Source of the DNA: Candidatus Tectomicrobia bacterium
GTDB lineage: Bacteria; UBA8248
Length of the DNA: 64,000 nucleotides
NCBI GenBank assembly: GCA_016192135.1
Contig: JACPUR010000021.1
Span: 1-64,000, forward strand
Direction: 5' to 3'
The position numbers and the translations under genes are program-made. Shown here one piece after another: positions 1 through 64,000 of this stretch; position 1 is the first letter of the stretch; each line of letters starts with the position of its first letter. The notes beneath the pieces were generated by a model. It was not told the DNA's origin. It worked only from the letters and a program-made list of their open reading frames with translations, and made no database searches.

Positions 1-264
1 CAGGCCATCTTCGCGCGGCGGGGCGCCTTCGAGCGCATCGGGGGCTACGCCGGCCTGCCCCTCTTCGAGGACTGGGACCTCTGCACCCGCCTGAAGCGCG
101 AGGGAAGGCTCGCGATCATCCCCGCCCCCGTCCTGACGAGCGCCCGGCGCATCGAGGCCTGGGGCAAGTGGAAGTGCTTCAAGCTCTGGTGGGGGCTCAG
201 CCTCCTCTACGCCCTGGGCGTCCCGGCGGAGAGGCTGGCGAGGTTTTATGAGGATGTGAGGTAG
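1..264 (+). CDS. Glycosyltransferase family 2, C-terminal part (5' end outside window)
   Basis: The reading frame is open from the first base and stops at TAG 262-264, giving 87 residues. It contains FEDWDLCTRLKREG, the usual acceptor/catalytic-base region of GT-A glycosyltransferases (an E-D-x-D/E motif followed by a basic stretch), and a C-terminal segment rich in Trp, Leu and Lys that may sit at the membrane. The motif resembles the short bacterial family-2 transferases that carry a [Y/F]xEDW[D/E] signature. The acceptor and donor cannot be told from this fragment. The next gene is convergent and begins its stop codon three bases later. Confidence 0.7.
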   Translation, partial: QAIFARRGAFERIGGYAGLPLFEDWDLCTRLKREGRLAIIPAPVLTSARRIEAWGKWKCFKLWWGLSLLYALGVPAERLARFYEDVR

Positions 265-266
265 GG

Positions 267-2780
267 CTATCCCCCCCTCCTCGGCGGGGGGCCGGGGGGC
301 GGCGGGGGCGAGGGGGGCTGGCCGCCGGGCTCGTCTTTTTTCCCGGCCTCCTCGTCCTCGTCCTTCTTGTCCTTCCCGTCGCCCCGGCGGAAGCGGCTGA
401 TGTCGTCGTACATTTGGCGGAGGCGGGCCTCGGCGCGGCCGTGGACGCTCTCGGGCGGGAAGTCGCCCGTCCCGGGGTCGCGCTCCCCGGCGGGGACCCC
501 GGTGAGGAGGGAGATGCCCTGGTCGGCGTCCCGGACGGGGTAGATGCGGAACTTCCCCGCGCGCACCGCCTCGATCACCTCGTCGCGCAGCATGAGGTTC
601 TTGACGTTGGGCTCGGGGATGAGGACGCCCTGGTCCCCGGTGAGCCCGCCCTTCTCCTTGCAGATCTCGAAGAAGCCCTCGATCTTCTCGTTCACCCCGC
701 CGATGGGCTGGATCTCGCCGCGCTGGTTGATGGAGCCCGTCACCGCGAGCCCCTGCTTGACGGGAAGCCCCGAGAGGCTGCTCAGGATGGCGTAGAGCTC
801 GGTGGAGGAGGCGCTGTCTCCGTCCACGCCGCTGTAGTTCTGCTCGAAGGTGATGCTGGCCGAGAGCGCGAGGGGGCGCCGCCGGGCGTAGAGGCCGCCC
901 AGGTAGCCCTGGAGGATGAGCATGCCCTTGTCGTGGATGCTGCCGGAGAGCTTGCTCTCGCGCTCGACGTTCACCACCCCGCGCTCGCCGATGAAGGTCT
1001 GGGCGGTGATGCGGGAGGGCTTGCCGAACACGTAGTCCCCCAGGTCCATCACCGCGAGGCCGTTCACCTGCCCGACGACCGCGCCCTGGACGTCGATGAA
1101 GAGAGTGCCCTCGAGGATGAGCTCGCGGAGGCGCTCGTCGATGAGGTCGGAGCGGCGGCGCTTCTCCCGGACGGCCCGCAGGATCTGCTCCCGCCCGACC
1201 TCGGAGACCCCCTCCTCCCGGGCCCAGTGGTCCGCCTCGATGATGGTTTCGTGCACCTCGCCGAAGCGGGCGGAGAGCTTGCGCTGGTGGGCGACGGCCC
1301 GGGCGCTCTCCTCGAGGAGGGCGGCGACGGCGTCGTCCCGGAACGGCATGAGGTCGGACTTGTTGCGGTGGAACTCGATGAACTCGCGGTAGTCCCGCAG
1401 GCTCTCCGGCGTGCGGTCGATGGCCGAGCTGAAGTCGGCCTTCACCTTGAAGAGCTTCTGGAAGTCCTCGTCGTGGTGGAGGAGGAGGTAGTAGAGCGTC
1501 GGGCTCCCCATGAGGATGACCTTGACGTCCACGGGCACCGGGTCGGGCTTGATGCCCCCCTGCGTCCAGCCGTAGGTTTCCCCCAGGTCCTCGATGCGCA
1601 CGCAGCGGGTGCGGATGGCGCGCTTGAGGGCGGGCCAGACGCCTGGGTTGATGAGCGCGTCGAGGGCGTTGAGGAGGAGGAAACCCCCGTTCGCCCGGAT
1701 CATGGAGCCGGCCCGGATCATGGTGAAGTCGGTGGTGTAGGCGCCGAATACCGCCCGGCGCTCGACCCGGCCGAAGAGGTTGCTGAAGTTGGGGTTGGAC
1801 TCGAAGACGACGGGGGCGCCGTCCATGTCGCTCGTGTCCACGGCCAGGTTGACGGTGTAGATCTTGAAGGGGTCCTCCTCCTGGCCGCGGCGCATGGCCA
1901 GGAAGGGCATCTGGGGCTGGTTCTCCTCCTCGGGGCGGAAGTGCTGGAGGTTGCCCAGGATGTGCTCCTGCACCTTGTCCAGGAACTCGCGGACCTTCTG
2001 GAAGTCGCGGTATTTCTCGCGCAGGTCGTCGATGGGCCCCCGGACGGCGGTCAGGGCGATGTCCTTCTCGAGGTTGCGGATGCGCCCGCGAAGCTCCTTC
2101 TCCAGGGCCCGCGTCTGCTTGACGAACTCCCCCACGTGCTCGTTGAAGGCGTTGCGCGACTGCGCGATGCGCTCCCGCTCCTCGGGCGCGAGCTTCTCGA
2201 AGGTCTCCTCGGTGGCGGGCTCCCCGTTGATGAGCGGGATGAGGGCGAAGCCGCCCTGGCCGGGGCGGACGGCGAAGCCGGCCTCCTTCGCCTTCTCCTC
2301 GAGCTGGCTCAGCAGCTCCTGCTGGCGCGCCTGAATGGACTCGATGATCTGCTTGCGCTCGGCCTCGTGGGCCTCGTCCTCGAAGGCCTTGGGGATGGCG
2401 TCGCGCAGCTCGACCACGAGGGAGTCCACGTCGTCGCGGAACGAGCGCCCCAGGCCCGGCGGGAACTTCAGCCAGAGCGGCCGCTCCGGGTCGTCGAAGT
2501 CGTGGACGAAGGCGAGGGAGCTGGGGATGGCGCGCTCGGCGGCGATCCGCTCGCAGATGGAGCGGCACATAGTGTAGCGCCCCGTGCCCGGGGGCCCGGA
2601 GAGGAAGATGTTGAACTCGGGCGAGCGGACCTCGAGGCCGAAGGCGAGGGCGCGCTGGGCGCGCTGCTGCCCGATGAACTTCTCGTTCGCGGGCGGGCTC
2701 CCGTCCGCCGGGAGCGGCTCGCCCAGATCGCAGCGCCACCGCAAGGCTTCGGGCGGAAGAGGCTGGGGCAGTTCGGCCAT
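267..2780 (-). CDS. Lon-like ATP-dependent protease (AAA+ / S16 family)
   Basis: Predicted cytosolic AAA+ protease of the LonB-like group that lacks the classical Lon N-terminal domain. From the start chosen here the protein is 837 residues. A Walker A motif, GPPGTGRYT, lies near residues 62-70, and a long charged alpha-helical insertion covers about 130-290. The C-terminal S16 protease domain holds the catalytic Ser in GDSASSTEL (about residue 656) and the catalytic Lys in GGVNEKIEGFF (about 699). A low-complexity acidic and Pro-rich tail ends the protein. An in-frame ATG lies 60 bases upstream (2840), but the ATG at 2780 is preceded by GGAGG at good spacing and starts MAELPQPLP, so it is preferred. 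Substrates cannot be inferred. Confidence 0.93.
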   Translation of the reverse strand: MAELPQPLPPEALRWRCDLGEPLPADGSPPANEKFIGQQRAQRALAFGLEVRSPEFNIFLSGPPGTGRYTMCRSICERIAAERAIPSSLAFVHDFDDPERPLWLKFPPGLGRSFRDDVDSLVVELRDAIPKAFEDEAHEAERKQIIESIQARQQELLSQLEEKAKEAGFAVRPGQGGFALIPLINGEPATEETFEKLAPEERERIAQSRNAFNEHVGEFVKQTRALEKELRGRIRNLEKDIALTAVRGPIDDLREKYRDFQKVREFLDKVQEHILGNLQHFRPEEENQPQMPFLAMRRGQEEDPFKIYTVNLAVDTSDMDGAPVVFESNPNFSNLFGRVERRAVFGAYTTDFTMIRAGSMIRANGGFLLLNALDALINPGVWPALKRAIRTRCVRIEDLGETYGWTQGGIKPDPVPVDVKVILMGSPTLYYLLLHHDEDFQKLFKVKADFSSAIDRTPESLRDYREFIEFHRNKSDLMPFRDDAVAALLEESARAVAHQRKLSARFGEVHETIIEADHWAREEGVSEVGREQILRAVREKRRRSDLIDERLRELILEGTLFIDVQGAVVGQVNGLAVMDLGDYVFGKPSRITAQTFIGERGVVNVERESKLSGSIHDKGMLILQGYLGGLYARRRPLALSASITFEQNYSGVDGDSASSTELYAILSSLSGLPVKQGLAVTGSINQRGEIQPIGGVNEKIEGFFEICKEKGGLTGDQGVLIPEPNVKNLMLRDEVIEAVRAGKFRIYPVRDADQGISLLTGVPAGERDPGTGDFPPESVHGRAEARLRQMYDDISRFRRGDGKDKKDEDEEAGKKDEPGGQPPSPPPPPGPPPRRGG

Positions 2781-2998
2781 CGGACCCTCCGTTTCCTGCG
2801 GGAAAAAGAGAGCGCCCCCGGGAGGGGGAGGGAGTTTCATCTTAACAGCTTTTCCGGCCCTGGCGACCGCGCCGAACCCTCAACTTTCGGGACGTTTCCC
2901 CTGACCCGGGCGAAGGCGGCGCGAAGGCGTTCCGCGGGGCGCGAAATTGGATGATGCCTCCCGGGCGCACGCCGGACCTAAGCGAGGAGGACGACCCC

Positions 2999-3334
2999 GT
3001 GGCGACGATGGAGGACTTCGAGAAGCTGGACATCCGGATGGGGCGGGTCATCGAGGCGGAGGACTTCCCGGAGGCCCGCAAGCCCGCCTACAAGCTCACC
3101 ATCGACTTCGGCCCCGAGGTGGGCCTGAAGCGGAGCGCCGCCCAGATCACGGCGCTCTACACCAAGGAGGAGTTGCGCGGGCGCCTCGTGCTGGGGGTGG
3201 TGAACTTCCCGCCCCGGAGGATCGGGCCCTTCCTCTCGGAGGTGCTCACGCTGGGCGTCCCGGACGCGGAGGGCCGCGTCGTCCTCGCCGCCCCGGACCC
3301 AAAGGGCGCGGTCGTGGGCGGGCGGCTGTTCTGA
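2999..3334 (+). CDS. csaA: CsaA-type tRNA-binding-domain protein
   Basis: Small OB-fold protein of the EMAP-II/tRNA-binding family. The Bacillus relative, CsaA, is described as an export-related chaperone. Conserved stretches are MGRVIEAEDFPEARKPAYKL, IDFGPEVGLKRSAAQIT, LVLGVVNFPPRRIGPFLSEV and a C-terminal GGRLF. A GTG at 2999 is preceded by GAGGAGG with 8 bases of spacing and gives 111 residues, the usual family length. An upstream ATG at 2951 and a downstream ATG at 3008 are alternatives. A diverged, frameshifted copy of the last third of this gene lies downstream at 3981-4093, on the far side of the next gene. Confidence 0.9.
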   Translation: MATMEDFEKLDIRMGRVIEAEDFPEARKPAYKLTIDFGPEVGLKRSAAQITALYTKEELRGRLVLGVVNFPPRRIGPFLSEVLTLGVPDAEGRVVLAAPDPKGAVVGGRLF

Positions 3335-3453
3335 GCCCACCCCTCCTCAAACCGGACCCGGGCGGAAGCCGCCTTCTCCCTTGCCCTTCTCCTCCAGGGA
3401 AACCATACTGGCAGAAGGCCGTTTCATTTCCCCTGCCCATGAAGGAGGACGCC

Positions 3454-3975
3454 ATGGACGCCGCCATGAACGCCGCCGAGAGGAGCCGGCTCGCCGAGGA
3501 GATCGGTGAGCTCGCCCGCGCGTACGACATGAAGTTCGCCGGCTGAACGCAGTCCGTTCTTGCAGCTCTGCAAGAAAAGCTGGGTATGGAAGATGAAGGC
3601 GCCTTCCGGGCGGGCAGCGCGCTCGCGGGCGGGGTGGCCCGGATGGGAGCCACCTGCGGCGCCCTGACCGGCGCCGTCATGGCGGTCGGCCTGGAGGTGG
3701 GAAGGGCACGGCTGGAGGACACGGAGCAGTACGCGAGGGCGATGGCCCCCGCCCAGGAGGTGTACCGGCGCTTCGAGGCGGCGGAAGGCTCGTCCCAATG
3801 CCTGGAGATCCACGAGAAGCTCTACGGGCGGGGCTTCCTGCTCGCCGACCCCGAGCAGCGCAAGGCCTTCCTGGAGGCGGGCGGGCACAGCGCGGCTGGA
3901 TGCCCGAGCGTGTGCTACGAGGCCGCCAAGATCGCGGCGGACGTGATCCTCGCCCTGCGCGAGGGGGAGGCCTAG
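3454..3975 (+). CDS. Selenoprotein of the C_GCAxxG_C_C redox family (in-frame UGA = Sec)
   Basis: Putative thiol/selenol redox protein. One frame runs from ATG 3454 (AAGGAGGA just upstream) to TAG 3973-3975, interrupted only by TGA at 3544-3546. Read through, the protein is 173 residues with Sec at position 31 in FAGUTQSVLAALQEKLG, where relatives have the first conserved Cys (typically NCAQ/NCAE before the VLLALQE helix). The other signature cysteines follow: CGALTG near residue 68, then a Cys in SSQCLEIHEKLYG and two in GCPSVCYEAAK. A SECIS-like hairpin begins right after the UGA. Without read-through the product would be a 30-residue stub, yet the downstream part is fully conserved and opens at a mid-domain Met, so a pseudogene is unlikely. 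The electron partner is unknown. The gene lies between csaA and a second selenoprotein gene on the opposite strand. Confidence 0.88.
3544..3579 (+). promoter_or_regulatory. UGA (Sec) codon with bacterial SECIS hairpin
   Basis: TGA at 3544-3546 is followed by TTCTTGC (3557-3563), the loop AGCTCT (3564-3569) and GCAAGAA (3570-3576). Two further C-G/A-U pairings can shorten the loop. The segment TTGCAGCTCTGCAA closely matches the apical part of the E. coli fdhF SECIS (TTGCAGGTCTGCA), and the distance from UGA to the loop is the same to within one base. Confidence 0.82.
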
Positions 3976-3980
3976 CGGAG

Positions 3981-4093
3981 CCGGGCCCGTTCCTCTCGGA
4001 GGTGCTCACGCTGGGCGTCCCGGACGCGGAGGGCCGGTCGTTCTAATCGCCCCCGATCCGAAGGGAGCCGCCGTGGGCGGGCGGCTGTTCTAG
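3981..4093 (+). pseudogene. csaA 3'-end relic
   Basis: This stretch repeats the last third of csaA. Bases 3990-4036 are identical to 3230-3276 (47 bp), and 4073-4091 are identical to 3314-3332. The part between has diverged and lost one base, which brings a TAA into the csaA frame at about 4043. There is no start codon or upstream csaA sequence, so it is non-coding. It lies between the stop of the selenoprotein gene and the stop of the convergent GrdB-like gene, so the selenoprotein gene is bracketed by direct repeats of the csaA end. Confidence 0.85.
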
Positions 4094-4100
4094 TCCCCTC

Positions 4101-4991
4101 CTACACCAGGTCCGGCCGCTCCTCGTCGCGGTAGTGGGCGAAGCCCTTGGGCGCCGTGCCCTTCGCCCGGTGGACGTGCATGGGAGCGGGGGTGAGGGGA
4201 TGCCACTGCGTCTGGTCCGGAGGCTCGGGCCACTCGTAGGGCAGGTGGACGTAGGCGTTCGGCCCCGCGGCCTCCCCGAGCAGCTCACACATGTCGTCGC
4301 AAATCTGGCGTTGGCCCGCGCGGTCCCCGACCATGCCCAGGATGCGCGCGAAGGGGTACTGGATGAAGGCCGCGCGCGGCACGCAGACCTTCTCCGTCAC
4401 GTCCGGCTGGTTGCTGATGGAGACGGTGGCGACCCCGGCTTTCTCAAGCTCGCGCTGCAGCAGTCCCACGGACCGCATGCAGAGGGGTCAGACGGGGAAG
4501 AGAAACGCCGCGTCCACCCCCTCGGCCTTCATCCGGGCCGCCATCCGGGGGGCGGTCTGCTTGATGAGGGGGTTGAAGTTCGGGATGTAGCCCATGATGG
4601 AGTAGAGGGTGTCGGCGAGGCGGCCGATCTTCCCCTCGCGCTCGTAGTCCAGGAAGATGTCCACCGGGAAGGCCACGTTGCGGTCGGCCTTCAGGTACTC
4701 CGTGTTGATGTGGAGGTGGGTGTACTCGCAGTCGTCCTGGCCCGCCGTGCGGGGGATCTCCCGGTGGGTCGGGTCCCCCCACTGGGGCTCGCGCCACTCG
4801 CGCTCGTAGTCGAAGGAAACGTCCCCCTTCAGGTAGATCCCCGCCGTCGAGACGAGGGTGACGCGGCACTCGGAGAGCGGCTTGCCGAGGGGCGTCCAGG
4901 GGGTCTTCGAGGGGTCGGCCGGGCGCATCTGATCGAGGCGGTCCCGGGCGCCGGGATAGAACGCATAGCTGTCCACTTTCGTGATGGGCAT
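4101..4991 (-). CDS. GrdB/PrdB-like reductase-family selenoprotein (in-frame UGA = Sec)
   Basis: Member of the glycine/betaine/sarcosine/D-proline reductase selenoprotein B family, or a short relative of it. The ATG at 4991-4989 has CCAGGAG upstream. The frame runs to 4101 with a single internal TGA at 4490-4488. Read through, it gives 296 residues with Sec at 168 in FLFPVUPLCMRS, a UxxC redox motif at the position where GrdB/PrdB proteins carry their reactive selenocysteine. Conserved flanking text includes VTLVSTAGIYLKGDVSFD near the N-terminus and TVSISNQPDVTEKVCVPRA after the Sec. A SECIS-like hairpin follows the UGA. True glycine reductase needs GrdA and GrdC/D partners, and none is nearby, so the substrate is open. 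It is probably a stand-alone reductase of the PrdB-like group seen in marine metagenomes. Confidence 0.87.
4460..4490 (-). promoter_or_regulatory. UGA (Sec) codon with bacterial SECIS hairpin
   Basis: On the minus strand TGA (4490-4488) is followed by 11 bases, then GCGGTCC (4476-4470), the loop GTG (4469-4467) and GGACTGC (4466-4460). These form a 7-bp stem with one G-U pair. The loop begins 18 bases after the UGA, as in fdhF, and carries the G expected in the first loop positions. Confidence 0.75.
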
Positions 4992-5033
4992 GAGGGCTCC
5001 TGGAAGAAATGAAACGTCCGTTTGCCTGTAGGA

Positions 5034-5107
5034 TGTCATTCTGAGCGAAGCGAAGAATCTTCGTCAGCGGCCACTCGCGTAGATTCCTCGCTGCGCTCGG
5101 AATGACA
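5034..5107. repeat. MITE/REP-like palindromic repeat (TGTCATTC...GAATGACA)
   Basis: A 74-base element whose ends are near-perfect inverted repeats of about 27 bases: TGTCATTCTGAGCGAAGCGA at the left and the reverse complement of TGTCATTCCGAGCGCAGCGA at the right. A truncated relative lies at 11636-11662. It has no coding capacity. Elements of this type are widely dispersed in environmental genomes. It lies between the GrdB-like gene start and the next gene. Confidence 0.8.
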
Positions 5108-5153
5108 ACCCTTTCCGCTCGATTTTATTCCCGTACCTCTCCCGATGGCGCTC

Positions 5154-5984
5154 CTAATACTTCGCGAACAACACCCCCAGGAGCTTGTCCGCCAGCTCCC
5201 GGTTCCCATCGACACGGAGCCTGCCCCCCCGCTCGGCGTCCTCGCGGGCGAGACGGCCGTAGTTCAAGAAAAGCAGCGCCTCGGCGTCGGCGGTGACGGT
5301 GGCGTCGTGGGGGCCCATGGCATCCGGCCGGAAGGAGGCCCGCTCGCCCTCGACGGCCATGCTCCAGCCGCGGTCGGGGCGCGTCGTGCAGAAGAGGTAG
5401 CGGCCGTGGAAGCCCGGCTTCTCGCGCACGTTGAAGTGGCGGCACTGGGTGGCGGGCAGGAAGGTGAGCATGCCCTCCACGCCGGGGGCGGTGGGGCGGG
5501 CGCTCTTGTCCTGGCCGAGGCGGATATCCCAGTCGTGGACGACGAGCTCGACGAGGCGCAGGCCGATCCAGGCGTCCACGGGGGTGAGGCCGCGGGGGTG
5601 CCAGCCGAGCTTGGCGAGGTCGCCCTCCCCGGCCATCTCCAGGGCCTCGACGACGAGCCGGCCCGACGACTCGAAGGCGTCCACCATGGCGGCCCGCGGG
5701 CCGGCCATGAGGGCGTCGCCCCTCTCCTTGCGGATGGCGTAGAACTCCTTGGCGTCGCCCCCGTAGGGGGGCTCGGGCGGGAGGCCCTCGACGGCGCGCC
5801 GGACGGAGTTGGCGTAGAAATCGGCACCGGTGGTGATGTGGGCGACGGCGTCCTGCGCGGCCCAGCCGGGGCAGAAGGTGGGGGTGGTCCAGTCCTTCTC
5901 GCTAAAACCCCGCCAGTACGCGGCGAGGCGTTCGGTTTCGGACCGGACGAGGGGCACGCGGGAGAGATATTCTTTGGGCGTCAC
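5154..5984 (-). CDS. DinB-fold maleylpyruvate isomerase-like protein (TIGR03083/03086 type)
   Basis: Predicted 276-residue cytosolic protein with the N-terminal four-helix DinB-like metal-binding domain typical of thiol-dependent transferases and isomerases. Visible landmarks are the family motifs CPGWAAQDAVAHITTGADFY (His ligand region, about residues 37-56) and VELVVHDWDIR (a second His region). A C-terminal sterol-carrier-like segment ends ...VDGNRELADKLLGVLF. Family members are often mycothiol-dependent in Actinobacteria, and the thiol cofactor here is unknown. The start is GTG at 5984, preceded by AAGGAG at 7 bases. The open frame extends to 6173, but the extra N-terminus is low-complexity and not family-like. 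Confidence 0.75.
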   Translation of the reverse strand: MTPKEYLSRVPLVRSETERLAAYWRGFSEKDWTTPTFCPGWAAQDAVAHITTGADFYANSVRRAVEGLPPEPPYGGDAKEFYAIRKERGDALMAGPRAAMVDAFESSGRLVVEALEMAGEGDLAKLGWHPRGLTPVDAWIGLRLVELVVHDWDIRLGQDKSARPTAPGVEGMLTFLPATQCRHFNVREKPGFHGRYLFCTTRPDRGWSMAVEGERASFRPDAMGPHDATVTADAEALLFLNYGRLAREDAERGGRLRVDGNRELADKLLGVLFAKY

Positions 5985-6185
5985 GAGGCAGCTCCTTCCG
6001 GTGCGGTGGTGCCGCAAGGATCTCGGCCGCGCTGCGCCCGGCGGCCTGGGGGGTGCGGGAACGGAGGAAGTATACGGCGGCCCGGGGGCGTGTCCAGGGG
6101 TCCGGGCAGGCGGATCGACCCCCCGCCTGGACAACCCCGCGGACGGGTGGGAAGGTGCGTCCGGCATCTCCACCCGGGAGCGTGA

Positions 6186-7058
6186 ATGATCGACAACACC
6201 GCCGGCATCCTCTGGGCGCTCGGCGCGGCCATCATGGCCGCCTTCACGGCGGTGCTCGCCTACCGGCCCCTGCGGCAGATGGGCTTCATGGCCGCCACCC
6301 TCTTAACGAATTTCATGAACATGCTCGTGCTGGGCGCCTGGGGCTGGTGGATCTACGAGCCGGGCCAGTACAGCACCGAGGGGATGCTCTGGTTCGCGCT
6401 CATGGGAGTGACGGCCTACAGCTACGGGCGGGTGGTCTTCTATAAGGCGCTCGACATCATCGGGCCCCCGCGCCTGATGACGATCTCGACAACGGCCCCC
6501 CTGCTGAGCCTGAGCCTGGCGGTCCTCTTCCTGGGGGAGCGGCCGGGGCTCCCGGTGCTGGGGGGAACCCTGCTCGTCATCGCCGGGATCATCATGGTGA
6601 GCTACGAGCCCTCGGAGGGGCGGTGGGTGCAGAAGGGGATATTCTGGGGCTTCGCGAGCGCCCTCTCGCTCGGCGTGAGCGTCTTCCTCCGCAAGAAGGG
6701 CCTCGCCGCCATGCCGAACGTGGGGCTCACCGTGGCGTGGTCCAACCTGGTGAGCTTCCCCGTGCTCCTGGCCGTGCGGCCCCTCATGCCCCCCGTGCTC
6801 TTCCACTGGAAGATGGGCTGGGCCTTCTGGGCCATGCTGGGCGTGGGCTTCCTCAATTCCTTCAACCAGATCCTCTACAACCTGGCGGTGCTCCACGGCG
6901 AGGTGAGCGTGGTGGGGCCCATCATCTCCGCGAGCCCCGTCTTCTCGCTGCTCTTCACGGCGCTCCTGCTGCGGGACACGGACCGCATCCGCCCGGCGAC
7001 GGCGGCGGGGGTGCTGGTCACGGCCGGGGGGATGGCGGCCATCGCGCTGGGGCGTTGA
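6186..7058 (+). CDS. EamA/DMT-superfamily permease
   Basis: A 290-residue inner-membrane protein with ten predicted hydrophobic helices in two EamA repeats: roughly residues 1-140, ending LLVIAGIIMVSYEP, and 150-290, ending VLVTAGGMAAIALGR. Repeat-end motifs such as PLLSLSLAVLFLGERPG and SASPVFSLLFTALLLRDTD are typical of drug/metabolite exporters. GGGAG precedes the ATG. The substrate is not predictable. The gene is divergent from the DinB-fold gene and is followed by a flavoprotein gene 77 bases downstream. Confidence 0.88.
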   Translation: MIDNTAGILWALGAAIMAAFTAVLAYRPLRQMGFMAATLLTNFMNMLVLGAWGWWIYEPGQYSTEGMLWFALMGVTAYSYGRVVFYKALDIIGPPRLMTISTTAPLLSLSLAVLFLGERPGLPVLGGTLLVIAGIIMVSYEPSEGRWVQKGIFWGFASALSLGVSVFLRKKGLAAMPNVGLTVAWSNLVSFPVLLAVRPLMPPVLFHWKMGWAFWAMLGVGFLNSFNQILYNLAVLHGEVSVVGPIISASPVFSLLFTALLLRDTDRIRPATAAGVLVTAGGMAAIALGR

Positions 7059-7135
7059 TCGCGCGGGGCCGGAGGGGTAGATTCCGGTGATACCGACCGC
7101 GCGGACGGCTCACCCTATTTCCACGGAGACATGCC

Positions 7136-7591
7136 ATGAGCGACAAGGCCTTCATCGACCGGTTCCTGACCGAGGAAGTTCGGATGTGCCGCTTCTCCGT
7201 CACCCGCAAGGACGGCGGCCAGCTCATCCGCCCCATCTGGTACATCTGGGAGAACGGCAAGTTCCTCATCAGCACCAAGACGAGCGGCGTCCATACCCGC
7301 ATCGTGCGCCGCAACCCCAAGATCTCCGTCTGCGTGGACAAGGACACCCGCCCCTACGCCGCCGTGGTGTGCGAGGGCGAGGTGGAGCTGGTGGAGGGCG
7401 TGGGGAAGGACCACGAGCTCATCGGCCGCTGCGCCCGGCGCTATCTGCCCCCCGAGATGGCCGAGAAGTTCATGGCGGGGCCGGTGGCCCAGGTGGACCG
7501 GGTGCGCTTCATCGTCCACCCCAGGCGCTGGACCATCTGGAACCAGGGCGCGAACCCTCCGTTCGGCGCGCGGGCGGGCGTCTACGCGTAG
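7136..7591 (+). CDS. Pyridoxamine 5'-phosphate oxidase-family (PPOX) flavoprotein
   Basis: A 151-residue split-barrel protein with FLTEEVRMCRFSVTRKDGGQ, RPIWYIWENGKFLISTKTSG and RIVRRNPKISVCVDKDTRPY. This is the FMN/F420-binding fold with its typical RxxR-N-P strand pair. Such proteins oxidise or reduce small molecules, or bind F420 or heme. The exact reaction cannot be read from sequence. The ATG start follows a leader with CACGGAGAC. No obvious partner gene is adjacent. Confidence 0.82.
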   Translation: MSDKAFIDRFLTEEVRMCRFSVTRKDGGQLIRPIWYIWENGKFLISTKTSGVHTRIVRRNPKISVCVDKDTRPYAAVVCEGEVELVEGVGKDHELIGRCARRYLPPEMAEKFMAGPVAQVDRVRFIVHPRRWTIWNQGANPPFGARAGVYA

Positions 7592-7659
7592 AGAAAAAAT
7601 AGACCGAGATAGAGATGTATGAGCAGGCAAACGGAACCGACGATTGGTTCCGTTGAGCA

Positions 7660-7859
7660 ATGGGGCCGTTCCTCCCTCTCCCTTCGGGAGAGGGCCAGGG
7701 TGAGGGAGGACTGCGGTCGCTCATCGGCTTTCCCTCACCCCCTTCCCCTCTCCCTCCTCCCGAACCGGCTTGCCGGTTCGGGGACCCGAAGAGAGAGAGG
7801 GGTGATGCGGACGGGAGGGTCGGGGGCCGACGAACAGCCAAGTCAAATCCCCGCCCTAC
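7660..7859. repeat. Dispersed GC-rich palindromic element
   Basis: This intergenic stretch carries CCCTCTCCCTTCGGGAGAGGG, then a CCGAACCGGCTTGCCGGTTCGG hairpin, and ends in CCCCGCCCTACA. The same building blocks (CTCTCCC...GGGAGAG, CCCTCACCCC, CCGCCCTACAG) recur at 42368-42492, so the two belong to one non-coding repeat family. No gene is supported between 7592 and 7855. Confidence 0.65.
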
Positions 7860-8299
7860 AGGCTTTCCCCGATGGGCCGCACCCGCCCCCATATCCCCGC
7901 GGTGAAGCCCAGCACCCCCGCGAGCTGGGCGGCGGCCGAGACGATGAGCAGGAAGCGCGGGAACGGATGGCCCGTCCGCCAGAACCAGGGCTCGCCCGCC
8001 AGCCGGAGCAGGAGGCCCCCCACGGTCAGGTAATAGACCGCGTAGGCCGTCGGCAGGTGGTAGCGGCCCCGCGTCTCCCGGTGCTGGTCCTTCATCAGCG
8101 GGAACATCCACCACGCCACCCCCATCACCATGAGGCCCAGCCAGCCCACGAGGCCCATGTGGGCGTGGAGGAGGGCAAGGTCGCGCGGCATGGGGGTGCG
8201 GTAGAGCGCGTTCATCAGCATGAAGGCGGAGCCCGTCGAGAAGGTGAGGATGAAGAAGGCGAGGCTCGTTTTCACGTACAGGCGGATGACCGGGGGCAT
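7856..8299 (-). CDS. Four-helix membrane protein resembling a heme-copper oxidase subunit I fragment
   Basis: A 147-residue inner-membrane protein with four hydrophobic helices. The HAHMGLVGWLGLMVMGVAWWMFP stretch resembles the His-bearing helices of NnrS-like and cbb3-type subunit I proteins, but the protein is far too short to be an oxidase. It is best called a conserved membrane protein that may bind heme. The start is ATG at 8299 with AGGAG upstream. The open frame continues to 8470 with unlikely Pro/Ala-rich residues. Confidence 0.68.
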   Translation of the reverse strand: MPPVIRLYVKTSLAFFILTFSTGSAFMLMNALYRTPMPRDLALLHAHMGLVGWLGLMVMGVAWWMFPLMKDQHRETRGRYHLPTAYAVYYLTVGGLLLRLAGEPWFWRTGHPFPRFLLIVSAAAQLAGVLGFTAGIWGRVRPIGESL

Positions 8300-8415
8300 G
8301 CCGGAGCTCCTCTCCCTTGGGGCGGTCCTGTTCCCGTGACCGGCCCCCGCCCGTGGCGCCGGGGCCGGAGGTGCGCATACTGGCGGCGCAGGCGCCATCC
8401 GCCGAGGAGACCCGC

Positions 8416-8808
8416 ATGGAGCCGGGGGCCGACCCGCGCAAATGGGCGCGCCTTCTCTTCTGCGCCGCATTCTACATGATGCTCACCGGACTGATGGGGT
8501 CCATCCTCACCCACGTCCTCTGCGTCCTCCGGCCGGGGAAGATCCTCTTCCTCCCCTCCCTCGCCGCCGCCTTCATCGCGGGCTGGTTCTACACGTTCGA
8601 CCGGAAGGGCAGCCGCCTCGCCGAGGCGGGCGTCCTCGCAGGAGCGCTCACCGCCCTGCGCCTGGGGGTGGACCTCGCGTACCTGCAGCCGGTCTCGGGA
8701 CTGTCCGCCCGGGACTACTTTGGGGCCTGGTGGACATGGGGCGGCTACCTGGGGAGCATTGGCGCGATTTTCGCCGCGGGATGGTGGACGGGGCGAAAAC
8801 AAAGCTGA
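8416..8808 (+). CDS. Small membrane protein of unknown function
   Basis: A 130-residue protein with four likely membrane helices (LLFCAAFYMMLTGLMGSIL; FLPSLAAAFIAGWFYTF; EAGVLAGALTALRLGVDLAY; WGGYLGSIGAIFAAGWW). GAGGAGA lies five bases before the ATG at 8416. It is divergent from the preceding membrane-protein gene with about 115 bases between the starts, so the two may share a regulatory region. No family was recognised. Confidence 0.65.
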   Translation: MEPGADPRKWARLLFCAAFYMMLTGLMGSILTHVLCVLRPGKILFLPSLAAAFIAGWFYTFDRKGSRLAEAGVLAGALTALRLGVDLAYLQPVSGLSARDYFGAWWTWGGYLGSIGAIFAAGWWTGRKQS

Positions 8809-8983
8809 CAATCCGGCGTTCGTAATCACTCATATTTTTTTTGCGGATCCGGTTGAAATGTTCCCTTCCGGCTCCTAGCTTGGTCCTATAGCAGCGCGGG
8901 GCCTTGGACGCCGCCTTCTGATTTCAGCAATCCGCCTGAATCCAAACTAAAAACACGATGAATGCAAAGAAAGGGGAATCCCC

Positions 8984-9259
8984 ATGCGAAAGACACTGTT
9001 CGGCATTGCGCTAGCGGCGCTTGTCTTCTCCCTCATCCTGGGCGCAAACGGCGCCTCAGCAAACCCCGACCGGACCCAGTGCTGGGAGCGGGTTCGGGAA
9101 GCCAAGGTGGGCCTCAACAGCACGGCCTTCGCGGACGCTTTCGATAGGCAGGTGGCGACGGACGCCATCACGCGGGCGGAGGTCGCCCGGAGCGAGCACA
9201 ACTACCGGACGTGCATTCAGCTCGCAAACTTCGCGCTGGACAAAATGCGGTCCGGGTAG
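8984..9259 (+). CDS. Secreted Cys-pair protein, array member 1
   Basis: A 91-residue protein with a clear Sec signal peptide (MRKTLFGIALAALVFSLILG, cleavage near ASA-NP). The mature part has exactly two cysteines: RTQCWERVREAK near the N-terminus and NYRTCIQLANFALDKM near the C-terminus. It is the shortest and most divergent of four tandem paralogues that share a helix, then [D/N]Y..C..LA..AL, near the C-terminus. AAAGGGG precedes the ATG. It is probably periplasmic and helical with one disulfide. Function unknown. Confidence 0.75.
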   Translation: MRKTLFGIALAALVFSLILGANGASANPDRTQCWERVREAKVGLNSTAFADAFDRQVATDAITRAEVARSEHNYRTCIQLANFALDKMRSG

Positions 9260-9295
9260 AAGCGGCCTTTTTTCTTCTTTCGAGGAGATGATTCG

Positions 9296-9601
9296 ATGCG
9301 CAAGCCCTTGACCGCCATTTCTCTCATGGCCCTGATACTTTCGCCGGCCGCCGCGGGCGCGGTGGAGCCCTTCTGGGGCGGCGATCCGGTGGTGGCGGGA
9401 TGCCGGACGAAGATCAATCAGGCCAGGAACCGCTCCACGGCCGTGGGTTATCCCATGCGGGACAATGTGGCCGAGCTCATCTCCCGCGCCGTGCGCGAAG
9501 AGAGGGCGGGCGACTTCATCGCGTGCCACGGCTTCGCGGAGGTGGCCCTCATGCAGATCGATCGGTCCGAGAGAGGCGAGCCTCAGGCGCGTATTCCATA
9601 A
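9296..9601 (+). CDS. Secreted Cys-pair protein, array member 2
   Basis: A 101-residue paralogue with a signal peptide ending at AAAGA-VEPF. Its two cysteines are in VAGCRTKINQARNRS and FIACHGFAEVALMQIDR. The ...EVALMQIDRSE ending matches members 3 and 4 (LNQIDRNE). GAGGAG lies eight bases before the ATG. The gap to member 1 is only 36 bases and no terminator separates them, so they are probably co-transcribed. Confidence 0.75.
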   Translation: MRKPLTAISLMALILSPAAAGAVEPFWGGDPVVAGCRTKINQARNRSTAVGYPMRDNVAELISRAVREERAGDFIACHGFAEVALMQIDRSERGEPQARIP

Positions 9602-9629
9602 TTTCAACCGGGACAATTCGATGAAAGTG

Positions 9630-9657
9630 GGGGTCCGCCCGGCAGGCGGCGGACCCC
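9630..9657 (+). other. Perfect 10-bp inverted repeat between array members 2 and 3
   Basis: GGGGTCCGCC (9630-9639) and GGCGGACCCC (9648-9657) form a strong RNA hairpin with an 8-base loop. No U-tract follows, so it is not a typical terminator. It could be an mRNA-stabilising or processing element in the array transcript. Confidence 0.5.
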
Positions 9658-9757
9658 GGGGAGAGGTCTTGCCCGAATCGCCGCCATGCCGCCTCCACAA
9701 GATGCCGCCTCCAAGGACACCTAAAATGCATGTCCGAAAACATGGAGGACCTGCCCC

Positions 9758-10120
9758 ATGATGAAGACGACATTGGCAGGCTTGGCGATAGCCGCCGTTG
9801 TGTCGCCGGCGACGCTCGCCGGGGCGCAGGACTACTACGAGCGCCGCGACCTTGACCGCCGTGGCGCCTACGAGAGCGATTGCGTGCCGCTGCTCCGCGA
9901 GGCACGGGCGCGGGTGGGCCGCGTGGAAAACGACGACGCCCGCGACCAGATTCAGGACACCATCAGCCGCGCGGAGCGGGAACGGAGAGCGCGCGACTAC
10001 AGGTCCTGCGCGAACCTGGCCGAAGTGGCCCTCAACCAGATCGACCGGAACGAGGGCAGGCGGGACAAGCGGAACGACAACCCGCTGATCCCCGACATCC
10101 TCAAGGACCGCCGCCGGTAG
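9758..10120 (+). CDS. Secreted Cys-pair protein, array member 3
   Basis: A 120-residue paralogue with a signal peptide (MMKTTLAGLAIAAVVSPATL, cleavage near AGA-QD). The mature chain is very charged. The cysteines are in ESDCVPLLREARARVG and DYRSCANLAEVALNQIDRNE, and the intervening helix reads DARDQIQDTISRAERERRAR. GGAGGACC precedes the start, and a second ATG follows directly (MM). Member 4 is its closest relative. Confidence 0.75.
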   Translation: MMKTTLAGLAIAAVVSPATLAGAQDYYERRDLDRRGAYESDCVPLLREARARVGRVENDDARDQIQDTISRAERERRARDYRSCANLAEVALNQIDRNEGRRDKRNDNPLIPDILKDRRR

Positions 10121-10250
10121 CCCGCAGGACCGGCTCAGGCCGGACGGCGCGGCCGGAACCGGCTCTCCAGGGCCGTTCCGGAGCGCCTCCGGCCCGGGCC
10201 GGGAGAAAAACGCCGCCAAAATGAAGCAATAAGAATGGAGGAAATCCTCA

Positions 10251-10619
10251 ATGCTGAAGAAGACGTTCCTTACGTTCTCTCTCGCCGCCTTGGCCTTTTC
10301 GCCGGCCGCGGCGGTCGCCCAGTCGACCGGCTCCGGCCCCAGTCAGACCTCCTGCCAGCCGATGATCCTGGACGCGCTGGCCCAGTTGAACCGCGTGCCG
10401 GACGAGCACGCGCGCGGGCAGATCATGGACACGCTCGATCAGGCGAGGCTCGAGCTCAGGCAGCGCGACTATGACGCCTGCGTCAACCTGGCCCAGCTGG
10501 CCCTGAACCAGATCGACCGGAATGCCGCGGAGGTCCCGTTCGGCGGGCGGCCGGGGAGCACCTTCGAGCAGCCGGCGGTTCCCGCGCCCCTGAATCCGGG
10601 TCGGGCCCCCGGCTACTAA
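10251..10619 (+). CDS. Secreted Cys-pair protein, array member 4
   Basis: A 122-residue paralogue with a signal peptide ending AVAQ-ST. The cysteines are in QTSCQPMILDALAQLN and DYDACVNLAQLALNQIDRN. The inner helix HARGQIMDTLDQARLELRQR aligns with member 3. A Pro/Gly-rich tail ends the protein. GGAGGAAAT precedes the ATG. A strong intrinsic terminator 37 bases downstream closes the array. Confidence 0.77.
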   Translation: MLKKTFLTFSLAALAFSPAAAVAQSTGSGPSQTSCQPMILDALAQLNRVPDEHARGQIMDTLDQARLELRQRDYDACVNLAQLALNQIDRNAAEVPFGGRPGSTFEQPAVPAPLNPGRAPGY

Positions 10620-10655
10620 ATAGGAGATCGAGCGAGCCCGGGAAGAACGCAAGAC

Positions 10656-10691
10656 CGGGCGGCGCGGGTTTCCCCGCGCCGCCCGTTTTTT
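10656..10691 (+). terminator. Rho-independent terminator after the secreted-protein array
   Basis: CGGGCGGCGCGGG (10656-10668), a TTTC loop, CCCGCGCCGCCCG (10673-10685) and TTTTTT (10686-10691): a perfect 13-bp stem followed by six T. Confidence 0.95.
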
Positions 10692-10758
10692 GCGGCCACT
10701 TTCCAACATCACGAATCTATACTTTACATCGAATCGTAATTTTAGTAATATTAAGGAC

Positions 10759-11022
10759 GTGGCGACCTATACGGTACGCATCAAGCGACAGGCGCTGAAG
10801 CAAATGAGGAGGTTGCCCACTCGCATTCGTCAGCAGGCGGAAACCATCATCGATTCTCTCGAGGAAGAGCCGACTCCCGCCGGTGCGAGGAAGCTCCGAG
10901 GACGGGCAAACACATGGCGAGTTCGTTTCGCGGAAAGCTATCGGCTGATATATGAGGTGCGCCGGTCTGAATTGATAGTGCTGGTCCTGAAAGTTGGACC
11001 GAGAGGAGACATCTACAAATAA
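10759..11022 (+). CDS. RelE/ParE-superfamily toxin
   Basis: An 87-residue protein with the RelE fold pattern: YTVRIKRQALKQMRRLP, PTPAGARKLRGRANTWRVRF, ESYRLIYEVRRSELIVLVLKVG and a final RGDIYK. The basic residues used by RelE-type mRNA interferases are present. The GTG at 10759 gives the usual family length. AAGGA lies very close to it, so the start is not certain. The leader is AT-rich with a possible -10, TATACT, at 10718-10723. An antitoxin-like gene follows 54 bases later, an order (toxin first) like higBA. Confidence 0.82.
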   Translation: MATYTVRIKRQALKQMRRLPTRIRQQAETIIDSLEEEPTPAGARKLRGRANTWRVRFAESYRLIYEVRRSELIVLVLKVGPRGDIYK

Positions 11023-11076
11023 TCATCTGATCCTGCGCGAGCAGTGCAGGGAGGCGCGGAGGGAAAAGGGAAAATT

Positions 11077-11538
11077 ATGAAGACAAGAATCGTCACCGCC
11101 GATGAGGCCAGGAAAAATTTCTCCGAGTTGCTGAACACGGCGACCTATTCGGGCGACCGGGTCGAGATCCGTCGCCGGGAGAAAGTGGCGGGATATCTCA
11201 TTGGCCCGGAGGACATGAGGCTCCTTGAGGCCCTGGAGGACCGCCTAGACGCCGAGGACGCCGCGGCGGCGCTCTCGGAGCTGGAGCGTGGAGAGGACGA
11301 AACCATCCCCTGGAAAAAGGCCAAAAAGGAGTTGCGGGCGAAAATGACCCATGAAGAGTTCCTGGAGGAGGCGCGCGAAAACGGCCTTGAGGAACAGGCG
11401 GGTTGTCTCGCGTACGTCCGCGGAGGCGGCATGAAGGGGATCGTATGGAAAATCCCCGATCCCCCTAGCGGCAAGCCGGACTATCGCAGGTTCCTCGATA
11501 GGGTGTATGCCGACCTCCGCCGGAAACAAGGAAAATAA
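11077..11538 (+). CDS. Phd/YefM-type antitoxin with a long C-terminal extension
   Basis: A 153-residue protein. Residues 1-60 (TADEARKNFSELLNTATYSG, VEIRRREKVAGYLIGPEDM) match the Phd/YefM DNA-binding dimerisation domain. The following acidic helix (LLEALEDRLDAEDAAAALSE) is a typical toxin-binding tail. A further 75 residues, unusual for an antitoxin, contain MTHEEFLEEARENGLEEQAG and a KGIVWKIPDPPSGKPDYRRF segment. It is probably co-transcribed with the RelE-type toxin upstream, neutralising it and repressing the operon (family knowledge). The extension is unexplained. Confidence 0.72.
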   Translation: MKTRIVTADEARKNFSELLNTATYSGDRVEIRRREKVAGYLIGPEDMRLLEALEDRLDAEDAAAALSELERGEDETIPWKKAKKELRAKMTHEEFLEEARENGLEEQAGCLAYVRGGGMKGIVWKIPDPPSGKPDYRRFLDRVYADLRRKQGK

Positions 11539-11576
11539 AACAGAGTCGGTTCAGCGCCCTCTTCCGTATCCCCCTC

Positions 11577-11612
11577 CTACTTCCTCCCCTTCACCGCGCA
11601 GAACCCCTGAGC
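11577..11612 (-). pseudogene. Relic of the 3' end of an AhpD-like selenoprotein gene
   Basis: Read on the minus strand this gives AQGFCAVKGRK and a stop. The intact gene at 12571-13125 ends AQGFCAVKKGKR and a stop. Twenty-three bases (11590-11612) are identical to 12587-12609. The relic lies at the far side of the AT-rich exonuclease gene. Confidence 0.65.
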
Positions 11613-11635
11613 ACAATCCGCAGTACGTTTCGGGA

Positions 11636-11662
11636 TGTCATTCCGAGCGAAGCGAGGAATCT
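11636..11662. repeat. Half copy of the TGTCATTC-type palindromic repeat
   Basis: TGTCATTCCGAGCGAAGCGA and the next seven bases match the left arm of the element at 5034-5107. The right arm is missing, and the AT-rich exonuclease gene begins within a few bases of where the arm breaks off. Confidence 0.65.
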
Positions 11663-11675
11663 GCTTGTGCGGCCA

Positions 11676-12539
11676 CTAACAGCGATCCTTCTCTTGCAGT
11701 CTCGCAAGGAGTTCTATCGATCGTCTGAGCCTTTTTGTAAGCATCTGCGAATATGGCCCATCAATATGGGCCTGTTGCTCGTATCTACGAAGAATCGCTA
11801 TTTCCCTTTCGTAATCCTTCTTCTTTCGAAAGATGATGGCGAGTTGCTCATATGGGAACGGAAAAACACCGAACCGATTTTTCTTGCTTTCTGCTTCTGC
11901 GACCCCCAGAAGTTGATTTAGAAGAGCTTCTGCCTCTTCAAACTTGCCCTCTCGTTTGAGCAATCTAATCTCTGCCATTTTGATGAAGAAATACTGCGGA
12001 TCGCCCGGCCCTGGACTTGGTGGCGCTGTCGGATCGGCAAGCAACTTCAAATAGACTTTCACCAGCAATTTCGCATCACGCAATGCGCCATGTGTCACAC
12101 GATCCGTGACGTCCACATTATACCGCTCACATACTGCATCCAAAGAAGAAGGATGCCCAGGGTACTTGCACCGAAATAACAACATGGTGTCAATGGCTCG
12201 ATCTTGCGGCAAAGGTGGATACCCCGCCCGCGAAAACTCGGCATTCAAAAAGTTCAAATCAAATCTGGCATTGTGCATGATCAAAGCAGCATCGCCGAGA
12301 AATGTCAGCAATTTGTTTGCGACCCCCGAAAAGAACGGATGCTTCGAAAGAAATTTTCGTGTCAGTCCATGCACCTGACGCGCACCATCTGGAACATCTC
12401 GCTCAGGATTCAAATAAGAATGAAAAATCCTACCGCTAGGGGCGCGGTCGATTAATTCGATACAACCTATTTCGACAATGCGATGGCCGCTCTTAGCGCC
12501 AAGACCCGTCGTTTCTGTATCGAGCACGACCTCACGCAC
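11676..12539 (-). CDS. DnaQ/PolC-like 3'-5' exonuclease with helical-repeat tail
   Basis: A 287-residue DEDDh exonuclease. ExoI is VVLDTETTGLG, ExoII is MHNARFDLNFLN and ExoIII is THGALRDAKLL (His and Asp of the DEDDh set), all within residues 1-165. Residues 190-287 are charged helices resembling TPR-type repeats (FEEAEALLNQLLG, DYEREIAILRRYEQQ). The gene is distinctly AT-richer than its surroundings and uses different codons, which suggests transfer. It is bordered by a half repeat and a gene relic. The start is GTG at 12539 with GAGG upstream. Its role may be repair or nucleic-acid trimming and is not fixed by context. Confidence 0.85.
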   Translation of the reverse strand: MREVVLDTETTGLGAKSGHRIVEIGCIELIDRAPSGRIFHSYLNPERDVPDGARQVHGLTRKFLSKHPFFSGVANKLLTFLGDAALIMHNARFDLNFLNAEFSRAGYPPLPQDRAIDTMLLFRCKYPGHPSSLDAVCERYNVDVTDRVTHGALRDAKLLVKVYLKLLADPTAPPSPGPGDPQYFFIKMAEIRLLKREGKFEEAEALLNQLLGVAEAESKKNRFGVFPFPYEQLAIIFRKKKDYEREIAILRRYEQQAHIDGPYSQMLTKRLRRSIELLARLQEKDRC

Positions 12540-12570
12540 GGCTCTTGCACCTCAATAATTCTATTTCCCC

Positions 12571-13125
12571 TCACCTCTTCCCCTTCTTCACCGCGCAGAA
12601 CCCCTGAGCCTCGATGCGGAAGGCGTTGTTGAACTTGGAGCGGAAGTTTTCCATCGCCGCGACGCCGGCGAGCTCCACCAGCTCGTCGTCGGCGAACTCC
12701 GCCCGGGCCCGGGCGAAACACGCGTCGTCGAGGTCCAGGTCGGTGCGGGTCATGCGCTCGGCGAACTCGAGCGCCGCGCGCTCGCGGGGGCTGAAGCGCG
12801 GGTCGGAGGCGTGGGCCTCCAGCGCCTCCAGCTTCTCCCAGTCGATGCCGCTGCTCATCCCACGGGACGAGTTGATGTCCACTCAGAAGGGGCAGCCGTT
12901 GATCTGGGCCACCCGCACGCAGACCATCGCCTTGAGCCCAGGCTCGAGCAGCCCCGAGGTGTTGATGCCCTCCTGGAGCTGGTTGATGCCGCGCATGATG
13001 GTGGGCCGGCGGCCGTAGACGCGCGAGGTGTTGAAGACGAAGCCGTGCTCCCTCTCCTGCGCCTCGAAGAGCTCCCGCGCCAGCGGGTCCTTCGCGGGGA
13101 GAGGGACTTCGGGGATGCGGGGCAT
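12571..13125 (-). CDS. AhpD-like (carboxymuconolactone decarboxylase-fold) selenoprotein with CxxU centre
   Basis: A peroxidase-like redox protein of the CMD/AhpD superfamily. The ATG at 13125 is preceded by AGGAGGAGG. The frame is open to 12571 apart from TGA at 12885-12883. Read through, it gives 184 residues with Sec81 in QINGCPFUVDINSS. Homologues have NGCPFC there, so the resolving pair is Cys78/Sec81. The rest of the fold follows: a helical N-terminus with RRPTIMRGINQLQEGINTSG, and a C-terminal helix set (DWEKLEALEAHASD, LVELAGVAAMENFRSKFNNAF). A SECIS-like hairpin follows the UGA. AhpD-like selenoproteins of this kind are known from marine metagenome surveys. The likely role is peroxide or organic hydroperoxide detoxification. 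It is adjacent to the cyclase gene, apparently monocistronic. Confidence 0.88.
12854..12885 (-). promoter_or_regulatory. UGA (Sec) codon with bacterial SECIS hairpin
   Basis: On the minus strand TGA (12885-12883) is followed by 11 bases, CTCGTCC (12871-12865), the loop CGTG (12864-12861) and GGATGAG (12860-12854). All seven pairs form, one of them G-U. The loop starts 18 bases after the UGA. Confidence 0.8.
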
Positions 13126-13169
13126 GGATGCCTCCTCCTGCCGGTGGGGAACTTCGGTCCGCGGTTACG

Positions 13170-14963
13170 TCATACCACTTTCTGCGCCGCCTTCCACCGC
13201 ACGATGTTGAAGGTGGGCACGGGGCGCGTTAGGCCCTTGAGCTGCAGCTCGCCGACCGGCTCGGCCTCGGCCCGGTCCTCCACCCTGCCGAGCGTTCGCT
13301 GGTTGGTGAGGATCTGGCCGCCCTTGGCCTCCGAGGAGAGGCGGGCGGCGAGGTTCGTCACGTTGCCGATGGCGGCGTAGTCCATCCTCCCCTCGAACCC
13401 GACGGTCCCCAGGGTCGCGTAGCCGGCCGCCAAGCCCACGCCCAGGTCGAGGTCGTACCCCCGCCGCAGCCACCCCGGGCGGAGCTCCCGGACGCGGGCC
13501 TGCATCTCCAGGGCCATCTGGACCGCCCGGTCGGTGTGGTCCTCCTGCGGGATGGGATCGTTGAAGAAGACCATGATCCCGTCCCCCGCAAAGCGCTCGG
13601 TCGTTCCCTCGTATTTGAAGATGAGCCGGCCCATCTCGCCGTGGTAGCCCCGCAAAAACTCGAAGACCTCCTCGGGCTCGGTGCTGTCCGAGAAGTTCGT
13701 GAAACCGCGCAGGTCCAGGAAGATAACCGTCACCTCACGCCGCCGGACCCGGAAGGGGTCTTCGCCCCCGCTCTTGAGGACCGCCTCGGCGATCTGCGGA
13801 GAGAGGTAGCGCTTCATCCGGTTCACCCGCTCCGCCTCCTCCACCTCGCGGCGAACCTTGTCCGAGAGAGCCTCCTGGAGGGCGGCCCCCATCTTGTTGA
13901 ACTCCTCCGCCAAGGCCTCGATTTCGTCGCCGGTCTTGAGCTCGATCCGGTAGCCGAAGTCCCCCGCCCCGATCTTCTCCACGCCCTCGCGCAGCCGCCC
14001 GAGGGGGCGCACCACCCGCCGCGCCACAAAAACGCTCGCCAGGAGCGCCGTCCCGAGCCCCAAGAGGAGGAGGCCGGAGGTCCTGAGAAGGGAGGCGTAG
14101 AGCCTCTCGTAGGCCTCCTCCACCGGCTGCTCGACGATGACGGCCCAGTCCAGCCCGGGAATACGCGCGGAGGAGCTGAAGACCGAGGCGCCTTGGAGGT
14201 TCACGCCTTTCGCGCCCCGCGGCCCCGCCCCGCCCGGCCCGCCTTCGGCGAACGCCTCGCGCGCCTGCGGAATCCCGGCCAGGCTCCTCCGCTGAAGGAC
14301 CAGGCTGATGTCCGGGTGGGCGACGAGGTCCCCCGAGCGGGTGACGGCGTAGGCGTAGCCCGCCTTCCCGAGCCGGACGCCGGAGATCACGTCCCAGATG
14401 TACTTGAGGTTCACCTCGGCCTGGAGGACGCCGATAACCTCCCCCGCGAAGCGCTCGATGGGCATCGCGATGGTCATGTAGGGCTCGGAGCCCCGAACGA
14501 AGTAGACGGGGCCGAAATAGGACTTCCCCTGCTTCGCCTGGCGGAAGGCGGGGGAAGCGGACAGGTCGCGCCGCTGGCCGGGGGGCACGGTCCGCAGGCG
14601 CGAAACCTCCACCCGCCCGAACCCCGACTCGTCCAGCGCCAGGGCATCCGTGACGGGGGGGGAGATCAGGAGGAGCTTCCGAAGCTCGAACTGGAACTCG
14701 GGGGATATCCCCTTGGTGACGATCTCCCGGCTCTTGGTGATGCCCTTCATCGTCCGCTCGATCTCGTGGACGAACTGCTCGATCTTGAATGCGGCCCCGG
14801 ACGCAACCTCCCGCTGAAAGAGGGCGATTTGATCCCGGTTCTCGAAGTAGCGGAAGAAGAGCTCCACCAAGCCGCTCGTGATCAGCCCGCCGCCGATCAG
14901 GAGGACCGAAATGAGGTAATAGTCGCGGACGAGCCGCCTGCGCCGACCTCCGCCTTCCGTCAC
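13170..14963 (-). CDS. Membrane class III adenylate/guanylate cyclase with extracytoplasmic sensor
   Basis: A 597-residue sensor cyclase. The order is a transmembrane helix (about 15-35), a periplasmic Cache-like region (about 40-280, with GQRRDLSASPAFRQAKQGK and SGDLVAHPDISLVLQRR), a second helix (about 288-312), HAMP (about 312-365, RPLGRLREGVEKIGAGDFGY), and the catalytic domain (about 400-575). Cyclase motifs seen are VTVIFLDLRGFTNF and RFAGDGIMVFFND (metal-binding Asp residues) and DYAAIGNVTNLAARL. The start GTG (14963) overlaps the stop of the upstream binding-protein gene as GTGA, so translation is coupled. This suggests that a periplasmic solute-binding protein feeds a signal to the sensor region. 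ATP versus GTP use was not resolved. Confidence 0.9.
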   Translation of the reverse strand: MTEGGGRRRRLVRDYYLISVLLIGGGLITSGLVELFFRYFENRDQIALFQREVASGAAFKIEQFVHEIERTMKGITKSREIVTKGISPEFQFELRKLLLISPPVTDALALDESGFGRVEVSRLRTVPPGQRRDLSASPAFRQAKQGKSYFGPVYFVRGSEPYMTIAMPIERFAGEVIGVLQAEVNLKYIWDVISGVRLGKAGYAYAVTRSGDLVAHPDISLVLQRRSLAGIPQAREAFAEGGPGGAGPRGAKGVNLQGASVFSSSARIPGLDWAVIVEQPVEEAYERLYASLLRTSGLLLLGLGTALLASVFVARRVVRPLGRLREGVEKIGAGDFGYRIELKTGDEIEALAEEFNKMGAALQEALSDKVRREVEEAERVNRMKRYLSPQIAEAVLKSGGEDPFRVRRREVTVIFLDLRGFTNFSDSTEPEEVFEFLRGYHGEMGRLIFKYEGTTERFAGDGIMVFFNDPIPQEDHTDRAVQMALEMQARVRELRPGWLRRGYDLDLGVGLAAGYATLGTVGFEGRMDYAAIGNVTNLAARLSSEAKGGQILTNQRTLGRVEDRAEAEPVGELQLKGLTRPVPTFNIVRWKAAQKVV

Positions 14964-15943
14964 CGGATCACCCGGTCCGCCCGCTGGAGGACCTCGGGCG
15001 GTATCGTGATGCCCAGCGCCTTGGCCGTCTTGAGGTTGATCACCAGCTCCAACTTGGTCGGCCGCTCGACGGGGAGATCCCCTGGCTTGGCACCCTTGAG
15101 GATCTTGTCCACGAAGGCCGCCGAACGCCGATGATAATCATCGGAATTGGCTCCATAGGAGATGAGACCGCCATCGTGCGTCCAAAAGCTGGCCGGATAC
15201 ATTCCAGCCAGGCCGCTGCGGGCGGCCAGGCCGAGGATCTCCCGCCGGAGGTAGAGGAACGGCGGCCCCTGCTGCATGATGAAAGCGCCCACGCGAGCCT
15301 CGGCCATGCCGGCGAAGGCGCGCTCCGCTTCGGGGATGGTGCGCGCCTCGAAAACGAGAAGCTCCATCTCGAGTGCCCGGGCCGCCTCCCGCATTTCCTT
15401 CACCTGAACCTGGTGGATTGCATAGCCGGGATTCGCGATATGACCCACCCGCGCGAGCCCCGGGAGAACCTCCTTGAGCAGCTCCAGCCTCTTGGGCATC
15501 AAGTCACGGTTGATCGAGGTGATGCCCGTGAAGTTGCCCCCCGGACGCGCCAGGCTGGCCACCAAGCCGGTCCCGATCGGCTCGCTCACGGCCACAAAGA
15601 CGACGGGGATCTTCGTCCCCGTCTTCTTGAGGGCCAGCGCTGCGGGGGTGGTCCGCACGAAAATCACATCCACCGGCAGGCGGGCCACCTCAGCCGCGAG
15701 GTCCTGGAGAGACTTGCGGCTCTCTCCCGCCCAGCGGTACTCGATGGCGATATTCCGCCCTTCGGCCCAGCCGTGCCCCCGCAGCCCTTCGAGGAACGCC
15801 TTGATGGCGGAAGAAGAGGGGCCGGGGGAACCGGTGGACAGGAATCCGATCCGACGAGGCTCCTCCAGCCGCTGGGCTTCGGCTGGCCAAGCCGAGGCCA
15901 GGAGGGCGAGAGCCATCGCGAAGATGGCGATTTTCCTGCTCAT
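14960..15943 (-). CDS. Periplasmic binding protein, PF04392 (ABC-type) family, coupled to cyclase
   Basis: A 327-residue periplasmic protein with a signal peptide (MSRKIAIFAMALALLASAWP, cleavage near AEA-Q). Family landmarks are RIGFLSTGSPGP at the start of the mature chain, HGWAEGRNIAIEYRWA, PVVFVAVSEPIGTGLVASLA, RPGGNFTGITSINRD, PKRLELLKEVLPGLARVG and the terminal PPEVLQRADRVIR. Members bind amino acids or small organics in TrpXYZ-like systems, but no permease or ATPase is present here. It is closely similar to the protein at 19003-19986. GGGAGAA precedes the ATG. The stop overlaps the cyclase start. Confidence 0.87.
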   Translation of the reverse strand: MSRKIAIFAMALALLASAWPAEAQRLEEPRRIGFLSTGSPGPSSSAIKAFLEGLRGHGWAEGRNIAIEYRWAGESRKSLQDLAAEVARLPVDVIFVRTTPAALALKKTGTKIPVVFVAVSEPIGTGLVASLARPGGNFTGITSINRDLMPKRLELLKEVLPGLARVGHIANPGYAIHQVQVKEMREAARALEMELLVFEARTIPEAERAFAGMAEARVGAFIMQQGPPFLYLRREILGLAARSGLAGMYPASFWTHDGGLISYGANSDDYHRRSAAFVDKILKGAKPGDLPVERPTKLELVINLKTAKALGITIPPEVLQRADRVIR

Positions 15944-15968
15944 GGATTTTTTCTCCCATCGGCTCCCG

Positions 15969-16952
15969 TCATTTGATCACCCTGTCCGCCCTTAAGAGCA
16001 CCTCGGGCGGGATGGCGATGCCCAGCGCCTTGGCCGCCTTGAGGTTGACCACCAGCTCGAAATTGGCCGGCCGCTCGACGGGGAGATCGGCGGGCTTGGC
16101 TCCTTTCAGGATCTTGTCCACGTAGTAGGCGGCGCGCCTGTGCATGCCCGAGTAGCTTGGCCCATAGGACATCAAACCACCTAGTTCCACCAACTCTTGG
16201 TACGCGTACACCCCCGGCAGGCGGTTTTGGGTGATGAAGTCCACGATGCTCTTGCGGTGGTGCAGGAAGAGACGATCCGCCAACACGACGAGGGCGCTTG
16301 GCCGTTCTCGAAGAATCGCCGCAAAGGCATCGTCTAACTGCTCCCTGGCTCGCACCCCCAGAGACAGAACTTTTATCCCCAGGACCGGGGCCGCGGCCTG
16401 CACCTCCTTCTCGGAGACCACCTGAAAAGCGCTGGCGGGATTCCAAAGGACAGCCACATGAGAGAGCTCGGGAATGACCTCCCGCAGCAACTCCAGCCGC
16501 TTCCCTTCCAGGTCAGCCGCAATCGAGGTCAGCCCCGTGATGTTTCCGCCGGGGCGAGCGAGGCTGTTGATGAGACCTGTCCCGACAGGATCTCCGACGG
16601 CCACCATCACGAAAGGAATCGAGGACGTCGCCTTCTTGACGGCGAAGGCAGCCGGCGTTCCAGCGGAAACGATCACGTCCACCTTCAGGGCGATCAAATC
16701 GGCGAGCAGGGCGGGGAAGCGCTCATATCTCCCTTCCGCCCATCGGTACTCGATCAAGATGTTCTGTCCCTCGACGTAGCCGAGGTCACGCAACCCTTCG
16801 CGAAAAGGGCCAACGAGATGCGCCTCACGGGCGGCGGTGGAGTTCCCCAAGAAGCCTATCCTGGGAATCCTTGCCCGATCCTGCCCTCCTGCGGGATAGG
16901 TCAAAGCGAACAAGGCCAAGGCTATGAAGAAGCCGGCGAAGCTCTTGGTCAT
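15969..16952 (-). CDS. Periplasmic binding protein, PF04392 family
   Basis: A 327-residue protein with signal peptide MTKSFAGFFIALALFALTYP. The mature chain has RIPRIGFLGNSTAAREAHLV, YVEGQNILIEYRWAEGRYER, FVMVAVGDPVGTGLINSLA, RPGGNITGLTSIAADLEGKR and the terminal PPEVLLRADRVIK. The same frame stays open upstream to 17792, but that part is a shadow of the next gene. The ATG at 16952 has GGGAGGG upstream and begins the signal peptide. It lies 25 bases before the next binding-protein gene in the same transcription unit. Confidence 0.87.
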   Translation of the reverse strand: MTKSFAGFFIALALFALTYPAGGQDRARIPRIGFLGNSTAAREAHLVGPFREGLRDLGYVEGQNILIEYRWAEGRYERFPALLADLIALKVDVIVSAGTPAAFAVKKATSSIPFVMVAVGDPVGTGLINSLARPGGNITGLTSIAADLEGKRLELLREVIPELSHVAVLWNPASAFQVVSEKEVQAAAPVLGIKVLSLGVRAREQLDDAFAAILRERPSALVVLADRLFLHHRKSIVDFITQNRLPGVYAYQELVELGGLMSYGPSYSGMHRRAAYYVDKILKGAKPADLPVERPANFELVVNLKAAKALGIAIPPEVLLRADRVIK

Positions 16953-16981
16953 CAAACGTCCCTCCCACATTTCGCGGCTTT

Positions 16982-17962
16982 TCACCGGATCACCCGGTCC
17001 GCCCGCTGCAAGACCTCGGGCGGGATGGTGATTCCCAGCGCCTTCGCCGTCTTCAAGTTGATCACCAGCTCGAACTTGATCGGCTGCTCGACGGGGAGAT
17101 CGGCGGGCTTGGCGCCCTTGAGTATCTTGTCCACGTAGAGGGCCGCGCGGCGGAACAAGTCGGAACGGTCCGGCCCATACGCCACGAGGCCGCCAGTTTC
17201 CGCGAATTCCTTGAGGTGAAATACCGCCGGGAGGCGATTCTTGGCCGCCAGCTCCGCGAGCCGTTTCATGTTCCCCGCGAACACCGGGTTGGGCATAATG
17301 GCAAGGGCGCCCGCGCCCGTCCTCTTTGCCTCCTCGAACGCCTTGTCGAGACCGCCCGGGCTCCGCACCTCCACCGAATGGAGCTCGATTCCCAGCTGCC
17401 GCGCCGGGAGCTGGGTCTCGTTCCAACCGAGCGTGGAGATCCGGCCCCTGGGGTTCCAGAGCACTGCCACGCGGGAGAGGCCGGGGACCATCTCCTTGAG
17501 CAGCTCCAGCCGCTTTCCACCCATCTCCGGGGCCATTTGGGTCAGCCCCGTGACGTTGCCGCCAGGCCGGGCCAGGCTCTGAACGAGCCCGCTGCCAAGG
17601 GCGTCGCCCGTAGACGCCATGACGATGGGAATTGTCTTGGTGAAGTTCTTGGCGACCAGCGCATCGGTGCTGACGGCCGCGACGATGACCTCGACCCTGA
17701 GCCGGACGAGATCCGCCGCGAGGCCGGGGAGGCGGTCCTCCCTGCCCTCCGCGTACCGGTACTCGACGCGGATGTTCCTTCCCTCCACCCATCCGAGGTC
17801 GCGGAGGCCTCGCCGGAACGCCTCGTGCCAGAGCGCCGTGGCGGAAGGAGTGAACGGCGACAGGACTCCTATCCGGCGGATTTCCGCAGGCTGCGCCCCG
17901 GCCGGCTGGGTGGAGGCCAGGAGGGCGAGAGCCATGGCGAAGACAACGGTCTTCCGGCTCAT
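16982..17962 (-). CDS. Periplasmic binding protein, PF04392 family
   Basis: A 326-residue protein with signal peptide MSRKTVVFAMALALLASTQP (AGA-QP). The mature chain starts AEIRRIGVLSPFTPSATALW, followed by LGWVEGRNIRVEYRYAEGRE, PIVMASTGDALGSGLVQSLA, RPGGNVTGLTQMAPEMGGKR and ends PPEVLQRADRVIR. GGAGGAAG precedes the ATG. The gap to the next gene is 29 bases. The ligand-pocket region differs from its neighbours, which suggests a different ligand. Confidence 0.87.
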   Translation of the reverse strand: MSRKTVVFAMALALLASTQPAGAQPAEIRRIGVLSPFTPSATALWHEAFRRGLRDLGWVEGRNIRVEYRYAEGREDRLPGLAADLVRLRVEVIVAAVSTDALVAKNFTKTIPIVMASTGDALGSGLVQSLARPGGNVTGLTQMAPEMGGKRLELLKEMVPGLSRVAVLWNPRGRISTLGWNETQLPARQLGIELHSVEVRSPGGLDKAFEEAKRTGAGALAIMPNPVFAGNMKRLAELAAKNRLPAVFHLKEFAETGGLVAYGPDRSDLFRRAALYVDKILKGAKPADLPVEQPIKFELVINLKTAKALGITIPPEVLQRADRVIR

Positions 17963-17995
17963 GATTTTCTTCCTCCTAACACCTTCCGCCCTCCC

Positions 17996-19006
17996 TCACT
18001 TGATCACCCGGTCCGCCCGCATGAGCATCTCCGGCGGAATCTCCAGGCCGATCTTCTTGGCGGTCTTGAGATTGATGATGAGATCGATCTTGTTGGCGCC
18101 CTCGACGGGAAGATCCTGGGGCCGGGCGCCCCGCAGGATTTTCGCGACGAGCCGCGCCGCCTGGCGCCCCTGGGCATGATAATCGGCCCCGTACGAGACC
18201 AGCGCACCGTGGCCAGCCCAAAAAGCTGGCCCAAAGATGATGGGCACTCTAGCCGATAGCGAGGCCTGCAACGTCTGATCGGGAATGTCGAGAGCCGCAA
18301 CGTCCGGGGCCATGAGACCGTCGCCCGGTTGCAGGCTCTTCAGACTGCGGGCCAATTCCTCGGACGTCCGCACCGGCAGAGCCAGCAGCCCGATCCGCAG
18401 GATGGGAGCGGCCTCCTGGGCCTTTCGGGCCGCCGCGATGGATTGGGGATCATCCGCCTCATATATCACCAGGACGCGGCGGAGGCCCGGGGCGATCGTC
18501 TTGAGGATTTCCAGCCGTTTAGGCGCCAGTTCGGTGAAAAGAGCCGACACCCCGGTGACGTTACCCTGGGGACGGGCGAAACTCGCGACGATCCCGGCGG
18601 CCACAGGGTCGCCTACCCCCGTGAAGACGATGGGAATCTTCTGGGTAGTGGCCATAGCCGCCTTGGTCGCCGCTTCATTGGTCGTGAAGATGAGGTTCGC
18701 CCCGGCCTTTATAAGCGCGGCCGCGGCCATGGGCATGGCCTGGAAGTTCCCCTTTGTGAAGCGGATGTCAAAGAGCACATCATTGCCTTCCCTGATGCCC
18801 ATTTCCTTCAGACCGGCCTTGAGTCCTTCGACAGCGGGGTGATTGGGAGCCCACGCCCCGGTAATGGCCCCGATCCGATAAGGGTCTCGGACCCGCTGAG
18901 CCTCGGCTCGAAGAACACCCAGCAGAACAACCGCGGCCAGCAGGCAAGAAGCGGCCCTTCTGCCCGTCGTTTTCTGTGGGAGCGTTCGCCGCGCCTTGGG
19001 CTTCAT
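17996..19006 (-). CDS. Periplasmic binding protein, PF04392 family (divergent member)
   Basis: A 336-residue protein with a longer basic N-region before its signal helix (ASCLLAAVVLLGVLRAEAQ). The mature part has PYRIGAITGAWAPNHPAVEG, DVLFDIRFTKGNFQAMPMAA, PIVFTGVGDPVAAGIVASFA, RPQGNVTGVSALFTELAPKR and the terminal PPEMLMRADRVIK. It is the most divergent of the array. The ATG (19006) overlaps the stop of the upstream binding-protein gene (TGA 19005-19003), so the two are translationally coupled. Confidence 0.86.
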   Translation of the reverse strand: MKPKARRTLPQKTTGRRAASCLLAAVVLLGVLRAEAQRVRDPYRIGAITGAWAPNHPAVEGLKAGLKEMGIREGNDVLFDIRFTKGNFQAMPMAAAALIKAGANLIFTTNEAATKAAMATTQKIPIVFTGVGDPVAAGIVASFARPQGNVTGVSALFTELAPKRLEILKTIAPGLRRVLVIYEADDPQSIAAARKAQEAAPILRIGLLALPVRTSEELARSLKSLQPGDGLMAPDVAALDIPDQTLQASLSARVPIIFGPAFWAGHGALVSYGADYHAQGRQAARLVAKILRGARPQDLPVEGANKIDLIINLKTAKKIGLEIPPEMLMRADRVIK

Positions 19007-19986
19007 TTGATCACCCGGTCCGCCCGCTGCAAGACCTCCGGCGGTATCGTGATTCCCAGCGCCTTCGCCGTCTTGAGGTTGATGAACAGCTCGATCTTCG
19101 TAGGCCGCTCGATGGGGAGGTCGGCCGGCTTCGCGCCCTTGAGGATCTTGTCCACGTATGCCGCCGAGCGCCTGTGGTGATCCTCGGCGTTCGCCCCGTA
19201 GGAGATGAGGCAGCCATCGCGCGCCCAAAAGCCGACTAAACACATTCCCGGGAGACGGTGCCGGGCGGCCAGGTCGATGATCTGCCGCGGGTGGGAGAGG
19301 AACGGGTGGCCCTGGCCCATGATGAAAGCCCCCACCCGGGCCTCGGCCATGGCGGCGAAAGCGCGCTCCGCCTCGGGGAGGGTGCGCGCTTCAAATACGA
19401 CAAGCTCCATGCCAAAAGACCGGGCGGCCTCCTGCATCTCCTTCACCTGAACCTTGTGGATCGCATAGCCGGGATTCGCCACGTGGCCCACCCGCCTGAG
19501 CCCCGGGAGAACCTCCTTGAGGAGCTCCAGCCGCTTGGGCATCAAGTCGCGGTTGATGGAAGTGATGCCCGTGAAGTTGCCCCCCGGCCGCGCCAGGCTG
19601 GCGACCAGGCCGGTCCCGATCGGTTCGCTCACGAGCACGAAGACGACGGGGAGCTTCGTCCCCGTCTTCTTGAGGGCCAGCGCCGCGGGCGTAGTCCGCA
19701 CGTAAATCAAATCCACCGGAAGCCGGGCCGCCTCGGCCGCGAGCTCCTGGAGAGACTTGCGGCTCTCCCCCGCCCAGCGGTACTCGATGGCGAGGTTCCG
19801 GCCGACGACCCAGCCGTGCGCCCGCAGCCCCTCGAGGAACGCCTGGACGGCGGAAGCCGTGGGGCCGGGGGAGCCGGTGGACAGGAACCCAATCCGGCGC
19901 GGCTCCTCCTGCCGCTGGGCTTCGGCCGGCCATGCGGAAGCGAGAAGGGCAAAGAGTGCCACGAAGACGGCAATCGTACGACGCAC
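19003..19986 (-). CDS. Periplasmic binding protein, PF04392 family (near-duplicate of the cyclase-coupled one)
   Basis: A 327-residue protein. The GTG at 19986 is preceded by GGGAGGG and aligns with the start of the 14960-15943 paralogue (RRTIAVFVALFALLASAWP against SRKIAIFAMALALLASAWP). An ATG 15 bases upstream and a GTG at 20013 are alternatives. The whole chain is very similar to that paralogue (RIGFLSTGSPGPTASAVQAF, FTGITSINRDLMPKRLELLK, PPEVLQRADRVIK), so one arose by recent duplication. The stop overlaps the next start by ATGA. Confidence 0.86.
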   Translation of the reverse strand: MRRTIAVFVALFALLASAWPAEAQRQEEPRRIGFLSTGSPGPTASAVQAFLEGLRAHGWVVGRNLAIEYRWAGESRKSLQELAAEAARLPVDLIYVRTTPAALALKKTGTKLPVVFVLVSEPIGTGLVASLARPGGNFTGITSINRDLMPKRLELLKEVLPGLRRVGHVANPGYAIHKVQVKEMQEAARSFGMELVVFEARTLPEAERAFAAMAEARVGAFIMGQGHPFLSHPRQIIDLAARHRLPGMCLVGFWARDGCLISYGANAEDHHRRSAAYVDKILKGAKPADLPIERPTKIELFINLKTAKALGITIPPEVLQRADRVIK

Positions 19987-20009
19987 AGGATTCCCTCCCA
20001 TCGCCTCCC

Positions 20010-20050
20010 TCACCGGATCACCTTGTCCGCCCGCTGGAGGACCTCGGGAA
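20010..20050 (-). pseudogene. Relic of a binding-protein gene 3' end
   Basis: The minus strand reads PEVLQRADKVIR and a stop, the invariant C-terminus of this binding-protein family, with nothing recognisable in front of it. It follows the racemase relic at 20100-20272 in the same order that the intact racemase and binding-protein genes have at 22551-20725. Confidence 0.75.
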
Positions 20051-20099
20051 ATCAGCCGGAGCGTCTCCCGGAAGGCCCCGGCGAAAGCAGGCGCGGTCT

Positions 20100-20272
20100 T
20101 CAGCCCCCCGCCCGGCCCAGGAGCTCCCCCCGGTAGGCCTCGAGGGGCTGGGGCGGGGCGGGGAACTTGCGCGCCTTGGAGTGGCTGAGGCCCATCTGGA
20201 CGAGGGACTCGGCCGTCTTGACCGCCGCCACCACGGGGTCGAGGACCGGGACGCCGGCGGCCCGGCTCCCAA
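20100..20272 (-). pseudogene. Relic of an Asp/Glu-racemase-family gene 3' end
   Basis: About 57 codons, ending in TGA (20102-20100), read AAGVPVLDPVVAAVKTAESL, VQMGLSHSKARKF and PPQPLEAYRGELLGRAGG. The intact gene at 21808-22551 ends with nearly the same residues (VQMGLSHSKARKF, PPQPLEAYRGELMGRAGT). The upstream three quarters of the gene are absent. The frame is still intact, which suggests the truncation is not old. Confidence 0.82.
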
Positions 20273-20276
20273 GAGG

Positions 20277-20693
20277 CTAGTTACTCGGCTGCACCTCCAC
20301 GACCACGATCTCGTGCTTCTTCGCCAGCCCAACCCGCGGTCCGGTGATCGTCAGAAATTCCATGTCAAATTCGCGCTTTTCGCCTGGCTTCAGGGACACA
20401 AGGAGTGGGGCCTTCTTCCAGGGGCTCGCCATCCCCAGGAATTTGTCCTCGGCGTCGTAGGCTTTCCCCTCGAGCTTGATCGAGGCCAGGGCGACGCCCG
20501 TCAGGTTCTGCACGGTTCCCTTGACGTGGAGATGCCCCCCGGCGCAGACGTAGAGGCCCGGGTCCATCCCGGGGTGGAAGCCCGCGCTCAGGATCTCCAC
20601 CTTGACCTTTTCCTTCAGATCCGCCGCCGGGACGGCTGAAACAACGCCCAAAATCCCCAGCGAGACGATGAGCCCCGCAAACACCGCTTTCAT
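20277..20693 (-). CDS. Secreted FxLYD-like domain protein
   Basis: A 138-residue protein with a signal peptide (MKAVFAGLIVSLGILGVVSA, cleavage near VPA-AD). The mature part is a predicted beta-sandwich with LHVKGTVQNLTGVALASIKL, LEGKAYDAEDKFLG and LVSLKPGEKREFDMEF, which resembles the FxLYD domain pattern (binding or unknown function, cell envelope). AGGAGGAG precedes the ATG at 20693. It lies 31 bases after the upstream binding-protein gene and is probably co-transcribed with it. Confidence 0.68.
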   Translation of the reverse strand: MKAVFAGLIVSLGILGVVSAVPAADLKEKVKVEILSAGFHPGMDPGLYVCAGGHLHVKGTVQNLTGVALASIKLEGKAYDAEDKFLGMASPWKKAPLLVSLKPGEKREFDMEFLTITGPRVGLAKKHEIVVVEVQPSN

Positions 20694-20724
20694 GATTCTC
20701 TCCTCCTGCGGCACGAAGCCGCGG

Positions 20725-21708
20725 CTACCGGATTACGCGGTCGGCACGGAATAGCACCTCGGGAGGCACTGTCAGGCCGATCCGCTTGGCGGTCTTGAGG
20801 TTGACGACGAACTTGATGTCCCGAGGGAGTTCCACGGGAATATCCTGGGGGAGCGTCCCCGTCAGGACCTTGTGGGCGAGCCGGGCGGCTTGCTTCCCCT
20901 GCTCGTATTGGTCCGCGCCGTAGGAAGCCAGCGCCCCATATTGCGTCCAAAAAGAAGACGGATACATGGTCGGAATGGCGTTGGATGTGGCCACCTCCAG
21001 GCTCCGTCCCGGGATGTTCAGGTTCGGATTGGCCTGGACGATCAGTATCCCTTCCTCGCCCCCCTTCCGGAGCTCGGCGAGTCCCGGCTCGATCTCCAGC
21101 GGATCGGCGATCGGTCGCTCGATCAGCGTCAGCCCCAGGCGGGCCGCCGCGCGCCGGGCGAACTCCACCGCCTCTTTTTCCTCGTGCTCGCGCGGATCGT
21201 ACGTCACCAGGACCCGCTTGAGGGAGGGGGCGATCTCCTTGAAGAGCTCCAGGCGCTTGGCGGTCAGCATCCCCCGCAGGCTCCCGATTCCGGTGATGTT
21301 CCCGCCCGGCCGGGCGAGGCTCTCCACGAGCCCCAGCTTCACGGGGTCGCCGGTCTGGGTGAACACGATCGGGATGGTCCGGGTCGCCCGCTGGCACGCC
21401 AGGGCCTCGGGGGCCGCGCCGCAGAAGAGGAGGTCCGGCTTCTTCCGGATCAGCTCCTCGGCCAGTGCGGGCAGCACTGCCGAATCCCCCTTGGCCGCCA
21501 GAGCCTCGAAGACGACGTTTCGCCCCTCGACGTAGCCGAGCTGCGAGAGGCCCTCCCGGAAGCCATTTGTCTGGGAGTGCCAGGGCACCCACGCCGAGGT
21601 GAGAATCCCGATCCGCCAGACCTTCCCCGCCGGCTGCTGCGCAGCGGCCAGGGGCACAGGAGCCAGGAGGGCGAGAATCATGAAAAAGACGGCTGTCTTT
21701 TTCCCCAT
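20725..21708 (-). CDS. Periplasmic binding protein, PF04392 family
   Basis: A 327-residue protein with signal peptide MGKKTAVFFMILALLAPVPL (AAA-QQ). The mature chain has WRIGILTSAWVPWHSQTNGF, YVEGRNVVFEALAAKGDSAV, PIVFTQTGDPVKLGLVESLA, RPGGNITGIGSLRGMLTAKR and the end PPEVLFRADRVIR. AGGAGAGGGAG precedes the ATG. It follows the racemase-family gene by 99 bases and is the first binding protein of the array in transcription order. Confidence 0.87.
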   Translation of the reverse strand: MGKKTAVFFMILALLAPVPLAAAQQPAGKVWRIGILTSAWVPWHSQTNGFREGLSQLGYVEGRNVVFEALAAKGDSAVLPALAEELIRKKPDLLFCGAAPEALACQRATRTIPIVFTQTGDPVKLGLVESLARPGGNITGIGSLRGMLTAKRLELFKEIAPSLKRVLVTYDPREHEEKEAVEFARRAAARLGLTLIERPIADPLEIEPGLAELRKGGEEGILIVQANPNLNIPGRSLEVATSNAIPTMYPSSFWTQYGALASYGADQYEQGKQAARLAHKVLTGTLPQDIPVELPRDIKFVVNLKTAKRIGLTVPPEVLFRADRVIR

Positions 21709-21807
21709 GATTCTCCCTCTCCTAAGGTCCTCTTGCCTTCCTGCCCGGATCGCCCCGTCCGCGCGGAGGAGAGCTTTGTCCTTTTATAGAGAACAACCCA
21801 CCGGCCG

Positions 21808-22551
21808 TTAGGTTCCCGCCCTGCCCATCAGCTCTCCCCGGTAGGCCTCGAGGGGCTGGGGCGGGGCGTGGAACTTGCGAGCCTTGGAGTGGCTGAGGCC
21901 CATCTGCACGAACGACTCGGCCATCTTGACCGCCGCCACCACCGGGTCGATCACGGGGATGCCCGAGGCCAGGCTCAGCTCCCGGTCGTAGTCGCACAGC
22001 CCCGCGCAGGCGAGGATGACCACCTCGGCCCGGTCCTCGGCCACGATCTTCTCGACCTGGGCGGTGAGCTCCCGCAGGGTGCGCTCGCGGCCGGTGGCGG
22101 CCTCCTCCACGTTGATGTTGATGGCCCGGACCGAGGCGCACTTGGCCTCGAAGCCGTAGAGCCGCACGAGGTCCTGCTGGTAGGGGATGAACTGCTCGAG
22201 CATGGTGAGGGCGGTGAAGCGGTGGCCGAGCAGGCAGGCCATCGCCATGCTGGACTCGGAGATGGAGCAGACGGGGATGTCCAGGATCTCCTTGAGGGCG
22301 AAGACGCCCACGTTCCCGAAGCCCGCGAGCACCACGGCGTCGGGCCGGTCCTGCTCGGCCCGCTCGCGCACCGCCTCGATCATGTGCGGGGCGCTCATGT
22401 AGTCGCCGTAGGCGCAGTCGATGTTCCGGGTGCCGCCCGGGGAGGTGAGGGGGAGGAGCTCCGTCCCGGGCAGGGCGCAGCGTTTCGCGGAGCGCATGAT
22501 GACCCCGGTCACGATCTCCGAGGTGTTCGGGTTGGCGACGAGAATCCGCAT
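21808..22551 (-). CDS. Asp/Glu/hydantoin racemase-family protein with one catalytic Cys missing
   Basis: A 247-residue cytosolic protein beginning MRILVANPNTSEIVTGVIM, typical of hydantoin and allantoin racemases. These enzymes use two cysteines as acid and base. The second, in VVILACAGLCDY (about Cys182), is present. The first motif, normally ACFG(D/N)PG, reads VVLAGFGNVGVFALKE, so Gly77 stands in its place. The protein may therefore act on another substrate, use one-base chemistry, or bind ligand without turnover. GAGGCTCC precedes the ATG. It heads the binding-protein array. A diverged copy of its 3' end lies at 20100-20272. Confidence 0.82.
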   Translation of the reverse strand: MRILVANPNTSEIVTGVIMRSAKRCALPGTELLPLTSPGGTRNIDCAYGDYMSAPHMIEAVRERAEQDRPDAVVLAGFGNVGVFALKEILDIPVCSISESSMAMACLLGHRFTALTMLEQFIPYQQDLVRLYGFEAKCASVRAININVEEAATGRERTLRELTAQVEKIVAEDRAEVVILACAGLCDYDRELSLASGIPVIDPVVAAVKMAESFVQMGLSHSKARKFHAPPQPLEAYRGELMGRAGT

Positions 22552-22639
22552 GGAGCCTCCTCAAGATGGCCGGGATGACGACCGATGAATGGGGCCATCA
22601 TCCCACCGGAGGGGCCTTGGGCTCAATGGGAGGGAAATT

Positions 22640-22668
22640 TGCAGGGCGAGGCATGCCTCGCCCCTACG
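22640..22668. repeat. GCAGGGCGAGGC palindrome (dispersed-repeat type)
   Basis: GGGCGAGGCATGCCTCGCCC (22644-22663) is a perfect 20-base palindrome followed by CTAC. It is similar to the GTAGGGGCG...CGCCCTAC ends of the larger repeat at 42368-42492. It lies between the racemase-family gene and rimO. Confidence 0.5.
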
Positions 22669-22692
22669 GAAGCGACGGAAAAGCGATCTGCC

Positions 22693-24084
22693 CTACACCC
22701 CCCGCGCAATCAAATCCACCCCGGCGGCCCCGATGATCTCGGCTTGGATGATGTCGCCCGGCTGGGCCTCGGTCTCGTGGAGGAAGACCTCGCCGTCCAC
22801 CTCGGGGGCCTGGTGGCGGGTGCGGCCCCGGAGGAGGCCCTCCGCCGTCATGCCCTCGACCAGAACCTCGGCGCGCGTCCCGGCGAGGGCGCGGTTGTCC
22901 TCCCGCATGATCCTCTCCTGGAGGGCGAGGAGCCGCTTGAGGCGGGCGCGGGCCGTTTTCTTGGGCACCTGATCCGGGAGCCGCGCCGCGAGGGAGCCCT
23001 CCTCGGGGGAGTAGACGAAGCCCCCGAGCCGGGCGAAGCGCGTCTCCCCGGCGAAGGCCAGGAGCTTCTCGAAGTCCGCCTCCGTCTCCCCGGGAAAGCC
23101 CACCAGCATGGTGGTGCGGAGGGCGCAGCCGGGGACCCTCTCCTTGATGCGCCGCACCAGCTCGCGGGTGCCTGCCTCGTCGATGCCCCGCCGCATGGCC
23201 GCGAGCACCGGCGTCGAGACGTGCTGGAGGGGCATGTCGATGTACTCCACCACCTTGGGCAGCTCGCGGAAGGCGTCCAGCAGCTCGTCCGTCACCCCGC
23301 GCGGGTAGTTGTAGAGGACGCGTATCCAGCGGAGGCCCTCCACCGCGTTCAGGCGCTCGAGGAGCTTCGCCAGCGAGAAACCCATCCCCAGGTCGGTGCC
23401 GTAGCTCGTGATCTCCTGGGCGAGGAGGTTCACCTCCCTGACCCCGGCGGCGGCCAAGGCCTCCGCCTCCTCCACCACGAGATCGAGCGGCCGGGAGCGG
23501 AACCGGCCCCGGAAGCGCGGGATGACGCAGAAGGTGCACGGGCGCGAGCAGCCCTCGGCCACCTTGAGGTAGGCGCTCGGGCCCGGCTCGGCCAGGAGGC
23601 GGGGGAGGCGGCGGCCGTAGTCCATCAAGGTGTCGGAGAAGGCCTCCCGCGCGGGCAGGGCGCCCTCCTCGCGGGCGGCCAGGAGCTCGGGCAGGCGGTC
23701 GTACTCCCGCGTGCCGATGAAGAGGTCCACCTCGGGCAGGCTCTGGGCCAGCTCGCCCCGGTAGCGCTCGGCCAGGCAGCCCGCCACCACCAGGGTCTTG
23801 AGCCCCGTCTCCTTGTGGGCGGCCACCCGGAGGATGGCGTCGATGGACTCGCGCTTGGCGTCCTCGATGAAGCCGCAGGTATTCACGATGGCGACGTCGG
23901 CCTCGGCGGCGTCCCCGACCAGGCGGTAGCCCGCGCCGGCCAGGGCGGCGAGCATGATCTCGCTGTCCACGGTGTTCTTGGCGCAGCCGAGGGAGACGAG
24001 GGCGGCGCGCGGGGCGCTTCCGTCAACGCCCGGCGCGGCGAGGCGCACGAGGGGCTTCTCCTGGATTCTCAGCAGACCGCTCAT
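22693..24084 (-). CDS. rimO: Ribosomal protein S12 methylthiotransferase
   Basis: A 463-residue radical SAM methylthiotransferase that modifies an Asp of ribosomal protein S12. The N-terminal UPF0004 domain has its three cluster cysteines in VSLGCAKNTVDSE, IVNTCGFIEDAKRES and VVAGCLAERY. The radical SAM CxxxCxxC motif is in AEGCSRPCTFCVIPRFRGRF, and a C-terminal TRAM domain begins near AGTRAEVLVEG. The GCAKN and CVIPRFRG forms match RimO better than MiaB. The ATG (24084) overlaps the stop of the upstream radical SAM gene by four bases. The same frame is open further upstream to 24327, but that is a shadow of the neighbour. Confidence 0.93.
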   Translation of the reverse strand: MSGLLRIQEKPLVRLAAPGVDGSAPRAALVSLGCAKNTVDSEIMLAALAGAGYRLVGDAAEADVAIVNTCGFIEDAKRESIDAILRVAAHKETGLKTLVVAGCLAERYRGELAQSLPEVDLFIGTREYDRLPELLAAREEGALPAREAFSDTLMDYGRRLPRLLAEPGPSAYLKVAEGCSRPCTFCVIPRFRGRFRSRPLDLVVEEAEALAAAGVREVNLLAQEITSYGTDLGMGFSLAKLLERLNAVEGLRWIRVLYNYPRGVTDELLDAFRELPKVVEYIDMPLQHVSTPVLAAMRRGIDEAGTRELVRRIKERVPGCALRTTMLVGFPGETEADFEKLLAFAGETRFARLGGFVYSPEEGSLAARLPDQVPKKTARARLKRLLALQERIMREDNRALAGTRAEVLVEGMTAEGLLRGRTRHQAPEVDGEVFLHETEAQPGDIIQAEIIGAAGVDLIARGV

Positions 24085-25463
24085 GAGCCCCCGCCCTCCG
24101 CCGGGCCGCCGTCCCCCGGGAGGACGCGCAAGGCCACCTTCCCACCCACTTTCCGGGATGCCGAGCGCGGGTCGAGGTGCCATTCCTCCCGGGGCCGGTT
24201 GAAGTAGCGGAGCGCCACATGGGGCAGCTCCCGCCGCAGGATGTCCAGGAGGAAGGCCATGCCCATCGCCTCCCCCGCTTCCTCCAGGCCGGGCAAGAGG
24301 TCGAGGTAGAGGTCCGGGTCCATGCAAAGGTTCTTCATCTGGATGACATGGAGGCCCGTGCGCCCGCAGAACTCAATCAGCGCCTCGGCCTCGGCCTCGA
24401 GGTCGGTCACCCCGGGGAAGACGAGGTAGTTGATCTGGGTGTAGAGGCCCGCGTCCACCGCGGCCTTGACCGTGTCCTCCACCTGCTCGAACCCGTAGGT
24501 TTCGGGCCGGTAGTAGGCGCGGTGCCACCCGGGCAGGACGCTGTTCGTGCTCACCCGGATGCTCTCGAGTCCCGCGGCCGCGAGGCGGGGCACCCATTCG
24601 GGGCGGCTTCCGTTGGTGTTGAGGTGAAGGGTGCCGCGCGCGGTGCGCTCGCGGATGAGGCGGCAGGCCCGCTCGATGACCCCCGCCTGGAGCAGGGGCT
24701 CGCCCTCGCAGCCCTGGCCGAAGCTCGCGACGGCGAGCTCCGCCCCCTCGAGATGCGGGAGGGCGATGTCGCGCAGTTCTTCGGGGGTGGGCACGAAGCC
24801 GATCCTCTCGTGGCTCGCCGGGAAGAGGTCGTCCGTCTGGAGGGAGATGCACCCCCGGCAGTCCGCGTTGCACAGGGGGGCGATGGGAAGGCCCATCTCC
24901 CAGCGCCCGGCGAAGAAGTTCTTGGCGGCGAAGCAGTGGAACTCCTGGGCGCAGCGGGCCAGGTGGGGGATCATGCGGTTCTTGGGATGGCGGTCCCGCA
25001 TCTCCGCCACCCGCCCGGCGAGCCCCCGGTCGTCGAACCGGGCCGGGGCCCAGCGCGGGCAATCGTCCACCCGGACGGCGGCGCAGACGAAACCTCTCCC
25101 CTCCGGGTCGAAGCCCAGGGCGGTATAGGCCCAGAGCGGGAGCGCCGGGGCGTCCTCCCCGCGCTCGGCGCAGGGCAGGAGGGTGCGCATCCAGCCAGGC
25201 GCCGGGAAGGTGCAGGCTGCGGAGACGGGGACGGGGCTTTCGTCGAAATCGGCCTCTTCCACGACGACGAGCTCGCCCTTCTCCGGGCGCCCCCCCACGG
25301 GGTGGCTCCCCGGAAGGGTGAACAGGCGGCTCCCTTCCGGCAGGGGCGAGAGCTCCTCCGGCTGGGGGGCGACCGCCTCCCGGCCCTGGGCGCCGACCAT
25401 GGCGAGATCCGGGTGCTCGAAGATGCGGCCCTGGGGATCGGCCGCGACCATGAGAGGCTGCAT
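24081..25463 (-). CDS. Radical SAM protein of unknown substrate, coupled to rimO
   Basis: About 460 residues. The [4Fe-4S]-binding CxxxCxxC is in APLCNADCRGCISLQTDD (about residues 198-205), and the TIM-barrel follows with LHLNTNGSRPEWV, VSTNSVLPGWHRAYYRPETY and YLVFPGVTDLEAEAEALIE. An N-terminal domain of about 170 residues carries several Cys and an RCAQEFHCFAAKNFF segment. A C-terminal SPASM motif was not found. The start is unclear: a TTG at 25481, ATG 25463 (used here) or ATG 25451. The stop overlaps the rimO start (ATGA), so the proteins are made together. Confidence 0.8.
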   Translation of the reverse strand: MQPLMVAADPQGRIFEHPDLAMVGAQGREAVAPQPEELSPLPEGSRLFTLPGSHPVGGRPEKGELVVVEEADFDESPVPVSAACTFPAPGWMRTLLPCAERGEDAPALPLWAYTALGFDPEGRGFVCAAVRVDDCPRWAPARFDDRGLAGRVAEMRDRHPKNRMIPHLARCAQEFHCFAAKNFFAGRWEMGLPIAPLCNADCRGCISLQTDDLFPASHERIGFVPTPEELRDIALPHLEGAELAVASFGQGCEGEPLLQAGVIERACRLIRERTARGTLHLNTNGSRPEWVPRLAAAGLESIRVSTNSVLPGWHRAYYRPETYGFEQVEDTVKAAVDAGLYTQINYLVFPGVTDLEAEAEALIEFCGRTGLHVIQMKNLCMDPDLYLDLLPGLEEAGEAMGMAFLLDILRRELPHVALRYFNRPREEWHLDPRSASRKVGGKVALRVLPGDGGPAEGGGS

Positions 25464-25489
25464 CGGGAAAGACGGCTCCAAGAGGTCGG

Positions 25490-25939
25490 CTAGCGGGTGG
25501 CGACGAAGCCCGAGTAGGCGGGGATGTTGTGCCGCTGGCGGAGGACCGAAAAGGCCTCGCGCACCTTGTCGAGCTCGGCCTGGACGCGGAGCCCCAGCTC
25601 GAGCGGGATGCGCGGGGCCTCCAGCTGGCGCCCGGCGGCGGCGAGCGAGTCCTTGGCGTCCTGGAGGATGCGCCGCTCTCTGTCCGAGAGGAGGAGCCTC
25701 CCCTGGAGGATGGCCCCCTCCACTTTTCCCATGTGCTCCCCCAGCTCGCGCTGTTCGCGCAGGAGATCGGTCCGGCTGCGGTCGGTCAGGAGCCGGCCGA
25801 CCACCCCCTCGGTGGCCGCCCGCCCCAGGCCCTCCACACCCTTCCCGATGGCCTGGGCGCCCGTGTCCACCGCCTGGGGGGCGCCCTGGCAGCCCGCGAT
25901 CAGAAGCGCGAGAATTCCCAGTCCGAACAGGCGGCGCAT
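25490..25939 (-). CDS. Predicted lipoprotein
   Basis: A 149-residue protein with a lipoprotein signal (MRRLFGLGILALLIAGCQG, lipobox LIAGC, acylated Cys17). The mature part is mainly helical and charged (EQRELGEHMGKVEGAILQGR, LSDRERRILQDAKDSLAAAG) and ends in NIPAYSGFVATR. No family was recognised. It lies 26 bases upstream of the radical SAM gene in the same direction. Confidence 0.75.
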   Translation of the reverse strand: MRRLFGLGILALLIAGCQGAPQAVDTGAQAIGKGVEGLGRAATEGVVGRLLTDRSRTDLLREQRELGEHMGKVEGAILQGRLLLSDRERRILQDAKDSLAAAGRQLEAPRIPLELGLRVQAELDKVREAFSVLRQRHNIPAYSGFVATR

Positions 25940-26223
25940 GAATGGTTCTCCGGAAGGAGGCCCTTCGGCCCGGCGAAGGGAGAGCCCCCTAGCTTACAGG
26001 CAAGCCGGGCCGGGCGCCACAGCGGGGCCGGGCCGCCTTCCTCTCGGCTGGGCGCCGCGGAACCGGGGGCGTCCAATCCCTCAAAACCTTGGGCGCCGCC
26101 CATCCCGTGGGATCTCCGCCGCTCCCGTTGCGCCCGCGCGGGGGATGAGGGAAAATAGAAAAATCATCCGGGGGCGCGGGATTTTTCCCATCCGCCGCTC
26201 CGGCGCCGAACGAAGGGAATCCC

Positions 26224-26679
26224 ATGTCCCCTGCGGATCCGTTCCAGGAATTGGCCTTTTTTCAAAGAAGAATGCAGCGGCTCCTCGAGGAGAGCCTGCG
26301 CGGCCGCCGGCCCGCCCCGGTCCCCGAGCCCGCCGCCGCCCTCGAGACGGCCTGGGCCCCGCGCGTGAACGTCTATGAGCGGGACGACGAGGTGCTGATC
26401 TTCGTGGAGCTTCCCGGCATCCATTCGCCGGACGAGGTGTCGCTCGAGTTCCAAGAGGGTCTTCTCTCGGTGGGCGGCGTCCGGCGGGAGCCGGACGCCG
26501 GGGAACGGGCCGAGGCGGTGCTGGCGGAGGGAAATTTCGGGGCCTTCCGGCGCCTCATCAGCCTGCCGGAGGATGCCGACCCCTCCTCCATCACGGCCAA
26601 GATGAGGGCCGGCGTCCTGGAGATTCGCGCGGCCAAGCGCAAGCCCCGCCGGCTTGAGATCTCGGAATTCAAGGATTGA
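26224..26679 (+). CDS. Hsp20/alpha-crystallin small heat-shock protein
   Basis: A 151-residue holdase chaperone. The alpha-crystallin domain covers about residues 45-145: PRVNVYERDDEVLIFVELPG, EVSLEFQEGLLSVGGVRRE, FRRLISLPEDADPSSITAKM and AGVLEIRAAKRKPRR. The N-terminus (FQELAFFQRRMQRLLEESLR) is the usual amphipathic oligomerisation arm. The C-terminal I-x-I/V motif is weak (RLEISEFKD). AAGGGA precedes the ATG. Its position just upstream of degP places two protein-quality genes together. Confidence 0.92.
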   Translation: MSPADPFQELAFFQRRMQRLLEESLRGRRPAPVPEPAAALETAWAPRVNVYERDDEVLIFVELPGIHSPDEVSLEFQEGLLSVGGVRREPDAGERAEAVLAEGNFGAFRRLISLPEDADPSSITAKMRAGVLEIRAAKRKPRRLEISEFKD

Positions 26680-26755
26680 TCCCGCGGCGGGAGCGCGCTG
26701 GCTCCCCCGTGTTTCGGGCCGTTATGCCGCCGCATGAAGAGGATGACCGCGACCC

Positions 26756-28234
26756 ATGACCATGAGATCCGTCGCTTCCCGGCAAAGGTTCGTGAAGTGG
26801 ATCAGTTGGCTTCCCGTCCTCGTCCTGGCCGCCTTCCTGGCCGGGCCGCCGCTGGCGGATCGCCCGGCCTTCGCGGCCGCCGCGGTGCAGGGACTCCCCT
26901 CCCTGGCGGACCTGGCCGAGCGCCTGCGTCCCTCGGTGGTGAACATCAGCGCCGAGACGGTCGTCCAGGCCCAGCCCGGAATCCCGGGCATGCCCGGCGA
27001 CCCCTGGCCGGAGATGTTCCGCCGCTTCTTCGAGGGCCAGCCCCTCCCCTTCCCGGAGAGCGGCCCGCCGATCGAGCAGCGGAGCACCAGCCTGGGATCG
27101 GGCTTCCTCATCGACAAGGACGGCTTCGTCCTGACGAACAACCACGTCATCGAGAAGGCCACCGGCATCACCGTGATCCTCGACAACCGCAAGCGGCGCA
27201 AGGCCACGGTGGTGGGCCGCGATCCCCTGACCGATCTCGCCCTGCTCAAGGTGGAGAAGCGGCCGGGCGACAATTTCGTGCCCGTCGCGCTGGGCGACAG
27301 CGATAAGCTCCGGGTGGGAGAATGGGTGATGGCCATCGGCAATCCCTTCGGCCTCTCGCACACGGTGACGGCCGGGATCGTGAGCGCCAAGGGCCGGATG
27401 ATCGGGGCCGGGCGCTTCGACGACTTCATCCAGACGGACGCCTCCATCAACCCCGGCAACAGCGGCGGCCCGCTCTTCAACCTCCAGGGCCAGGTGGTCG
27501 GGATCAACACCGCCATCTTCAGCCGGGCCGGGGGCAACATCGGCATCGGCTTCGCCATCCCGGCGAACATGGCGAAGACCATCGTCCCGCAGCTGCGGAA
27601 GGGCTCGGTGGTCCGCGGCTTCCTGGGGGTGTCCATCCAGTCGGTCAATGAGACGATGGCCAAGAGCCTCGGCCTCAAGGAGCAGCGCGGCGCCATCGTC
27701 GCCAGCGTGGTGGACGACAGCCCGGCGGCCAAGGCGGGCATCCGGCGCGGGGACGTGATCACCTCCCTGAACGAGCAGAAGATCGAGAAGGCCCGCGACC
27801 TCTCCCGGATAGCGGCCGACCTGAAGCCGGGCACCGCGGTCAGGGTGGCGGTCCTCCGCGCGGGGAAGCCTCTCGCCCTCACGGTGACGATGGGCCGCAT
27901 GCCGGACGAGGAGCAGATGGTCGCCCGCGCGCCCGCCCGCGAGAACATCACCTCCTCCCTGGGCATCCAGGTGCAGGACCTCACGCCCGACATCGCCCGG
28001 CAAGTGGGGGTCCGCACCCGGTCGGGAGTGGTGATCACCAATGTGACGCAGGGCAGCCCCGCCGCCCAGGTGGGGCTGCAGCGGGGCGACGTGATCATCG
28101 AGGTGAACCAGAAGCGCGTCCGCAATGTGGCCGAGATGGGCCAGGCCCTGCAGCAGGGCAAGGGCACGGGCAACCTCTTCTTCGTGGAACGCAAGGGATC
28201 AACTTTCTACATGGCGATCGAGAACCAGGGTTGA
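26756..28234 (+). CDS. degP: Periplasmic serine protease Do/HtrA
   Basis: A 492-residue periplasmic protease/chaperone. The signal or anchor helix is at about 14-40 (SWLPVLVLAAFLAGPP). The trypsin-like domain has His130 (TNNHVIEKA), Asp160 (DPLTDLALLKV) and Ser236 (INPGNSGGPLF). Two PDZ domains follow: about 265-360 (RGFLGVSIQSVNETMAKSLG) and 385-485 (SLGIQVQDLTPDIARQVGVR). The length is normal for the Do family. Two in-frame ATGs lie six bases apart at the start. The stop overlaps the TTG start of the DisA-domain gene (TTGA), so the two are translationally coupled. Confidence 0.94.
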   Translation: MTMRSVASRQRFVKWISWLPVLVLAAFLAGPPLADRPAFAAAAVQGLPSLADLAERLRPSVVNISAETVVQAQPGIPGMPGDPWPEMFRRFFEGQPLPFPESGPPIEQRSTSLGSGFLIDKDGFVLTNNHVIEKATGITVILDNRKRRKATVVGRDPLTDLALLKVEKRPGDNFVPVALGDSDKLRVGEWVMAIGNPFGLSHTVTAGIVSAKGRMIGAGRFDDFIQTDASINPGNSGGPLFNLQGQVVGINTAIFSRAGGNIGIGFAIPANMAKTIVPQLRKGSVVRGFLGVSIQSVNETMAKSLGLKEQRGAIVASVVDDSPAAKAGIRRGDVITSLNEQKIEKARDLSRIAADLKPGTAVRVAVLRAGKPLALTVTMGRMPDEEQMVARAPARENITSSLGIQVQDLTPDIARQVGVRTRSGVVITNVTQGSPAAQVGLQRGDVIIEVNQKRVRNVAEMGQALQQGKGTGNLFFVERKGSTFYMAIENQG

Positions 28235-29166
28235 GCCAGAGCGATCTGACAGAGGCGACCTTCCTCAATTCGAGCCTTCTGGAGGCCGCCGTCCGCATCT
28301 GCGGCCAAGTCGGGGCGAAGGCGATATTCGTCCACATCGACCCCATCCGCGACCTCGACAAGGACCTGGAGCCGCTGGAGCGCCGCCCGCAGGAGCTGGC
28401 CTGCTTCATCTCGACGTGCTCGGCCGAGCGCCACTCCACCCTCGCCGGCCGGGGCTGCCGCGCCATCCAGCTCCCCGACCTGCCCCTGGGCCGGCTGGAC
28501 ACCATCAAGATGGGGGTGCTCATCGCCCTGAGCGAGGGCTCCATCACGAAGCAGGACACCATCGTCTGCCTCTCCGGCCTCGCCTCGAACGGGCTGATCG
28601 ACACCCTCATGGTGTTCCGTCTGGACCAGGAGACGGAGATGTTCCAGACCTCCGAGGCGCCGAGCGCAATCGACGGGGCGGACCCCAAGGTGTTCGAGAC
28701 GGTGCTCTCGATGGCCCTGGAGCTCGCGGCGGAGGGGCGCGAGGGGAAGCCCCTGGGCGCCCTCCTCGTGCTGGGCGACCACGAGCTGGTGCTCCAGTAC
28801 TCGCGGCAGCTCGTGATCAATCCCTTCCACGGCTACCCCGAGGAACAGCGGAACATCCTGGACCCGGCCCTGCGGGAGACCATCAAGGAGTTCAGCGCCA
28901 TCGACGGCGCCTTCGTCATCCGGGGGGACGGCGTCATCGAGGCGGCCGGGCGCCACCTGAGCGCCGCGCCGCGCGCGGAGCTGCCCATGGGCCTCGGGGC
29001 ACGGCACATGGCGGCCTCGGGCATCACCGAGGTGAGCTCGGCCACCTCCTTCGCCGTGAGCGAGTCCACCGGCACGGTGAGCGTCTTCAAGGACGGGAAG
29101 ATCCTCATGCAGATCAACAAATCCCAGACGAGCCAACCGGCGCGCAGGAAGAAGAAAAGCCCCTAG
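28231..29166 (+). CDS. DisA_N-domain diadenylate cyclase-like protein
   Basis: A 311-residue cytosolic protein. The C-terminal half (about 175-285) is the diadenylate cyclase fold: INPFHGYPEEQRNIL, the DGA motif in FSAIDGAFVIRGDGVIEAAG (225-227), and GLGARHMAASGITEVSSATS in the position of the GTRHRAA motif. The RHR triplet reads RHM (258-260), so one phosphate-contacting Arg is replaced. It probably makes or binds c-di-AMP, but activity is uncertain. The N-terminal half (about 10-165) is a separate domain. The start is TTG at 28231, inside the degP stop. The product is not full DisA, since the helix-hairpin-helix DNA-binding part is absent. Confidence 0.83.
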   Translation: MSQSDLTEATFLNSSLLEAAVRICGQVGAKAIFVHIDPIRDLDKDLEPLERRPQELACFISTCSAERHSTLAGRGCRAIQLPDLPLGRLDTIKMGVLIALSEGSITKQDTIVCLSGLASNGLIDTLMVFRLDQETEMFQTSEAPSAIDGADPKVFETVLSMALELAAEGREGKPLGALLVLGDHELVLQYSRQLVINPFHGYPEEQRNILDPALRETIKEFSAIDGAFVIRGDGVIEAAGRHLSAAPRAELPMGLGARHMAASGITEVSSATSFAVSESTGTVSVFKDGKILMQINKSQTSQPARRKKKSP

Positions 29167-29178
29167 GGAGACACCCTC

Positions 29179-29286
29179 ATGGCGTACAGCAGGCTCTTCT
29201 GTCTCTTCACGCTGATTATCGCGGGCATCCTGGGGGTGAGCTCCCTGATCCTCATGCTCGACCTGATCGGGATGCCGCTCTTCTAG
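29179..29286 (+). CDS. 35-residue single-helix membrane protein
   Basis: ATG 29179 with AGGGAG eight bases before it opens a short frame to TAG 29284-29286. The product starts MAYSRLFCLFTLIIAGILG and continues with VSSLILMLDLIGMPLF, one long hydrophobic helix. It lies 12 bases after the DisA-domain gene and 31 before the methyltransferase gene. The position and ribosome-binding site support expression. No family was recognised. Confidence 0.6.
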   Translation: MAYSRLFCLFTLIIAGILGVSSLILMLDLIGMPLF

Positions 29287-29317
29287 TCCTCCCCGCCACC
29301 GCGGGAGGACGCCCCGC

Positions 29318-30103
29318 ATGACGCCCGACCCTTTCGAGCGCTACCAGCACAACCTGCACCTCTCCCCCATCTCGACGCCCTCCCTGGAGGCCCTCGCGGG
29401 GCGCTGCGGCCTCGGCCGGGAGTCGGCCGTGCTCGACGCGGCCTGCGGGAAGGGAGGGGCCTGCCTCGTCCTCGCCCGGCGCTTCGGCTGCCCGGTCGTG
29501 GGGGTGGAGGCCCGGCCGGAGTTCGCCGAGGAGGCCCGCCGCCTGGCCCTCTTCTCGGACCTCGCCCATCTCGTGGACGTGGTGGAGGGGGGGCCGGGGG
29601 AGCTCCTCTTCGACGAGGGCTACTTCGACCTCGCCCTCCGGCTGGGCCCGGCGCGGCCCTTTCCCGTCCTGGAGGCCGCCCGGCGGCTCTCCCCCCTGGT
29701 GCGCCCAGGGGGCTGGATGATCCTGGGCGCGGTGGTGTGGAAGCCGGGGGCGCGGGCCGCCGCGCCGGAGGCCCTGCGGGCCTGGGCCGGGGCGGCCGCC
29801 CCGGCCGGGGTGCGGGAGGCGGAGGCGCTGCGCCGGGATTTCGCGGCGGAGGGCCTGGAAGCCGTGGATCATCGGGTCGAGCCCGACGCCTCCTGGGAGT
29901 CGTTCTACGCGCCCCAGGCCCGGGCCATCCTGGAGAGCCGCCGCGAATCCGGGCTCTCCTCCCGGGAGCGCGAGACGCTCGACCGGTGGCAGCGGGAACT
30001 GGAGCTTTTCCACAGCGGCGGGGGGCGGGAGGTCCTGGCCTACGCCTCGTTCCTCCTGCGCCTCCCGGATCGAGATGAGACTCCGGGGGCGGGGATCCGG
30101 TAA
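29318..30103 (+). CDS. Class I SAM-dependent methyltransferase
   Basis: A 261-residue protein. The SAM-binding motif I is SAVLDAACGKGGACLVLARR (about 40-59), the acidic strand-2 residue is in VVGVEARPEF, and motif IV/post motifs are in GYFDLALRLGP and PLVRPGGWMILGAVVW. Residues 170-260 are a helical substrate-binding cap. The acceptor is unknown. A related type of enzyme lies at 47855-48610 but is not closely similar. The start follows GGGAGGAC. Confidence 0.83.
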   Translation: MTPDPFERYQHNLHLSPISTPSLEALAGRCGLGRESAVLDAACGKGGACLVLARRFGCPVVGVEARPEFAEEARRLALFSDLAHLVDVVEGGPGELLFDEGYFDLALRLGPARPFPVLEAARRLSPLVRPGGWMILGAVVWKPGARAAAPEALRAWAGAAAPAGVREAEALRRDFAAEGLEAVDHRVEPDASWESFYAPQARAILESRRESGLSSRERETLDRWQRELELFHSGGGREVLAYASFLLRLPDRDETPGAGIR

Positions 30104-30139
30104 ACTGGCGTCCGACCATCCATCAGGGGGAGAGACGCC

Positions 30140-31261
30140 GTGAACGCCGAAGCCGCCGCCAAACCGAAGCGAAAGATCCGGCACCTGGGAATCCTCACCG
30201 GGGGAGGGGACTGCCCCGGGCTGAACGCCGTCATCCGGGGGGCCGTCCTCACCGCCGCCCGGGAGGGGGTACGGATGACCGGCATCCGCAACGCCTTCGG
30301 CGGCCTCCTCCACAAGAGCTACGTGCAGCTCGAGCCGGAGACGGTCGAGGACCTGCTCCAGCGGGGCGGCACCTTTCTGGGCAGCTCGAACCGCGACAAC
30401 CCCTTCGCCTACCCCATGAACATCGACGGCCAGCAGCGCGTGGTGGACGTCTCCGACACCATCCTTTCGAACTTCCGGGAGCTGGGACTGGACGGGCTCA
30501 TCGCCGTCGGGGGGGACGGCACCCTCGCCATCACCCACGGCCTCTCCCAGAAGGGCCTGCCCGCCATCTGCGTCCCCAAGACCATCGACAACGACCTCCT
30601 GGCGACGGACGTGACCTTCGGCTTCGACACCGCCGTGGGGACGGCCACCGAGGCCATCGACCGCATCCGCACCACGGCGGAGAGCCACGGGCGGCTCATG
30701 GTGGTGGAGGTGATGGGACGGAACGCCGGGTGGATCGCCCTCTTCTGCGGGCTCTCCGGGGGGGCGGACGTGATCCTGCTGCCCGAGATCCCCTTCTCCA
30801 TGGAGGCGGTGGCCGCCAAGATCCGAGAGGACCGCGCCGAGGGGAAGAACTTCAGCATCATCGTGGTGGCCGAGGGGGCCCACCTCAAGGGCCAGGACGT
30901 GGTGGTGAAGGCCATGGTGAACGATCCGACCGAGCCCCGCCGCCTGGGCGGCATCGGGAACCTCGTGGGGAAGACGCTCGAAGAGATCACCGGCATCGAG
31001 ACCCGCGTCACCGTCCTCGGCCACATCCAGCGCGGGGGCACCCCTTCGACCTACGACCGCAACCTCTCCACCCGTTTCGGCGTCCACGCCGCCCTGAACG
31101 CCATGGCGGGGAACTTCGGCCATCTGGTCGCCCTCAGGCACGGCGCCATCGCCCTCGTCCCGCTCGGGGAGGCCGCCAAGGGCCAGCGCCTCGTCCCCCT
31201 GGATTCGGACTTCCTCCGGGTGGGCCGCTCGGTGGGCATCTCCTTCGGGGACGAGGAGTGA
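30140..31261 (+). CDS. 6-phosphofructokinase, mixed-substrate type
   Basis: A 373-residue phosphofructokinase. Motifs are [19 protein letters not shown] (about 17-36), VGGDGTLAI (123-131), PKTIDND (146-152), [10 protein letters not shown], and [19 protein letters not shown] near the end. The Gly in GGDGT is the ATP-enzyme form, while Lys in PKTIDND is the pyrophosphate-enzyme form. This combination marks the mixed-substrate group, so the phosphoryl donor is not certain. It acts in glycolysis on fructose 6-phosphate. The start is GTG at 30140 with GGGGGAGAG upstream. Confidence 0.9.
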
Positions 31262-31286
31262 GGCCGCGAACCATCCGGGAGATCCG

Positions 31287-32759
31287 ATGAACGAAATCGT
31301 CTCGCTCACCCTCCACGACCTCGGCGGGAAGCTCAGGGCGCGGGAGCTCTCCGCCGAAGAGGCGGCGCGCGCCTATCTCGCCCGCGTCGCCGAGACGGAG
31401 GAGCGCGTCCACGCCTACCTGAGCGTCCTGGAGGAGGAGGCGCTCGAGGCCGCCCGCGCGGCCGACAGCCGCCTCAAGGCGGGAGAGAGGGGCTCCCCCC
31501 TCCTGGGCGTCCCCGTGGCGGTCAAGGACCTCCTCTGCATGAAGGGCACGCGCACCACCTGCGGCTCGCGCATCCTGGAGCGCTTCACCGCCCCCTACGA
31601 CGCCACCGCCGTGGCCCGGCTCAAGGCGGCGGGGGCGGTCATCCTGGGCAAGCTCAACATGGACGAGTTCGCCATGGGCTCCTCCACCGAGCGGAGCGCC
31701 TACGGCCCCACCCGCAACCCCTGGAACCTCGAGACCACGCCGGGGGGGAGCAGCGGGGGCTCGGCCGCCGCCGTGGCGGCCCGCTCGGCCGCGGCGGCGC
31801 TGGGCTCGGACACGGGGGGCTCCATCCGCCAGCCGGCCGCCTGCTGCGGGGTGGTGGGGATGAAGCCCACCTACGGCCGCGTCTCGCGCTACGGCCTCGT
31901 CGCCTTCGCCAGCTCGCTCGACCAGATCGGGCCCTTCGCCCGCACCGTGCGCGACTGCGCCCTCATGCTCGCCGCCGTGAGCGGGCATGACCCGCGCGAC
32001 TCGACCTCCGCGACCGAGCCCGTGCCCGACTACGCCGCGGAACTGGACTCAGGGGCGAAGGGGATGCGCATCGGCATCCCAAAGGAGTACTTCATCGAGG
32101 GGATGGACGGGGAGGTCGAGGCCTCGGTGCGCGAGGCCATCCGGGTGATGGAGGGGCTGGGGGCGCGGATCGAGGAAGTCTCCCTCCCCCACACCGAGTA
32201 CGCGCTGCCGGTCTACTACATCCTCGCCCCGGCCGAGGCGAGCAGCAACCTCGCCCGCTACGACGGGGTGCGCTACGGGCTGCGCGAGGAGGGGGACTCC
32301 GAGTTCGGCCCGCTGTTCGGGATGTACGCCGCGAGCCGCCAGGCCGGCTTCGGGGAGGAGGTGAAGCGCCGCATCATGCTCGGCACCTACGCCCTCTCCT
32401 CGGGCTACTACGACGCCTACTACACGAAGGCGCAGCGGGTGCGCACCCTGGTGAGCCGCGACTTCCGGGAGGCTTTCAAGAAGGTGGACGTGATCCTCTC
32501 GGCCACGGCGCCGACCCCCGCCTTCCGGCTCGGGGAGCGTATGGACGATCCGATCGCCATGTACCTCTCGGACATCCTCACCATCCCGTGCAACCTGGCC
32601 GGGCTGCCGGGCATCAGCGTCCCCTGCGGCCTCACCTCGGGAAAGCTCCCCATCGGGCTCCAGTTCGTCGGGCGGCCATTCGGGGAGGGCGAGGTGCTGC
32701 GCGCGGCGGCCGCCTTCGAGGGGGCGACGGCCCACCACCGGGCGCTCCCTCCCCTCTAG
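31287..32759 (+). CDS. gatA: Asp-tRNA(Asn)/Glu-tRNA(Gln) amidotransferase subunit A
   Basis: A 490-residue amidase-signature enzyme that releases ammonia from Gln for the GatCAB transamidation of mischarged tRNA. The Ser-cisSer-Lys triad is visible: Lys80 ([10 protein letters not shown]), Ser155 ([13 protein letters not shown]) and Ser179 ([13 protein letters not shown]). Length and motifs are normal ([20 protein letters not shown]). gatB follows, but an IDH-family gene separates them, and no gatC is seen in the window. GGGAG precedes the ATG. Confidence 0.95.
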
Positions 32760-32775
32760 GCCGCGGAGACAGGAC

Positions 32776-33810
32776 ATGCCGAAGCGCCACGAGATCACCG
32801 AGCTGCTGGGGGACGGCATCGCGGAGGAGCTCTGCCACTCCGTCCGCGCCGTGGCGGCGGCCCTGCCGATCGAGGTGGCCTTCGACACGGTGAACCTCGA
32901 GCACTCGAACCGCCGCACCCACGGGCGCCAGCTCTACGACCAGGCGGTGGCCTCCATGCGCCGCACGGGGGCGGGCCTCAAGTACCCGACCGCCACCGTC
33001 GAGGAGAGCCCCAACGCCATCCTGCGGAAGCTCCTCAAGTTCGCCGTCATCCACCGGCCCGTGACCTCCATCCCGGGGCTCAAGACGCACTTCACGGGCA
33101 AGATAGACCTCGACATCGTCCGGGTGGCCACCGGGGGCACCTATGACGACCCGGGCCAGATGGTGGGCGACTACGCTGCGGTGAGCCTGCGGGTGGTGGA
33201 CCGCAAGACCTGCGAGCAGGCCGCCCGCTACGCCTTCGCCATCGCGGCGCGGGACCGCAAGACCCTCACCTCCTCGAGCAAGTACACCATCCAGCGGGTG
33301 ACGGACGGGCTCTTCGAGGACATCGTGGACGAGGTGGCCAAGGACATCGCCTTCGCGGGCCAGGTGAAGCACAGCCGCGAGCTCTTCGACGCCCTGCTCG
33401 CCAAGCTGGTCATGCGGCCCGAGCACTTCCAGGTCATCCTGGTGCTGAACGAGTACGGGGACTTCCTCTCCGACCTCGCCAGCGGCCTCATCGGGAGCCT
33501 GGGCCTGGGCGCCTCGGTCTCCCTCGCCTTCGACGAGCGGGGCCGGGTGTCGACCGCCATGTTCGACGCCACCCACGGCACCGCCCCGGACATCGCGGGG
33601 CAGGACAAGGCGAACCCGACGGCCATCCTGCTGGCCTTCTCGCTCCTCCTCGCCCACGTGGGGGAGGCCCGGGCGGCGGCGGCGCTCCGGCGGGGGCTCT
33701 TCGACTGCCTGGACGCGAAGGAGGCCACCCCGGACCTGGGCGGGGCGCTCGGCACCCAGGCCTTCACCGAGGCCGTCATCCGCCGCACGCTGGAGCGGCT
33801 GAAAGGATAA
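32776..33810 (+). CDS. Isocitrate/isopropylmalate dehydrogenase-family protein
   Basis: A 344-residue beta-decarboxylating dehydrogenase fold. Conserved parts are HEITELLGDGIAEEL (N-terminal nucleotide region), VLNEYGDFLSDLASGLIGSL (metal-binding Asp residues) and DATHGTAPDIAGQDKANPTA, the adenine-binding loop. The substrate loop is unusual (ATVEESPNAILRKLLK and DIVRVATGGTYDDPG rather than the standard Arg-rich form). The substrate could therefore be isocitrate, isopropylmalate, homoisocitrate or tartrate, or something else. It lies 16 bases after gatA and 7 before gatB. Confidence 0.82.
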   Translation: MPKRHEITELLGDGIAEELCHSVRAVAAALPIEVAFDTVNLEHSNRRTHGRQLYDQAVASMRRTGAGLKYPTATVEESPNAILRKLLKFAVIHRPVTSIPGLKTHFTGKIDLDIVRVATGGTYDDPGQMVGDYAAVSLRVVDRKTCEQAARYAFAIAARDRKTLTSSSKYTIQRVTDGLFEDIVDEVAKDIAFAGQVKHSRELFDALLAKLVMRPEHFQVILVLNEYGDFLSDLASGLIGSLGLGASVSLAFDERGRVSTAMFDATHGTAPDIAGQDKANPTAILLAFSLLLAHVGEARAAAALRRGLFDCLDAKEATPDLGGALGTQAFTEAVIRRTLERLKG

Positions 33811-33817
33811 AGGAACG

Positions 33818-35335
33818 ATGCCCTACGAGACCGTGATCGGGCTGGAGGTCCACGCCCAGCTCTCGACCCGGAGCAAGATCTTCTGCGCCTCGAGCGCGGC
33901 CTTCGGCGCGGCCCCGAACGCCCACACCTGCACGGTGGACCTGGGGCTCCCGGGGGTGCTGCCGGTGCTGAACCGCGAGGTGGTGGAGTACACCCTGCGC
34001 CTCGGGCTCGCGGTGGGGGCCGGGGTGGCCCCGGCCTGCCGCTTCGCCCGGAAGCACTACTTCTACCCGGACCTCCCCAAGGGCTACCAGATCAGCCAAT
34101 ACGAGGAGCCCATCTGCACGGGCGGGGAGGTCCGCCTCCTCCTCAAGAATGGGACCGGGCGCCGAGTGCGCCTCACCCGCATCCACATGGAGGAGGACGC
34201 CGGCAAGCTCATCCACGGCGAGGAGCTGGGCGACCCGGCCCACTCCTACGTGGACTTCAACCGGGCCGGGGTGCCGCTCCTCGAGATCGTGACCGAGCCC
34301 GGCCTCCGGAGCCCCGAGGAGGCCGAGGCCTTCGTGCGCAAGCTCCGCACCCTGGTGCGCTACCTGGGCATCTGCGACGGCAACATGCAGGAGGGGAGCC
34401 TGCGCTGCGACGCGAACATCTCGCTCCGCCCCCAAGGCGCGGAGAAGCTGGGGGCCAAGGTCGAGATCAAGAACATCAACTCCTTCCGCAACCTCAGGCG
34501 CGCCCTCGAGTACGAGGAGGTGCGCCAGGCCAAGCTCCTCGACGCGGGCCGGACGATCGAGCAGGAGACCCGGCTCTGGAACGAGGCCCAGGGGGCGACC
34601 CTCCCGATGCGCTCCAAGGAGTACGCCCACGACTACCGCTACTTCCCGGACCCGGACCTCGTGCCCTTGAAAGTGGGGCAGGACTGGCTGGACCGGGTGC
34701 GGGCCGCGCTGCCCGAGCTCCCGGACGCCAAGCGCGAGCGCTTCCAGCGGGAGTACAGCCTGCCCGCCTACGACGCCGAGGTGCTGACCGAGGAGCGGGC
34801 GCTCGCGGACTACTACGAGAAAGTTGTGGAAGAGACAGGCATTAAACTTGCCAAGGTGGCGAGCAATATGGTGATGGGGGAATTCTTGCGTCTCTTAAAC
34901 GAGCTCAAGGTGGGTTTCGAGCTCTTGGCACAAATGAATTCTGGCAAAGTAAAATACGAGGATCATTCTATCTCCTCTCCTAAGCGTCTTGGCCAGCTTA
35001 TTAAGCTCCATTCTGTACCCAAGCCCCCGAGTAATACACCCTTGATCAGCGGAACGATTGCAAAAGCCATCCTCCCGAAGATGAGCCAGGGCGAATATAT
35101 AACGATGGAGCTGGAAGACATCGTGAAAATGGAAGGTGGAGGCCAGATCTCGGACGCGGGCGCCCTCGACGCGGCCATCGAGGCGGTGCTCTCGGCCAAC
35201 CCCAAGGAGGTCGAGGCCTACAAGGGGGGCCGGAAGCAGCTCCTCGGCTTCTTCACCGGCCAGGTGATGAAGGCCACCGGGGGCAAGGCCAACCCCCAGG
35301 CCCTCCAGGCCGCGCTGAAGGCAAAGCTGGACTAG
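33818..35335 (+). CDS. gatB: Asp-tRNA(Asn)/Glu-tRNA(Gln) amidotransferase subunit B
   Basis: A 505-residue GatB. The N-terminal kinase/transamidase part has ETVIGLEVHAQLSTRSKIFC, YFYPDLPKGYQISQYEEPIC, RIHMEEDAGKLIH, VDFNRAGVPLLEIVTEP and GNMQEGSLRCDANIS. The C-terminal YqeY-like tail ends GFFTGQVMKATGGKANPQAL. Residues about 335-442 (bases about 34821-35146) are encoded by a markedly AT-rich, differently coded patch covering the helical domain, with no loss of frame. The flanks return at once to GC-rich codons. This points to a recombined segment from a low-GC donor. Confidence 0.94.
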   Translation: MPYETVIGLEVHAQLSTRSKIFCASSAAFGAAPNAHTCTVDLGLPGVLPVLNREVVEYTLRLGLAVGAGVAPACRFARKHYFYPDLPKGYQISQYEEPICTGGEVRLLLKNGTGRRVRLTRIHMEEDAGKLIHGEELGDPAHSYVDFNRAGVPLLEIVTEPGLRSPEEAEAFVRKLRTLVRYLGICDGNMQEGSLRCDANISLRPQGAEKLGAKVEIKNINSFRNLRRALEYEEVRQAKLLDAGRTIEQETRLWNEAQGATLPMRSKEYAHDYRYFPDPDLVPLKVGQDWLDRVRAALPELPDAKRERFQREYSLPAYDAEVLTEERALADYYEKVVEETGIKLAKVASNMVMGEFLRLLNELKVGFELLAQMNSGKVKYEDHSISSPKRLGQLIKLHSVPKPPSNTPLISGTIAKAILPKMSQGEYITMELEDIVKMEGGGQISDAGALDAAIEAVLSANPKEVEAYKGGRKQLLGFFTGQVMKATGGKANPQALQAALKAKLD

Positions 35336-35371
35336 ACTGGCGCTCATTCCCCGTGCGGAGAAAGGTCCCCC

Positions 35372-35779
35372 ATGCCCTTCTACAAGATTTCCGAGATGGA
35401 GACCCTGCGGGAGGGGGAGAGCCCCCTGGCCGAGATCAAGCGGGTGGCCGGGGAGCTCATGAAGGCGGGCGTCGTGACCTACCACAAGGGCCACGGCGCG
35501 CCCCCCCACTACCACCCGCGCGACGAGCAGTTCATCCTCGTGCTGGAGGGGAGGCGCTACTTCATCCTGGGGGACGAGGAGCGCGTCGTGGGACCCGGGG
35601 ACCTCGTCCACATCCCCCGCAACACCCGCCACGGCGGGCGCTCCCTCGACGAGCGGTGCGTGATGTTCGTCGTGAAGAGCCCGGCCGGGGACGGGCGCCT
35701 GAGCCAGGACTACCACGCGGCAGCCGATCAGGAGGCCGTCGCCGCCCGCCTGGACCGGAAAGCGAAGGAGCTCGCCTGA
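35372..35779 (+). CDS. Cupin-domain protein
   Basis: A 135-residue small beta-barrel. The cupin metal motifs are GHGAPPHYHPRDEQFILVLE (motif 1: the HxH-x4-E type His and Glu ligands) and GDLVHIPRNTRHGGRS (motif 2: the second His). It may be an isomerase, dioxygenase or sensor, and the substrate is unknown. The stop TGA overlaps the next start (TGATG), so it is translationally coupled to the hydrolase gene. Confidence 0.85.
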   Translation: MPFYKISEMETLREGESPLAEIKRVAGELMKAGVVTYHKGHGAPPHYHPRDEQFILVLEGRRYFILGDEERVVGPGDLVHIPRNTRHGGRSLDERCVMFVVKSPAGDGRLSQDYHAAADQEAVAARLDRKAKELA

Positions 35780-36954
35780 TGGCCGTCCGCGCGATGCGCA
35801 AGGTGCCCTGGCTCATCTACTTCCCGGAGGACTACCGCTGGTCGTTCAACGTCCACATCGCCCTCGCCATGGCCCGCTCGGGGGGCGGCGAGGTGGGCGA
35901 GGTGGACCAGGTGTGCCGGGCCCTCCGGAAGAAGCCGGGGGACGAGGCGGCGTGGTTCCGCGAGTGGACCCGGATGGGGGACCGCCTGCGCCTGCGCGGA
36001 GAGTCCGAGCTCAAGGAGGGCCGCCGCCTCACCGCCGCCGGCAACTTCCAGCGCGCCTCGACCTACTACCAGATGGGGGAGCGCTTCCGAATACCTAAGG
36101 ACAAGAAGGCGCTGGACGCCTACCGCCAGTCGGTCCGCTGCTTCCACCGCTACGCCGGGCTCACCGACCGGCCCTCCATCGCCCCGGTGGACATCCCCTT
36201 CGGACGCAAGAAGCTCCCGGCCTACTTCCTCCCGCCCCAGGGCCGGGCCAAGAAGAAGCCCCCGGTGGTGGTGCTCTACAACGGCTTCGACGGCACCAAG
36301 GAGATGAGCGTGAACTGGGCGGCGGACGCCTTGACGCGCCGGGGGATGGCCTGCCTCGTGGCGGACAGCCCGGGGGTGGGGGAGGCCATCCGCTTCCGGG
36401 GCATCCACCTGCGCCACGACGTCGAGGTGGCGGGCTCGGCCATCCTGGACTGGCTGGAGAAAAGAAAGGACGTGGACGGCCGCCGCGCCGCCATCATGGC
36501 GCCGAGCCTCGGGGGCTACTACGCCCCCCGCACCGCCAGCATGGAGCCGCGCTTCAAGGCCTGCGTCGCCTGGGGCGCCATCTGGGACTACCACGCCATC
36601 TGGAAGCGGCGCATCGAGGCCGCCTTCAAGATGCAGCTCCCGGTGCCGGGGGACCACCTCACCTGGAGCCTCAAGACCCGGACGCTGGAGGAGGCGCTGA
36701 AGAAGCTCGAGAAGTTCCGGCTCGACGGCGTGGTGCAGCGGATGAGGTGCCCCTTCCTCCTCGTCCACGGCCTGGACGACCAGCAGATCTCCCTGGCCGA
36801 CGCCCGCGCCTGCTTCCGCGCCGCGGGCTCGAAGGACAAGACCCTCCGGGTCTTCCGCGGCCCCGACGGGGGCGCCCAGCACTGCAACACCGACTACCTC
36901 GCCCCCGTCGTGGACTTCATGGCCGACTGGCTCAAGGAGAAGCTGCGGGCGTAG
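35779..36954 (+). CDS. Alpha/beta hydrolase, FrsA/DUF1100-like
   Basis: A 391-residue hydrolase. A helical N-terminal cap (about 1-150) with tetratricopeptide-like charge pattern precedes the hydrolase core: PPVVVLYNGFDGTKEMSVNW, the nucleophile elbow IMAPSLGGYYAPR (Ser in a P-S-L-G-G context), the acid-residue strand LLVHGLDDQQISLADA and the late His in DGGAQHCNTDYL. It resembles the FrsA-like esterases and pseudo-dihydroxyacyl hydrolases that occur with ring-cleavage or dienelactone pathways. The ATG overlaps the cupin stop. Confidence 0.8.
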   Translation: MAVRAMRKVPWLIYFPEDYRWSFNVHIALAMARSGGGEVGEVDQVCRALRKKPGDEAAWFREWTRMGDRLRLRGESELKEGRRLTAAGNFQRASTYYQMGERFRIPKDKKALDAYRQSVRCFHRYAGLTDRPSIAPVDIPFGRKKLPAYFLPPQGRAKKKPPVVVLYNGFDGTKEMSVNWAADALTRRGMACLVADSPGVGEAIRFRGIHLRHDVEVAGSAILDWLEKRKDVDGRRAAIMAPSLGGYYAPRTASMEPRFKACVAWGAIWDYHAIWKRRIEAAFKMQLPVPGDHLTWSLKTRTLEEALKKLEKFRLDGVVQRMRCPFLLVHGLDDQQISLADARACFRAAGSKDKTLRVFRGPDGGAQHCNTDYLAPVVDFMADWLKEKLRA

Positions 36955-37005
36955 ATAAACTTCTAGATTACAGGGCTTGCATGCATAATGGCCCCACGTT
37001 CTTTA

Positions 37006-37014
37006 TGCTATAAT
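37006..37014 (+). promoter_or_regulatory. Extended -10 promoter (TGCTATAAT)
   Basis: TGC followed by a perfect TATAAT (37009-37014) lies 27 bases before the ATG at 37042. No convincing -35 hexamer is seen at 17 bases, but the TGn extension makes one less necessary. It lies in the AT-rich leader of the small-gene pair. Confidence 0.6.
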
Positions 37015-37041
37015 TGCATAAGTTGATTGGGAGGTTCAGAA

Positions 37042-37233
37042 ATGGCGAACGAGACGGAACAAAAAGGAAATCACCGAATTGTCCGGGCGCGGAACGGATT
37101 GGAAGAGACTTGGCTTATCATTAAGGAGAGCCTCTTCCATCCGTTCTCGACAACGACGATTGTGACGGGCGACGTCATGCCCGGGGAAACTCCTGGTGGG
37201 GACAAGAACGGGTCGGACGACAATTCAAAATAG
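37042..37233 (+). CDS. Small hypothetical protein 1 of an AT-rich pair
   Basis: A 63-residue hydrophilic protein starting MANETEQKGNHRIVRARNG and containing LEETWLIIKESLFHPFS, a Thr-rich patch and an acidic Gly/Asn-rich tail. GGGAGG lies seven bases before the ATG, and an extended -10 promoter precedes it. Base composition is visibly lower in GC than the neighbouring hydrolase gene. No family was recognised. It lies six bases upstream of the next small gene. Confidence 0.62.
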   Translation: MANETEQKGNHRIVRARNGLEETWLIIKESLFHPFSTTTIVTGDVMPGETPGGDKNGSDDNSK

Positions 37234-37238
37234 AGTTC

Positions 37239-37475
37239 ATGACTAAACCCGGGCCGCCTACCCGCAAGAAAGAAATCAGAGAATATTTCAAGCTCACCTT
37301 TGGAGCAGTGGTGGGCATTACCCTGTTGGCTCTTGTTCTGTATGTTGCAATCTCCCTTATGGTCGGAAATTCTCCCCCGCCGCATATCAACAGACTTTTC
37401 GAGACGCTCGACTTCATAATCAAAGCCGGAGTCGGCGCGATTTTCGGATTGCTCGGCGGCAAGAAAATCGAATGA
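37239..37475 (+). CDS. Small hypothetical protein 2 of an AT-rich pair (two membrane helices)
   Basis: A 78-residue protein with a basic N-terminus (TKPGPPTRKKEIREYFKL), one long membrane helix (TFGAVVGITLLALVLYVAIS) and a second weaker one (FIIKAGVGAIFGLLGG), ending KKIE. It is probably an inner-membrane protein encoded with the preceding hydrophilic protein. The pair sits in a low-GC patch between two GC-rich genes, so it may be a recent acquisition. Function unknown. Confidence 0.6.
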   Translation: MTKPGPPTRKKEIREYFKLTFGAVVGITLLALVLYVAISLMVGNSPPPHINRLFETLDFIIKAGVGAIFGLLGGKKIE

Positions 37476-37554
37476 TTACCGAATCCGCCCAATTGCGATT
37501 TCCATCTTCTCATTTCCAGGGCGCAGGTTACTTCAGCCCAGCCTTAGGAGTTCC

Positions 37555-37959
37555 ATGGACGGCGGCGTCGAGACGGCCCTGCGCTACTCCCTCGCCACCC
37601 TGCTCGCCCTGGGCGGGATGCGCTTCTACTACGAGTTCGTGAGGCTGAGCGCCCTGCGCGACGCGAGGCGCGGGGTGCACGCCATCCTGGGCTGGCTCCA
37701 GGCGGGCTTCCTGCCCTCCTTCATCCTCTCCTTCCTCGCGGCCTACTGGATCAGCCGCTCGACCGCCCTGGCCGCGGTCGGGGACTTCGTCTTCTGGTTC
37801 ACCTACTTCCTCTGCACCCTTCTTGTGCTCGCCTCCTTCGCCCGCCAGGCCGCCCGCCGCGGGAGCGCCCGCCCCGGGGACCGCCCGCCCGTCTCCCCCG
37901 CCGACCCCATCGCCTGGCTGAGGCGGATGATGGGCGAGGACGGGGAGGGGAAGGGGTGA
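37555..37959 (+). CDS. Hypothetical membrane protein
   Basis: A 134-residue protein with three likely membrane helices (TALRYSLATLLALGGMRFYY; FLPSFILSFLAAYWISRSTA; FVFWFTYFLCTLLVLASFA) and a Pro/Arg-rich cytoplasmic tail ending ADPIAWLRRMMGEDGEG. GC content is back to the chromosome norm here. No family was recognised. Confidence 0.6.
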   Translation: MDGGVETALRYSLATLLALGGMRFYYEFVRLSALRDARRGVHAILGWLQAGFLPSFILSFLAAYWISRSTALAAVGDFVFWFTYFLCTLLVLASFARQAARRGSARPGDRPPVSPADPIAWLRRMMGEDGEGKG

Positions 37960-38061
37960 TTCAGCGCTGACGCATCCATGCGAAGCGAAAACGGGTGGGG
38001 CCATCCCAGAGACGCTTTTTGATAGAATGCTCCCAAGGCGGCATGTCCGGCCGGGGAAGGA

Positions 38062-38388
38062 ATGACGACGATGGGAAAAGAGGCGATCGGAGCTTCTGCC
38101 GCACAGATACGGGACTTCTGCCGGAGATGGAAGGTGGCGGAGCTCCATCTGTTCGGCTCGGTCCTGCGGGAGGATTTCGGGCCGGAGAGCGATGTAGACG
38201 TCCTGGTCACCTTCTCTCCCGAAGCGACCTGGGGCCTGTTCGATCTGGTCCGGATGGAGGAAGAGCTCTCCCGGCTGTTCGGGCGGAAAGTGGACTTGGT
38301 GGAGCGGCCCGCCGTGGAGCGCAGCGAGAACTACCTCCGCCGGGAGAGCATCCTCTCCTCCATCGAGCCGCTTTATGTCGAGGGATGA
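38062..38388 (+). CDS. MntA-type minimal nucleotidyltransferase antitoxin
   Basis: A 108-residue protein with the nucleotidyltransferase signature [20 protein letters not shown] (G32-S33 and the Asp pair 44/46). MntA-type enzymes inactivate the HEPN toxin HepT by adding AMP to a Tyr (family knowledge). The HepT-like gene overlaps it by 14 bases in another frame, the standard arrangement. A second ATG at 38071 has AAGGA at nine bases and may be the real start. Confidence 0.87.
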
Positions 38389-38713
38389 AACCTACCTTCT
38401 GGACATGCTCCTGGCGGCCCGGAAGATTCGCCGCTTCGCGGAGCGTGCCTCCAAAGATGCGTTCCAGGCGGACGAACTGGCACAGATGGGCCTGATTCAT
38501 CTGATTCAGATTGTCGGCGAAGCGGCCCGCGGGGTCTCCGCGGAGTTCCGGGCATCTCATCCCGAAATTCCCTGGCAGGAGGTCATCGGGATGCGGCACC
38601 GGCTCGTGCACGATTACCTGAATGTCGACCTGGGCCGCGTCTGGAAAACGGTGGAAGAAGATATACCCCAATTGATCCGGCAATTGGAGAAATTCGTCGA
38701 AGACAGGAAATAA
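38375..38713 (+). CDS. HepT-type HEPN ribonuclease toxin
   Basis: A 112-residue helical protein. The RNase motif R-x4-H is RHRLVH (Arg74-His79) followed by DY, within [20 protein letters not shown], matching the DUF86/HepT active site with the Tyr that MntA modifies. The motif [16 protein letters not shown] is also typical. It works with the overlapping MntA-like antitoxin in a type VII toxin-antitoxin module. Confidence 0.87.
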
Positions 38714-38724
38714 CCGGAATCCCC

Positions 38725-40254
38725 CTACTCCATGTGCACCGCACCGGCGCCCCAGCCCCCGAAGAGGAGGCGGTGCGCCTCGGCGACGCGCGCCGCGTCG
38801 CGGCGGAGGAGCTCGGCCGGGCCCAGGCTCGGGTCCTCCTTCTCCCGGGGGCAGGGGCCCTTCCCCGCCCGCCAGAGGAAGAAGGCCACCGCCTGGGAGG
38901 GGAACATGGCGTAGGTGACGGCGTCCCTCGGGCGCTGGAGGAGGCCCTTCTCGCGAAGCTCCGCCTCGCACCGGGGAAGCGCGTCGGCGGGAATCTCCAT
39001 GGGGGCTTCGTAGTCGACGGGGCCGTTATGCCCGACTATTTTCCTCTGGAGATCCGGATCGAGCTTTCCGAGCGGCTTCCCGTACACGCCGTTGATGTAG
39101 TCCACCACCTGGGTGGGCCGCTGGTAGTCCTCCCCGCGCAGCACGCTCAGGGCGACCTCCACCCCGACCACCTGGCTGGTGGGGGTGACGAGAGGCGGGT
39201 AGCCCAGCTTCTCCCAGACCGCCGGGAAGCGGTCCAGCACTTCCCGTATCCGATTTCCCAGCCCCATGCCCTCGAGCTGGAGTACGTAGTTGGTCCACAT
39301 CCCGCCCGGGATGCGGTGCTCGAGCACGCCCGCGTCGAGCGGCACCTGGAACCGCGCCAGGTGGCGCGCCTCGGCGTGGGGCAGGAAGTAGCCGCGGATG
39401 GCCGGGAAGCGGGACCGGTCCAGGCGGACCTCGCGCCCCGCGCCCTCGAACATGGCCGCGAGCGTCTCGACGGCGGGGAAGGAGGTGAAATGGCTCATCG
39501 GGGAGATGACGCCATCGATCACGTTCGCCCCGGCCTCGACCCCCGCGTAGTAGGCGGCGGGCGCCAGGCCGCTCGAGTAGTGGCAGTGGAGCTGGATCAG
39601 GAGGCGGGGGTATCTTCGCCGAACCGCCCGGACGATGGCGGCGACGGGCGAGGGCCTGGCCACCCCGGCCATGTCCTTGAGGCAGAAGCTCTCGCCCGCG
39701 CTCTCCGGGTCGAGCAGCCCCCTCTCCACGAGATCGTCCACGAAGCCGATGTAGTACTCGGGCGTGTGGACGGGGCTCTCGGTGTAGCTGGCGCAGACCT
39801 GGCTGTGCCCCCCGGCCTCGCGCACGAACCGCACGGCGTTCTCGAGGTTCCGGGGGTCGTTCATGGCGTCGAAGGTGCGGAAGATGTCGATCCCCGCGCG
39901 CCGGGCCTCGCGGATGAAGGCGCGCAGGACGTCGTTGGGCGCCTTCCCGTAGCCCACGCCGTTCTGGCCCCGGAGGAGCATCTGGAGGGGAGTCTTGGGG
40001 GCCGCCGCCTTGAGCCGCTCGAGGTTCTCCCAGGGGTCCTCGCCCAGGAACCGCAGGGCCGTGTCGAAGGTGGCGCCGCCCCAGGCCTCGAGGGAGAAGA
40101 AACCGGCCGCGTCGATCTCGGGGAGGATGCCCAGCGCCAGCCGGTTGGGCATCCGGGTGGCCCAGAGGGACTGGGGCGCGTCCCGCAGGGTGGTGTCGGT
40201 GACGCCGACCTCGGCGCTCTCCACCAGCCGGCGCACCCTCTGTTCCAGATTCAT
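38725..40254 (-). CDS. Pyruvate/oxaloacetate carboxyltransferase-type subunit without biotin domain
   Basis: A 509-residue TIM-barrel carboxyltransferase (OadA/PycB group). Seen are DTTLRDAPQSLWATRM, EAWGGATFDTALRFLGEDPW, the carbamylated Lys in SFCLKDMAGVARP, and two metal His in LLIQLHCHYSSGLA. The usual DAHQSL reads DAPQSL. The C-terminus ends at GGWGAGAVHME without a biotin-carrier MKM motif, so a separate biotin carrier must exist if it works as a carboxylase or decarboxylase. AAGGGAATCC precedes the ATG. Confidence 0.87.
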   Translation of the reverse strand: MNLEQRVRRLVESAEVGVTDTTLRDAPQSLWATRMPNRLALGILPEIDAAGFFSLEAWGGATFDTALRFLGEDPWENLERLKAAAPKTPLQMLLRGQNGVGYGKAPNDVLRAFIREARRAGIDIFRTFDAMNDPRNLENAVRFVREAGGHSQVCASYTESPVHTPEYYIGFVDDLVERGLLDPESAGESFCLKDMAGVARPSPVAAIVRAVRRRYPRLLIQLHCHYSSGLAPAAYYAGVEAGANVIDGVISPMSHFTSFPAVETLAAMFEGAGREVRLDRSRFPAIRGYFLPHAEARHLARFQVPLDAGVLEHRIPGGMWTNYVLQLEGMGLGNRIREVLDRFPAVWEKLGYPPLVTPTSQVVGVEVALSVLRGEDYQRPTQVVDYINGVYGKPLGKLDPDLQRKIVGHNGPVDYEAPMEIPADALPRCEAELREKGLLQRPRDAVTYAMFPSQAVAFFLWRAGKGPCPREKEDPSLGPAELLRRDAARVAEAHRLLFGGWGAGAVHME

Positions 40255-40369
40255 GCCGGATTCCCTTACTTTTTTACAGTCCGGACATACACGTCGGCCC
40301 GCAGCCTTCCGAGGAAGGCCAAGCCGCGCGGCGCCCTGAGGGGTTTTCCTGCAATCTCGCCTGCGAGAC

Positions 40370-40394
40370 GGCGCCGCCCGGCCGGGGCGGCGCC
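40370..40394 (-). terminator. Strong hairpin downstream of the CocE-type gene (no U-tract)
   Basis: GGCGCCGCCC (40370-40379) and GGGCGGCGCC (40385-40394) form a perfect 10-bp stem with a 5-base loop, 13 bases past the stop of the minus-strand hydrolase gene. No T run follows on either strand, so termination is only a possibility. Confidence 0.35.
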
Positions 40395-40406
40395 GGCCCC
40401 ATATCT

Positions 40407-42155
40407 TTACCTCTTTGGCGGGATGACCGGCAAGAGGAGGTAAGGCTGCCGGCTGCCCCCCGCGTGGAGGGTGACCCTCTTCCCGAAAATCCTGGGCGGG
40501 CGGTCCCGCGGGTCGTCGTGCAGGAAGGGCCCGCAGCCGGTGAAGGGCATCTTCATGTTCGAGAGCTTGAGGCCCTCGCCGGGATAGACGTAGTCCTTGC
40601 CCCGCACGGTGAGCCCGATGCGGTGGCCCGCGGGCACCACGATGCAGGTGGGCCAGATCTCGACGTCGAGCTCGTACACCCGCCCCGGCTTCAGGGGCTG
40701 CTTCTCGTCGTGCGCGTGGTAGGGCCGCCAGGGCCTGGTGAGCTTCTTGTCGAGCTTGCGGTGGGAGGCCCGGAGCCAGCCCTGCCCGATGGGGGTGTGG
40801 GGGTCGACCGTGCCCGAGAAGGTGATCTCGCGCATGTCCGGGGTGAAGAGGCGCAGGACGAGAAAGATGTCCGCGTCCTCGGTCTCGGACGACACGAAGA
40901 GCTTGGCCGCGGCGGGGCCGGTGATCTCGGTTTCGGCCTTGAAGGGGGGCATCATGAAGGTGACGCCCTCGCCCAGGCCCTCATACGCGGTCTTCCCGGC
41001 GGAGGCCTTCTTCGCGCCCAGGGTCAGCTCGTTCGGGTTCAGGTAGAACTTGGTCCACCGGGTGCGCTTGAGGGGCCACTCGCTCTCCCGGCGCTCGGCG
41101 AACCTCTCCCCCACGTGGCGGACCTGGAGGAGCACCCTGGGCTGCTTCTTCCAGCTTGTGTCCTCCCCCTTGAGGAAGTGGCCGAAGAACTTGCGCTGCA
41201 TGGCGTCGCCGTAGGGGGTGTAGAAGTGGGTCCAGTGCTCGAGGCCGTGCGCCTCGAGCCATTTCTCCTTCGAGGCGGCGCGGTAGAAGGCCTCGAAGTT
41301 GCCGCGCGGGTGAAGCCCCTGCCCGCCCCAGCTCGCGGCCGAGAGGAAGGGGGTCTTGACCTTGGACCAGTCCGGGGTGCGCGCCTTCCAGTGCTCATCG
41401 TCGAGCGGATGGGCGAAGCAGGACTCGCCGTAGTCGTCGATGTTGCGCCCGAGCTCCTCCTCGGAGAGCGTCTCGGGGCCGCAGACGAGCTCGCCCGTGA
41501 CGCGGCTCCGGGGCCCGCGCTCCCCCAGGCCGTGCTGCACGGTGCGCACCTGGGTGTCGTACCAGTCGGCGCAGAAGGTGCTGAAGATGCCCCCCTGGTG
41601 GCTCACGTCGCGGTAGAAGTCCGCCGCGCCCTCCCAGGCGCACATGGCGGCCAGGTGCCTGGGCTGGAGCGCCGCCACCATCCACTGGTTCATGGCGTAG
41701 TAGGAGATGCCGTTCAGCCCCACCTTCCCGTTGCTCCAGGGCTGGACCCCGGCCCACTCGATGCACTGGGCGAAGTCCTGGGTCTCGCGCGGGGACCAGA
41801 TCTCCATGTAGCCGGGCGAGCGGCCCGCGCCGCGCGAGTCCACCCGGACGCAGACGTAGCCGTCCGGCACCCACTTCTCGGGGTCCACCACCTCCCAGTT
41901 CTGGTACTTGTTCGAGGAGCCCGCGATGGCCTCGGGATGGTCGCGGGAGAAGATCTCCCAGACCGTCTTGTAGCCCTCCTGGTAGGCGAGGCCCTTGGCG
42001 TAGGGGCCGTAGGTCATGATGACGGGGTATTTCTTGCCCTCGTCCATGGGCCGGAAGACGTCGGCTCGCAGCACCACGCCGTCCTCCATGGGGACGGGGG
42101 CGTCCCAGTCGATCCGCATGCCGTCCCGGATCTCGCTCCGCATGATGTCGTTCAT
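40407..42155 (-). CDS. CocE/NonD-family (S15-like) hydrolase
   Basis: A 582-residue protein of the X-Pro dipeptidyl-peptidase/cocaine esterase family. The N-terminal hydrolase part has MEDGVVLRADVFRP, VSRDSRGAGRSPGY-like text (VRVDSRGAGRSPGYMEIWSP) and the nucleophile region VGLNGISYYAMNQWMVAAL, where the usual G-x-S-Y-x-G lacks the last Gly. The C-terminal jelly-roll has IGLTVRGKDYVYPGEG. Substrates are probably esters or amides. No signal peptide is seen from the start at 42155 (AGGAGGAG upstream). The open frame extends to 42266 but has no better start. Confidence 0.86.
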   Translation of the reverse strand: MNDIMRSEIRDGMRIDWDAPVPMEDGVVLRADVFRPMDEGKKYPVIMTYGPYAKGLAYQEGYKTVWEIFSRDHPEAIAGSSNKYQNWEVVDPEKWVPDGYVCVRVDSRGAGRSPGYMEIWSPRETQDFAQCIEWAGVQPWSNGKVGLNGISYYAMNQWMVAALQPRHLAAMCAWEGAADFYRDVSHQGGIFSTFCADWYDTQVRTVQHGLGERGPRSRVTGELVCGPETLSEEELGRNIDDYGESCFAHPLDDEHWKARTPDWSKVKTPFLSAASWGGQGLHPRGNFEAFYRAASKEKWLEAHGLEHWTHFYTPYGDAMQRKFFGHFLKGEDTSWKKQPRVLLQVRHVGERFAERRESEWPLKRTRWTKFYLNPNELTLGAKKASAGKTAYEGLGEGVTFMMPPFKAETEITGPAAAKLFVSSETEDADIFLVLRLFTPDMREITFSGTVDPHTPIGQGWLRASHRKLDKKLTRPWRPYHAHDEKQPLKPGRVYELDVEIWPTCIVVPAGHRIGLTVRGKDYVYPGEGLKLSNMKMPFTGCGPFLHDDPRDRPPRIFGKRVTLHAGGSRQPYLLLPVIPPKR

Positions 42156-42751
42156 CTCTCTCCTCCTACTGGAAAACGCACGGAAGGACCGCCGTGGGGG
42201 ATGGTTTCGGCTCGATGGGGGGATTCTAGCCGCCCCGGCCGGGGTTTGAAAAATCGCCCCGGGCACGAAAATGGCGCGATTTGCGCGAAATTGCGCGAAA
42301 TTGCGGTAGCGGGCGGCGCGGCGGGAGGGGGTATGTTGGATTGGGGGCGCGGTGGCGGCCGCCTATTCGTAGGGGCGGCCCTGTTTTCCCCTCTCCCTCC
42401 GGGAGAGGGCAGGGTGAGGGGGGACGCCGCCGGTGGATGGCCCTCACCCCAACCCTCTCCCGGAGGGAGAGGGGGAAAACCCCGCCCTACAGATCGGGAT
42501 GCGCCGGATGCCCGTCTCGCGAAGTCCCGCGAATTGATGGGAAAACCCCTTTTCACCGGCAGGAGGGTGGAGGCGAGTAACGGCTAGTAACGCTTATTGA
42601 GGGATAAAGAGGGGATAAAGCCCCGTTTTTTCTCCCGGTCTTACCGCGCCCGCAGGGGAGCGAGGGCGCTCAGGGCGAAGAGGAGGGCGGCCGCGGCTGG
42701 TGCCGCATAGTAACGGATAATAACGCCAAACATGAAAAACCGGCGGCGCCG
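42156..42751. other. 596-base intergenic region with repeats
   Basis: No gene is supported here. It holds a short direct repeat, GCGCGAAATT, at about 42283-42303, the palindromic element at 42368-42492 and a GCGGCGCCGCCGG-TTTTT hairpin just downstream of the minus-strand lipoprotein gene (42730-42749) that may act as a weak terminator. A 30-codon hydrophobic frame at 42641-42733 (minus) has no ribosome-binding site. Confidence 0.55.
42368..42492. repeat. MITE-like dispersed repeat with GTAGGGGCGG / CCGCCCTAC ends
   Basis: An element of about 125 bases. It starts TTCGTAGGGGCGGCCCTG, contains CTCTCCCTCCGGGAGAGGG, a spacer, then CCCTCACCCC and CTCTCCCGGAGGGAGAGGG, and ends CCCCGCCCTACAG. Terminal and internal inverted repeats are present, with no coding capacity. 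The element at 7660-7859 shares the blocks. Confidence 0.72.
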
Positions 42752-43252
42752 CTAGGGCTTGGCGGAGTCCTTCCCGAGGGCGCGCAGGTGCACCCAGCGC
42801 CGGGCCTCGATCTCGAAGCCCCACTCCATCTGGCCGGCCGCCAGGGCCGGCGGGGCCTCCCCGCTCAGGAGCTCGGCGCAGGGTTCCATCTGGATGCGGT
42901 AGTAGACGACGTAGTGGGGCTCGAAGCGGGGGGAAAAATGCTTCTCCCGGAAGGCCAGGGGGCAGATGCGGGGGCCCCGGCCCGCCTCCCCGGCCGCGAG
43001 GGTGCCGAGCTCGCCCCCGGCCCTGAACCACTTAGAGGCGTCCCCGCCGAAGGCGCGCTTCACCTCCTCGGCGTGCTCGGGGAGATAGAAAGACTGGAGG
43101 ACGAGCGGCCAGTTGCCCCAGGCGGCGGCGGACTCGATCCGGTCCAGGGCGCGGGCGAGCCCCTGGCGCCCGGGGACCTGGGGCCCCACCTCAAGGCCCG
43201 CGCAGGCCGCGAGGAGCAGGGCGGGCAGGAGCAGGAGGGCGCGGCGGGGCAT
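42752..43252 (-). CDS. Predicted lipoprotein next to cytochrome c'
   Basis: A 166-residue protein with lipoprotein signal MPRRALLLLPALLLAACAG (lipobox LAAC). The mature part has a RIESAAAWGNWPLVLQSFYL segment and a basic/aromatic LAFREKHFSPRFEPHYVVYY region, and ends LRALGKDSAKP. The ATG shares one base with the stop of the cytochrome gene (TGATG), so both are made from one mRNA. It may be a partner of the cytochrome. No family was recognised. Confidence 0.72.
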   Translation of the reverse strand: MPRRALLLLPALLLAACAGLEVGPQVPGRQGLARALDRIESAAAWGNWPLVLQSFYLPEHAEEVKRAFGGDASKWFRAGGELGTLAAGEAGRGPRICPLAFREKHFSPRFEPHYVVYYRIQMEPCAELLSGEAPPALAAGQMEWGFEIEARRWVHLRALGKDSAKP

Positions 43253-43713
43253 CAGTCCTCCTTCTTGGGGAGGCGGTACGGGTCGTGGCAGGTCTTGCAG
43301 CTGTCGCCGAGGGCGGCGAAGGCCTTGGCCACGGCGGCGCGGTCCTTCTTCCCGGCCGCCCCGGCGAGCGCCCGGGCCGCCTGGACCGACGTCTCCGCCA
43401 GCTCCTTGTAGTGGCCGAAGTTCTTCCACACCTCGGGCTTGATGCGCGTCTTGCCCACGTTGCTCCCCTCGGGGCTGAGCGAGGGGATTTTGGCGACGAG
43501 CCCGGCCACGCGGTTCGCGGCCGCGAGGACCTGGGGGAAGTCGCCCTTTCCGGTATAAACCTTGATCTCGCGCATGGCCTGGTTGATCGCCTTCATGGTG
43601 TCGAGACGCTCTTTCTGCACCTGGGCCGGGTCCGCCCCCCGGGCCACGGGGCCGGCCGCCAGGACGAAGAAGGCCGCCACCGCCGGCGCGAGCATGAGCC
43701 GCCGAGTGCGCAC
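43252..43713 (-). CDS. Cytochrome c' family heme protein
   Basis: A 153-residue periplasmic four-helix-bundle c-type cytochrome. The signal peptide is in LMLAPAVAAFFVLAAGPVAR (GAD cleavage). The single heme site CxxCH is near the C-terminus in ALGDSCKTCHDPYRLPKKED, as in cytochrome c' and c556. Earlier helices include KERLDTMKAINQAMREIKV. The start GTG at 43713 has GGAGGG seven bases upstream. The role may be NO binding or electron transfer (family knowledge). Confidence 0.87.
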   Translation of the reverse strand: MRTRRLMLAPAVAAFFVLAAGPVARGADPAQVQKERLDTMKAINQAMREIKVYTGKGDFPQVLAAANRVAGLVAKIPSLSPEGSNVGKTRIKPEVWKNFGHYKELAETSVQAARALAGAAGKKDRAAVAKAFAALGDSCKTCHDPYRLPKKED

Positions 43714-43846
43714 GAAAATCCCTCCGACGCATAGAAAAAGAAAGGGGAGGCGCGGGCCTCCCTCGCGGCGGATATCGTATGCAGGGGGGAAACGGACTGT
43801 CAATCGGGAGATTCGCCCGCCGGGGCCGCTCCCCCGGCCCTACGAA

Positions 43847-44269
43847 CTACCGGGGCTCCACGAACTCCCGGGGCTCCACGAACTCCCGGCGCACCCAGCC
43901 TTCTCCCTGCGGCGTCGCCACCCGCACCCAGCGCACCGGCTGCCGCTCCGGGGCGTCGGCGCCGATCATCGCCCAATACTCCGAGGCGGGCGGGTCGGGC
44001 GGCTCGACCGCGAGCATGACCGCCTCCGTCAGGTGGGGCACCCGGGCGATGCGCAGGGCCCGGGCGCCGGGGCCGCCCGGGCGGTCCCAGAGGTAGACCC
44101 ACTCGCTCACGGGGGCGAACTGGACGTGCCGGGGCACCGCGCGGAGCACCACCGGGGTCGAGGGGACCAGCTCCTCCCGGGCCTTCCACGGCTCAGGCCC
44201 CGCGCAGGCCCCCAGGAACGAGGCCAGGAGGGCCAGCGCCACCGACCGCCACCCCCATGCAGGTTTCAT
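43847..44269 (-). CDS. Predicted lipoprotein with tandem C-terminal hexapeptide repeat
   Basis: A 140-residue protein with lipoprotein signal MKPAWGWRSVALALLASFLG and lipobox LGAC. The mature part resembles SH3-like envelope proteins (TPQGEGWVRREFVEPR). The tail repeats REFVEP, and the DNA shows the 18-base unit cgaactcccggggctcca at least twice at 43855-43895 plus a partial copy beyond the stop, so the end of the gene has been extended by tandem duplication. Confidence 0.65.
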   Translation of the reverse strand: MKPAWGWRSVALALLASFLGACAGPEPWKAREELVPSTPVVLRAVPRHVQFAPVSEWVYLWDRPGGPGARALRIARVPHLTEAVMLAVEPPDPPASEYWAMIGADAPERQPVRWVRVATPQGEGWVRREFVEPREFVEPR

Positions 44270-44415
44270 GCTTGCCCTCCCCCGGCCGTGCGGCCTCCCG
44301 CACGTTCCCAGGCGTTCGGAAAAGCAAATCCCATGCCCCGGGCGTATTTGTGTAATGCATTTAATTTCAAATACTTAAATAAAGGCGGCCCGAGCGGGAG
44401 GTGGAAAAAAATGCC

Positions 44416-45318
44416 TCAGGCACCGTTCGGGGCGGCGGCGTGGGCGTAATCCAGGAAGCCCCGGGCCAGGGGGCTCAGGCTGCGGGCCTTGTGGACGACG
44501 GAGTAGAACTCCCGGATGCATTCGAAGCCCTGGATCTCCACCTCGCGGAGCGCCCCGCCCGCCAGGTCCTCGGCCACGGCGAAGCGGGAGACGATGGCCA
44601 CCCCCACCCCCGCCTTGAGGGCGGTGCGGACGGCCTGGGGGTTCCCCAGCACGGCGGCCACCTGGCCGGGCCGCATCTCGAAGCCCAGCTCGCGCAGCCG
44701 CTCCTCGGCCACCGACCGGGTGCCCGAGCCCTCCTCGCGCACGATCAGCTTCTCCCCCGCCAGGTCCTCGGCGCGGATGCACCGCTTCCCGGCCAGGGGG
44801 TGACCGGGGGGGACGGCCAGGAGAAGCTCGTCCCGGGCGAAGAGGCGGTAGACAAGCTGCGCGTTCGAGTGGCGGGCCCCGGTGAAGCCGATCTGGAACT
44901 CCCCCTCGATCACCCCGCCCGCCACCCGGCCCGAGTCCAGTATCCGGATGCTGACCGTGGTCTCCGGGTAGCGCTTCTTGAAGCCGCCGAGCAGGCCCGG
45001 CAGGAGGAATCCCCCGGGGATGGTGCTGGCCCCGAGAGAGAGGTGGCCCTTCACGATGCCCAGGAAATCCTCGATGGCCGCCTTGGCCCGCTCCCGCTCC
45101 TGGAGGATCCGCTGGGCGTGCGCCTGGAGGAGCGCCCCGGCGCGCGTGGGCTGGACGCGGCGGCCCAGGCGGTCGAAGAGCCGGGCGCCCAGCTCCTCTT
45201 CGAGGGTCTTGATGTGCTCGCTGGCGGTGGGCTGGGAGAGGCCGAGCGCCTTCGCCGCCCGGGAGAAGCTCCCCGACTTCATGACCTGGCAGAAGACCTC
45301 GAGCTGCCGGATGTCCAT
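44416..45318 (-). CDS. LysR-family regulator, resembling the selenium-metabolism-associated group
   Basis: A 300-residue regulator. The N-terminal winged helix (about 1-60) has MDIRQLEVFCQVMKSGSFSR and LSQPTASEHIKTLEEELGAR, followed by LFDRLGRRVQPTRAGALL. The effector domain has LSLGASTIPGGFLLPGLLGG, VIEGEFQIGFTGARHSNAQL and AVPPGHPLAGKRCIRAEDLA. As I remember it, this text matches the LysR subgroup annotated as selenium-metabolism-associated, also called CysB-like by some pipelines. Three selenoprotein genes in the same window fit that. A good sigma-70 promoter lies upstream at 45360-45388. Targets are unknown. Confidence 0.85.
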   Translation of the reverse strand: MDIRQLEVFCQVMKSGSFSRAAKALGLSQPTASEHIKTLEEELGARLFDRLGRRVQPTRAGALLQAHAQRILQERERAKAAIEDFLGIVKGHLSLGASTIPGGFLLPGLLGGFKKRYPETTVSIRILDSGRVAGGVIEGEFQIGFTGARHSNAQLVYRLFARDELLLAVPPGHPLAGKRCIRAEDLAGEKLIVREEGSGTRSVAEERLRELGFEMRPGQVAAVLGNPQAVRTALKAGVGVAIVSRFAVAEDLAGGALREVEIQGFECIREFYSVVHKARSLSPLARGFLDYAHAAAPNGA

Positions 45319-45359
45319 GGGGCGCCTCCAGCCATTCTCATTTCCTCTGACTCGGCCCC

Positions 45360-45388
45360 AATGTATCGCCTTTCCCTATTCTTATCAA
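45360..45388 (-). promoter_or_regulatory. Sigma-70-type promoter of the LysR gene
   Basis: On the minus strand, TTGATA (45388-45383) and TACATT (45365-45360) are separated by 17 bases. The -10 lies about 41 bases upstream of the ATG. Confidence 0.65.
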
Positions 45389-45421
45389 AGGGGGCGCAGC
45401 GGCTTTCGCCGGGGGCCGGGC

Positions 45422-45859
45422 TTATTTCTGCGCCCAGTCCGGGACGGGCTCGCCCGCCTTGAGGTATTGGACGAGCTCGATGGCGAGCCCTCCGGTGGTC
45501 GAGGGATCGGTGAAGGTGATGATGCCCCCGCGCGAGCCGAAGAGGGGCCTGAGGGTGAACTTCACGCCCTTCCCCTCCCACTCGGCCATGACGGCGCGGA
45601 GGTCGTCCACCCGGAAGCAGATGTGGTGCAGTCCCTCGCCCCGGGCGGCGATGAACTTGTTGGCCGGGGCCTCGGGGTTGCTGTTCTCCAGGAGCTCGAG
45701 GACGGCGCCCTGGCATTCGTAGAAGTCGAGCCTCGAGGTGTTGCCGGGCCGCTCGTACACCTTGCGCTCGAGGAAGGTGAACCCGAGCAGCTTCTCCATC
45801 ATCCCCCGCTTGCCGTCCGCGTCGCGGACGGCGTATCCGATGTGGTCCATCGCCGGCAT
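45422..45859 (-). CDS. VOC-superfamily protein, methylmalonyl-CoA epimerase-like
   Basis: A 145-residue protein of paired beta-alpha-beta-beta-beta modules. The metal-binding pattern is MDHIGYAVRD (His), DFYECQGAVLELLE (Glu), GEGLHHICFRVDD (His) and a final GLAIELVQ (Glu). This order matches methylmalonyl-CoA epimerases, although glyoxalase-like or dioxygenase activity cannot be excluded. It is transcribed toward the LysR gene but has its own leader. Confidence 0.83.
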   Translation of the reverse strand: MPAMDHIGYAVRDADGKRGMMEKLLGFTFLERKVYERPGNTSRLDFYECQGAVLELLENSNPEAPANKFIAARGEGLHHICFRVDDLRAVMAEWEGKGVKFTLRPLFGSRGGIITFTDPSTTGGLAIELVQYLKAGEPVPDWAQK

Positions 45860-46017
45860 CTGCCCCTCTCCTCCGAAAGATCAGCCCCTGAATTTCGGGA
45901 AGGCTACCCCCCGCCGGGGCGGCCCCGCAATCGGCTCCGCGCCTCCTGTACGCGCCGGGAGGCCCCCGCTATACTCGGCCCGCACCCGTCCTCCCGGTTT
46001 CCTTCGGTGAAAGGCGC

Positions 46018-46902
46018 ATGGCCGCTCTCCTCCGCGTCGCCGAGATCATGTTCCCCGTCCTGGCGCTCATGGGGGCCGGCTTCACCTACGGCCGCTGGCG
46101 GAAGCTCGACCCCCGGTTCATCACCGACCTCATCCTCTTCCTGATGGGGCCCGCCCTCATGTTCGACGCCCTCGCCCGCCAGCGCTTCGACGCGGGGGAG
46201 CTCATCCGGGCGATGGGCTTCTCCCTGGCCATCCAGCTCATCCCGGGGGCCGCCGCCCTGGCCGTCCGCCGGGCTGCGGGCATCCGCTCGCGCGCCTTCG
46301 TGCCCTCGGTCATGATCATGAACACGGTCTCGCTGCCCTACCCGCTGGCCCTGCTCGCCTTCGGGGAGGCGGGGCTGGCCCAGGTGGTGCTCCTCTCCAT
46401 CCCCAACGTGTTCATCGTCTTCACATTGGGCATCATGCTCCACGGGGGGCGCTCCCAGACGATGGAGCCCCTGCGCATGCCCTCTCTCTACGCATCGGGA
46501 GCGGGCATCCTCGTCTCGATGCTCGCCCTGCCCGTGCCGGCCTTCCTCCTGAGCTTCACCCACATCGCGGGCCGGGGGATGTTCCCGCTGGAGCTGTTCG
46601 CCCTGGGCTACCGGCTGCGATCGATCCGGATCTCCGACCTGAGGCTGAGCCTGTTCACGGTGGGGCTGAGGTTCGGCCTGGGCTTCCTGACGGCCTGGGG
46701 GATCGCCCGGGTCTTCGCGCTCGAGGAGACGGCGCGGGCGGCCCTCTTCCTCGTCTCCTGCAGCCCGCCGGCCATCCTCAACTACATCTTCGCGGAGCGC
46801 TACGGCCAGGAGGGCCCGCTCGCCGCCTCCATCGTCTTCACCGGCACGGCGGCCAGCCTGCTCACGACGCCCCTCGTCCTTCTCTACCTCCAGCTCGCCT
46901 GA
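46018..46902 (+). CDS. AEC-family (auxin efflux carrier-type) transporter
   Basis: A 294-residue membrane protein with about ten helices in two five-helix halves. N-terminal text: VAEIMFPVLALMGAGFTYGRW and TDLILFLMGPALMFDALARQ. A central loop follows SLPYPLALLAFGEAGLAQVV. C-terminal text: CSPPAILNYIFAERYGQEGP, the helix-break motif seen in malonate and malate carriers of the family. It is probably a secondary carrier for an organic acid. The ATG is at 46018. Confidence 0.85.
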   Translation: MAALLRVAEIMFPVLALMGAGFTYGRWRKLDPRFITDLILFLMGPALMFDALARQRFDAGELIRAMGFSLAIQLIPGAAALAVRRAAGIRSRAFVPSVMIMNTVSLPYPLALLAFGEAGLAQVVLLSIPNVFIVFTLGIMLHGGRSQTMEPLRMPSLYASGAGILVSMLALPVPAFLLSFTHIAGRGMFPLELFALGYRLRSIRISDLRLSLFTVGLRFGLGFLTAWGIARVFALEETARAALFLVSCSPPAILNYIFAERYGQEGPLAASIVFTGTAASLLTTPLVLLYLQLA

Positions 46903-46903
46903 C

Positions 46904-47635
46904 TCACCCTTCCGCCTTCCTCCGCAGCCACAGCCGGATGGGCTCGGCGAAGTACCAGAAGAGCAGGATCACGACGAGGGCGCCGATGAAGATACCCGCC
47001 ACGAGATCGTACCTCTCGTCGTAGAGGTTCGCTCCCTGGAGGCTCAGCATGATCGTCCCCGGGATGCGGCCGAACGTGGCCACCAGGAGGAACGTCCGCG
47101 TGCTCAGGGGGCTCAGGCCCAGCAGGTAGCACATGTAGTCCTTGGGAAAACCGGGGATGGAGAAGAAGACGAAGGCCAGGAAGGCGCCCCGGCCTGCGAC
47201 GAGGAAGTCGAACTTGTCCAGGACGGCGCGGGAGATGAGCTTCTCGACGAAGGGCCGGCCAAGCCACCGGCCCAGGAGAAAGCAGATCCAGCTCCCCAGG
47301 CTCAGGCCGACGGTGCTGTAGACAGTGGAGGTCCACACCCCGAACACGTAGCCGCCCAGGAAGCCGGTGACCTCGCCGGGGATGGGAGAGAAAACCACCT
47401 GGAGCACCTGGAGCCCGATGAACACCAGGGGGCCCCAGGCGCCGTAGGAGTTGATCCAGAGGCGGAATCTCTCCCGCCGCCCCTGGAGCCGGATGAGGTA
47501 CTGGACGCCGTCGGCGATCTCGCGTCCGAAGTAGAGGCCCCCGGCCGCGAGGAGAAGCGCGCCCGCGGCCACCGCCCAGAAGATGCGCCGGCGGCGGCGC
47601 AGGCCGTTCTCCGTCCCCCCGTTCCCCCCGGCCAT
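46904..47635 (-). CDS. TVP38/TMEM64 (DedA-like) membrane protein
   Basis: A 243-residue protein. An N-terminal helix (IFWAVAAGALLLAAGGLYFG) is followed by the VTT/SNARE-associated domain: FSPIPGEVTGFLGGYVFG, LGSWICFLLGRWLGRPFVEK and FFSIPGFPKDYMCYLLGLS, with the re-entrant-loop Pro and Gly motifs. These proteins are linked to lipid scrambling or proton-coupled transport (family knowledge). The start is probably ATG 47635 with GGGAGGGGAG next to it. An ATG at 47674 is an alternative. It is convergent with the AEC gene, two bases apart. Confidence 0.82.
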   Translation of the reverse strand: MAGGNGGTENGLRRRRRIFWAVAAGALLLAAGGLYFGREIADGVQYLIRLQGRRERFRLWINSYGAWGPLVFIGLQVLQVVFSPIPGEVTGFLGGYVFGVWTSTVYSTVGLSLGSWICFLLGRWLGRPFVEKLISRAVLDKFDFLVAGRGAFLAFVFFSIPGFPKDYMCYLLGLSPLSTRTFLLVATFGRIPGTIMLSLQGANLYDERYDLVAGIFIGALVVILLFWYFAEPIRLWLRRKAEG

Positions 47636-47854
47636 CTCCCCTCCCGATCCGGACTTTCCTGGATTAGTACCCATCGGACGGCCAGCGTCAAAGCCCTCCC
47701 CGCCGCCCTCGGCCCTCTCTTCTTGACGCACGGGAAGCCACCGATCAAGATCACCCATCCGGCGCGGATCCCGCGGGGGCGCCTGCCCTGCCCGCGATGA
47801 CGGAAGGGCGGCGTAACGTTGGCCTCCGGCCCGCGCCCGAGAAGGAGAGAGTCC

Positions 47855-48610
47855 ATGGCCGTCACCCCGGCCCAGGCCGCCTGGCAGCGCGAGACGAGCG
47901 TCCGCACGTTCGCGGCCGGAGAGGATCGCCCGGGCCTGCACGCGCGGATCGGGGAGGCCTGGCTCGACGCCGTGCGGGAGGCCATGCCGCCCGGGGCGGG
48001 GCACCTGGACGCGGGGTGCGGCCGGGGGCGGATGACGTGGGCCCTCGCCTGCCGGTGGTTCCCCGCCGGATGGTCCGTCGGAGTGGACCGCGAGGAGGCG
48101 CCGCTCGCCGAGGCGCGCGAGCAGGCCTCACGTCTTGGCCTCGGGGGCGCCCGCTTCGTCCGGGGAGACATCGAGAGCCAGGAGTACGAGGCCTTCCTGG
48201 GGGGCCGCGCCCCCGGAATCGTGACCGCCCACCTATGCATGAGCCCCGCCATCGCCGAGCGGGCCGCGCGGGCGCTGCCGAAGGGGGGCGTCTTCGCCTT
48301 CGCCGCCCTCCATCCTGCGCTCTGGAGCGAGACGGGCCGGCCGAGCCGCTTCGCCCTCGGGGAGGAGGAGGCCGAACGGCTCCTCGCTTCCTTGGGCTTC
48401 ATCCCCCTCTTCCGCCGCCTGGAGACGACCGTGCTCCGCTTCCGGGCCCCGCGCGAGGCGGAGGAGGACCTCTTCCAGGGCGGCCGCGCCGTCCCCCGCT
48501 GGCGGGAGGACGGCCGCTGGGACGCCTTGATGTCCTATCTCAGGCAGGGGGGAGCCACCCTCACCGTCCGCGCCCAGCTCCAGTGCGTCGCGCGGAAGGA
48601 GCGCGCGTGA
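47855..48610 (+). CDS. Class I SAM-dependent methyltransferase
   Basis: A 251-residue protein. Motif I is GHLDAGCGRGRMTWALACRW (about 49-68), followed by SVGVDREEAPLAEAREQ and RFVRGDIESQEYEAF. Motif IV-like text is IVTAHLCMSPAIAERAARAL, and strand 5 is FAFAALHPALWSETGRPS. The substrate is unknown. GAAGGAGAG lies six bases before the ATG. The stop overlaps the queG start (TGATG), so it is coupled to queG. Confidence 0.8.
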   Translation: MAVTPAQAAWQRETSVRTFAAGEDRPGLHARIGEAWLDAVREAMPPGAGHLDAGCGRGRMTWALACRWFPAGWSVGVDREEAPLAEAREQASRLGLGGARFVRGDIESQEYEAFLGGRAPGIVTAHLCMSPAIAERAARALPKGGVFAFAALHPALWSETGRPSRFALGEEEAERLLASLGFIPLFRRLETTVLRFRAPREAEEDLFQGGRAVPRWREDGRWDALMSYLRQGGATLTVRAQLQCVARKERA

Positions 48611-49851
48611 TGGACCTGCGGCCCGCCTCGGCGGTGGCGGAGCTTTCGCCGGAGGAATTGGCCCTGGCGGCCAAGTCGCTCGCCCGCCGCCACGGCTTCG
48701 ACCTGGCCGGCATCGCCCCCCCGGAGCTGGGCGAGGCGCACGGGCGCTACCTCGAGTGGCTCAGGCTCGGCTACGAGGGAGAGATGGCCTACCTGCGCCG
48801 CAACCCCGAGGCGCGCTCCGACCTGCGGCGCGTGTGGCCCGCGACCCGGTGCGCCCTGGTCGTTGCCATCCGCTACCGCGGAGAGAAAATGCACGAACCG
48901 CCCGCCGCCTTGCCGGGCCGGATCGCCTCCTACGCCCACGGCGGGGACTACCACAAGTTCCTCAAGAAGCGCCTCCTGCGCGTGCTGCGGGACCTCCGGG
49001 AGCTCGACCCCGGCGTCGACGGCCGGAGCTACGTGGACACCGGGCCCATCCTGGAGCGGGACCTCGCGGTCCGGGCCGGCCTGGGCTGGCACGGCAAGAA
49101 CTCCCTCCTGCTGAACCGATCCCTGGGCAGCTACTTCTTCCTGGGCGTCCTCCTCCTCAACCGGCCCCTGCCCGCCGACGCCCCCTTCGGGGAGGATCAC
49201 TGCGGCACCTGCGTCCGCTGCATCGAGGCCTGCCCCACGGGCGCCATCGTGGCGCCGGGCGTGGTGGACGCGCGGCGGTGCATCTCCTACCTCACCATCG
49301 AGTTGCGCGGGCCCATGCCTCGCGAGCTGCGCCCGCTGGTGGGCGACCACTTCTTCGGCTGCGACATCTGCCAGGAGGTCTGCCCCTGGAACACGGACGC
49401 CCCCCCGGCCGCCGAGCCCCGCTTCGCCCCCCGGCCGGGCGCGCAGTCGCCCGACCTGCTCGCCCTCCTGGAGATGGACGAGAAAGCCTTCCACAGGCGC
49501 TTCCGCGGGACCCCCGTCATGCGCTCGCGCTACGACGGCTTCCTCCGCAACGTGGCGGTCGCCATCGGCAACACAGGGGGCGGCGAGGCGGTCGCGCCCC
49601 TGCTGCGCGCCCTGCGCCACCGCGAGCCCCTCGCCCGGGGTCACGCCGCCTGGGCGCTGGGGCGCATCGGGCGGAGGCTGGGCGGCGAGGCCATCCGCCC
49701 CGTCCTGGAGGAGCGCCTGGGGCGGGAGCGCGACCCGTGGGTCCACGAGGAGATCGAGCTGGCCCTGGGGGACCTGCCCTCGGTCCGGCTGCCCGTCCTG
49801 CCCCCGGCGGGCGGCCCCGGGACGAACGGGAACTCCCACCCCGCCCGCTGA
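48610..49851 (+). CDS. queG: Epoxyqueuosine reductase
   Basis: A 413-residue cobalamin- and [4Fe-4S]-dependent enzyme that reduces epoxyqueuosine to queuosine in tRNA. Conserved text: YEGEMAYLRRNPEARSDLRR, SYVDTGPILERDLAVRAGLG and WHGKNSLLLNRSLGSYFFLG. The two ferredoxin-like clusters are CGTCVRCIEACPTGAI and CDICQEVCPWN. C-terminal HEAT-like repeats (VAPLLRALRHREPLARGHAA) complete the usual long form. The start ATG shares a base with the preceding stop. Confidence 0.94.
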   Translation: MDLRPASAVAELSPEELALAAKSLARRHGFDLAGIAPPELGEAHGRYLEWLRLGYEGEMAYLRRNPEARSDLRRVWPATRCALVVAIRYRGEKMHEPPAALPGRIASYAHGGDYHKFLKKRLLRVLRDLRELDPGVDGRSYVDTGPILERDLAVRAGLGWHGKNSLLLNRSLGSYFFLGVLLLNRPLPADAPFGEDHCGTCVRCIEACPTGAIVAPGVVDARRCISYLTIELRGPMPRELRPLVGDHFFGCDICQEVCPWNTDAPPAAEPRFAPRPGAQSPDLLALLEMDEKAFHRRFRGTPVMRSRYDGFLRNVAVAIGNTGGGEAVAPLLRALRHREPLARGHAAWALGRIGRRLGGEAIRPVLEERLGRERDPWVHEEIELALGDLPSVRLPVLPPAGGPGTNGNSHPAR

Positions 49852-49893
49852 GGCCGCACCACGCGGGCGCCCTGCGCACGACCGGAGGAACCG

Positions 49894-50697
49894 ATGAGAT
49901 CCGTCCGCGCCAACGGCATCCGCATCTCGTTCGACGAGGCGGGGAGCGGAGCGCCGCTCCTGCTGCTCCACGGCTTCTCGCTGGACCGCACCATGTGGGA
50001 CGCGCAGGTGGAGGCGCTCGCGCGCAGCTACCGGCTCATCGTCCCCGACCTGCGCGGGCTGGGCGCGACCGAGAACCCGGGCGTGCAGATCTCCATCGAG
50101 CAGATGGCGGACGACGCGGCGGGCCTCCTCATGGCGCTCGACATCCCCGCCGCCGCCGTGGCCGGCTTCTCGATGGGCGGCTACGTCCTCGCGCAGATGG
50201 CGGTGCGCCATCCGCTCAAGGTCCGGGCGGCGGCCTTCGTCTGCACCCGGGCCGGGGCCGACAACGAGGAGCAGCAGAAGGCACGCTTGGCGAACATGCG
50301 GTTCATCGACGACGAGGGCTCGGAGGCCTTCGCCAGCAAGTTCGTGCCGATGCTCTTCTCGTCCGCTTACCTGGCCTCCGGGGCCGGGGGTCCCGGGAAG
50401 CACCGCCGCGCGATCGCGTCCCAGCTCCCGCGGAACCTCTGCGCGCTCCTCGACGCCATGCGGCAGCGCGAGGACATGACGCCCCGCCTGGGGGAGATCC
50501 GGGTGCCGTGCGCGGTGGTGGCCGGGGAGAAGGACCAGCTCGTCCCCGTTCAGGCGATGCGGGAGCTGCACGAGGGGCTGGCGGATTCGGCCTTCGACGT
50601 GATCGAGGGCTCGGGGCACATGGCCCCCGTCGAGGCGCCGGACCGGGTGTCCTTCGCGCTCGACCAGCTCATGCAGCGCGCCGGGATGTGGATGTAG
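49894..50697 (+). CDS. Alpha/beta hydrolase (3-oxoadipate enol-lactonase-like)
   Basis: A 267-residue protein with the complete fold: LLLLHGFSLDRTMWDAQVEA (oxyanion), LIVPDLRGLGATENPG, the nucleophile elbow AVAGFSMGGYVLAQMAVRHP, the acid in VVAGEKDQLVPVQAMRELHE and the His in VIEGSGHMAPVEAPDRVSFA. It is similar to the PcaD-type lactonases and related esterases. The substrate is unproven. Confidence 0.83.
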   Translation: MRSVRANGIRISFDEAGSGAPLLLLHGFSLDRTMWDAQVEALARSYRLIVPDLRGLGATENPGVQISIEQMADDAAGLLMALDIPAAAVAGFSMGGYVLAQMAVRHPLKVRAAAFVCTRAGADNEEQQKARLANMRFIDDEGSEAFASKFVPMLFSSAYLASGAGGPGKHRRAIASQLPRNLCALLDAMRQREDMTPRLGEIRVPCAVVAGEKDQLVPVQAMRELHEGLADSAFDVIEGSGHMAPVEAPDRVSFALDQLMQRAGMWM

Positions 50698-50700
50698 GTC

Positions 50701-51492
50701 TCAGCCCCACCGGACCAGCTTCCGGAGCCGGTCCCATTGCGCGGCCGGGGCGGCCACCACGGGCTCGGGCGCGAGGCGCCCGTCGGCCAGCTCGGCGTAG
50801 TCCACCTTCTTCCCCGACGGATATCCGACCTTTCCCCCCGCGCGCTCAAGGATGAAGGCCGCCGGGGCGAAGTCGTAGGCGCAATTGGGCTCCAGCACGG
50901 TGCCGCAGGCCGAGCCCAAGGCGGTGTAGGCCAGGGCCACGGAGGCGGCGGCGAGCGAGAGCCGCCTCCCCTCGTAGCCGATGCGCAGCCCCTCGACCTC
51001 GCGGCAGGGGACGAAGAGGTAGGCGTGCGGACCCGGCGGCTCCGGGTCCAGGGGCGCGAGCGGCCCGCCGTTGCGCAGGGCCTCCTCCCCCTCGACCGCG
51101 GTGAGCATCTCGCCCAGGGCGGCCATGTTGACGGCCGCGCCCTCGACCCGGGGGCCGCGCAGGCAGGCCACCGAGACGGACCAGAAGGGCAGGCGGCTGA
51201 GGTAGGGACCGGTGCCGTCGATGGGGTCGATGGTCCACCACCGGGTGGCGGAACCGGGGCGCGCCGAGCCGTTCACGCCGCTCTCCTCGGCGAGGATGTA
51301 GTCGCCCGGATAACGGGAGCGGATGCGCGAGACGAGGTGGCGCTCCACGGCCCGGTCCGCTTCCGAGACGACGCTCTCGCCCTTGGCCTCCATCCGCACG
51401 CGCCCGAAAAAGCTCATGGCGAGGTCCCCCGCCTCGCGCGCGATCTCGCCGAGGAAGCGGCGAAGCTCCTCTTTTGGATTCTCCGAAACCAT
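50701..51492 (-). CDS. Inositol monophosphatase-family phosphatase
   Basis: A 263-residue Mg-dependent phosphatase. Metal and catalytic motifs: YILAEESGVNG (Glu-Glu), TIDPIDGTGPYLSRLPFWSV (Asp-Pro-Ile-Asp-Gly-Thr) and NCAYDFAPAAFILERAGGKV (the C-terminal Asp, normally W-D-x-A). The substrate may be inositol-1-phosphate, fructose-1,6-bisphosphate or 3'-phosphoadenosine phosphate. The start is ATG 51492. A TTG at 51507 is an alternative. It is convergent with the preceding hydrolase gene. Confidence 0.86.
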   Translation of the reverse strand: MVSENPKEELRRFLGEIAREAGDLAMSFFGRVRMEAKGESVVSEADRAVERHLVSRIRSRYPGDYILAEESGVNGSARPGSATRWWTIDPIDGTGPYLSRLPFWSVSVACLRGPRVEGAAVNMAALGEMLTAVEGEEALRNGGPLAPLDPEPPGPHAYLFVPCREVEGLRIGYEGRRLSLAAASVALAYTALGSACGTVLEPNCAYDFAPAAFILERAGGKVGYPSGKKVDYAELADGRLAPEPVVAAPAAQWDRLRKLVRWG

Positions 51493-51548
51493 CCCACCAT
51501 CCCTCAACGCCGCCCCCAGCGAGCCGCCCCCGGCGCGAAAGCCGATAG

Positions 51549-51576
51549 CTTATACCACTCATCCCGGCGGCTTCAC
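51549..51576 (-). promoter_or_regulatory. Possible promoter of the IMPase-type gene
   Basis: On the minus strand GTGAAG (51576-51571), a 16-base spacer and TATAAG (51554-51549). The -10 is good and the -35 poor. It is divergent from the stronger plus-strand promoter nearby. Confidence 0.4.
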
Positions 51577-51589
51577 GCGAGCGCTTCGA

Positions 51590-51618
51590 TTGACATCACC
51601 AAGCGGCGCCCGTAGATT
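51590..51618 (+). promoter_or_regulatory. Sigma-70-type promoter of the Tct catabolic operon
   Basis: Perfect -35 TTGACA (51590-51595), a 17-base spacer and -10 TAGATT (51613-51618). The first gene starts at 51766, so the leader would be about 140 bases long. This is the best sigma-70-like match I found in the window. Confidence 0.72.
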
Positions 51619-51765
51619 GATTCTCTCACGACTTTTCCGGCCCACCCGGCCGCGGCCCAGCCGGCGGCGCCGCAGGACCCAGCCTTCCGCGCCGGCCCCC
51701 AGGCGGGCATCCCGCCCGCACAAGCGGCGCGGCGGGGAAGCGCGGCATCCGGAGGATGCGACCCC

Positions 51766-52212
51766 ATGCCCTTCGCCCCCGCCCGGCGCCTCACGACGCG
51801 AGGCGCCAAGCAGATGCTCGCGGCGGCGATCGGCAAGGCCGAGGAGTTCGGAATCGCCGTCACGGTGGCCATCGTGGACGCCGGGGGCCACCTCCTGGTG
51901 CTCGAGCGGATGGACGGCGGCCGCTTCCACACCGTCCATTCCTCGACCACCAAGGCGGTGACCGCCGCCTCGAACAAGCGCCCCACCACGACCAAGGGCG
52001 CCCAGGGGCAGGACCTCGACACCCTCCACGCGCTGGGCCTGGCCCTCGCGGCGGGCCCGGGCCGCTGGACGGCGACGGAGGGAGGCTTCCCCGTCGTCGT
52101 GGACGGGGAGTGCGTCGGCGGGATCGGGGTGAGCGGTGGGGACTGGGCCCAGGACGAGGCCATCGCGCGGGCGGCCGTCGAGGCGGTGGGCGCGGGCTTT
52201 CGAATCGGCTGA
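51766..52212 (+). CDS. GlcG/HbpS-family heme-binding protein (DUF336)
   Basis: A 148-residue protein: ARRLTTRGAKQMLAAAIGKA, FGIAVTVAIVDAGGHLLVLE, HSSTTKAVTAASNKRPTTTK and EGGFPVVVDGECVGGIGVSG. This is the GlcG/PduO-C/HbpS fold, reported to bind heme or cobalamin or to act beside 2-hydroxy-acid oxidation. It is the first gene of an operon with a tricarboxylate transporter, a context in which GlcG-like genes are common. Function in the pathway is unknown. Confidence 0.82.
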   Translation: MPFAPARRLTTRGAKQMLAAAIGKAEEFGIAVTVAIVDAGGHLLVLERMDGGRFHTVHSSTTKAVTAASNKRPTTTKGAQGQDLDTLHALGLALAAGPGRWTATEGGFPVVVDGECVGGIGVSGGDWAQDEAIARAAVEAVGAGFRIG

Positions 52213-52256
52213 TCCCGCCCCCCCGCGGGGGCGGATCTCCGACAAGGAGGATCGAC

Positions 52257-53228
52257 ATGAGCAGGACGTGCCGGACGTGGCCGGCCCTTTGGGCCGCCTT
52301 CGCGTTGTGCGCCTGGAGCGCGGCCGCCGGGGCGGCGTATCCCGAGAAGCCGATCGAGCTCATCGTCCCGTTCGCGGCGGGCGACAGCGCCGACGTCGAG
52401 GGGAGGCTGCTCGCCCAGGAGATGACCAAGGCGCTCGGGAAGCCGGTGGTCCCGGTCAATAAGGAAGGGGCGGGCGGCGCCCTCGCCTACACCCACGTCA
52501 AGAACGCCAGGCCGGACGGTTACACCGTGATGTGGAACTCCATCTCCGTCCTCACCACGACCAACATCGGCAACGTCCCCTTCGACCACGACGCCTTCGA
52601 CAACATCGGCCGGGTGGAGTACCAGCCCATGCCCTTCGCCGTGAAGGCCGATTCCCGGTGGAAGACGTTCAAGGACTTCGTCGCGGAGTGCAAGCAGAAG
52701 CCCAACACGCTCAAGATCGCGAACGCGGGCCCGGGCAGCGGCACGCACATCGCCGCGGTGGCGCTGGCGAACGCGACCGGGTGCAAGCCGATTCACGTCC
52801 CGGTGGGGGTGAAGCGGCGCAACGCCTCCGTCCTGAGCGGCGAGGTGGACGCGATGGTGGGCCCGCTGACGGGCATCATCAAGCTCGCCCAGGCGAAGCA
52901 GATCCGCATCCTGGCGGTCCCCAGCCCGAGGCGGAACCCGCTCGTCCCGGACGCGCCCACCGCCAAGGACCTGGGTTACCCGGTGGTAATCGATCTCTTC
53001 CGGGGGTTGAGTGTGCCCAAGGGCACTCCGGCCGAGGTGAAGGACAGGCTCTACAAGGCGATGGTCGCGGCGGCGAAATCCAAGGCCTTCCAGGACTTCT
53101 CCAAGAAGGCGGGCTTCACCGTGGATGTCATGGACGAGAAGGAGTTCAACCCCTACCTCGACGAGATGGACAAGCTGGTCAAGGGCATCCTGAAGGAAGC
53201 GGGCCTGTACCGGAGCAAGGCGAAGTAG
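52257..53228 (+). CDS. tctC: Tripartite tricarboxylate transporter binding protein (TctC/Bug family)
   Basis: A 323-residue periplasmic protein with signal peptide PALWAAFALCAWSAAAGAA and mature start YPEKPIELIVPFAAGDSADV. Other Bug-family features: NKEGAGGALAYTHVKNARPD, YTVMWNSISVLTTTNIGN, LKIANAGPGSGTHIAAVALA and VDAMVGPLTGIIKLAQAKQI. AAGGAGG lies six bases before the ATG. It binds a carboxylate for the TctAB permease encoded next. Confidence 0.92.
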   Translation: MSRTCRTWPALWAAFALCAWSAAAGAAYPEKPIELIVPFAAGDSADVEGRLLAQEMTKALGKPVVPVNKEGAGGALAYTHVKNARPDGYTVMWNSISVLTTTNIGNVPFDHDAFDNIGRVEYQPMPFAVKADSRWKTFKDFVAECKQKPNTLKIANAGPGSGTHIAAVALANATGCKPIHVPVGVKRRNASVLSGEVDAMVGPLTGIIKLAQAKQIRILAVPSPRRNPLVPDAPTAKDLGYPVVIDLFRGLSVPKGTPAEVKDRLYKAMVAAAKSKAFQDFSKKAGFTVDVMDEKEFNPYLDEMDKLVKGILKEAGLYRSKAK

Positions 53229-53273
53229 CCCCGGCCGGGCCCCCGTTCCTTTCGCTGCGGTATCGGGACCCTC

Positions 53274-53735
53274 ATGCGGACCAAGAACATCACCGCGAGC
53301 CTCGCCTTCCTCGCCTTCGGGGCCGTCTACGCCTACCTGACGGCGCAGCTCCCCCTCCGGATGGTGGGAAACGTGCCGGGCCCCTCCTTTTTTCCCTGGG
53401 TCCTGACCCTGTGCTTCCTCGGTCTCTCCTGCGTTCTTCTCGCGCAGGGGCTCACGGCCCCGCCGGCCGCGCCCCCCCGGCCGGGAGCGGCGGACAGCTC
53501 CGCCGGGCGGGTCGCCGCCGCCCTCCTCGCCTTCGCCGCCTATCTCGGGATCCTCCCCTTCCTGGGTTTCCTCCTGGCGACGCCGCCGGCCTGCGCGGCG
53601 CTGATGCTGGCCGCCGGGGAGAAGCGGCCGCTCTACATCCTGGCCTGGTCGGCGGGGATGACGGCCTTCCTGTACCTGATGTTCCAGTCCCTCTTCGGCG
53701 TCCCCATCCCCGCCGCCCCCGACTTCGGTCCATGA
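53274..53735 (+). CDS. tctB: Tripartite tricarboxylate transporter small membrane subunit
   Basis: A 153-residue protein with four membrane helices (SLAFLAFGAVYAYLTAQLPL; FFPWVLTLCFLGLSCVLLAQ; VAAALLAFAAYLGILPFLGF; LAWSAGMTAFLYLMFQSLFG), the DUF1468/TctB pattern ending FGVPIPAAPDFGP. The stop overlaps the tctA start (ATGA). Confidence 0.9.
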   Translation: MRTKNITASLAFLAFGAVYAYLTAQLPLRMVGNVPGPSFFPWVLTLCFLGLSCVLLAQGLTAPPAAPPRPGAADSSAGRVAAALLAFAAYLGILPFLGFLLATPPACAALMLAAGEKRPLYILAWSAGMTAFLYLMFQSLFGVPIPAAPDFGP

Positions 53736-55222
53736 ACCCGGTCCTGGACGGGTTCCTGAGCGCGAGCGCCCCGGAGGCCCTGGTGGCGATGGCCTGCGGC
53801 GCCCTCATCGGGCTGATCGCGGGGATGCTGCCCGGGGTTACAATCAGCTCCGGCATCATCATCGTGCTCCCGCTCACCTTTGTGATGGGCCCCCACGTCG
53901 CCATCTCGCTCCTGCTGGGCATCTATTCGGGCGGGATGACGGGGGGGAGCTTCTCGGCCATCCTCCTCAACATTCCGGGCACGCCCTCGGCGTCGGCCAC
54001 GGGGCTCGACGGGCACCGGATGGCCCGGCGGGGGGAGGCGGGCTTGGCCCTGGGCGCCTCCATCTTCTCGAGCTTCTTCGGCGGGATGTTCAGCCTCGCC
54101 TGCCTGTTCCTGATCGCGCCCCAGCTCGCGGCCGTGGCCCTCAAGTTCCGCGCCCAGGATCTCTTCAGCCTCGTCTTCTTCGGCCTCACCATCATCTCGA
54201 GCTTCGCGGTGAGGTCCGTCGTGAAGGGCCTTCTCTCGGGGCTCCTCGGCCTGATGCTCGTGACCGTGGGCCAGGACCCGGTGATGGGGACGGCGCGCTA
54301 CACCTTCGGCAGCGTCCACCTCCTCCAGGGCGTTCACTTCCTCACGGCCCTCATCGGCCTCTTCGCCATCCCCCAGCTCGCGGAGGGCATCCTGGAGGGC
54401 CTCAAGAGGACGGGAAAGGCGGAGGCCCTCTCCCGCTTCGGCTCCATCTATCCGAAGCTGCGCCACTGCAGGGAGATGGCCCTGCCCTCCCTCATCGGCT
54501 CCGTGGTGGGGACTTTCATCGGCATCCTGCCCGGCACGGGGGGGCCGATCGCGGCCTTCCTGAGCTACGACTACTCCAAGAAATTCAGCCGGCATCCCGA
54601 GAGGTTCGGCACGGGCTGCATCGAGGGAGTCGCCGCGCCCGAGGCCGGGAACAACGCCGTCTGCGGGGGGGCCCTCATCCCGATGATGACCCTGGGGATT
54701 CCCGGCGACCCGGTGACGGCCATCCTCATCGGGGCGCTCCTCGTGCACGGCCTGGCCCCCGGGCCCATGCTCTTCATCGAGCGGCCGGATTTCGCCTACA
54801 CCATCATGTTCTCCTTCTTCTGGTCCAACGTCTTCACCCTGGCCATCGCCCTGCTGGGGGTGCGGCTCCTCGTGAAGGTGCTCGACGCGCCCAAGGCGGT
54901 CCTGATCCCGGCGATCGCCGTGCTTTGCACCATCGGGAGCTTCGCCCTCAGGAACTCCTTCTTCGACATCTACGTGATGCTGGCCTTCGGCCTGCTCGGG
55001 CTCCTGATGCAGAGGCTGGAGATGCCCGTCGTCCCCCTCATCCTGGCCCTCGTGCTGGGGCGCCCGCTCGAGGAGAACCTGCGCGTCGCCCTCACCGCCT
55101 CCCAGGGAGACCCCAGCGTCTTCTTCACGTCCCCCATCAGCCTGGGGTTCCTGATCCTCTCCGCCGTCACGTTCGTCTGGCCGTTCGTCCAGGAGCGGAG
55201 GGCCCGCGCCGCGCGGGCATAG
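53732..55222 (+). CDS. tctA: Tripartite tricarboxylate transporter large membrane subunit
   Basis: A 496-residue protein with about twelve helices. TctA signatures are ALIGLIAGMLPGVTISSGII, GIYSGGMTGGSFSAILLNIP, GTPSASATGLDGHRMARRGE, FIGILPGTGGPIAAFLSYDY and EGVAAPEAGNNAVCGGALIP. It is coupled to tctB by an ATGA overlap. With TctC and TctB it forms a sodium- or proton-driven carboxylate importer (family knowledge). Confidence 0.94.
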   Translation: MNPVLDGFLSASAPEALVAMACGALIGLIAGMLPGVTISSGIIIVLPLTFVMGPHVAISLLLGIYSGGMTGGSFSAILLNIPGTPSASATGLDGHRMARRGEAGLALGASIFSSFFGGMFSLACLFLIAPQLAAVALKFRAQDLFSLVFFGLTIISSFAVRSVVKGLLSGLLGLMLVTVGQDPVMGTARYTFGSVHLLQGVHFLTALIGLFAIPQLAEGILEGLKRTGKAEALSRFGSIYPKLRHCREMALPSLIGSVVGTFIGILPGTGGPIAAFLSYDYSKKFSRHPERFGTGCIEGVAAPEAGNNAVCGGALIPMMTLGIPGDPVTAILIGALLVHGLAPGPMLFIERPDFAYTIMFSFFWSNVFTLAIALLGVRLLVKVLDAPKAVLIPAIAVLCTIGSFALRNSFFDIYVMLAFGLLGLLMQRLEMPVVPLILALVLGRPLEENLRVALTASQGDPSVFFTSPISLGFLILSAVTFVWPFVQERRARAARA

Positions 55223-55289
55223 GCGAGTGGCGGGGCCGGCGCGATCCTGCTAATCTCGCCGCGCAAATTAACTCGAGGAGGGAAATCCG

Positions 55290-56303
55290 GTGAGCGTGCA
55301 GCCCGTCCGCGTGGCGTCCATCGGCATGGGCTGGTGGTCGGACGTGCTGGCCGACGCCATCCAGCGCACGGACAGGCTCGAGATCGTCTCGTGCTTCACC
55401 CGCTCGGCGGAGAAGCGCGGGGCGTTCGCCCGGAAGTACGGTTGCCGGGCGGCCGGCTCCTACGAGGAAATCCTCCGGGACCCCGAGATAGAGGCCATCG
55501 TCAACACCACCCCCAACCACGCGCACCTGGAGACGGCCCGGGCGGCCGCCGAGGCCGGGAAGCACATCTTCCTCGACAAGCCCATCGCCCACACCGTGGC
55601 GGACGGGCGCGCGCTCGCCAAAGCCTGCCGGGAGGCGGGCGTCGTGCTCTCGGTGGGCTACCAACGGCGGAGGGAGAGCCACTTCCGCTGGGTGAAGAAG
55701 GCCATCGAGGCGGGGAAGTTCGGGCAGCTTGTCCAGGCCGAGGGGAACATCAGCCGCGACCGGGAGGGGCAGTTCGAGCCGGGCCACTGGCGCTACCAGG
55801 CCGACGCCATGCCGGGCGGGGTGATGCTCCAGATCGGCATTCACTACATCGACATCCTGGAGTACCTGATGGGTCCCATCCGGGCCGTCTCGGCCCGCAC
55901 GGCCCAGCTCGTGCTCCCCGGGGAGAACCCGGACGTCGCCAACCTCATCCTGGAGCACGAGTGCGGGGCCGTCTCGAACCTGACGGCGAGCTACGCGTCG
56001 GCCTCCGAGTACTACCTGATGAACATCTACGGGAAGGAGGCGACCGCCTTCTACACCCTCTTCGACGGCCTCCGGGTGCTCTACCGCAAGGAGGGGCCGC
56101 CCCAGCCGGTCCCCTGCGAGAAGAACGATACCATCGTCGAGGAGCTCGAGGAGTTCGCCGCCTGCGTCCGCGGGAAGGCCACGCCCGAGGTGGACGGGGA
56201 GAAGGCCGTCCTCTCCCTCGCGGTCATCCGCGCGGGGGTGCGCTCCGCCCGGGAGGGCCGGCGGGTGGAGATCGCCGAAATCCTGGCCTCGGACGCGGAG
56301 TGA
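55290..56303 (+). CDS. Gfo/Idh/MocA-family NAD(P)-dependent dehydrogenase
   Basis: A 337-residue protein. The Rossmann start is VRVASIGMGWWSDVLADAIQ. The family motif is EAGKHIFLDKPIAHTVADGR, with the catalytic Lys in DKP. The C-terminal substrate domain has PGGVMLQIGIHYIDILEYLM, where the His is the common catalytic one. The GTG at 55290 is preceded by GAGGAGGG. Its position behind tctABC suggests that it acts on the imported compound or a derivative. Confidence 0.88.
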   Translation: MSVQPVRVASIGMGWWSDVLADAIQRTDRLEIVSCFTRSAEKRGAFARKYGCRAAGSYEEILRDPEIEAIVNTTPNHAHLETARAAAEAGKHIFLDKPIAHTVADGRALAKACREAGVVLSVGYQRRRESHFRWVKKAIEAGKFGQLVQAEGNISRDREGQFEPGHWRYQADAMPGGVMLQIGIHYIDILEYLMGPIRAVSARTAQLVLPGENPDVANLILEHECGAVSNLTASYASASEYYLMNIYGKEATAFYTLFDGLRVLYRKEGPPQPVPCEKNDTIVEELEEFAACVRGKATPEVDGEKAVLSLAVIRAGVRSAREGRRVEIAEILASDAE

Positions 56304-56313
56304 GGAGACCGCC

Positions 56314-57117
56314 ATGCCCCGGATCAAGGCCGGAGAGCTGCATCTCAACTACGCGGAGGCCGGCACAGGCGACGCCTTCCTGTTCATCCCCGGCCTGATG
56401 GGGCTGCTGGACGCCTGGGACTTCCAGGTCCCCCACTTCTCGAAGCGATACCGCTGTATCACCTTCGACCACCGGGGCACGGGCGAGAGCGACAAGCCCG
56501 AGAACGCCTACTCCACCGAGCTCATCGCCAAGGACGCCATCGCCCTGCTGGACGCCCTGGGCGTCGAGCGCGCCCACGTGGCGGGCACCTCGACGGGGGG
56601 CTGCGTGCTGCAGCACCTGGCCCTGGACCACCCGGGGCGGCTGCGCTGCTGCATCTTCACCAACACCTGGACGCGCGCCGATCCCTACATGACCCGCCTG
56701 CAGACCTCGCGCAAGCAGATCGCGCTGGCCTACGGGCAGGAGGAGTACATCAAGTTCAGCTCGCTGTGGACCTGCGGCTGGACGCAGTTCCGCCACATGT
56801 ACCACAACCTCCTCGCCCTCGAGCGGCGCCAGAAGGAAACCATCGCGCCCGTCGAGGTCATCGCCGCCCGCCTGGACATGACCCTGAACCACGACCGGAC
56901 GGCGGACCTCAGCCGCATCCGGAAGCCCTCTCTCATCATCGCCGCGAAGGACGACGCGCTCACGCCGCCCTACTTCTCGCAGGACCTCAACCGCATCATC
57001 CAGGGGTCGAAGCTGGTCGTGCTGGAGGAGGGAGGGCACTACAGCTACCGGCGTAGCCACAAGGAGTGGAACGCGGCGGTGGACGCCTTTCTGGCGGAAA
57101 TCGAAGGGAAAGCCTGA
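56314..57117 (+). CDS. Alpha/beta hydrolase
   Basis: A 267-residue protein: FLFIPGLMGLLDAWDFQVPH, CITFDHRGTGESDKPENAYS, the nucleophile elbow VAGTSTGGCVLQHLALDHPG, the acid in LIIAAKDDALTPPYFSQDLN and the His in LEEGGHYSYRRSHKEWNAAV. It resembles RutD/PcaD-type hydrolases and is the last gene of the Tct operon, 10 bases after the MocA-type gene. It probably opens a lactone or cleaves an ester in that pathway. This is an inference. Confidence 0.85.
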   Translation: MPRIKAGELHLNYAEAGTGDAFLFIPGLMGLLDAWDFQVPHFSKRYRCITFDHRGTGESDKPENAYSTELIAKDAIALLDALGVERAHVAGTSTGGCVLQHLALDHPGRLRCCIFTNTWTRADPYMTRLQTSRKQIALAYGQEEYIKFSSLWTCGWTQFRHMYHNLLALERRQKETIAPVEVIAARLDMTLNHDRTADLSRIRKPSLIIAAKDDALTPPYFSQDLNRIIQGSKLVVLEEGGHYSYRRSHKEWNAAVDAFLAEIEGKA

Positions 57118-57129
57118 ATCTCCGGCGCC

Positions 57130-60100
57130 TCAGCCGCGCCCTTCCCCGCGCTTGGACTCGGCCCCGGCCGGGACGCCGTTCGCGCCCTCGCGGGCAGATC
57201 CGTTCGTCCCGTCTCCCCCCAGGCCGCTCATCTCGGCGAAGGCCTGCACCGAGGCGGCCGTCTGGCCCGGCCGCGCCCACTCCAGGAAGTCCACCCACAG
57301 CGACAGGAGAGCGGGGATCATCACCAGCGTGAACAGGGTGGCGACGGCGAGGCCGCCGAGGACGGCCGAGCCCAGCCCCCGGTAGAGCTCGCTGCCCGCG
57401 CCCGAGCTCACGACGAGCGGGAGCATCCCCAGCACGGTGGTGGTGGTGGTCATGAAGATGGGCCGCATGCGGTCGCGCGAGCTCTCCAGGATGGCCTCGC
57501 GCATGGGGAGGCCGGAGGCGGCGTGGTTGAGCGCCTGGTGGACGATCAGGATGGCGTTGTTCACCACCGTCCCGGTCAGGATGATGAAGCCGAGCATGGT
57601 CACCGTGTCCATCTTGATGGACGGCTCGATCCAGTTCATGACGCTGACGAGGAGGACGCCGCCCGTCGCCGCGAAGGGAACGCTGAACATGATGATCAGC
57701 GGGTAGCTCCACGACTCGAAGAGCGAGGCCATGAGCAGGTAGGTGATCAAAAGGGCCAGCAGGAACGACCACTTCAGGGCGTCCCAGGCCCGGGCCAGGT
57801 CCTTCGCCCGCCCCGTCACGTCCACCGAGTACCCGAGCGGCAAGCCCGCGCGCACCGGCTCGATCACCTCCCGCTTCATGAGATCGATGGCCATCTGGAG
57901 CGGAAACGCGTCGCTGATGTTGACGGTGAGGGTGAGGGAGCGGTCGCGGTCTATGTGCTCGACCTTGGTCGGGCCCAGGTCCAAGCGGATCTCGGCCAGG
58001 TCGTTGAGCTGGACCATGCGCCCCGCCGCGGTGTGGACCTTGACCCTCGAGAGGTCCTGCGTCCTGCGGAAGTCCGAGAGCGGCGCCCGGAGCACGATGT
58101 CGAGCTCCTTGCCCTGGTCGCGGAAGAGCCCCGCCCGGGTGCCGTTCACCAGCGTCTCGACGATGTCGCCCACCTCGCGTACCGAGACCCCCAGGTCGGC
58201 CGCCCGCTCCCGGTCCACGTGCACCTGGAGCTCGGGGTTCCCGAGGTCGAAGCTGCTGTTGACGAAGTTCACGCCCTTCATCCGCCGGGCGCGGCCCTCG
58301 ATGTCGGCCGCGATGCGCTGGATTTCGTCCAGGCTGGAGCCGCGCACGTCCACCTGAAGGTTGATCCCGCCGATGAAGCCGCCGCCGCGGCGCCGGAACA
58401 GCTCCGCCTGCGTCACGAAGGCCTGAACGCCCGGGACGCCCTGGACCAGGCCCATGAGCTTTCCCACGATGCGCCGCATGGACTCCTGGTCGGCGTACTC
58501 CCCCTTGGCCAGGATGCCCATGATCGGGTTCTGGAGCCGGCTGACGGCGAAAAAGCGCTCGATCTCCGGCACCTGGCTAATCTTCTCCTCCACCCCGGTG
58601 ACGAAGCGGTCGATCTCCTCGAGGTTCAGTCCCGCCGGTGTGCGGAAAAAAGCGAAGATGAGGTTCCGGTTCCCCTTCGGGAGGTAATCGATGGGGGGAA
58701 AGAACACCCAGGCGAGGATGAGGGAAAGCCCCGTCAGCGCCCCCACGAACACCACGCGGCGCGCCACACCCTTGAGCAGCCATCCGAGCTGCCAGGCGAG
58801 CGCCGCCTGCACGAAACGGCCCACGGCGAACACGCCCAGGCGCTCCTGGAGCCGGGACAGCCAGGTGTTCGTGCCGGACGTTCGGAGCAGCCGCGCGCTC
58901 AGCATCGGCACCACGGTGAGGGAGACGATGAGGGAGAGGCCGACGGCGACGCTGATCGCGATGGCGATGTCCCGGAAGAGCTGCCCGGCCTCGTCCTGAA
59001 CGAAGAGCACCGGAATGAAGACAGCCAGCGTGGTCAGGGTCGACGCCAGCACCGCCCCCCAGACCTCGGCGCCTCCGTCCATGGCGGCCCGCCAGCGGTC
59101 CTTGCCCATCTCGCGGTGCCGGTAGATGTTCTCCAGGACGACGATCGAGTTGTCCACCACCATGCCCACGGCGAAGGCGAGCCCTGCCAGGGAGATGATG
59201 TTGATCGAGCGGCCGAAGACGTAGACGAAGATGAAGGTGGAAATGACCGAAATGGGTATCGCAAACGCCAGGACGAGCACGCTCGAGACGCTGCCGAGGA
59301 AAAAGAGCAGCACCAGCACGGCCAGCGCGCCGCCGACATAAATGTTGCCCGTCACGAGCCCGCGGGACTGGTAGATGTAGTCGGTTTCGTCGTAGACCTG
59401 GCGGAGCTGGATGCCGCGGCCCCGGTAGACCTCGTTGATCTCGCGGATGGTCTGCTTGAGGCCGGCCATCACCTCGATGGTGTTGGAACCCGTCTTGCGC
59501 AGCACGCCGAAGCCCATGGTCTGCTTTCGATTGATGCGGATGCGGTTGACCGGGTCCTCGTAGGCGAAGCTCACCTTGGCGATGTCGCGAAGGTAGATGG
59601 TGCCCCCCGGCGACTGCGCCACGATGGTGTTCCGGAGGTGGTCGAGCGAGGTGAAGCTCCCCACCGTCCGCACGGAGTAGCGGCGCTTCCCCTCGTCGAT
59701 GGAGCCGCCCTTGGTGTTCTGGTTCTCCCGGAGGAGGGCCTCCCGCAGGGCCCCGACGGTCACCCCGCGGGCGCTCATGGCCGCGTAGTCCAGCGTGACG
59801 CGGACCTGCCGGTCCTCCCCGCCGAACATCCAGACGGCCCCCACCCCCGGCACCCGCTCCAGCTTCGGGCGGATGACGTCGTCCCCCTCGACCCGCACCT
59901 CGTTGATGGGCAGGTCCGTGTCCACGACGATCCAGGCGATCGGCTGCTCCGCGTCGGAGTTGACGGCCTGGATGACGGGCCGCTCCGCGTCGATCGGGAA
60001 GTCCTTCACGAGGCCGAGCTTCTCGGAGACGTCGAGCCGGGCGATGTCCTTGTTCATGCCCCAGTCGAACTCCAGGATCACCCGGGAGCGGTCCTCCTCG

Positions 60101-60351
60101 CTGTTCGAGGTCATCAGGGTGAGGCCCTCGACCGAGGTGAGCTTCTCCTCGAGGCGGTTGGTGACCTCCTCCTCCATCTCGAGGGGGGCCGCGCCCTTGT
60201 AGGTGGTCTCCACCGTGATCACGGGCCGGTCCACGGTGGGGGTCATCTGGACGGGGATGCGGTAGAGGCTGATGACGCCGAACAGCACCGCCAGGATCAC
60301 CCCGACCATGATGGTGACGGGGTAGCGGACGCAGGCGTGGATGATCTTCAT
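57130..60351 (-). CDS. RND-family efflux permease (HAE1/AcrB-like)
   Basis: A 1073-residue inner-membrane proton-driven pump. It has the usual two repeats, each with one helix, a large periplasmic porter domain and five or six helices. Text seen: MKIIHACVRYPVTIMVGVIL (first helix), GMVVDNSIVVLENIYRHREM (TM4 with one conserved Asp, where AcrB has Asp-Asp), PVTLVAATVI-like region ESSRDRMRPIFMTTTTTVLG, and a C-terminal Gly/Lys-rich tail. Asp-Asn in TM4 is common in HAE1 relatives. It follows its adaptor gene by 55 bases. No TolC-type gene is in the window. Confidence 0.93.
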   Translation of the reverse strand: MKIIHACVRYPVTIMVGVILAVLFGVISLYRIPVQMTPTVDRPVITVETTYKGAAPLEMEEEVTNRLEEKLTSVEGLTLMTSNSEEDRSRVILEFDWGMNKDIARLDVSEKLGLVKDFPIDAERPVIQAVNSDAEQPIAWIVVDTDLPINEVRVEGDDVIRPKLERVPGVGAVWMFGGEDRQVRVTLDYAAMSARGVTVGALREALLRENQNTKGGSIDEGKRRYSVRTVGSFTSLDHLRNTIVAQSPGGTIYLRDIAKVSFAYEDPVNRIRINRKQTMGFGVLRKTGSNTIEVMAGLKQTIREINEVYRGRGIQLRQVYDETDYIYQSRGLVTGNIYVGGALAVLVLLFFLGSVSSVLVLAFAIPISVISTFIFVYVFGRSINIISLAGLAFAVGMVVDNSIVVLENIYRHREMGKDRWRAAMDGGAEVWGAVLASTLTTLAVFIPVLFVQDEAGQLFRDIAIAISVAVGLSLIVSLTVVPMLSARLLRTSGTNTWLSRLQERLGVFAVGRFVQAALAWQLGWLLKGVARRVVFVGALTGLSLILAWVFFPPIDYLPKGNRNLIFAFFRTPAGLNLEEIDRFVTGVEEKISQVPEIERFFAVSRLQNPIMGILAKGEYADQESMRRIVGKLMGLVQGVPGVQAFVTQAELFRRRGGGFIGGINLQVDVRGSSLDEIQRIAADIEGRARRMKGVNFVNSSFDLGNPELQVHVDRERAADLGVSVREVGDIVETLVNGTRAGLFRDQGKELDIVLRAPLSDFRRTQDLSRVKVHTAAGRMVQLNDLAEIRLDLGPTKVEHIDRDRSLTLTVNISDAFPLQMAIDLMKREVIEPVRAGLPLGYSVDVTGRAKDLARAWDALKWSFLLALLITYLLMASLFESWSYPLIIMFSVPFAATGGVLLVSVMNWIEPSIKMDTVTMLGFIILTGTVVNNAILIVHQALNHAASGLPMREAILESSRDRMRPIFMTTTTTVLGMLPLVVSSGAGSELYRGLGSAVLGGLAVATLFTLVMIPALLSLWVDFLEWARPGQTAASVQAFAEMSGLGGDGTNGSAREGANGVPAGAESKRGEGRG

Positions 60352-60406
60352 ACGCCCTCCCGGCGGCGGCCGGAGGCAGAAAAGGCCGCATCCAACCTGC
60401 GGAGGC

Positions 60407-61708
60407 TCATCCGCGTCCCCCCTGGCTGGCGGAGGGGGCGGCCGGCGGGCCTTGGAGGGCCCGGGGCTGTACCGTCATGCCGTCGGTCAGGCCCTCGTTC
60501 CCCTGGATGACGACCTTCATGCCGGGGCGGAGGTCCCCCCCCGCCACCTCGATGAAGGAGTCCACGGTCCGCCCGGCGGTGAACTCCACCTCGCGGACTT
60601 TCCCGCCCTCGAACACGAAGACCGTCGTCCGCCTCGCCCTGAGCTGGACGGCGTCCTTCGGCACGAGGATGGCCCGGGCCGAGGCGCCGTACTCCATCGT
60701 CAGGCGGGCGAACATCCCGGCCTTGATCGAATGGTCCGGCGTGTTCGGCAGCTCGGCCTCGACCGGGAAGGTGCGGCTCTTGGGGTCGGCCTTGGGGATG
60801 ACGGCGCGGATCTTGCCGGTGAAGTCCTGGTTGCCTAGGGCGTCGAAGATGATGCGCACCGAATCTCCGGCGCGGACCTTCTCGATGTGGCTCTCCGAGA
60901 TCGGCACGCGCACCACCATCTGGCCCATCTCGGCCACCTCGGCCACGCGCCCCCCCTTCTGCACCCACTGCCCGACCTCGAGCGCCTTCTCCGTCACGAA
61001 CCCGGTCAGGGGGGAGCGGATGACGGCTTTCGAGAGATCGTCGTCCACCCGGGCGATCTGGGCCTGCACCCGCTCCATGTCCGCCTTCGCCTTGGCGATC
61101 TCCTCCTGGCGGAAGCCCGTCTCGGCCGTCCGGAGGAACTGGGCGGACTCGAGCGCCTCTCGCTTCGTGCTCTCCAGGCTCGCGATTGCGCGGTCGAGCG
61201 CGGAGCGGTCCTCCAGGCGCTTCTCGACGCGCTCCCGGATGCGCCGGACTTCGGCCTCCGCCCGCTTCACCCGGCTGTTCCAGTCCTCCACCCGGGCGCG
61301 GAGCCCCCCGGCCTCGGCAAACTGCGAGCGCTGGAGGCGCAGGTGCTCCTGGCGGGTCTTCTCCAATTCCGCCTGGAGGATCTTCCGGTCGAATTCCAGG
61401 TCCGAACGCTGCAGGCGGGCCAGCACGCTCTTTCCGGCGATGACGTAGTCCCCCTCCCGCACCGGCACCTCCTTGGCCCGCCCTTCGATCTCGCTGCTCA
61501 CCACCGACATCCGGTTCGGCGCCACCGTCCCCACGGCGGTCAGCTGGCTGCGGACCTCGCGCTGGGTGATCTCGCCGAGCGTCACGAGCGGCGCCGGCCG
61601 CTGCATCCCCGGGGGCCCGGCGGGCCCGGCGTGCGCGGAGGCCGCGAGCCCCAGGAACAGGAGGGCGAAAAAAGAGAATATGGAGGGATATGCGTGATTT
61701 TTGGGCAA
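60407..61708 (-). CDS. RND periplasmic adaptor (HlyD/AcrA-type)
   Basis: About 433 residues from the start chosen. The signal peptide is PSIFSFFALLFLGLAASAHA. The lipoyl half-motifs are EIEGRAKEVPVREGDYVIAG and DDLSKAVIRSPLTGFVTEKA, with a long coiled-coil hairpin between (AELEKTRQEHLRLQRSQFAE; RIRERVEKRLEDRSALDRAI). The beta-barrel segment has VVRVPISESHIEKVRAGDSV. The start is uncertain: a TTG at 61708 gives a clean signal peptide, while the open frame runs to 61837 with no good ribosome-binding site. Confidence 0.87.
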   Translation of the reverse strand: MPKNHAYPSIFSFFALLFLGLAASAHAGPAGPPGMQRPAPLVTLGEITQREVRSQLTAVGTVAPNRMSVVSSEIEGRAKEVPVREGDYVIAGKSVLARLQRSDLEFDRKILQAELEKTRQEHLRLQRSQFAEAGGLRARVEDWNSRVKRAEAEVRRIRERVEKRLEDRSALDRAIASLESTKREALESAQFLRTAETGFRQEEIAKAKADMERVQAQIARVDDDLSKAVIRSPLTGFVTEKALEVGQWVQKGGRVAEVAEMGQMVVRVPISESHIEKVRAGDSVRIIFDALGNQDFTGKIRAVIPKADPKSRTFPVEAELPNTPDHSIKAGMFARLTMEYGASARAILVPKDAVQLRARRTTVFVFEGGKVREVEFTAGRTVDSFIEVAGGDLRPGMKVVIQGNEGLTDGMTVQPRALQGPPAAPSASQGGRG

Positions 61709-61759
61709 GGGCGTTCTTCGGGACGTGTCCGAAGTCCTCCGGCGGCAACGGGGCGCAAC

Positions 61760-61790
61760 GGCTCTCCCGGCACGAAACGGCGGGAGAGCC
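61760..61790 (-). promoter_or_regulatory. 10-bp inverted repeat in the RND operon leader
   Basis: GGCTCTCCCG (61760-61769) and CGGGAGAGCC (61781-61790) form a perfect dyad with an 11-base spacer, about 50 bases upstream of the adaptor start. It may be an operator or an RNA hairpin. The rest of the 316 bases up to the ThyX gene shows no other gene. Confidence 0.4.
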
Positions 61791-61942
61791 CCCGCGAATG
61801 GAGGGCGCATCATCCCAAAGCGACCCATCGGATGCAACCGGCCGCCTGAAATCGGGCGTTAGGATTCGAGAACCGGAGCGGCCCGTCTTTTGCCGCTTTT
61901 CAACCGCTTAGACGCGCTCGGGGTCCGTCCGCATGAAATTCC

Positions 61943-61972
61943 TTGAAGGCCCCCCTCCGCAGGGTTCATAAT
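61943..61972 (+). promoter_or_regulatory. Sigma-70-type promoter of the thyX-type gene
   Basis: TTGAAG (61943-61948), 18 bases, and CATAAT (61967-61972), with the ATG at 62025. The implied 5' leader is about 45 bases. Confidence 0.52.
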
Positions 61973-62024
61973 CCGGGGGCACAAACCCTTCTTCCCGAGC
62001 CTCACCGCCCCGAGTGGAACCTTT

Positions 62025-63629
62025 ATGCGAATCCTCCTGGCCGGGCATAACATCGACATCGAGCTCCTCCGCCACCTCAAGACCCAGATCCTCGAGCCGG
62101 TCGCCTCGGGATGGGAGGAGAACCGCCTCGACGCCATGAGCGAGGCCGAGCTGCGCGCCCAGGCGGCCGAGCTCCAGCGGCGGACGGCGGAGTTCCTCGG
62201 CCGGGACAACCTGACCCCCGAGTCCATCAGCGCCGCCTACGCCCGCATCAGCCGGGACCCGCGCGCCCTGGACGAGCTGCGGGCCGTGGCGCGCGACGAG
62301 GTGGAGAAGGCCCGCAAGAGCAACCAGACCATCATCTTCGAGTACGGGCATAGCTCGGTGGCCGAGCACGCCTGCTTCAATATCGACGTGATGGAGGTGA
62401 GCCGCTACGCCGTCGAGGAGATCGAGAAGTTCCGCCTCCTCGCCTACACAGAGAAAAGCCAGCGCTACATCCTCCTCGAGGACGACTTCGTCATCCCCCG
62501 GGAGATCGAGGAGGCGGGCCTCGCGCCGCGCTTCGCCGAGACCATCAAGGCCCAGAACGCCTGCTACCACCGGCTGTACGAGAAGCTGCGGCCCTGGGTG
62601 TTCGACCGCAACCCGGACCTCGCCGCCTCCAAGAAGAACCACAAGACGCTCGAGGGCTGGGCCAAGGAGGACGCCCGCTACATCGTCTCCCTGGCCACCG
62701 AGACCCAGGTGGGCATGACCCTGAGCGCCCGGAGCGTCGAGCACGTCGTCAGCCGGTGCGCCTCACATCCGCTGGCCGAGGTCCGCGAGTACGGCCGCCG
62801 TCTCTTCGAGGCCATGGAAGGGGTGGCTCCCTCGCTGGTGAAGTACGTCCACCCCACCCCGTACAACCGGCTCGCCCGCGCCGAGCTGCGCGAGGCGGCG
62901 GAGGAGGCGCTCGTACGGCTGAGGGACCTCCCGCCGGCCGGTCCCCTGGCGGAGGAAGGGGAGGTCGCCCTGGTGGACGCCACCCCGGAGGCCGACGCCC
63001 TCATCGCGGCCGCGCTGCTTCACTCGGGCTCCCGCCGCCCGATGGGCGAGTGCCTGGCCGCCGCCCGCGCCATGGGGGATGAGGAGCGCCGGCGCTTCAT
63101 GGCCTCCACCTTCCGGCACATGAAGAGCTTCGACCCGGTGCTCCGCGAGTTCGAGAACGCCCGCTGCGTCTTCGAGATCACGCTCTCGGCCGCCTGCTTC
63201 GGGCAGATCAAGCGCCACCGGATGTCCACCCTGAACGTCCAGCCCTACGACCCCGCCCTGGGCGTGACCGTGCCGGTTTCCATCGTCCAGGCGGGGGCCG
63301 AGGGAGAGTTCCGCGCCGCCGTCGAGGAGACGGACGCGGTCTTCTTCGCCATCGCGGACAAGGCGCCGCTGGCCGCCCCCTACGTCCTCACCAACGCCCA
63401 CCGGCGGCGGGTGCTCTTCACATCGAACGTCCGGGAGCTCTGCCACGTCTCGCGCCTGCGCGAGGATCCGCACGCGCAATGGGACATCCGGGATAAGGCG
63501 GCGAAGATGCTCCGCCTCGCGCGCCGGGTCATGCCCGGCGCCCTCCAGCTCGCCGTGGGAAAGCACCAGTTCGCTCAGGCGTGGGAGCAGCTTTTCCCGG
63601 GCGAGGCTGAGCGGGCCGCCAAGCCCTGA
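62025..63629 (+). CDS. FAD-dependent thymidylate synthase, two-domain (tandem ThyX) form
   Basis: A 534-residue protein made of two ThyX-like halves, about 1-265 and 265-534. Classical ThyX (about 220 residues, homotetramer) makes dTMP from dUMP with methylene-folate and FAD, using RHRxxSxNExSxRY. The first half keeps the end of that motif (KFRLLAYTEKSQRYILL: Glu, Ser, Arg, Tyr). The second half keeps the start (IKRHRMSTLNVQPY: Arg-His-Arg) but not the end. N-half text: FEYGHSSVAEHACFNIDVME, the usual HxSxxEH segment. C-half text: FTSNVRELCHVSRLREDPHA and DIRDKAAKMLRLARRVMPGA. The two halves therefore look complementary. Long ThyX-annotated proteins of this size exist in deltaproteobacterial relatives. 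Confidence 0.82.
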   Translation: MRILLAGHNIDIELLRHLKTQILEPVASGWEENRLDAMSEAELRAQAAELQRRTAEFLGRDNLTPESISAAYARISRDPRALDELRAVARDEVEKARKSNQTIIFEYGHSSVAEHACFNIDVMEVSRYAVEEIEKFRLLAYTEKSQRYILLEDDFVIPREIEEAGLAPRFAETIKAQNACYHRLYEKLRPWVFDRNPDLAASKKNHKTLEGWAKEDARYIVSLATETQVGMTLSARSVEHVVSRCASHPLAEVREYGRRLFEAMEGVAPSLVKYVHPTPYNRLARAELREAAEEALVRLRDLPPAGPLAEEGEVALVDATPEADALIAAALLHSGSRRPMGECLAAARAMGDEERRRFMASTFRHMKSFDPVLREFENARCVFEITLSAACFGQIKRHRMSTLNVQPYDPALGVTVPVSIVQAGAEGEFRAAVEETDAVFFAIADKAPLAAPYVLTNAHRRRVLFTSNVRELCHVSRLREDPHAQWDIRDKAAKMLRLARRVMPGALQLAVGKHQFAQAWEQLFPGEAERAAKP

Positions 63630-63632
63630 GCG

Positions 63633-64000
63633 TTATGGAATGGAAGTCCCCGCTCCCCCTTGCCACGCAGGGCCCGCGCGGCCGGGGCCGGCGGCGAGGG
63701 GAGGGGCTTCGCCCCCGGGCGGCGCGCCGCGGGCCGCCGCCGCCAGGCTGTCGGCCAGGAGGAGGGCGATGCAGCGGTAGCTCGTGTCGTTCATGTGCAG
63801 CTTGTCGCGGTGGATGACATCTTCCATCCTGTGCTGCTTGCTGTCGATCCAGTAACGCATGACGGCGAAGCGCCGGAAGAGCGCCACCTTCGCGTCGCCG
63901 GCCGCCGCGGAGATGGAGTCCACGATGCGCCGGTGCACGGGGCGGGCGATGACGCGCGGGGCGTACTGGGGATCCATGAGCACGACGTCGATGCGGGCCG
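63633..64000 (-). CDS. SGNH/GDSL hydrolase, C-terminal part (5' end outside window)
   Basis: The frame enters at the right edge and stops at 63633, giving about 122 residues. Seen are VVLMDPQYAPRVIARPV (block III region) and the catalytic Asp-x-x-His block in RDKLHMNDTSYRCIALLLAD. A low-complexity Ala/Gly/Pro tail follows. It is probably a secreted or periplasmic esterase/acetylhydrolase. The catalytic Ser block lies outside the window. Confidence 0.75.
   Translation of the reverse strand, partial: ARIDVVLMDPQYAPRVIARPVHRRIVDSISAAAGDAKVALFRRFAVMRYWIDSKQHRMEDVIHRDKLHMNDTSYRCIALLLADSLAAAARGAPPGGEAPPLAAGPGRAGPAWQGGAGTSIP

Follow-up and report, generated by a model that had tools for sequence, protein, structure and literature searches.

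A gene in a Candidatus Tectomicrobia genome that almost certainly encodes an AhpD-like selenoprotein with a CxxU motif

The window (the whole stretch of 64,000 nucleotides that was analysed) carries on its reverse strand a gene whose internal TGA is, judging from the sequence, almost certainly a selenocysteine (Sec) codon. Once this TGA is read as Sec, the gene almost certainly encodes a redox enzyme of AhpD-like fold. The predicted Sec insertion, the candidate SECIS element and the predicted fold are all well supported. A preliminary description of this DNA had proposed an AhpD-like selenoprotein with a CxxU active site, and the TGA-containing orthologs, the SECIS-type hairpin and the sel genes of the genome agree with that proposal. 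We regard the gene as settled; ordinary annotation would probably split it at the UGA. The coordinates of its features are collected in Table 1.

Table 1. Features of the predicted selenoprotein gene (positions in the window).
Feature	Position	Strand	Remarks
AhpD-like (CMD domain) selenoprotein gene (predicted)	12571..13125	(-)	184 codons + terminal TGA; one internal TGA, predicted to be read through
UGA, almost certainly selenocysteine, residue 81	12883..12885	(-)	second position of C78-P-F-U81
Cys78 codon (TGC)	12892..12894	(-)	first position of the redox motif CPFU; alignment column invariant
Candidate bacterial SECIS hairpin	12854..12871	(-)	7-bp stem, loop CGUG, G at second loop position
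Purine-rich ribosome-binding site AGGAGGAGG	13130..13138	(-)	precedes the ATG at 13125

The gene begins with an ATG at 13125, upstream of which lies a ribosome-binding site of the GGAGG type, and terminates with a TGA of its own (12573-12571). Around the internal TGA the translation reads NGCPF-TGA-VDINSS. The claim that this TGA (12885-12883) occupies the place of the second Cys in an NGCPFC motif was confirmed by the reading frame and by the match to PF02627 (CMD), which scored 55.6 bits (gathering score 23) when the TGA was translated as Cys.

A scan of GTDB genomes yielded 58 loci, and the lineage of the window itself was sampled with 18 genomes of one family (G000-G002, G028-G042). TGA occupies the identical codon in at least 50 orthologs, which belong to one uncultured lineage and to Proteobacteria, cultured Reyranella among them. 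In the window's own lineage, six further orthologs were found at 55-70% identity, all six with TGA. At 38-48% identity, orthologs are present in Reyranella, other Rhodospirillales and several Gammaproteobacteria; all of them have TGA except three gammaproteobacterial ones (L067, L070, L072), which carry a Cys codon (TGC or TGT). Thus, Cys is the sole substitute for TGA among the orthologs, and TAA or TAG never appears at this codon across two very distant groups. The distribution of the specific elongation factor follows the same line: SelB was detected above the curated cut-off in 17 of the 17 TGA-form genomes checked versus none of the three Cys-form genomes. As the branch is common to the culturable Reyranella massiliensis, R. 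soli and R. aquatilis, Sec incorporation should be directly measurable.

The UGA is followed, after 11 nt, by a hairpin consisting of CUCGUCC (12871-12865), the loop (12864-12861) and GGAUGAG (12860-12854). It lies directly 3' of the UGA and has a G within the first two loop bases, which is the geometry of a bacterial SECIS element. One of its seven pairs is G-U. The preliminary description had given seven pairs and a four-base loop 18 nt downstream of the UGA; the pairing and the loop size are right, and 18 nt is the distance to the start of the loop, the stem itself beginning at 11 nt. The fold energy of the hairpin region is ordinary (z -0.49). When the codons for the same peptide were reshuffled synonymously, the identical hairpin turned up in 1.1% of the draws, and 10.6% contained a SECIS-like hairpin of some kind with 7 bp and a G in the loop. 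With this z-score and a chance rate of ~10%, we rejected the hairpin as stand-alone proof of Sec. It nevertheless goes beyond chance, because it is conserved with covariation across the orthologs and the TGA itself is conserved. In the 33 distinct orthologs the stem is found at one fixed distance from the UGA, and pairing is possible in 97% of the cells; sliding the 3' arm by 1 to 3 bases lowers this to 28-55% (the count was made by a script, as the MAFFT alignment of this stretch did not resolve a one-base loop difference between the two groups). Compensatory changes occur at three of the seven pairs (pairs 2, 3 and 4 from the loop), with three Watson-Crick types at each. The loop has four bases in the window's own lineage and five in Proteobacteria.

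No hairpin was found at the SECIS position of the Cys orthologs, and the stem at this position is weaker in a few of the TGA orthologs from Gammaproteobacteria (L028, L068, L075). One ortholog with a diverged C-terminal part (L103/L166, genome G039) possesses an altered hairpin, ACGCATCA-GGCA-TGATGCGT, which is perfectly paired and lies at the same place. Most members of a sister Sec subfamily with the motif CPHU (L104, L105, L113-L116) have a different, longer hairpin, whose loop (GUC) lies 22 nt downstream of the UGA. An Rfam search of the window gave no matches at gathering scores.

The genome to which the window belongs encodes much of the machinery for Sec insertion. The genes selA (540 bits) and selB (389 bits) are located close together on contig C15, and a tRNA-Sec with the anticodon UCA is encoded on contig C28. 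The confirmation of the sel genes, which had been proposed as a check, therefore succeeded for selA, selB and tRNA-Sec(UCA) but not for selD, which was not found in this assembly (G000). The best match, on contig C13, was rejected as SelD; its sequence looks like ThiL and its neighbour like ThiE (both judged by eye). As 14 of the lineage's 18 genomes do have selD (with one TGA inside the gene in each), its absence here is likely an assembly gap. It is a weakness, and no contradiction of the Sec reading.

Two other readings of the internal TGA have to be weighed against Sec. If it were a true stop, the gene would be a pseudogene or would consist of two open reading frames, one of 80 amino acids and one of 103 amino acids from GTG 12882, and the window does offer such a GTG directly after the TGA. 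Yet the codon following the TGA varies among the orthologs (GTG, ATG, ATT, ATC, ATA, GTC, GTT, ACC) and in many of them is no usual start, which means that no internal start is conserved; nor is there a ribosome-binding site ahead of this codon in the window gene. In a Nei-Gojobori analysis, every pair tested had a lower dN than dS, in the first half as well as in the second. Both halves of the window gene are under purifying selection, and the earlier claim that they are conserved in one frame holds on either side of the TGA. The consistent use of TGA in two very distant groups, Cys at this position in genomes lacking selB and a covarying hairpin within the coding frame also speak against termination. 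The preliminary description had named a stop conserved in relatives, with a second open reading frame that has its own start and expression, as the finding that would overturn its proposal; what we see is a start that is not conserved and Cys where SelB is absent. We therefore rejected an internal restart or a pseudogene on account of the variable next codon, the purifying selection and the SECIS covariation, and consider a true stop very improbable. The UGA might, alternatively, be read as another amino acid, through genome-wide recoding or through suppression to Trp or Cys. However, the gene itself terminates in TGA, the genome has selA, selB and tRNA-Sec, the hairpin shows SECIS geometry and covaries, and only Cys replaces the TGA, all of which makes this reading extremely improbable.

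The lineage appears to hold many selenoproteins of the CMD family. A search of its 18 genomes with the window protein produced 109 matches (E up to 1e-10), 90 of which have one in-frame TGA, and G040 alone possesses about ten CMD/AhpD-like genes with an in-frame TGA. In all readable TGA loci with an intact motif, the TGA stands at the CxxU position. For comparison, 63 selenoproteins have been predicted in a Methylomirabilota MAG (PMC13188914). The window contains a second likely selenoprotein gene, encoding a PrdB/GrdB-like reductase (5039-4104, reverse strand). Its in-frame TGA (4490-4488) forms part of a UPLC motif (UxxC) and is flanked by coding signal to either side; the protein matches PF07355 above the cut-off and TIGR04483 below it (113 bits).

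The AhpD-like gene of the window is flanked upstream by a gene for a Cache-HAMP-guanylate/adenylate cyclase and downstream by one for an RNase T-type exonuclease. In the relatives L161-L166, a PEMT/ICMT-like methyltransferase gene precedes the selenoprotein gene, and in several of them a DinB/mycothiol-S-transferase-like gene comes after it, an order that is absent from the window. No peroxiredoxin gene was seen beside the selenoprotein gene in the window or in the relatives' loci examined, and an operon with a peroxiredoxin was accordingly rejected.

The AlphaFold model of the window protein (built with 39 sequences) has a mean pLDDT of 93.7 and a pTM of 0.88. The closest solved folds are the AhpD-like structures 2prr and 6k40 (TM about 0.8), followed by Bmp8 (6ohi/6ohj, TM about 0.77). 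The predicted AhpD-like helical fold is thus well supported by the model. In AhpD and PA0269, the two Cys share a proton relay with a Glu located 12 positions ahead of the first of them and a His four positions behind the second (PMC3141380). These places are taken by Ala66 and Asn85 in the window protein, which so lacks the relay of AhpD proper; the active site of this branch is unusual. Unexpectedly, both relay residues are kept in none of 102 Sec homologs versus 23 of 26 Cys homologs, in counts whose rows are not independent (one query drew the sample, and the tree needs just two Sec/Cys changes). The three Cys forms without the full relay are the gammaproteobacterial Cys orthologs adjoining the Sec clade, in which Glu and His are both absent; relay loss therefore does not strictly require Sec. 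The Sec forms have broken the relay in different ways: eight have lost Glu and kept His, 38 have kept Glu with Asn at +4 and His at +3, and 56 have neither residue (six of these 56 with His at +3). The CPHU subfamily keeps the His, with Pro replacing the Glu. Given the non-independent rows and the sample from a single query, we treat a release of the fold from its relay by Sec as a hypothesis. It is conceivable, if rather doubtful, that Sec let the AhpD-fold family shed the relay variously by branch and that one lineage expanded it into many paralogs, probably with an altered chemistry directed to soft electrophiles and not to peroxides. Comparing the relay residues of Sec and Cys forms is a natural experiment that could show whether an enzyme with the more acidic selenol can dispense with the relay retained by the Cys enzymes.

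Taking these features together, we consider it quite probable that the gene encodes a thiol/selenol oxidoreductase of AhpD fold (about 20 kDa) in which Sec81, inserted through SECIS and SelB, attacks and Cys78 resolves. SelB would bind the hairpin just 3' of the UGA and deliver Sec-tRNA(Sec, UCA) in translation, so that residue 81 becomes selenocysteine and the Cys78-Pro-Phe-Sec81 motif comes to lie at the N-terminal end of an alpha helix. The most likely attacker would be the Sec selenolate, acting on a peroxide, on a disulfide or on some other soft electrophile, although both the order of attack and the substrate are inferred here. The resulting selenenylsulfide, closed by Cys78, would presumably then be reduced by a cellular dithiol. 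With Sec ionised at neutral pH, part of the AhpD relay may be dispensable, Ala and Asn taking the places of Glu and His.

The order of attack is modelled on M. tuberculosis AhpD, whose second Cys (Cys133) we take, following UniProt/HAMAP annotation, to form the sulfenic acid and hence to be the attacking residue; the active-site roles are thus adopted from distant homologs, the TM for M. tuberculosis AhpD being about 0.5. Furthermore, Sec normally sits at the attacking position, where the gain is greatest. Both points speak against the reverse order, with Cys78 attacking first and Sec81 resolving, which was the version of the preliminary description and seems to us unlikely. What favours this reverse order is human sestrin 2, which retains the first of the two positions only and is redox active (PMC11429811). 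Nor does the second-position Sec appear as mechanistically notable as had been suggested: CxxU is the Sec motif given for the AhpD-like and CMD-like families (PMC2398784, PMC13188914), so that Sec at this position is not unusual for the AhpD-like family.

For the substrate, hydroperoxides or disulfides would be the default assumption, and the AhpD of D. radiodurans (6k40) aids H2O2 resistance through its CxxC (PMC8945050). By analogy, a soft electrophile is possible as well, in view of the likeness to Bmp8 and the altered relay. A selenoenzyme of the same fold could indeed perform another chemistry than peroxide or disulfide reduction, such as Bmp8-like reductive dehalogenation or thiol transfer to a small molecule. 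This would fit the closeness of the solved Bmp8 fold, the missing relay residues, which point to an altered chemistry, the DinB/mycothiol-S-transferase-like and PEMT/ICMT-like methyltransferase genes adjoining in relatives, and the many CMD selenoprotein paralogs of the lineage, which suggest varied substrates. Several peroxidase-related proteins reach the same fold score, however, and the DinB and methyltransferase neighbours are kept neither in the window nor in Reyranella. We therefore view such a different chemistry as improbable, though worth bearing in mind, next to the thiol/selenol oxidoreductase proposed above.

AhpD-like selenoproteins with CxxU have been known since the Global Ocean Sampling analysis of 2008, in which two families with 299 and 70 sequences were described (PMC2398784), and AhpD-like proteins with this motif are listed in reviews of 2022 and 2026 (PMC9312934, PMC13188914). 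The later review assigns TIGR01926 to the AhpD-like 1 family (PMC13188914). With this family (the COG2128/YciW group) the window protein shares the AhpD-like domain, the CxxU motif with Sec in second position, a bacterial SECIS and the existence of Cys homologs elsewhere. However, it scores below the cut-off of TIGR01926 (peroxidase-related enzyme; 50.4 versus 81.8 bits), which, as a profile score, suggests a diverged branch. Similarly, the sister family NF053654 (YciW-related (seleno)protein, GroundWater_YciW) matches residues 1-175 of the window protein, i.e., nearly its whole length, but the score of 158 bits is half the required 310; the CPHU subfamily and those orthologs that were tested also remain under this cut-off (109-159 bits). 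Among the solved structures, 2prr, 6k40 and P. aeruginosa PA0269 (2o4d/7xw1) have the same fold (TM about 0.7-0.84) and the same position of the CxxC/U motif, whereas they use Cys, and PA0269 has Glu36 and His55 (PMC3141380) in place of Ala66 and Asn85 of the window protein. The tetrabromopyrrole debrominase Bmp8 shares the AhpD-like fold but only about 20% identity. M. tuberculosis AhpD (1gu9, 1knc) resembles the window protein in its helical CxxC motif and general redox role, and differs from it in chain topology, in the low TM given above and in relay residues that the window protein does not conserve. Based on these profile comparisons, the window protein appears to be an added member of the known AhpD-like selenoproteins, perhaps representing a sister subfamily.
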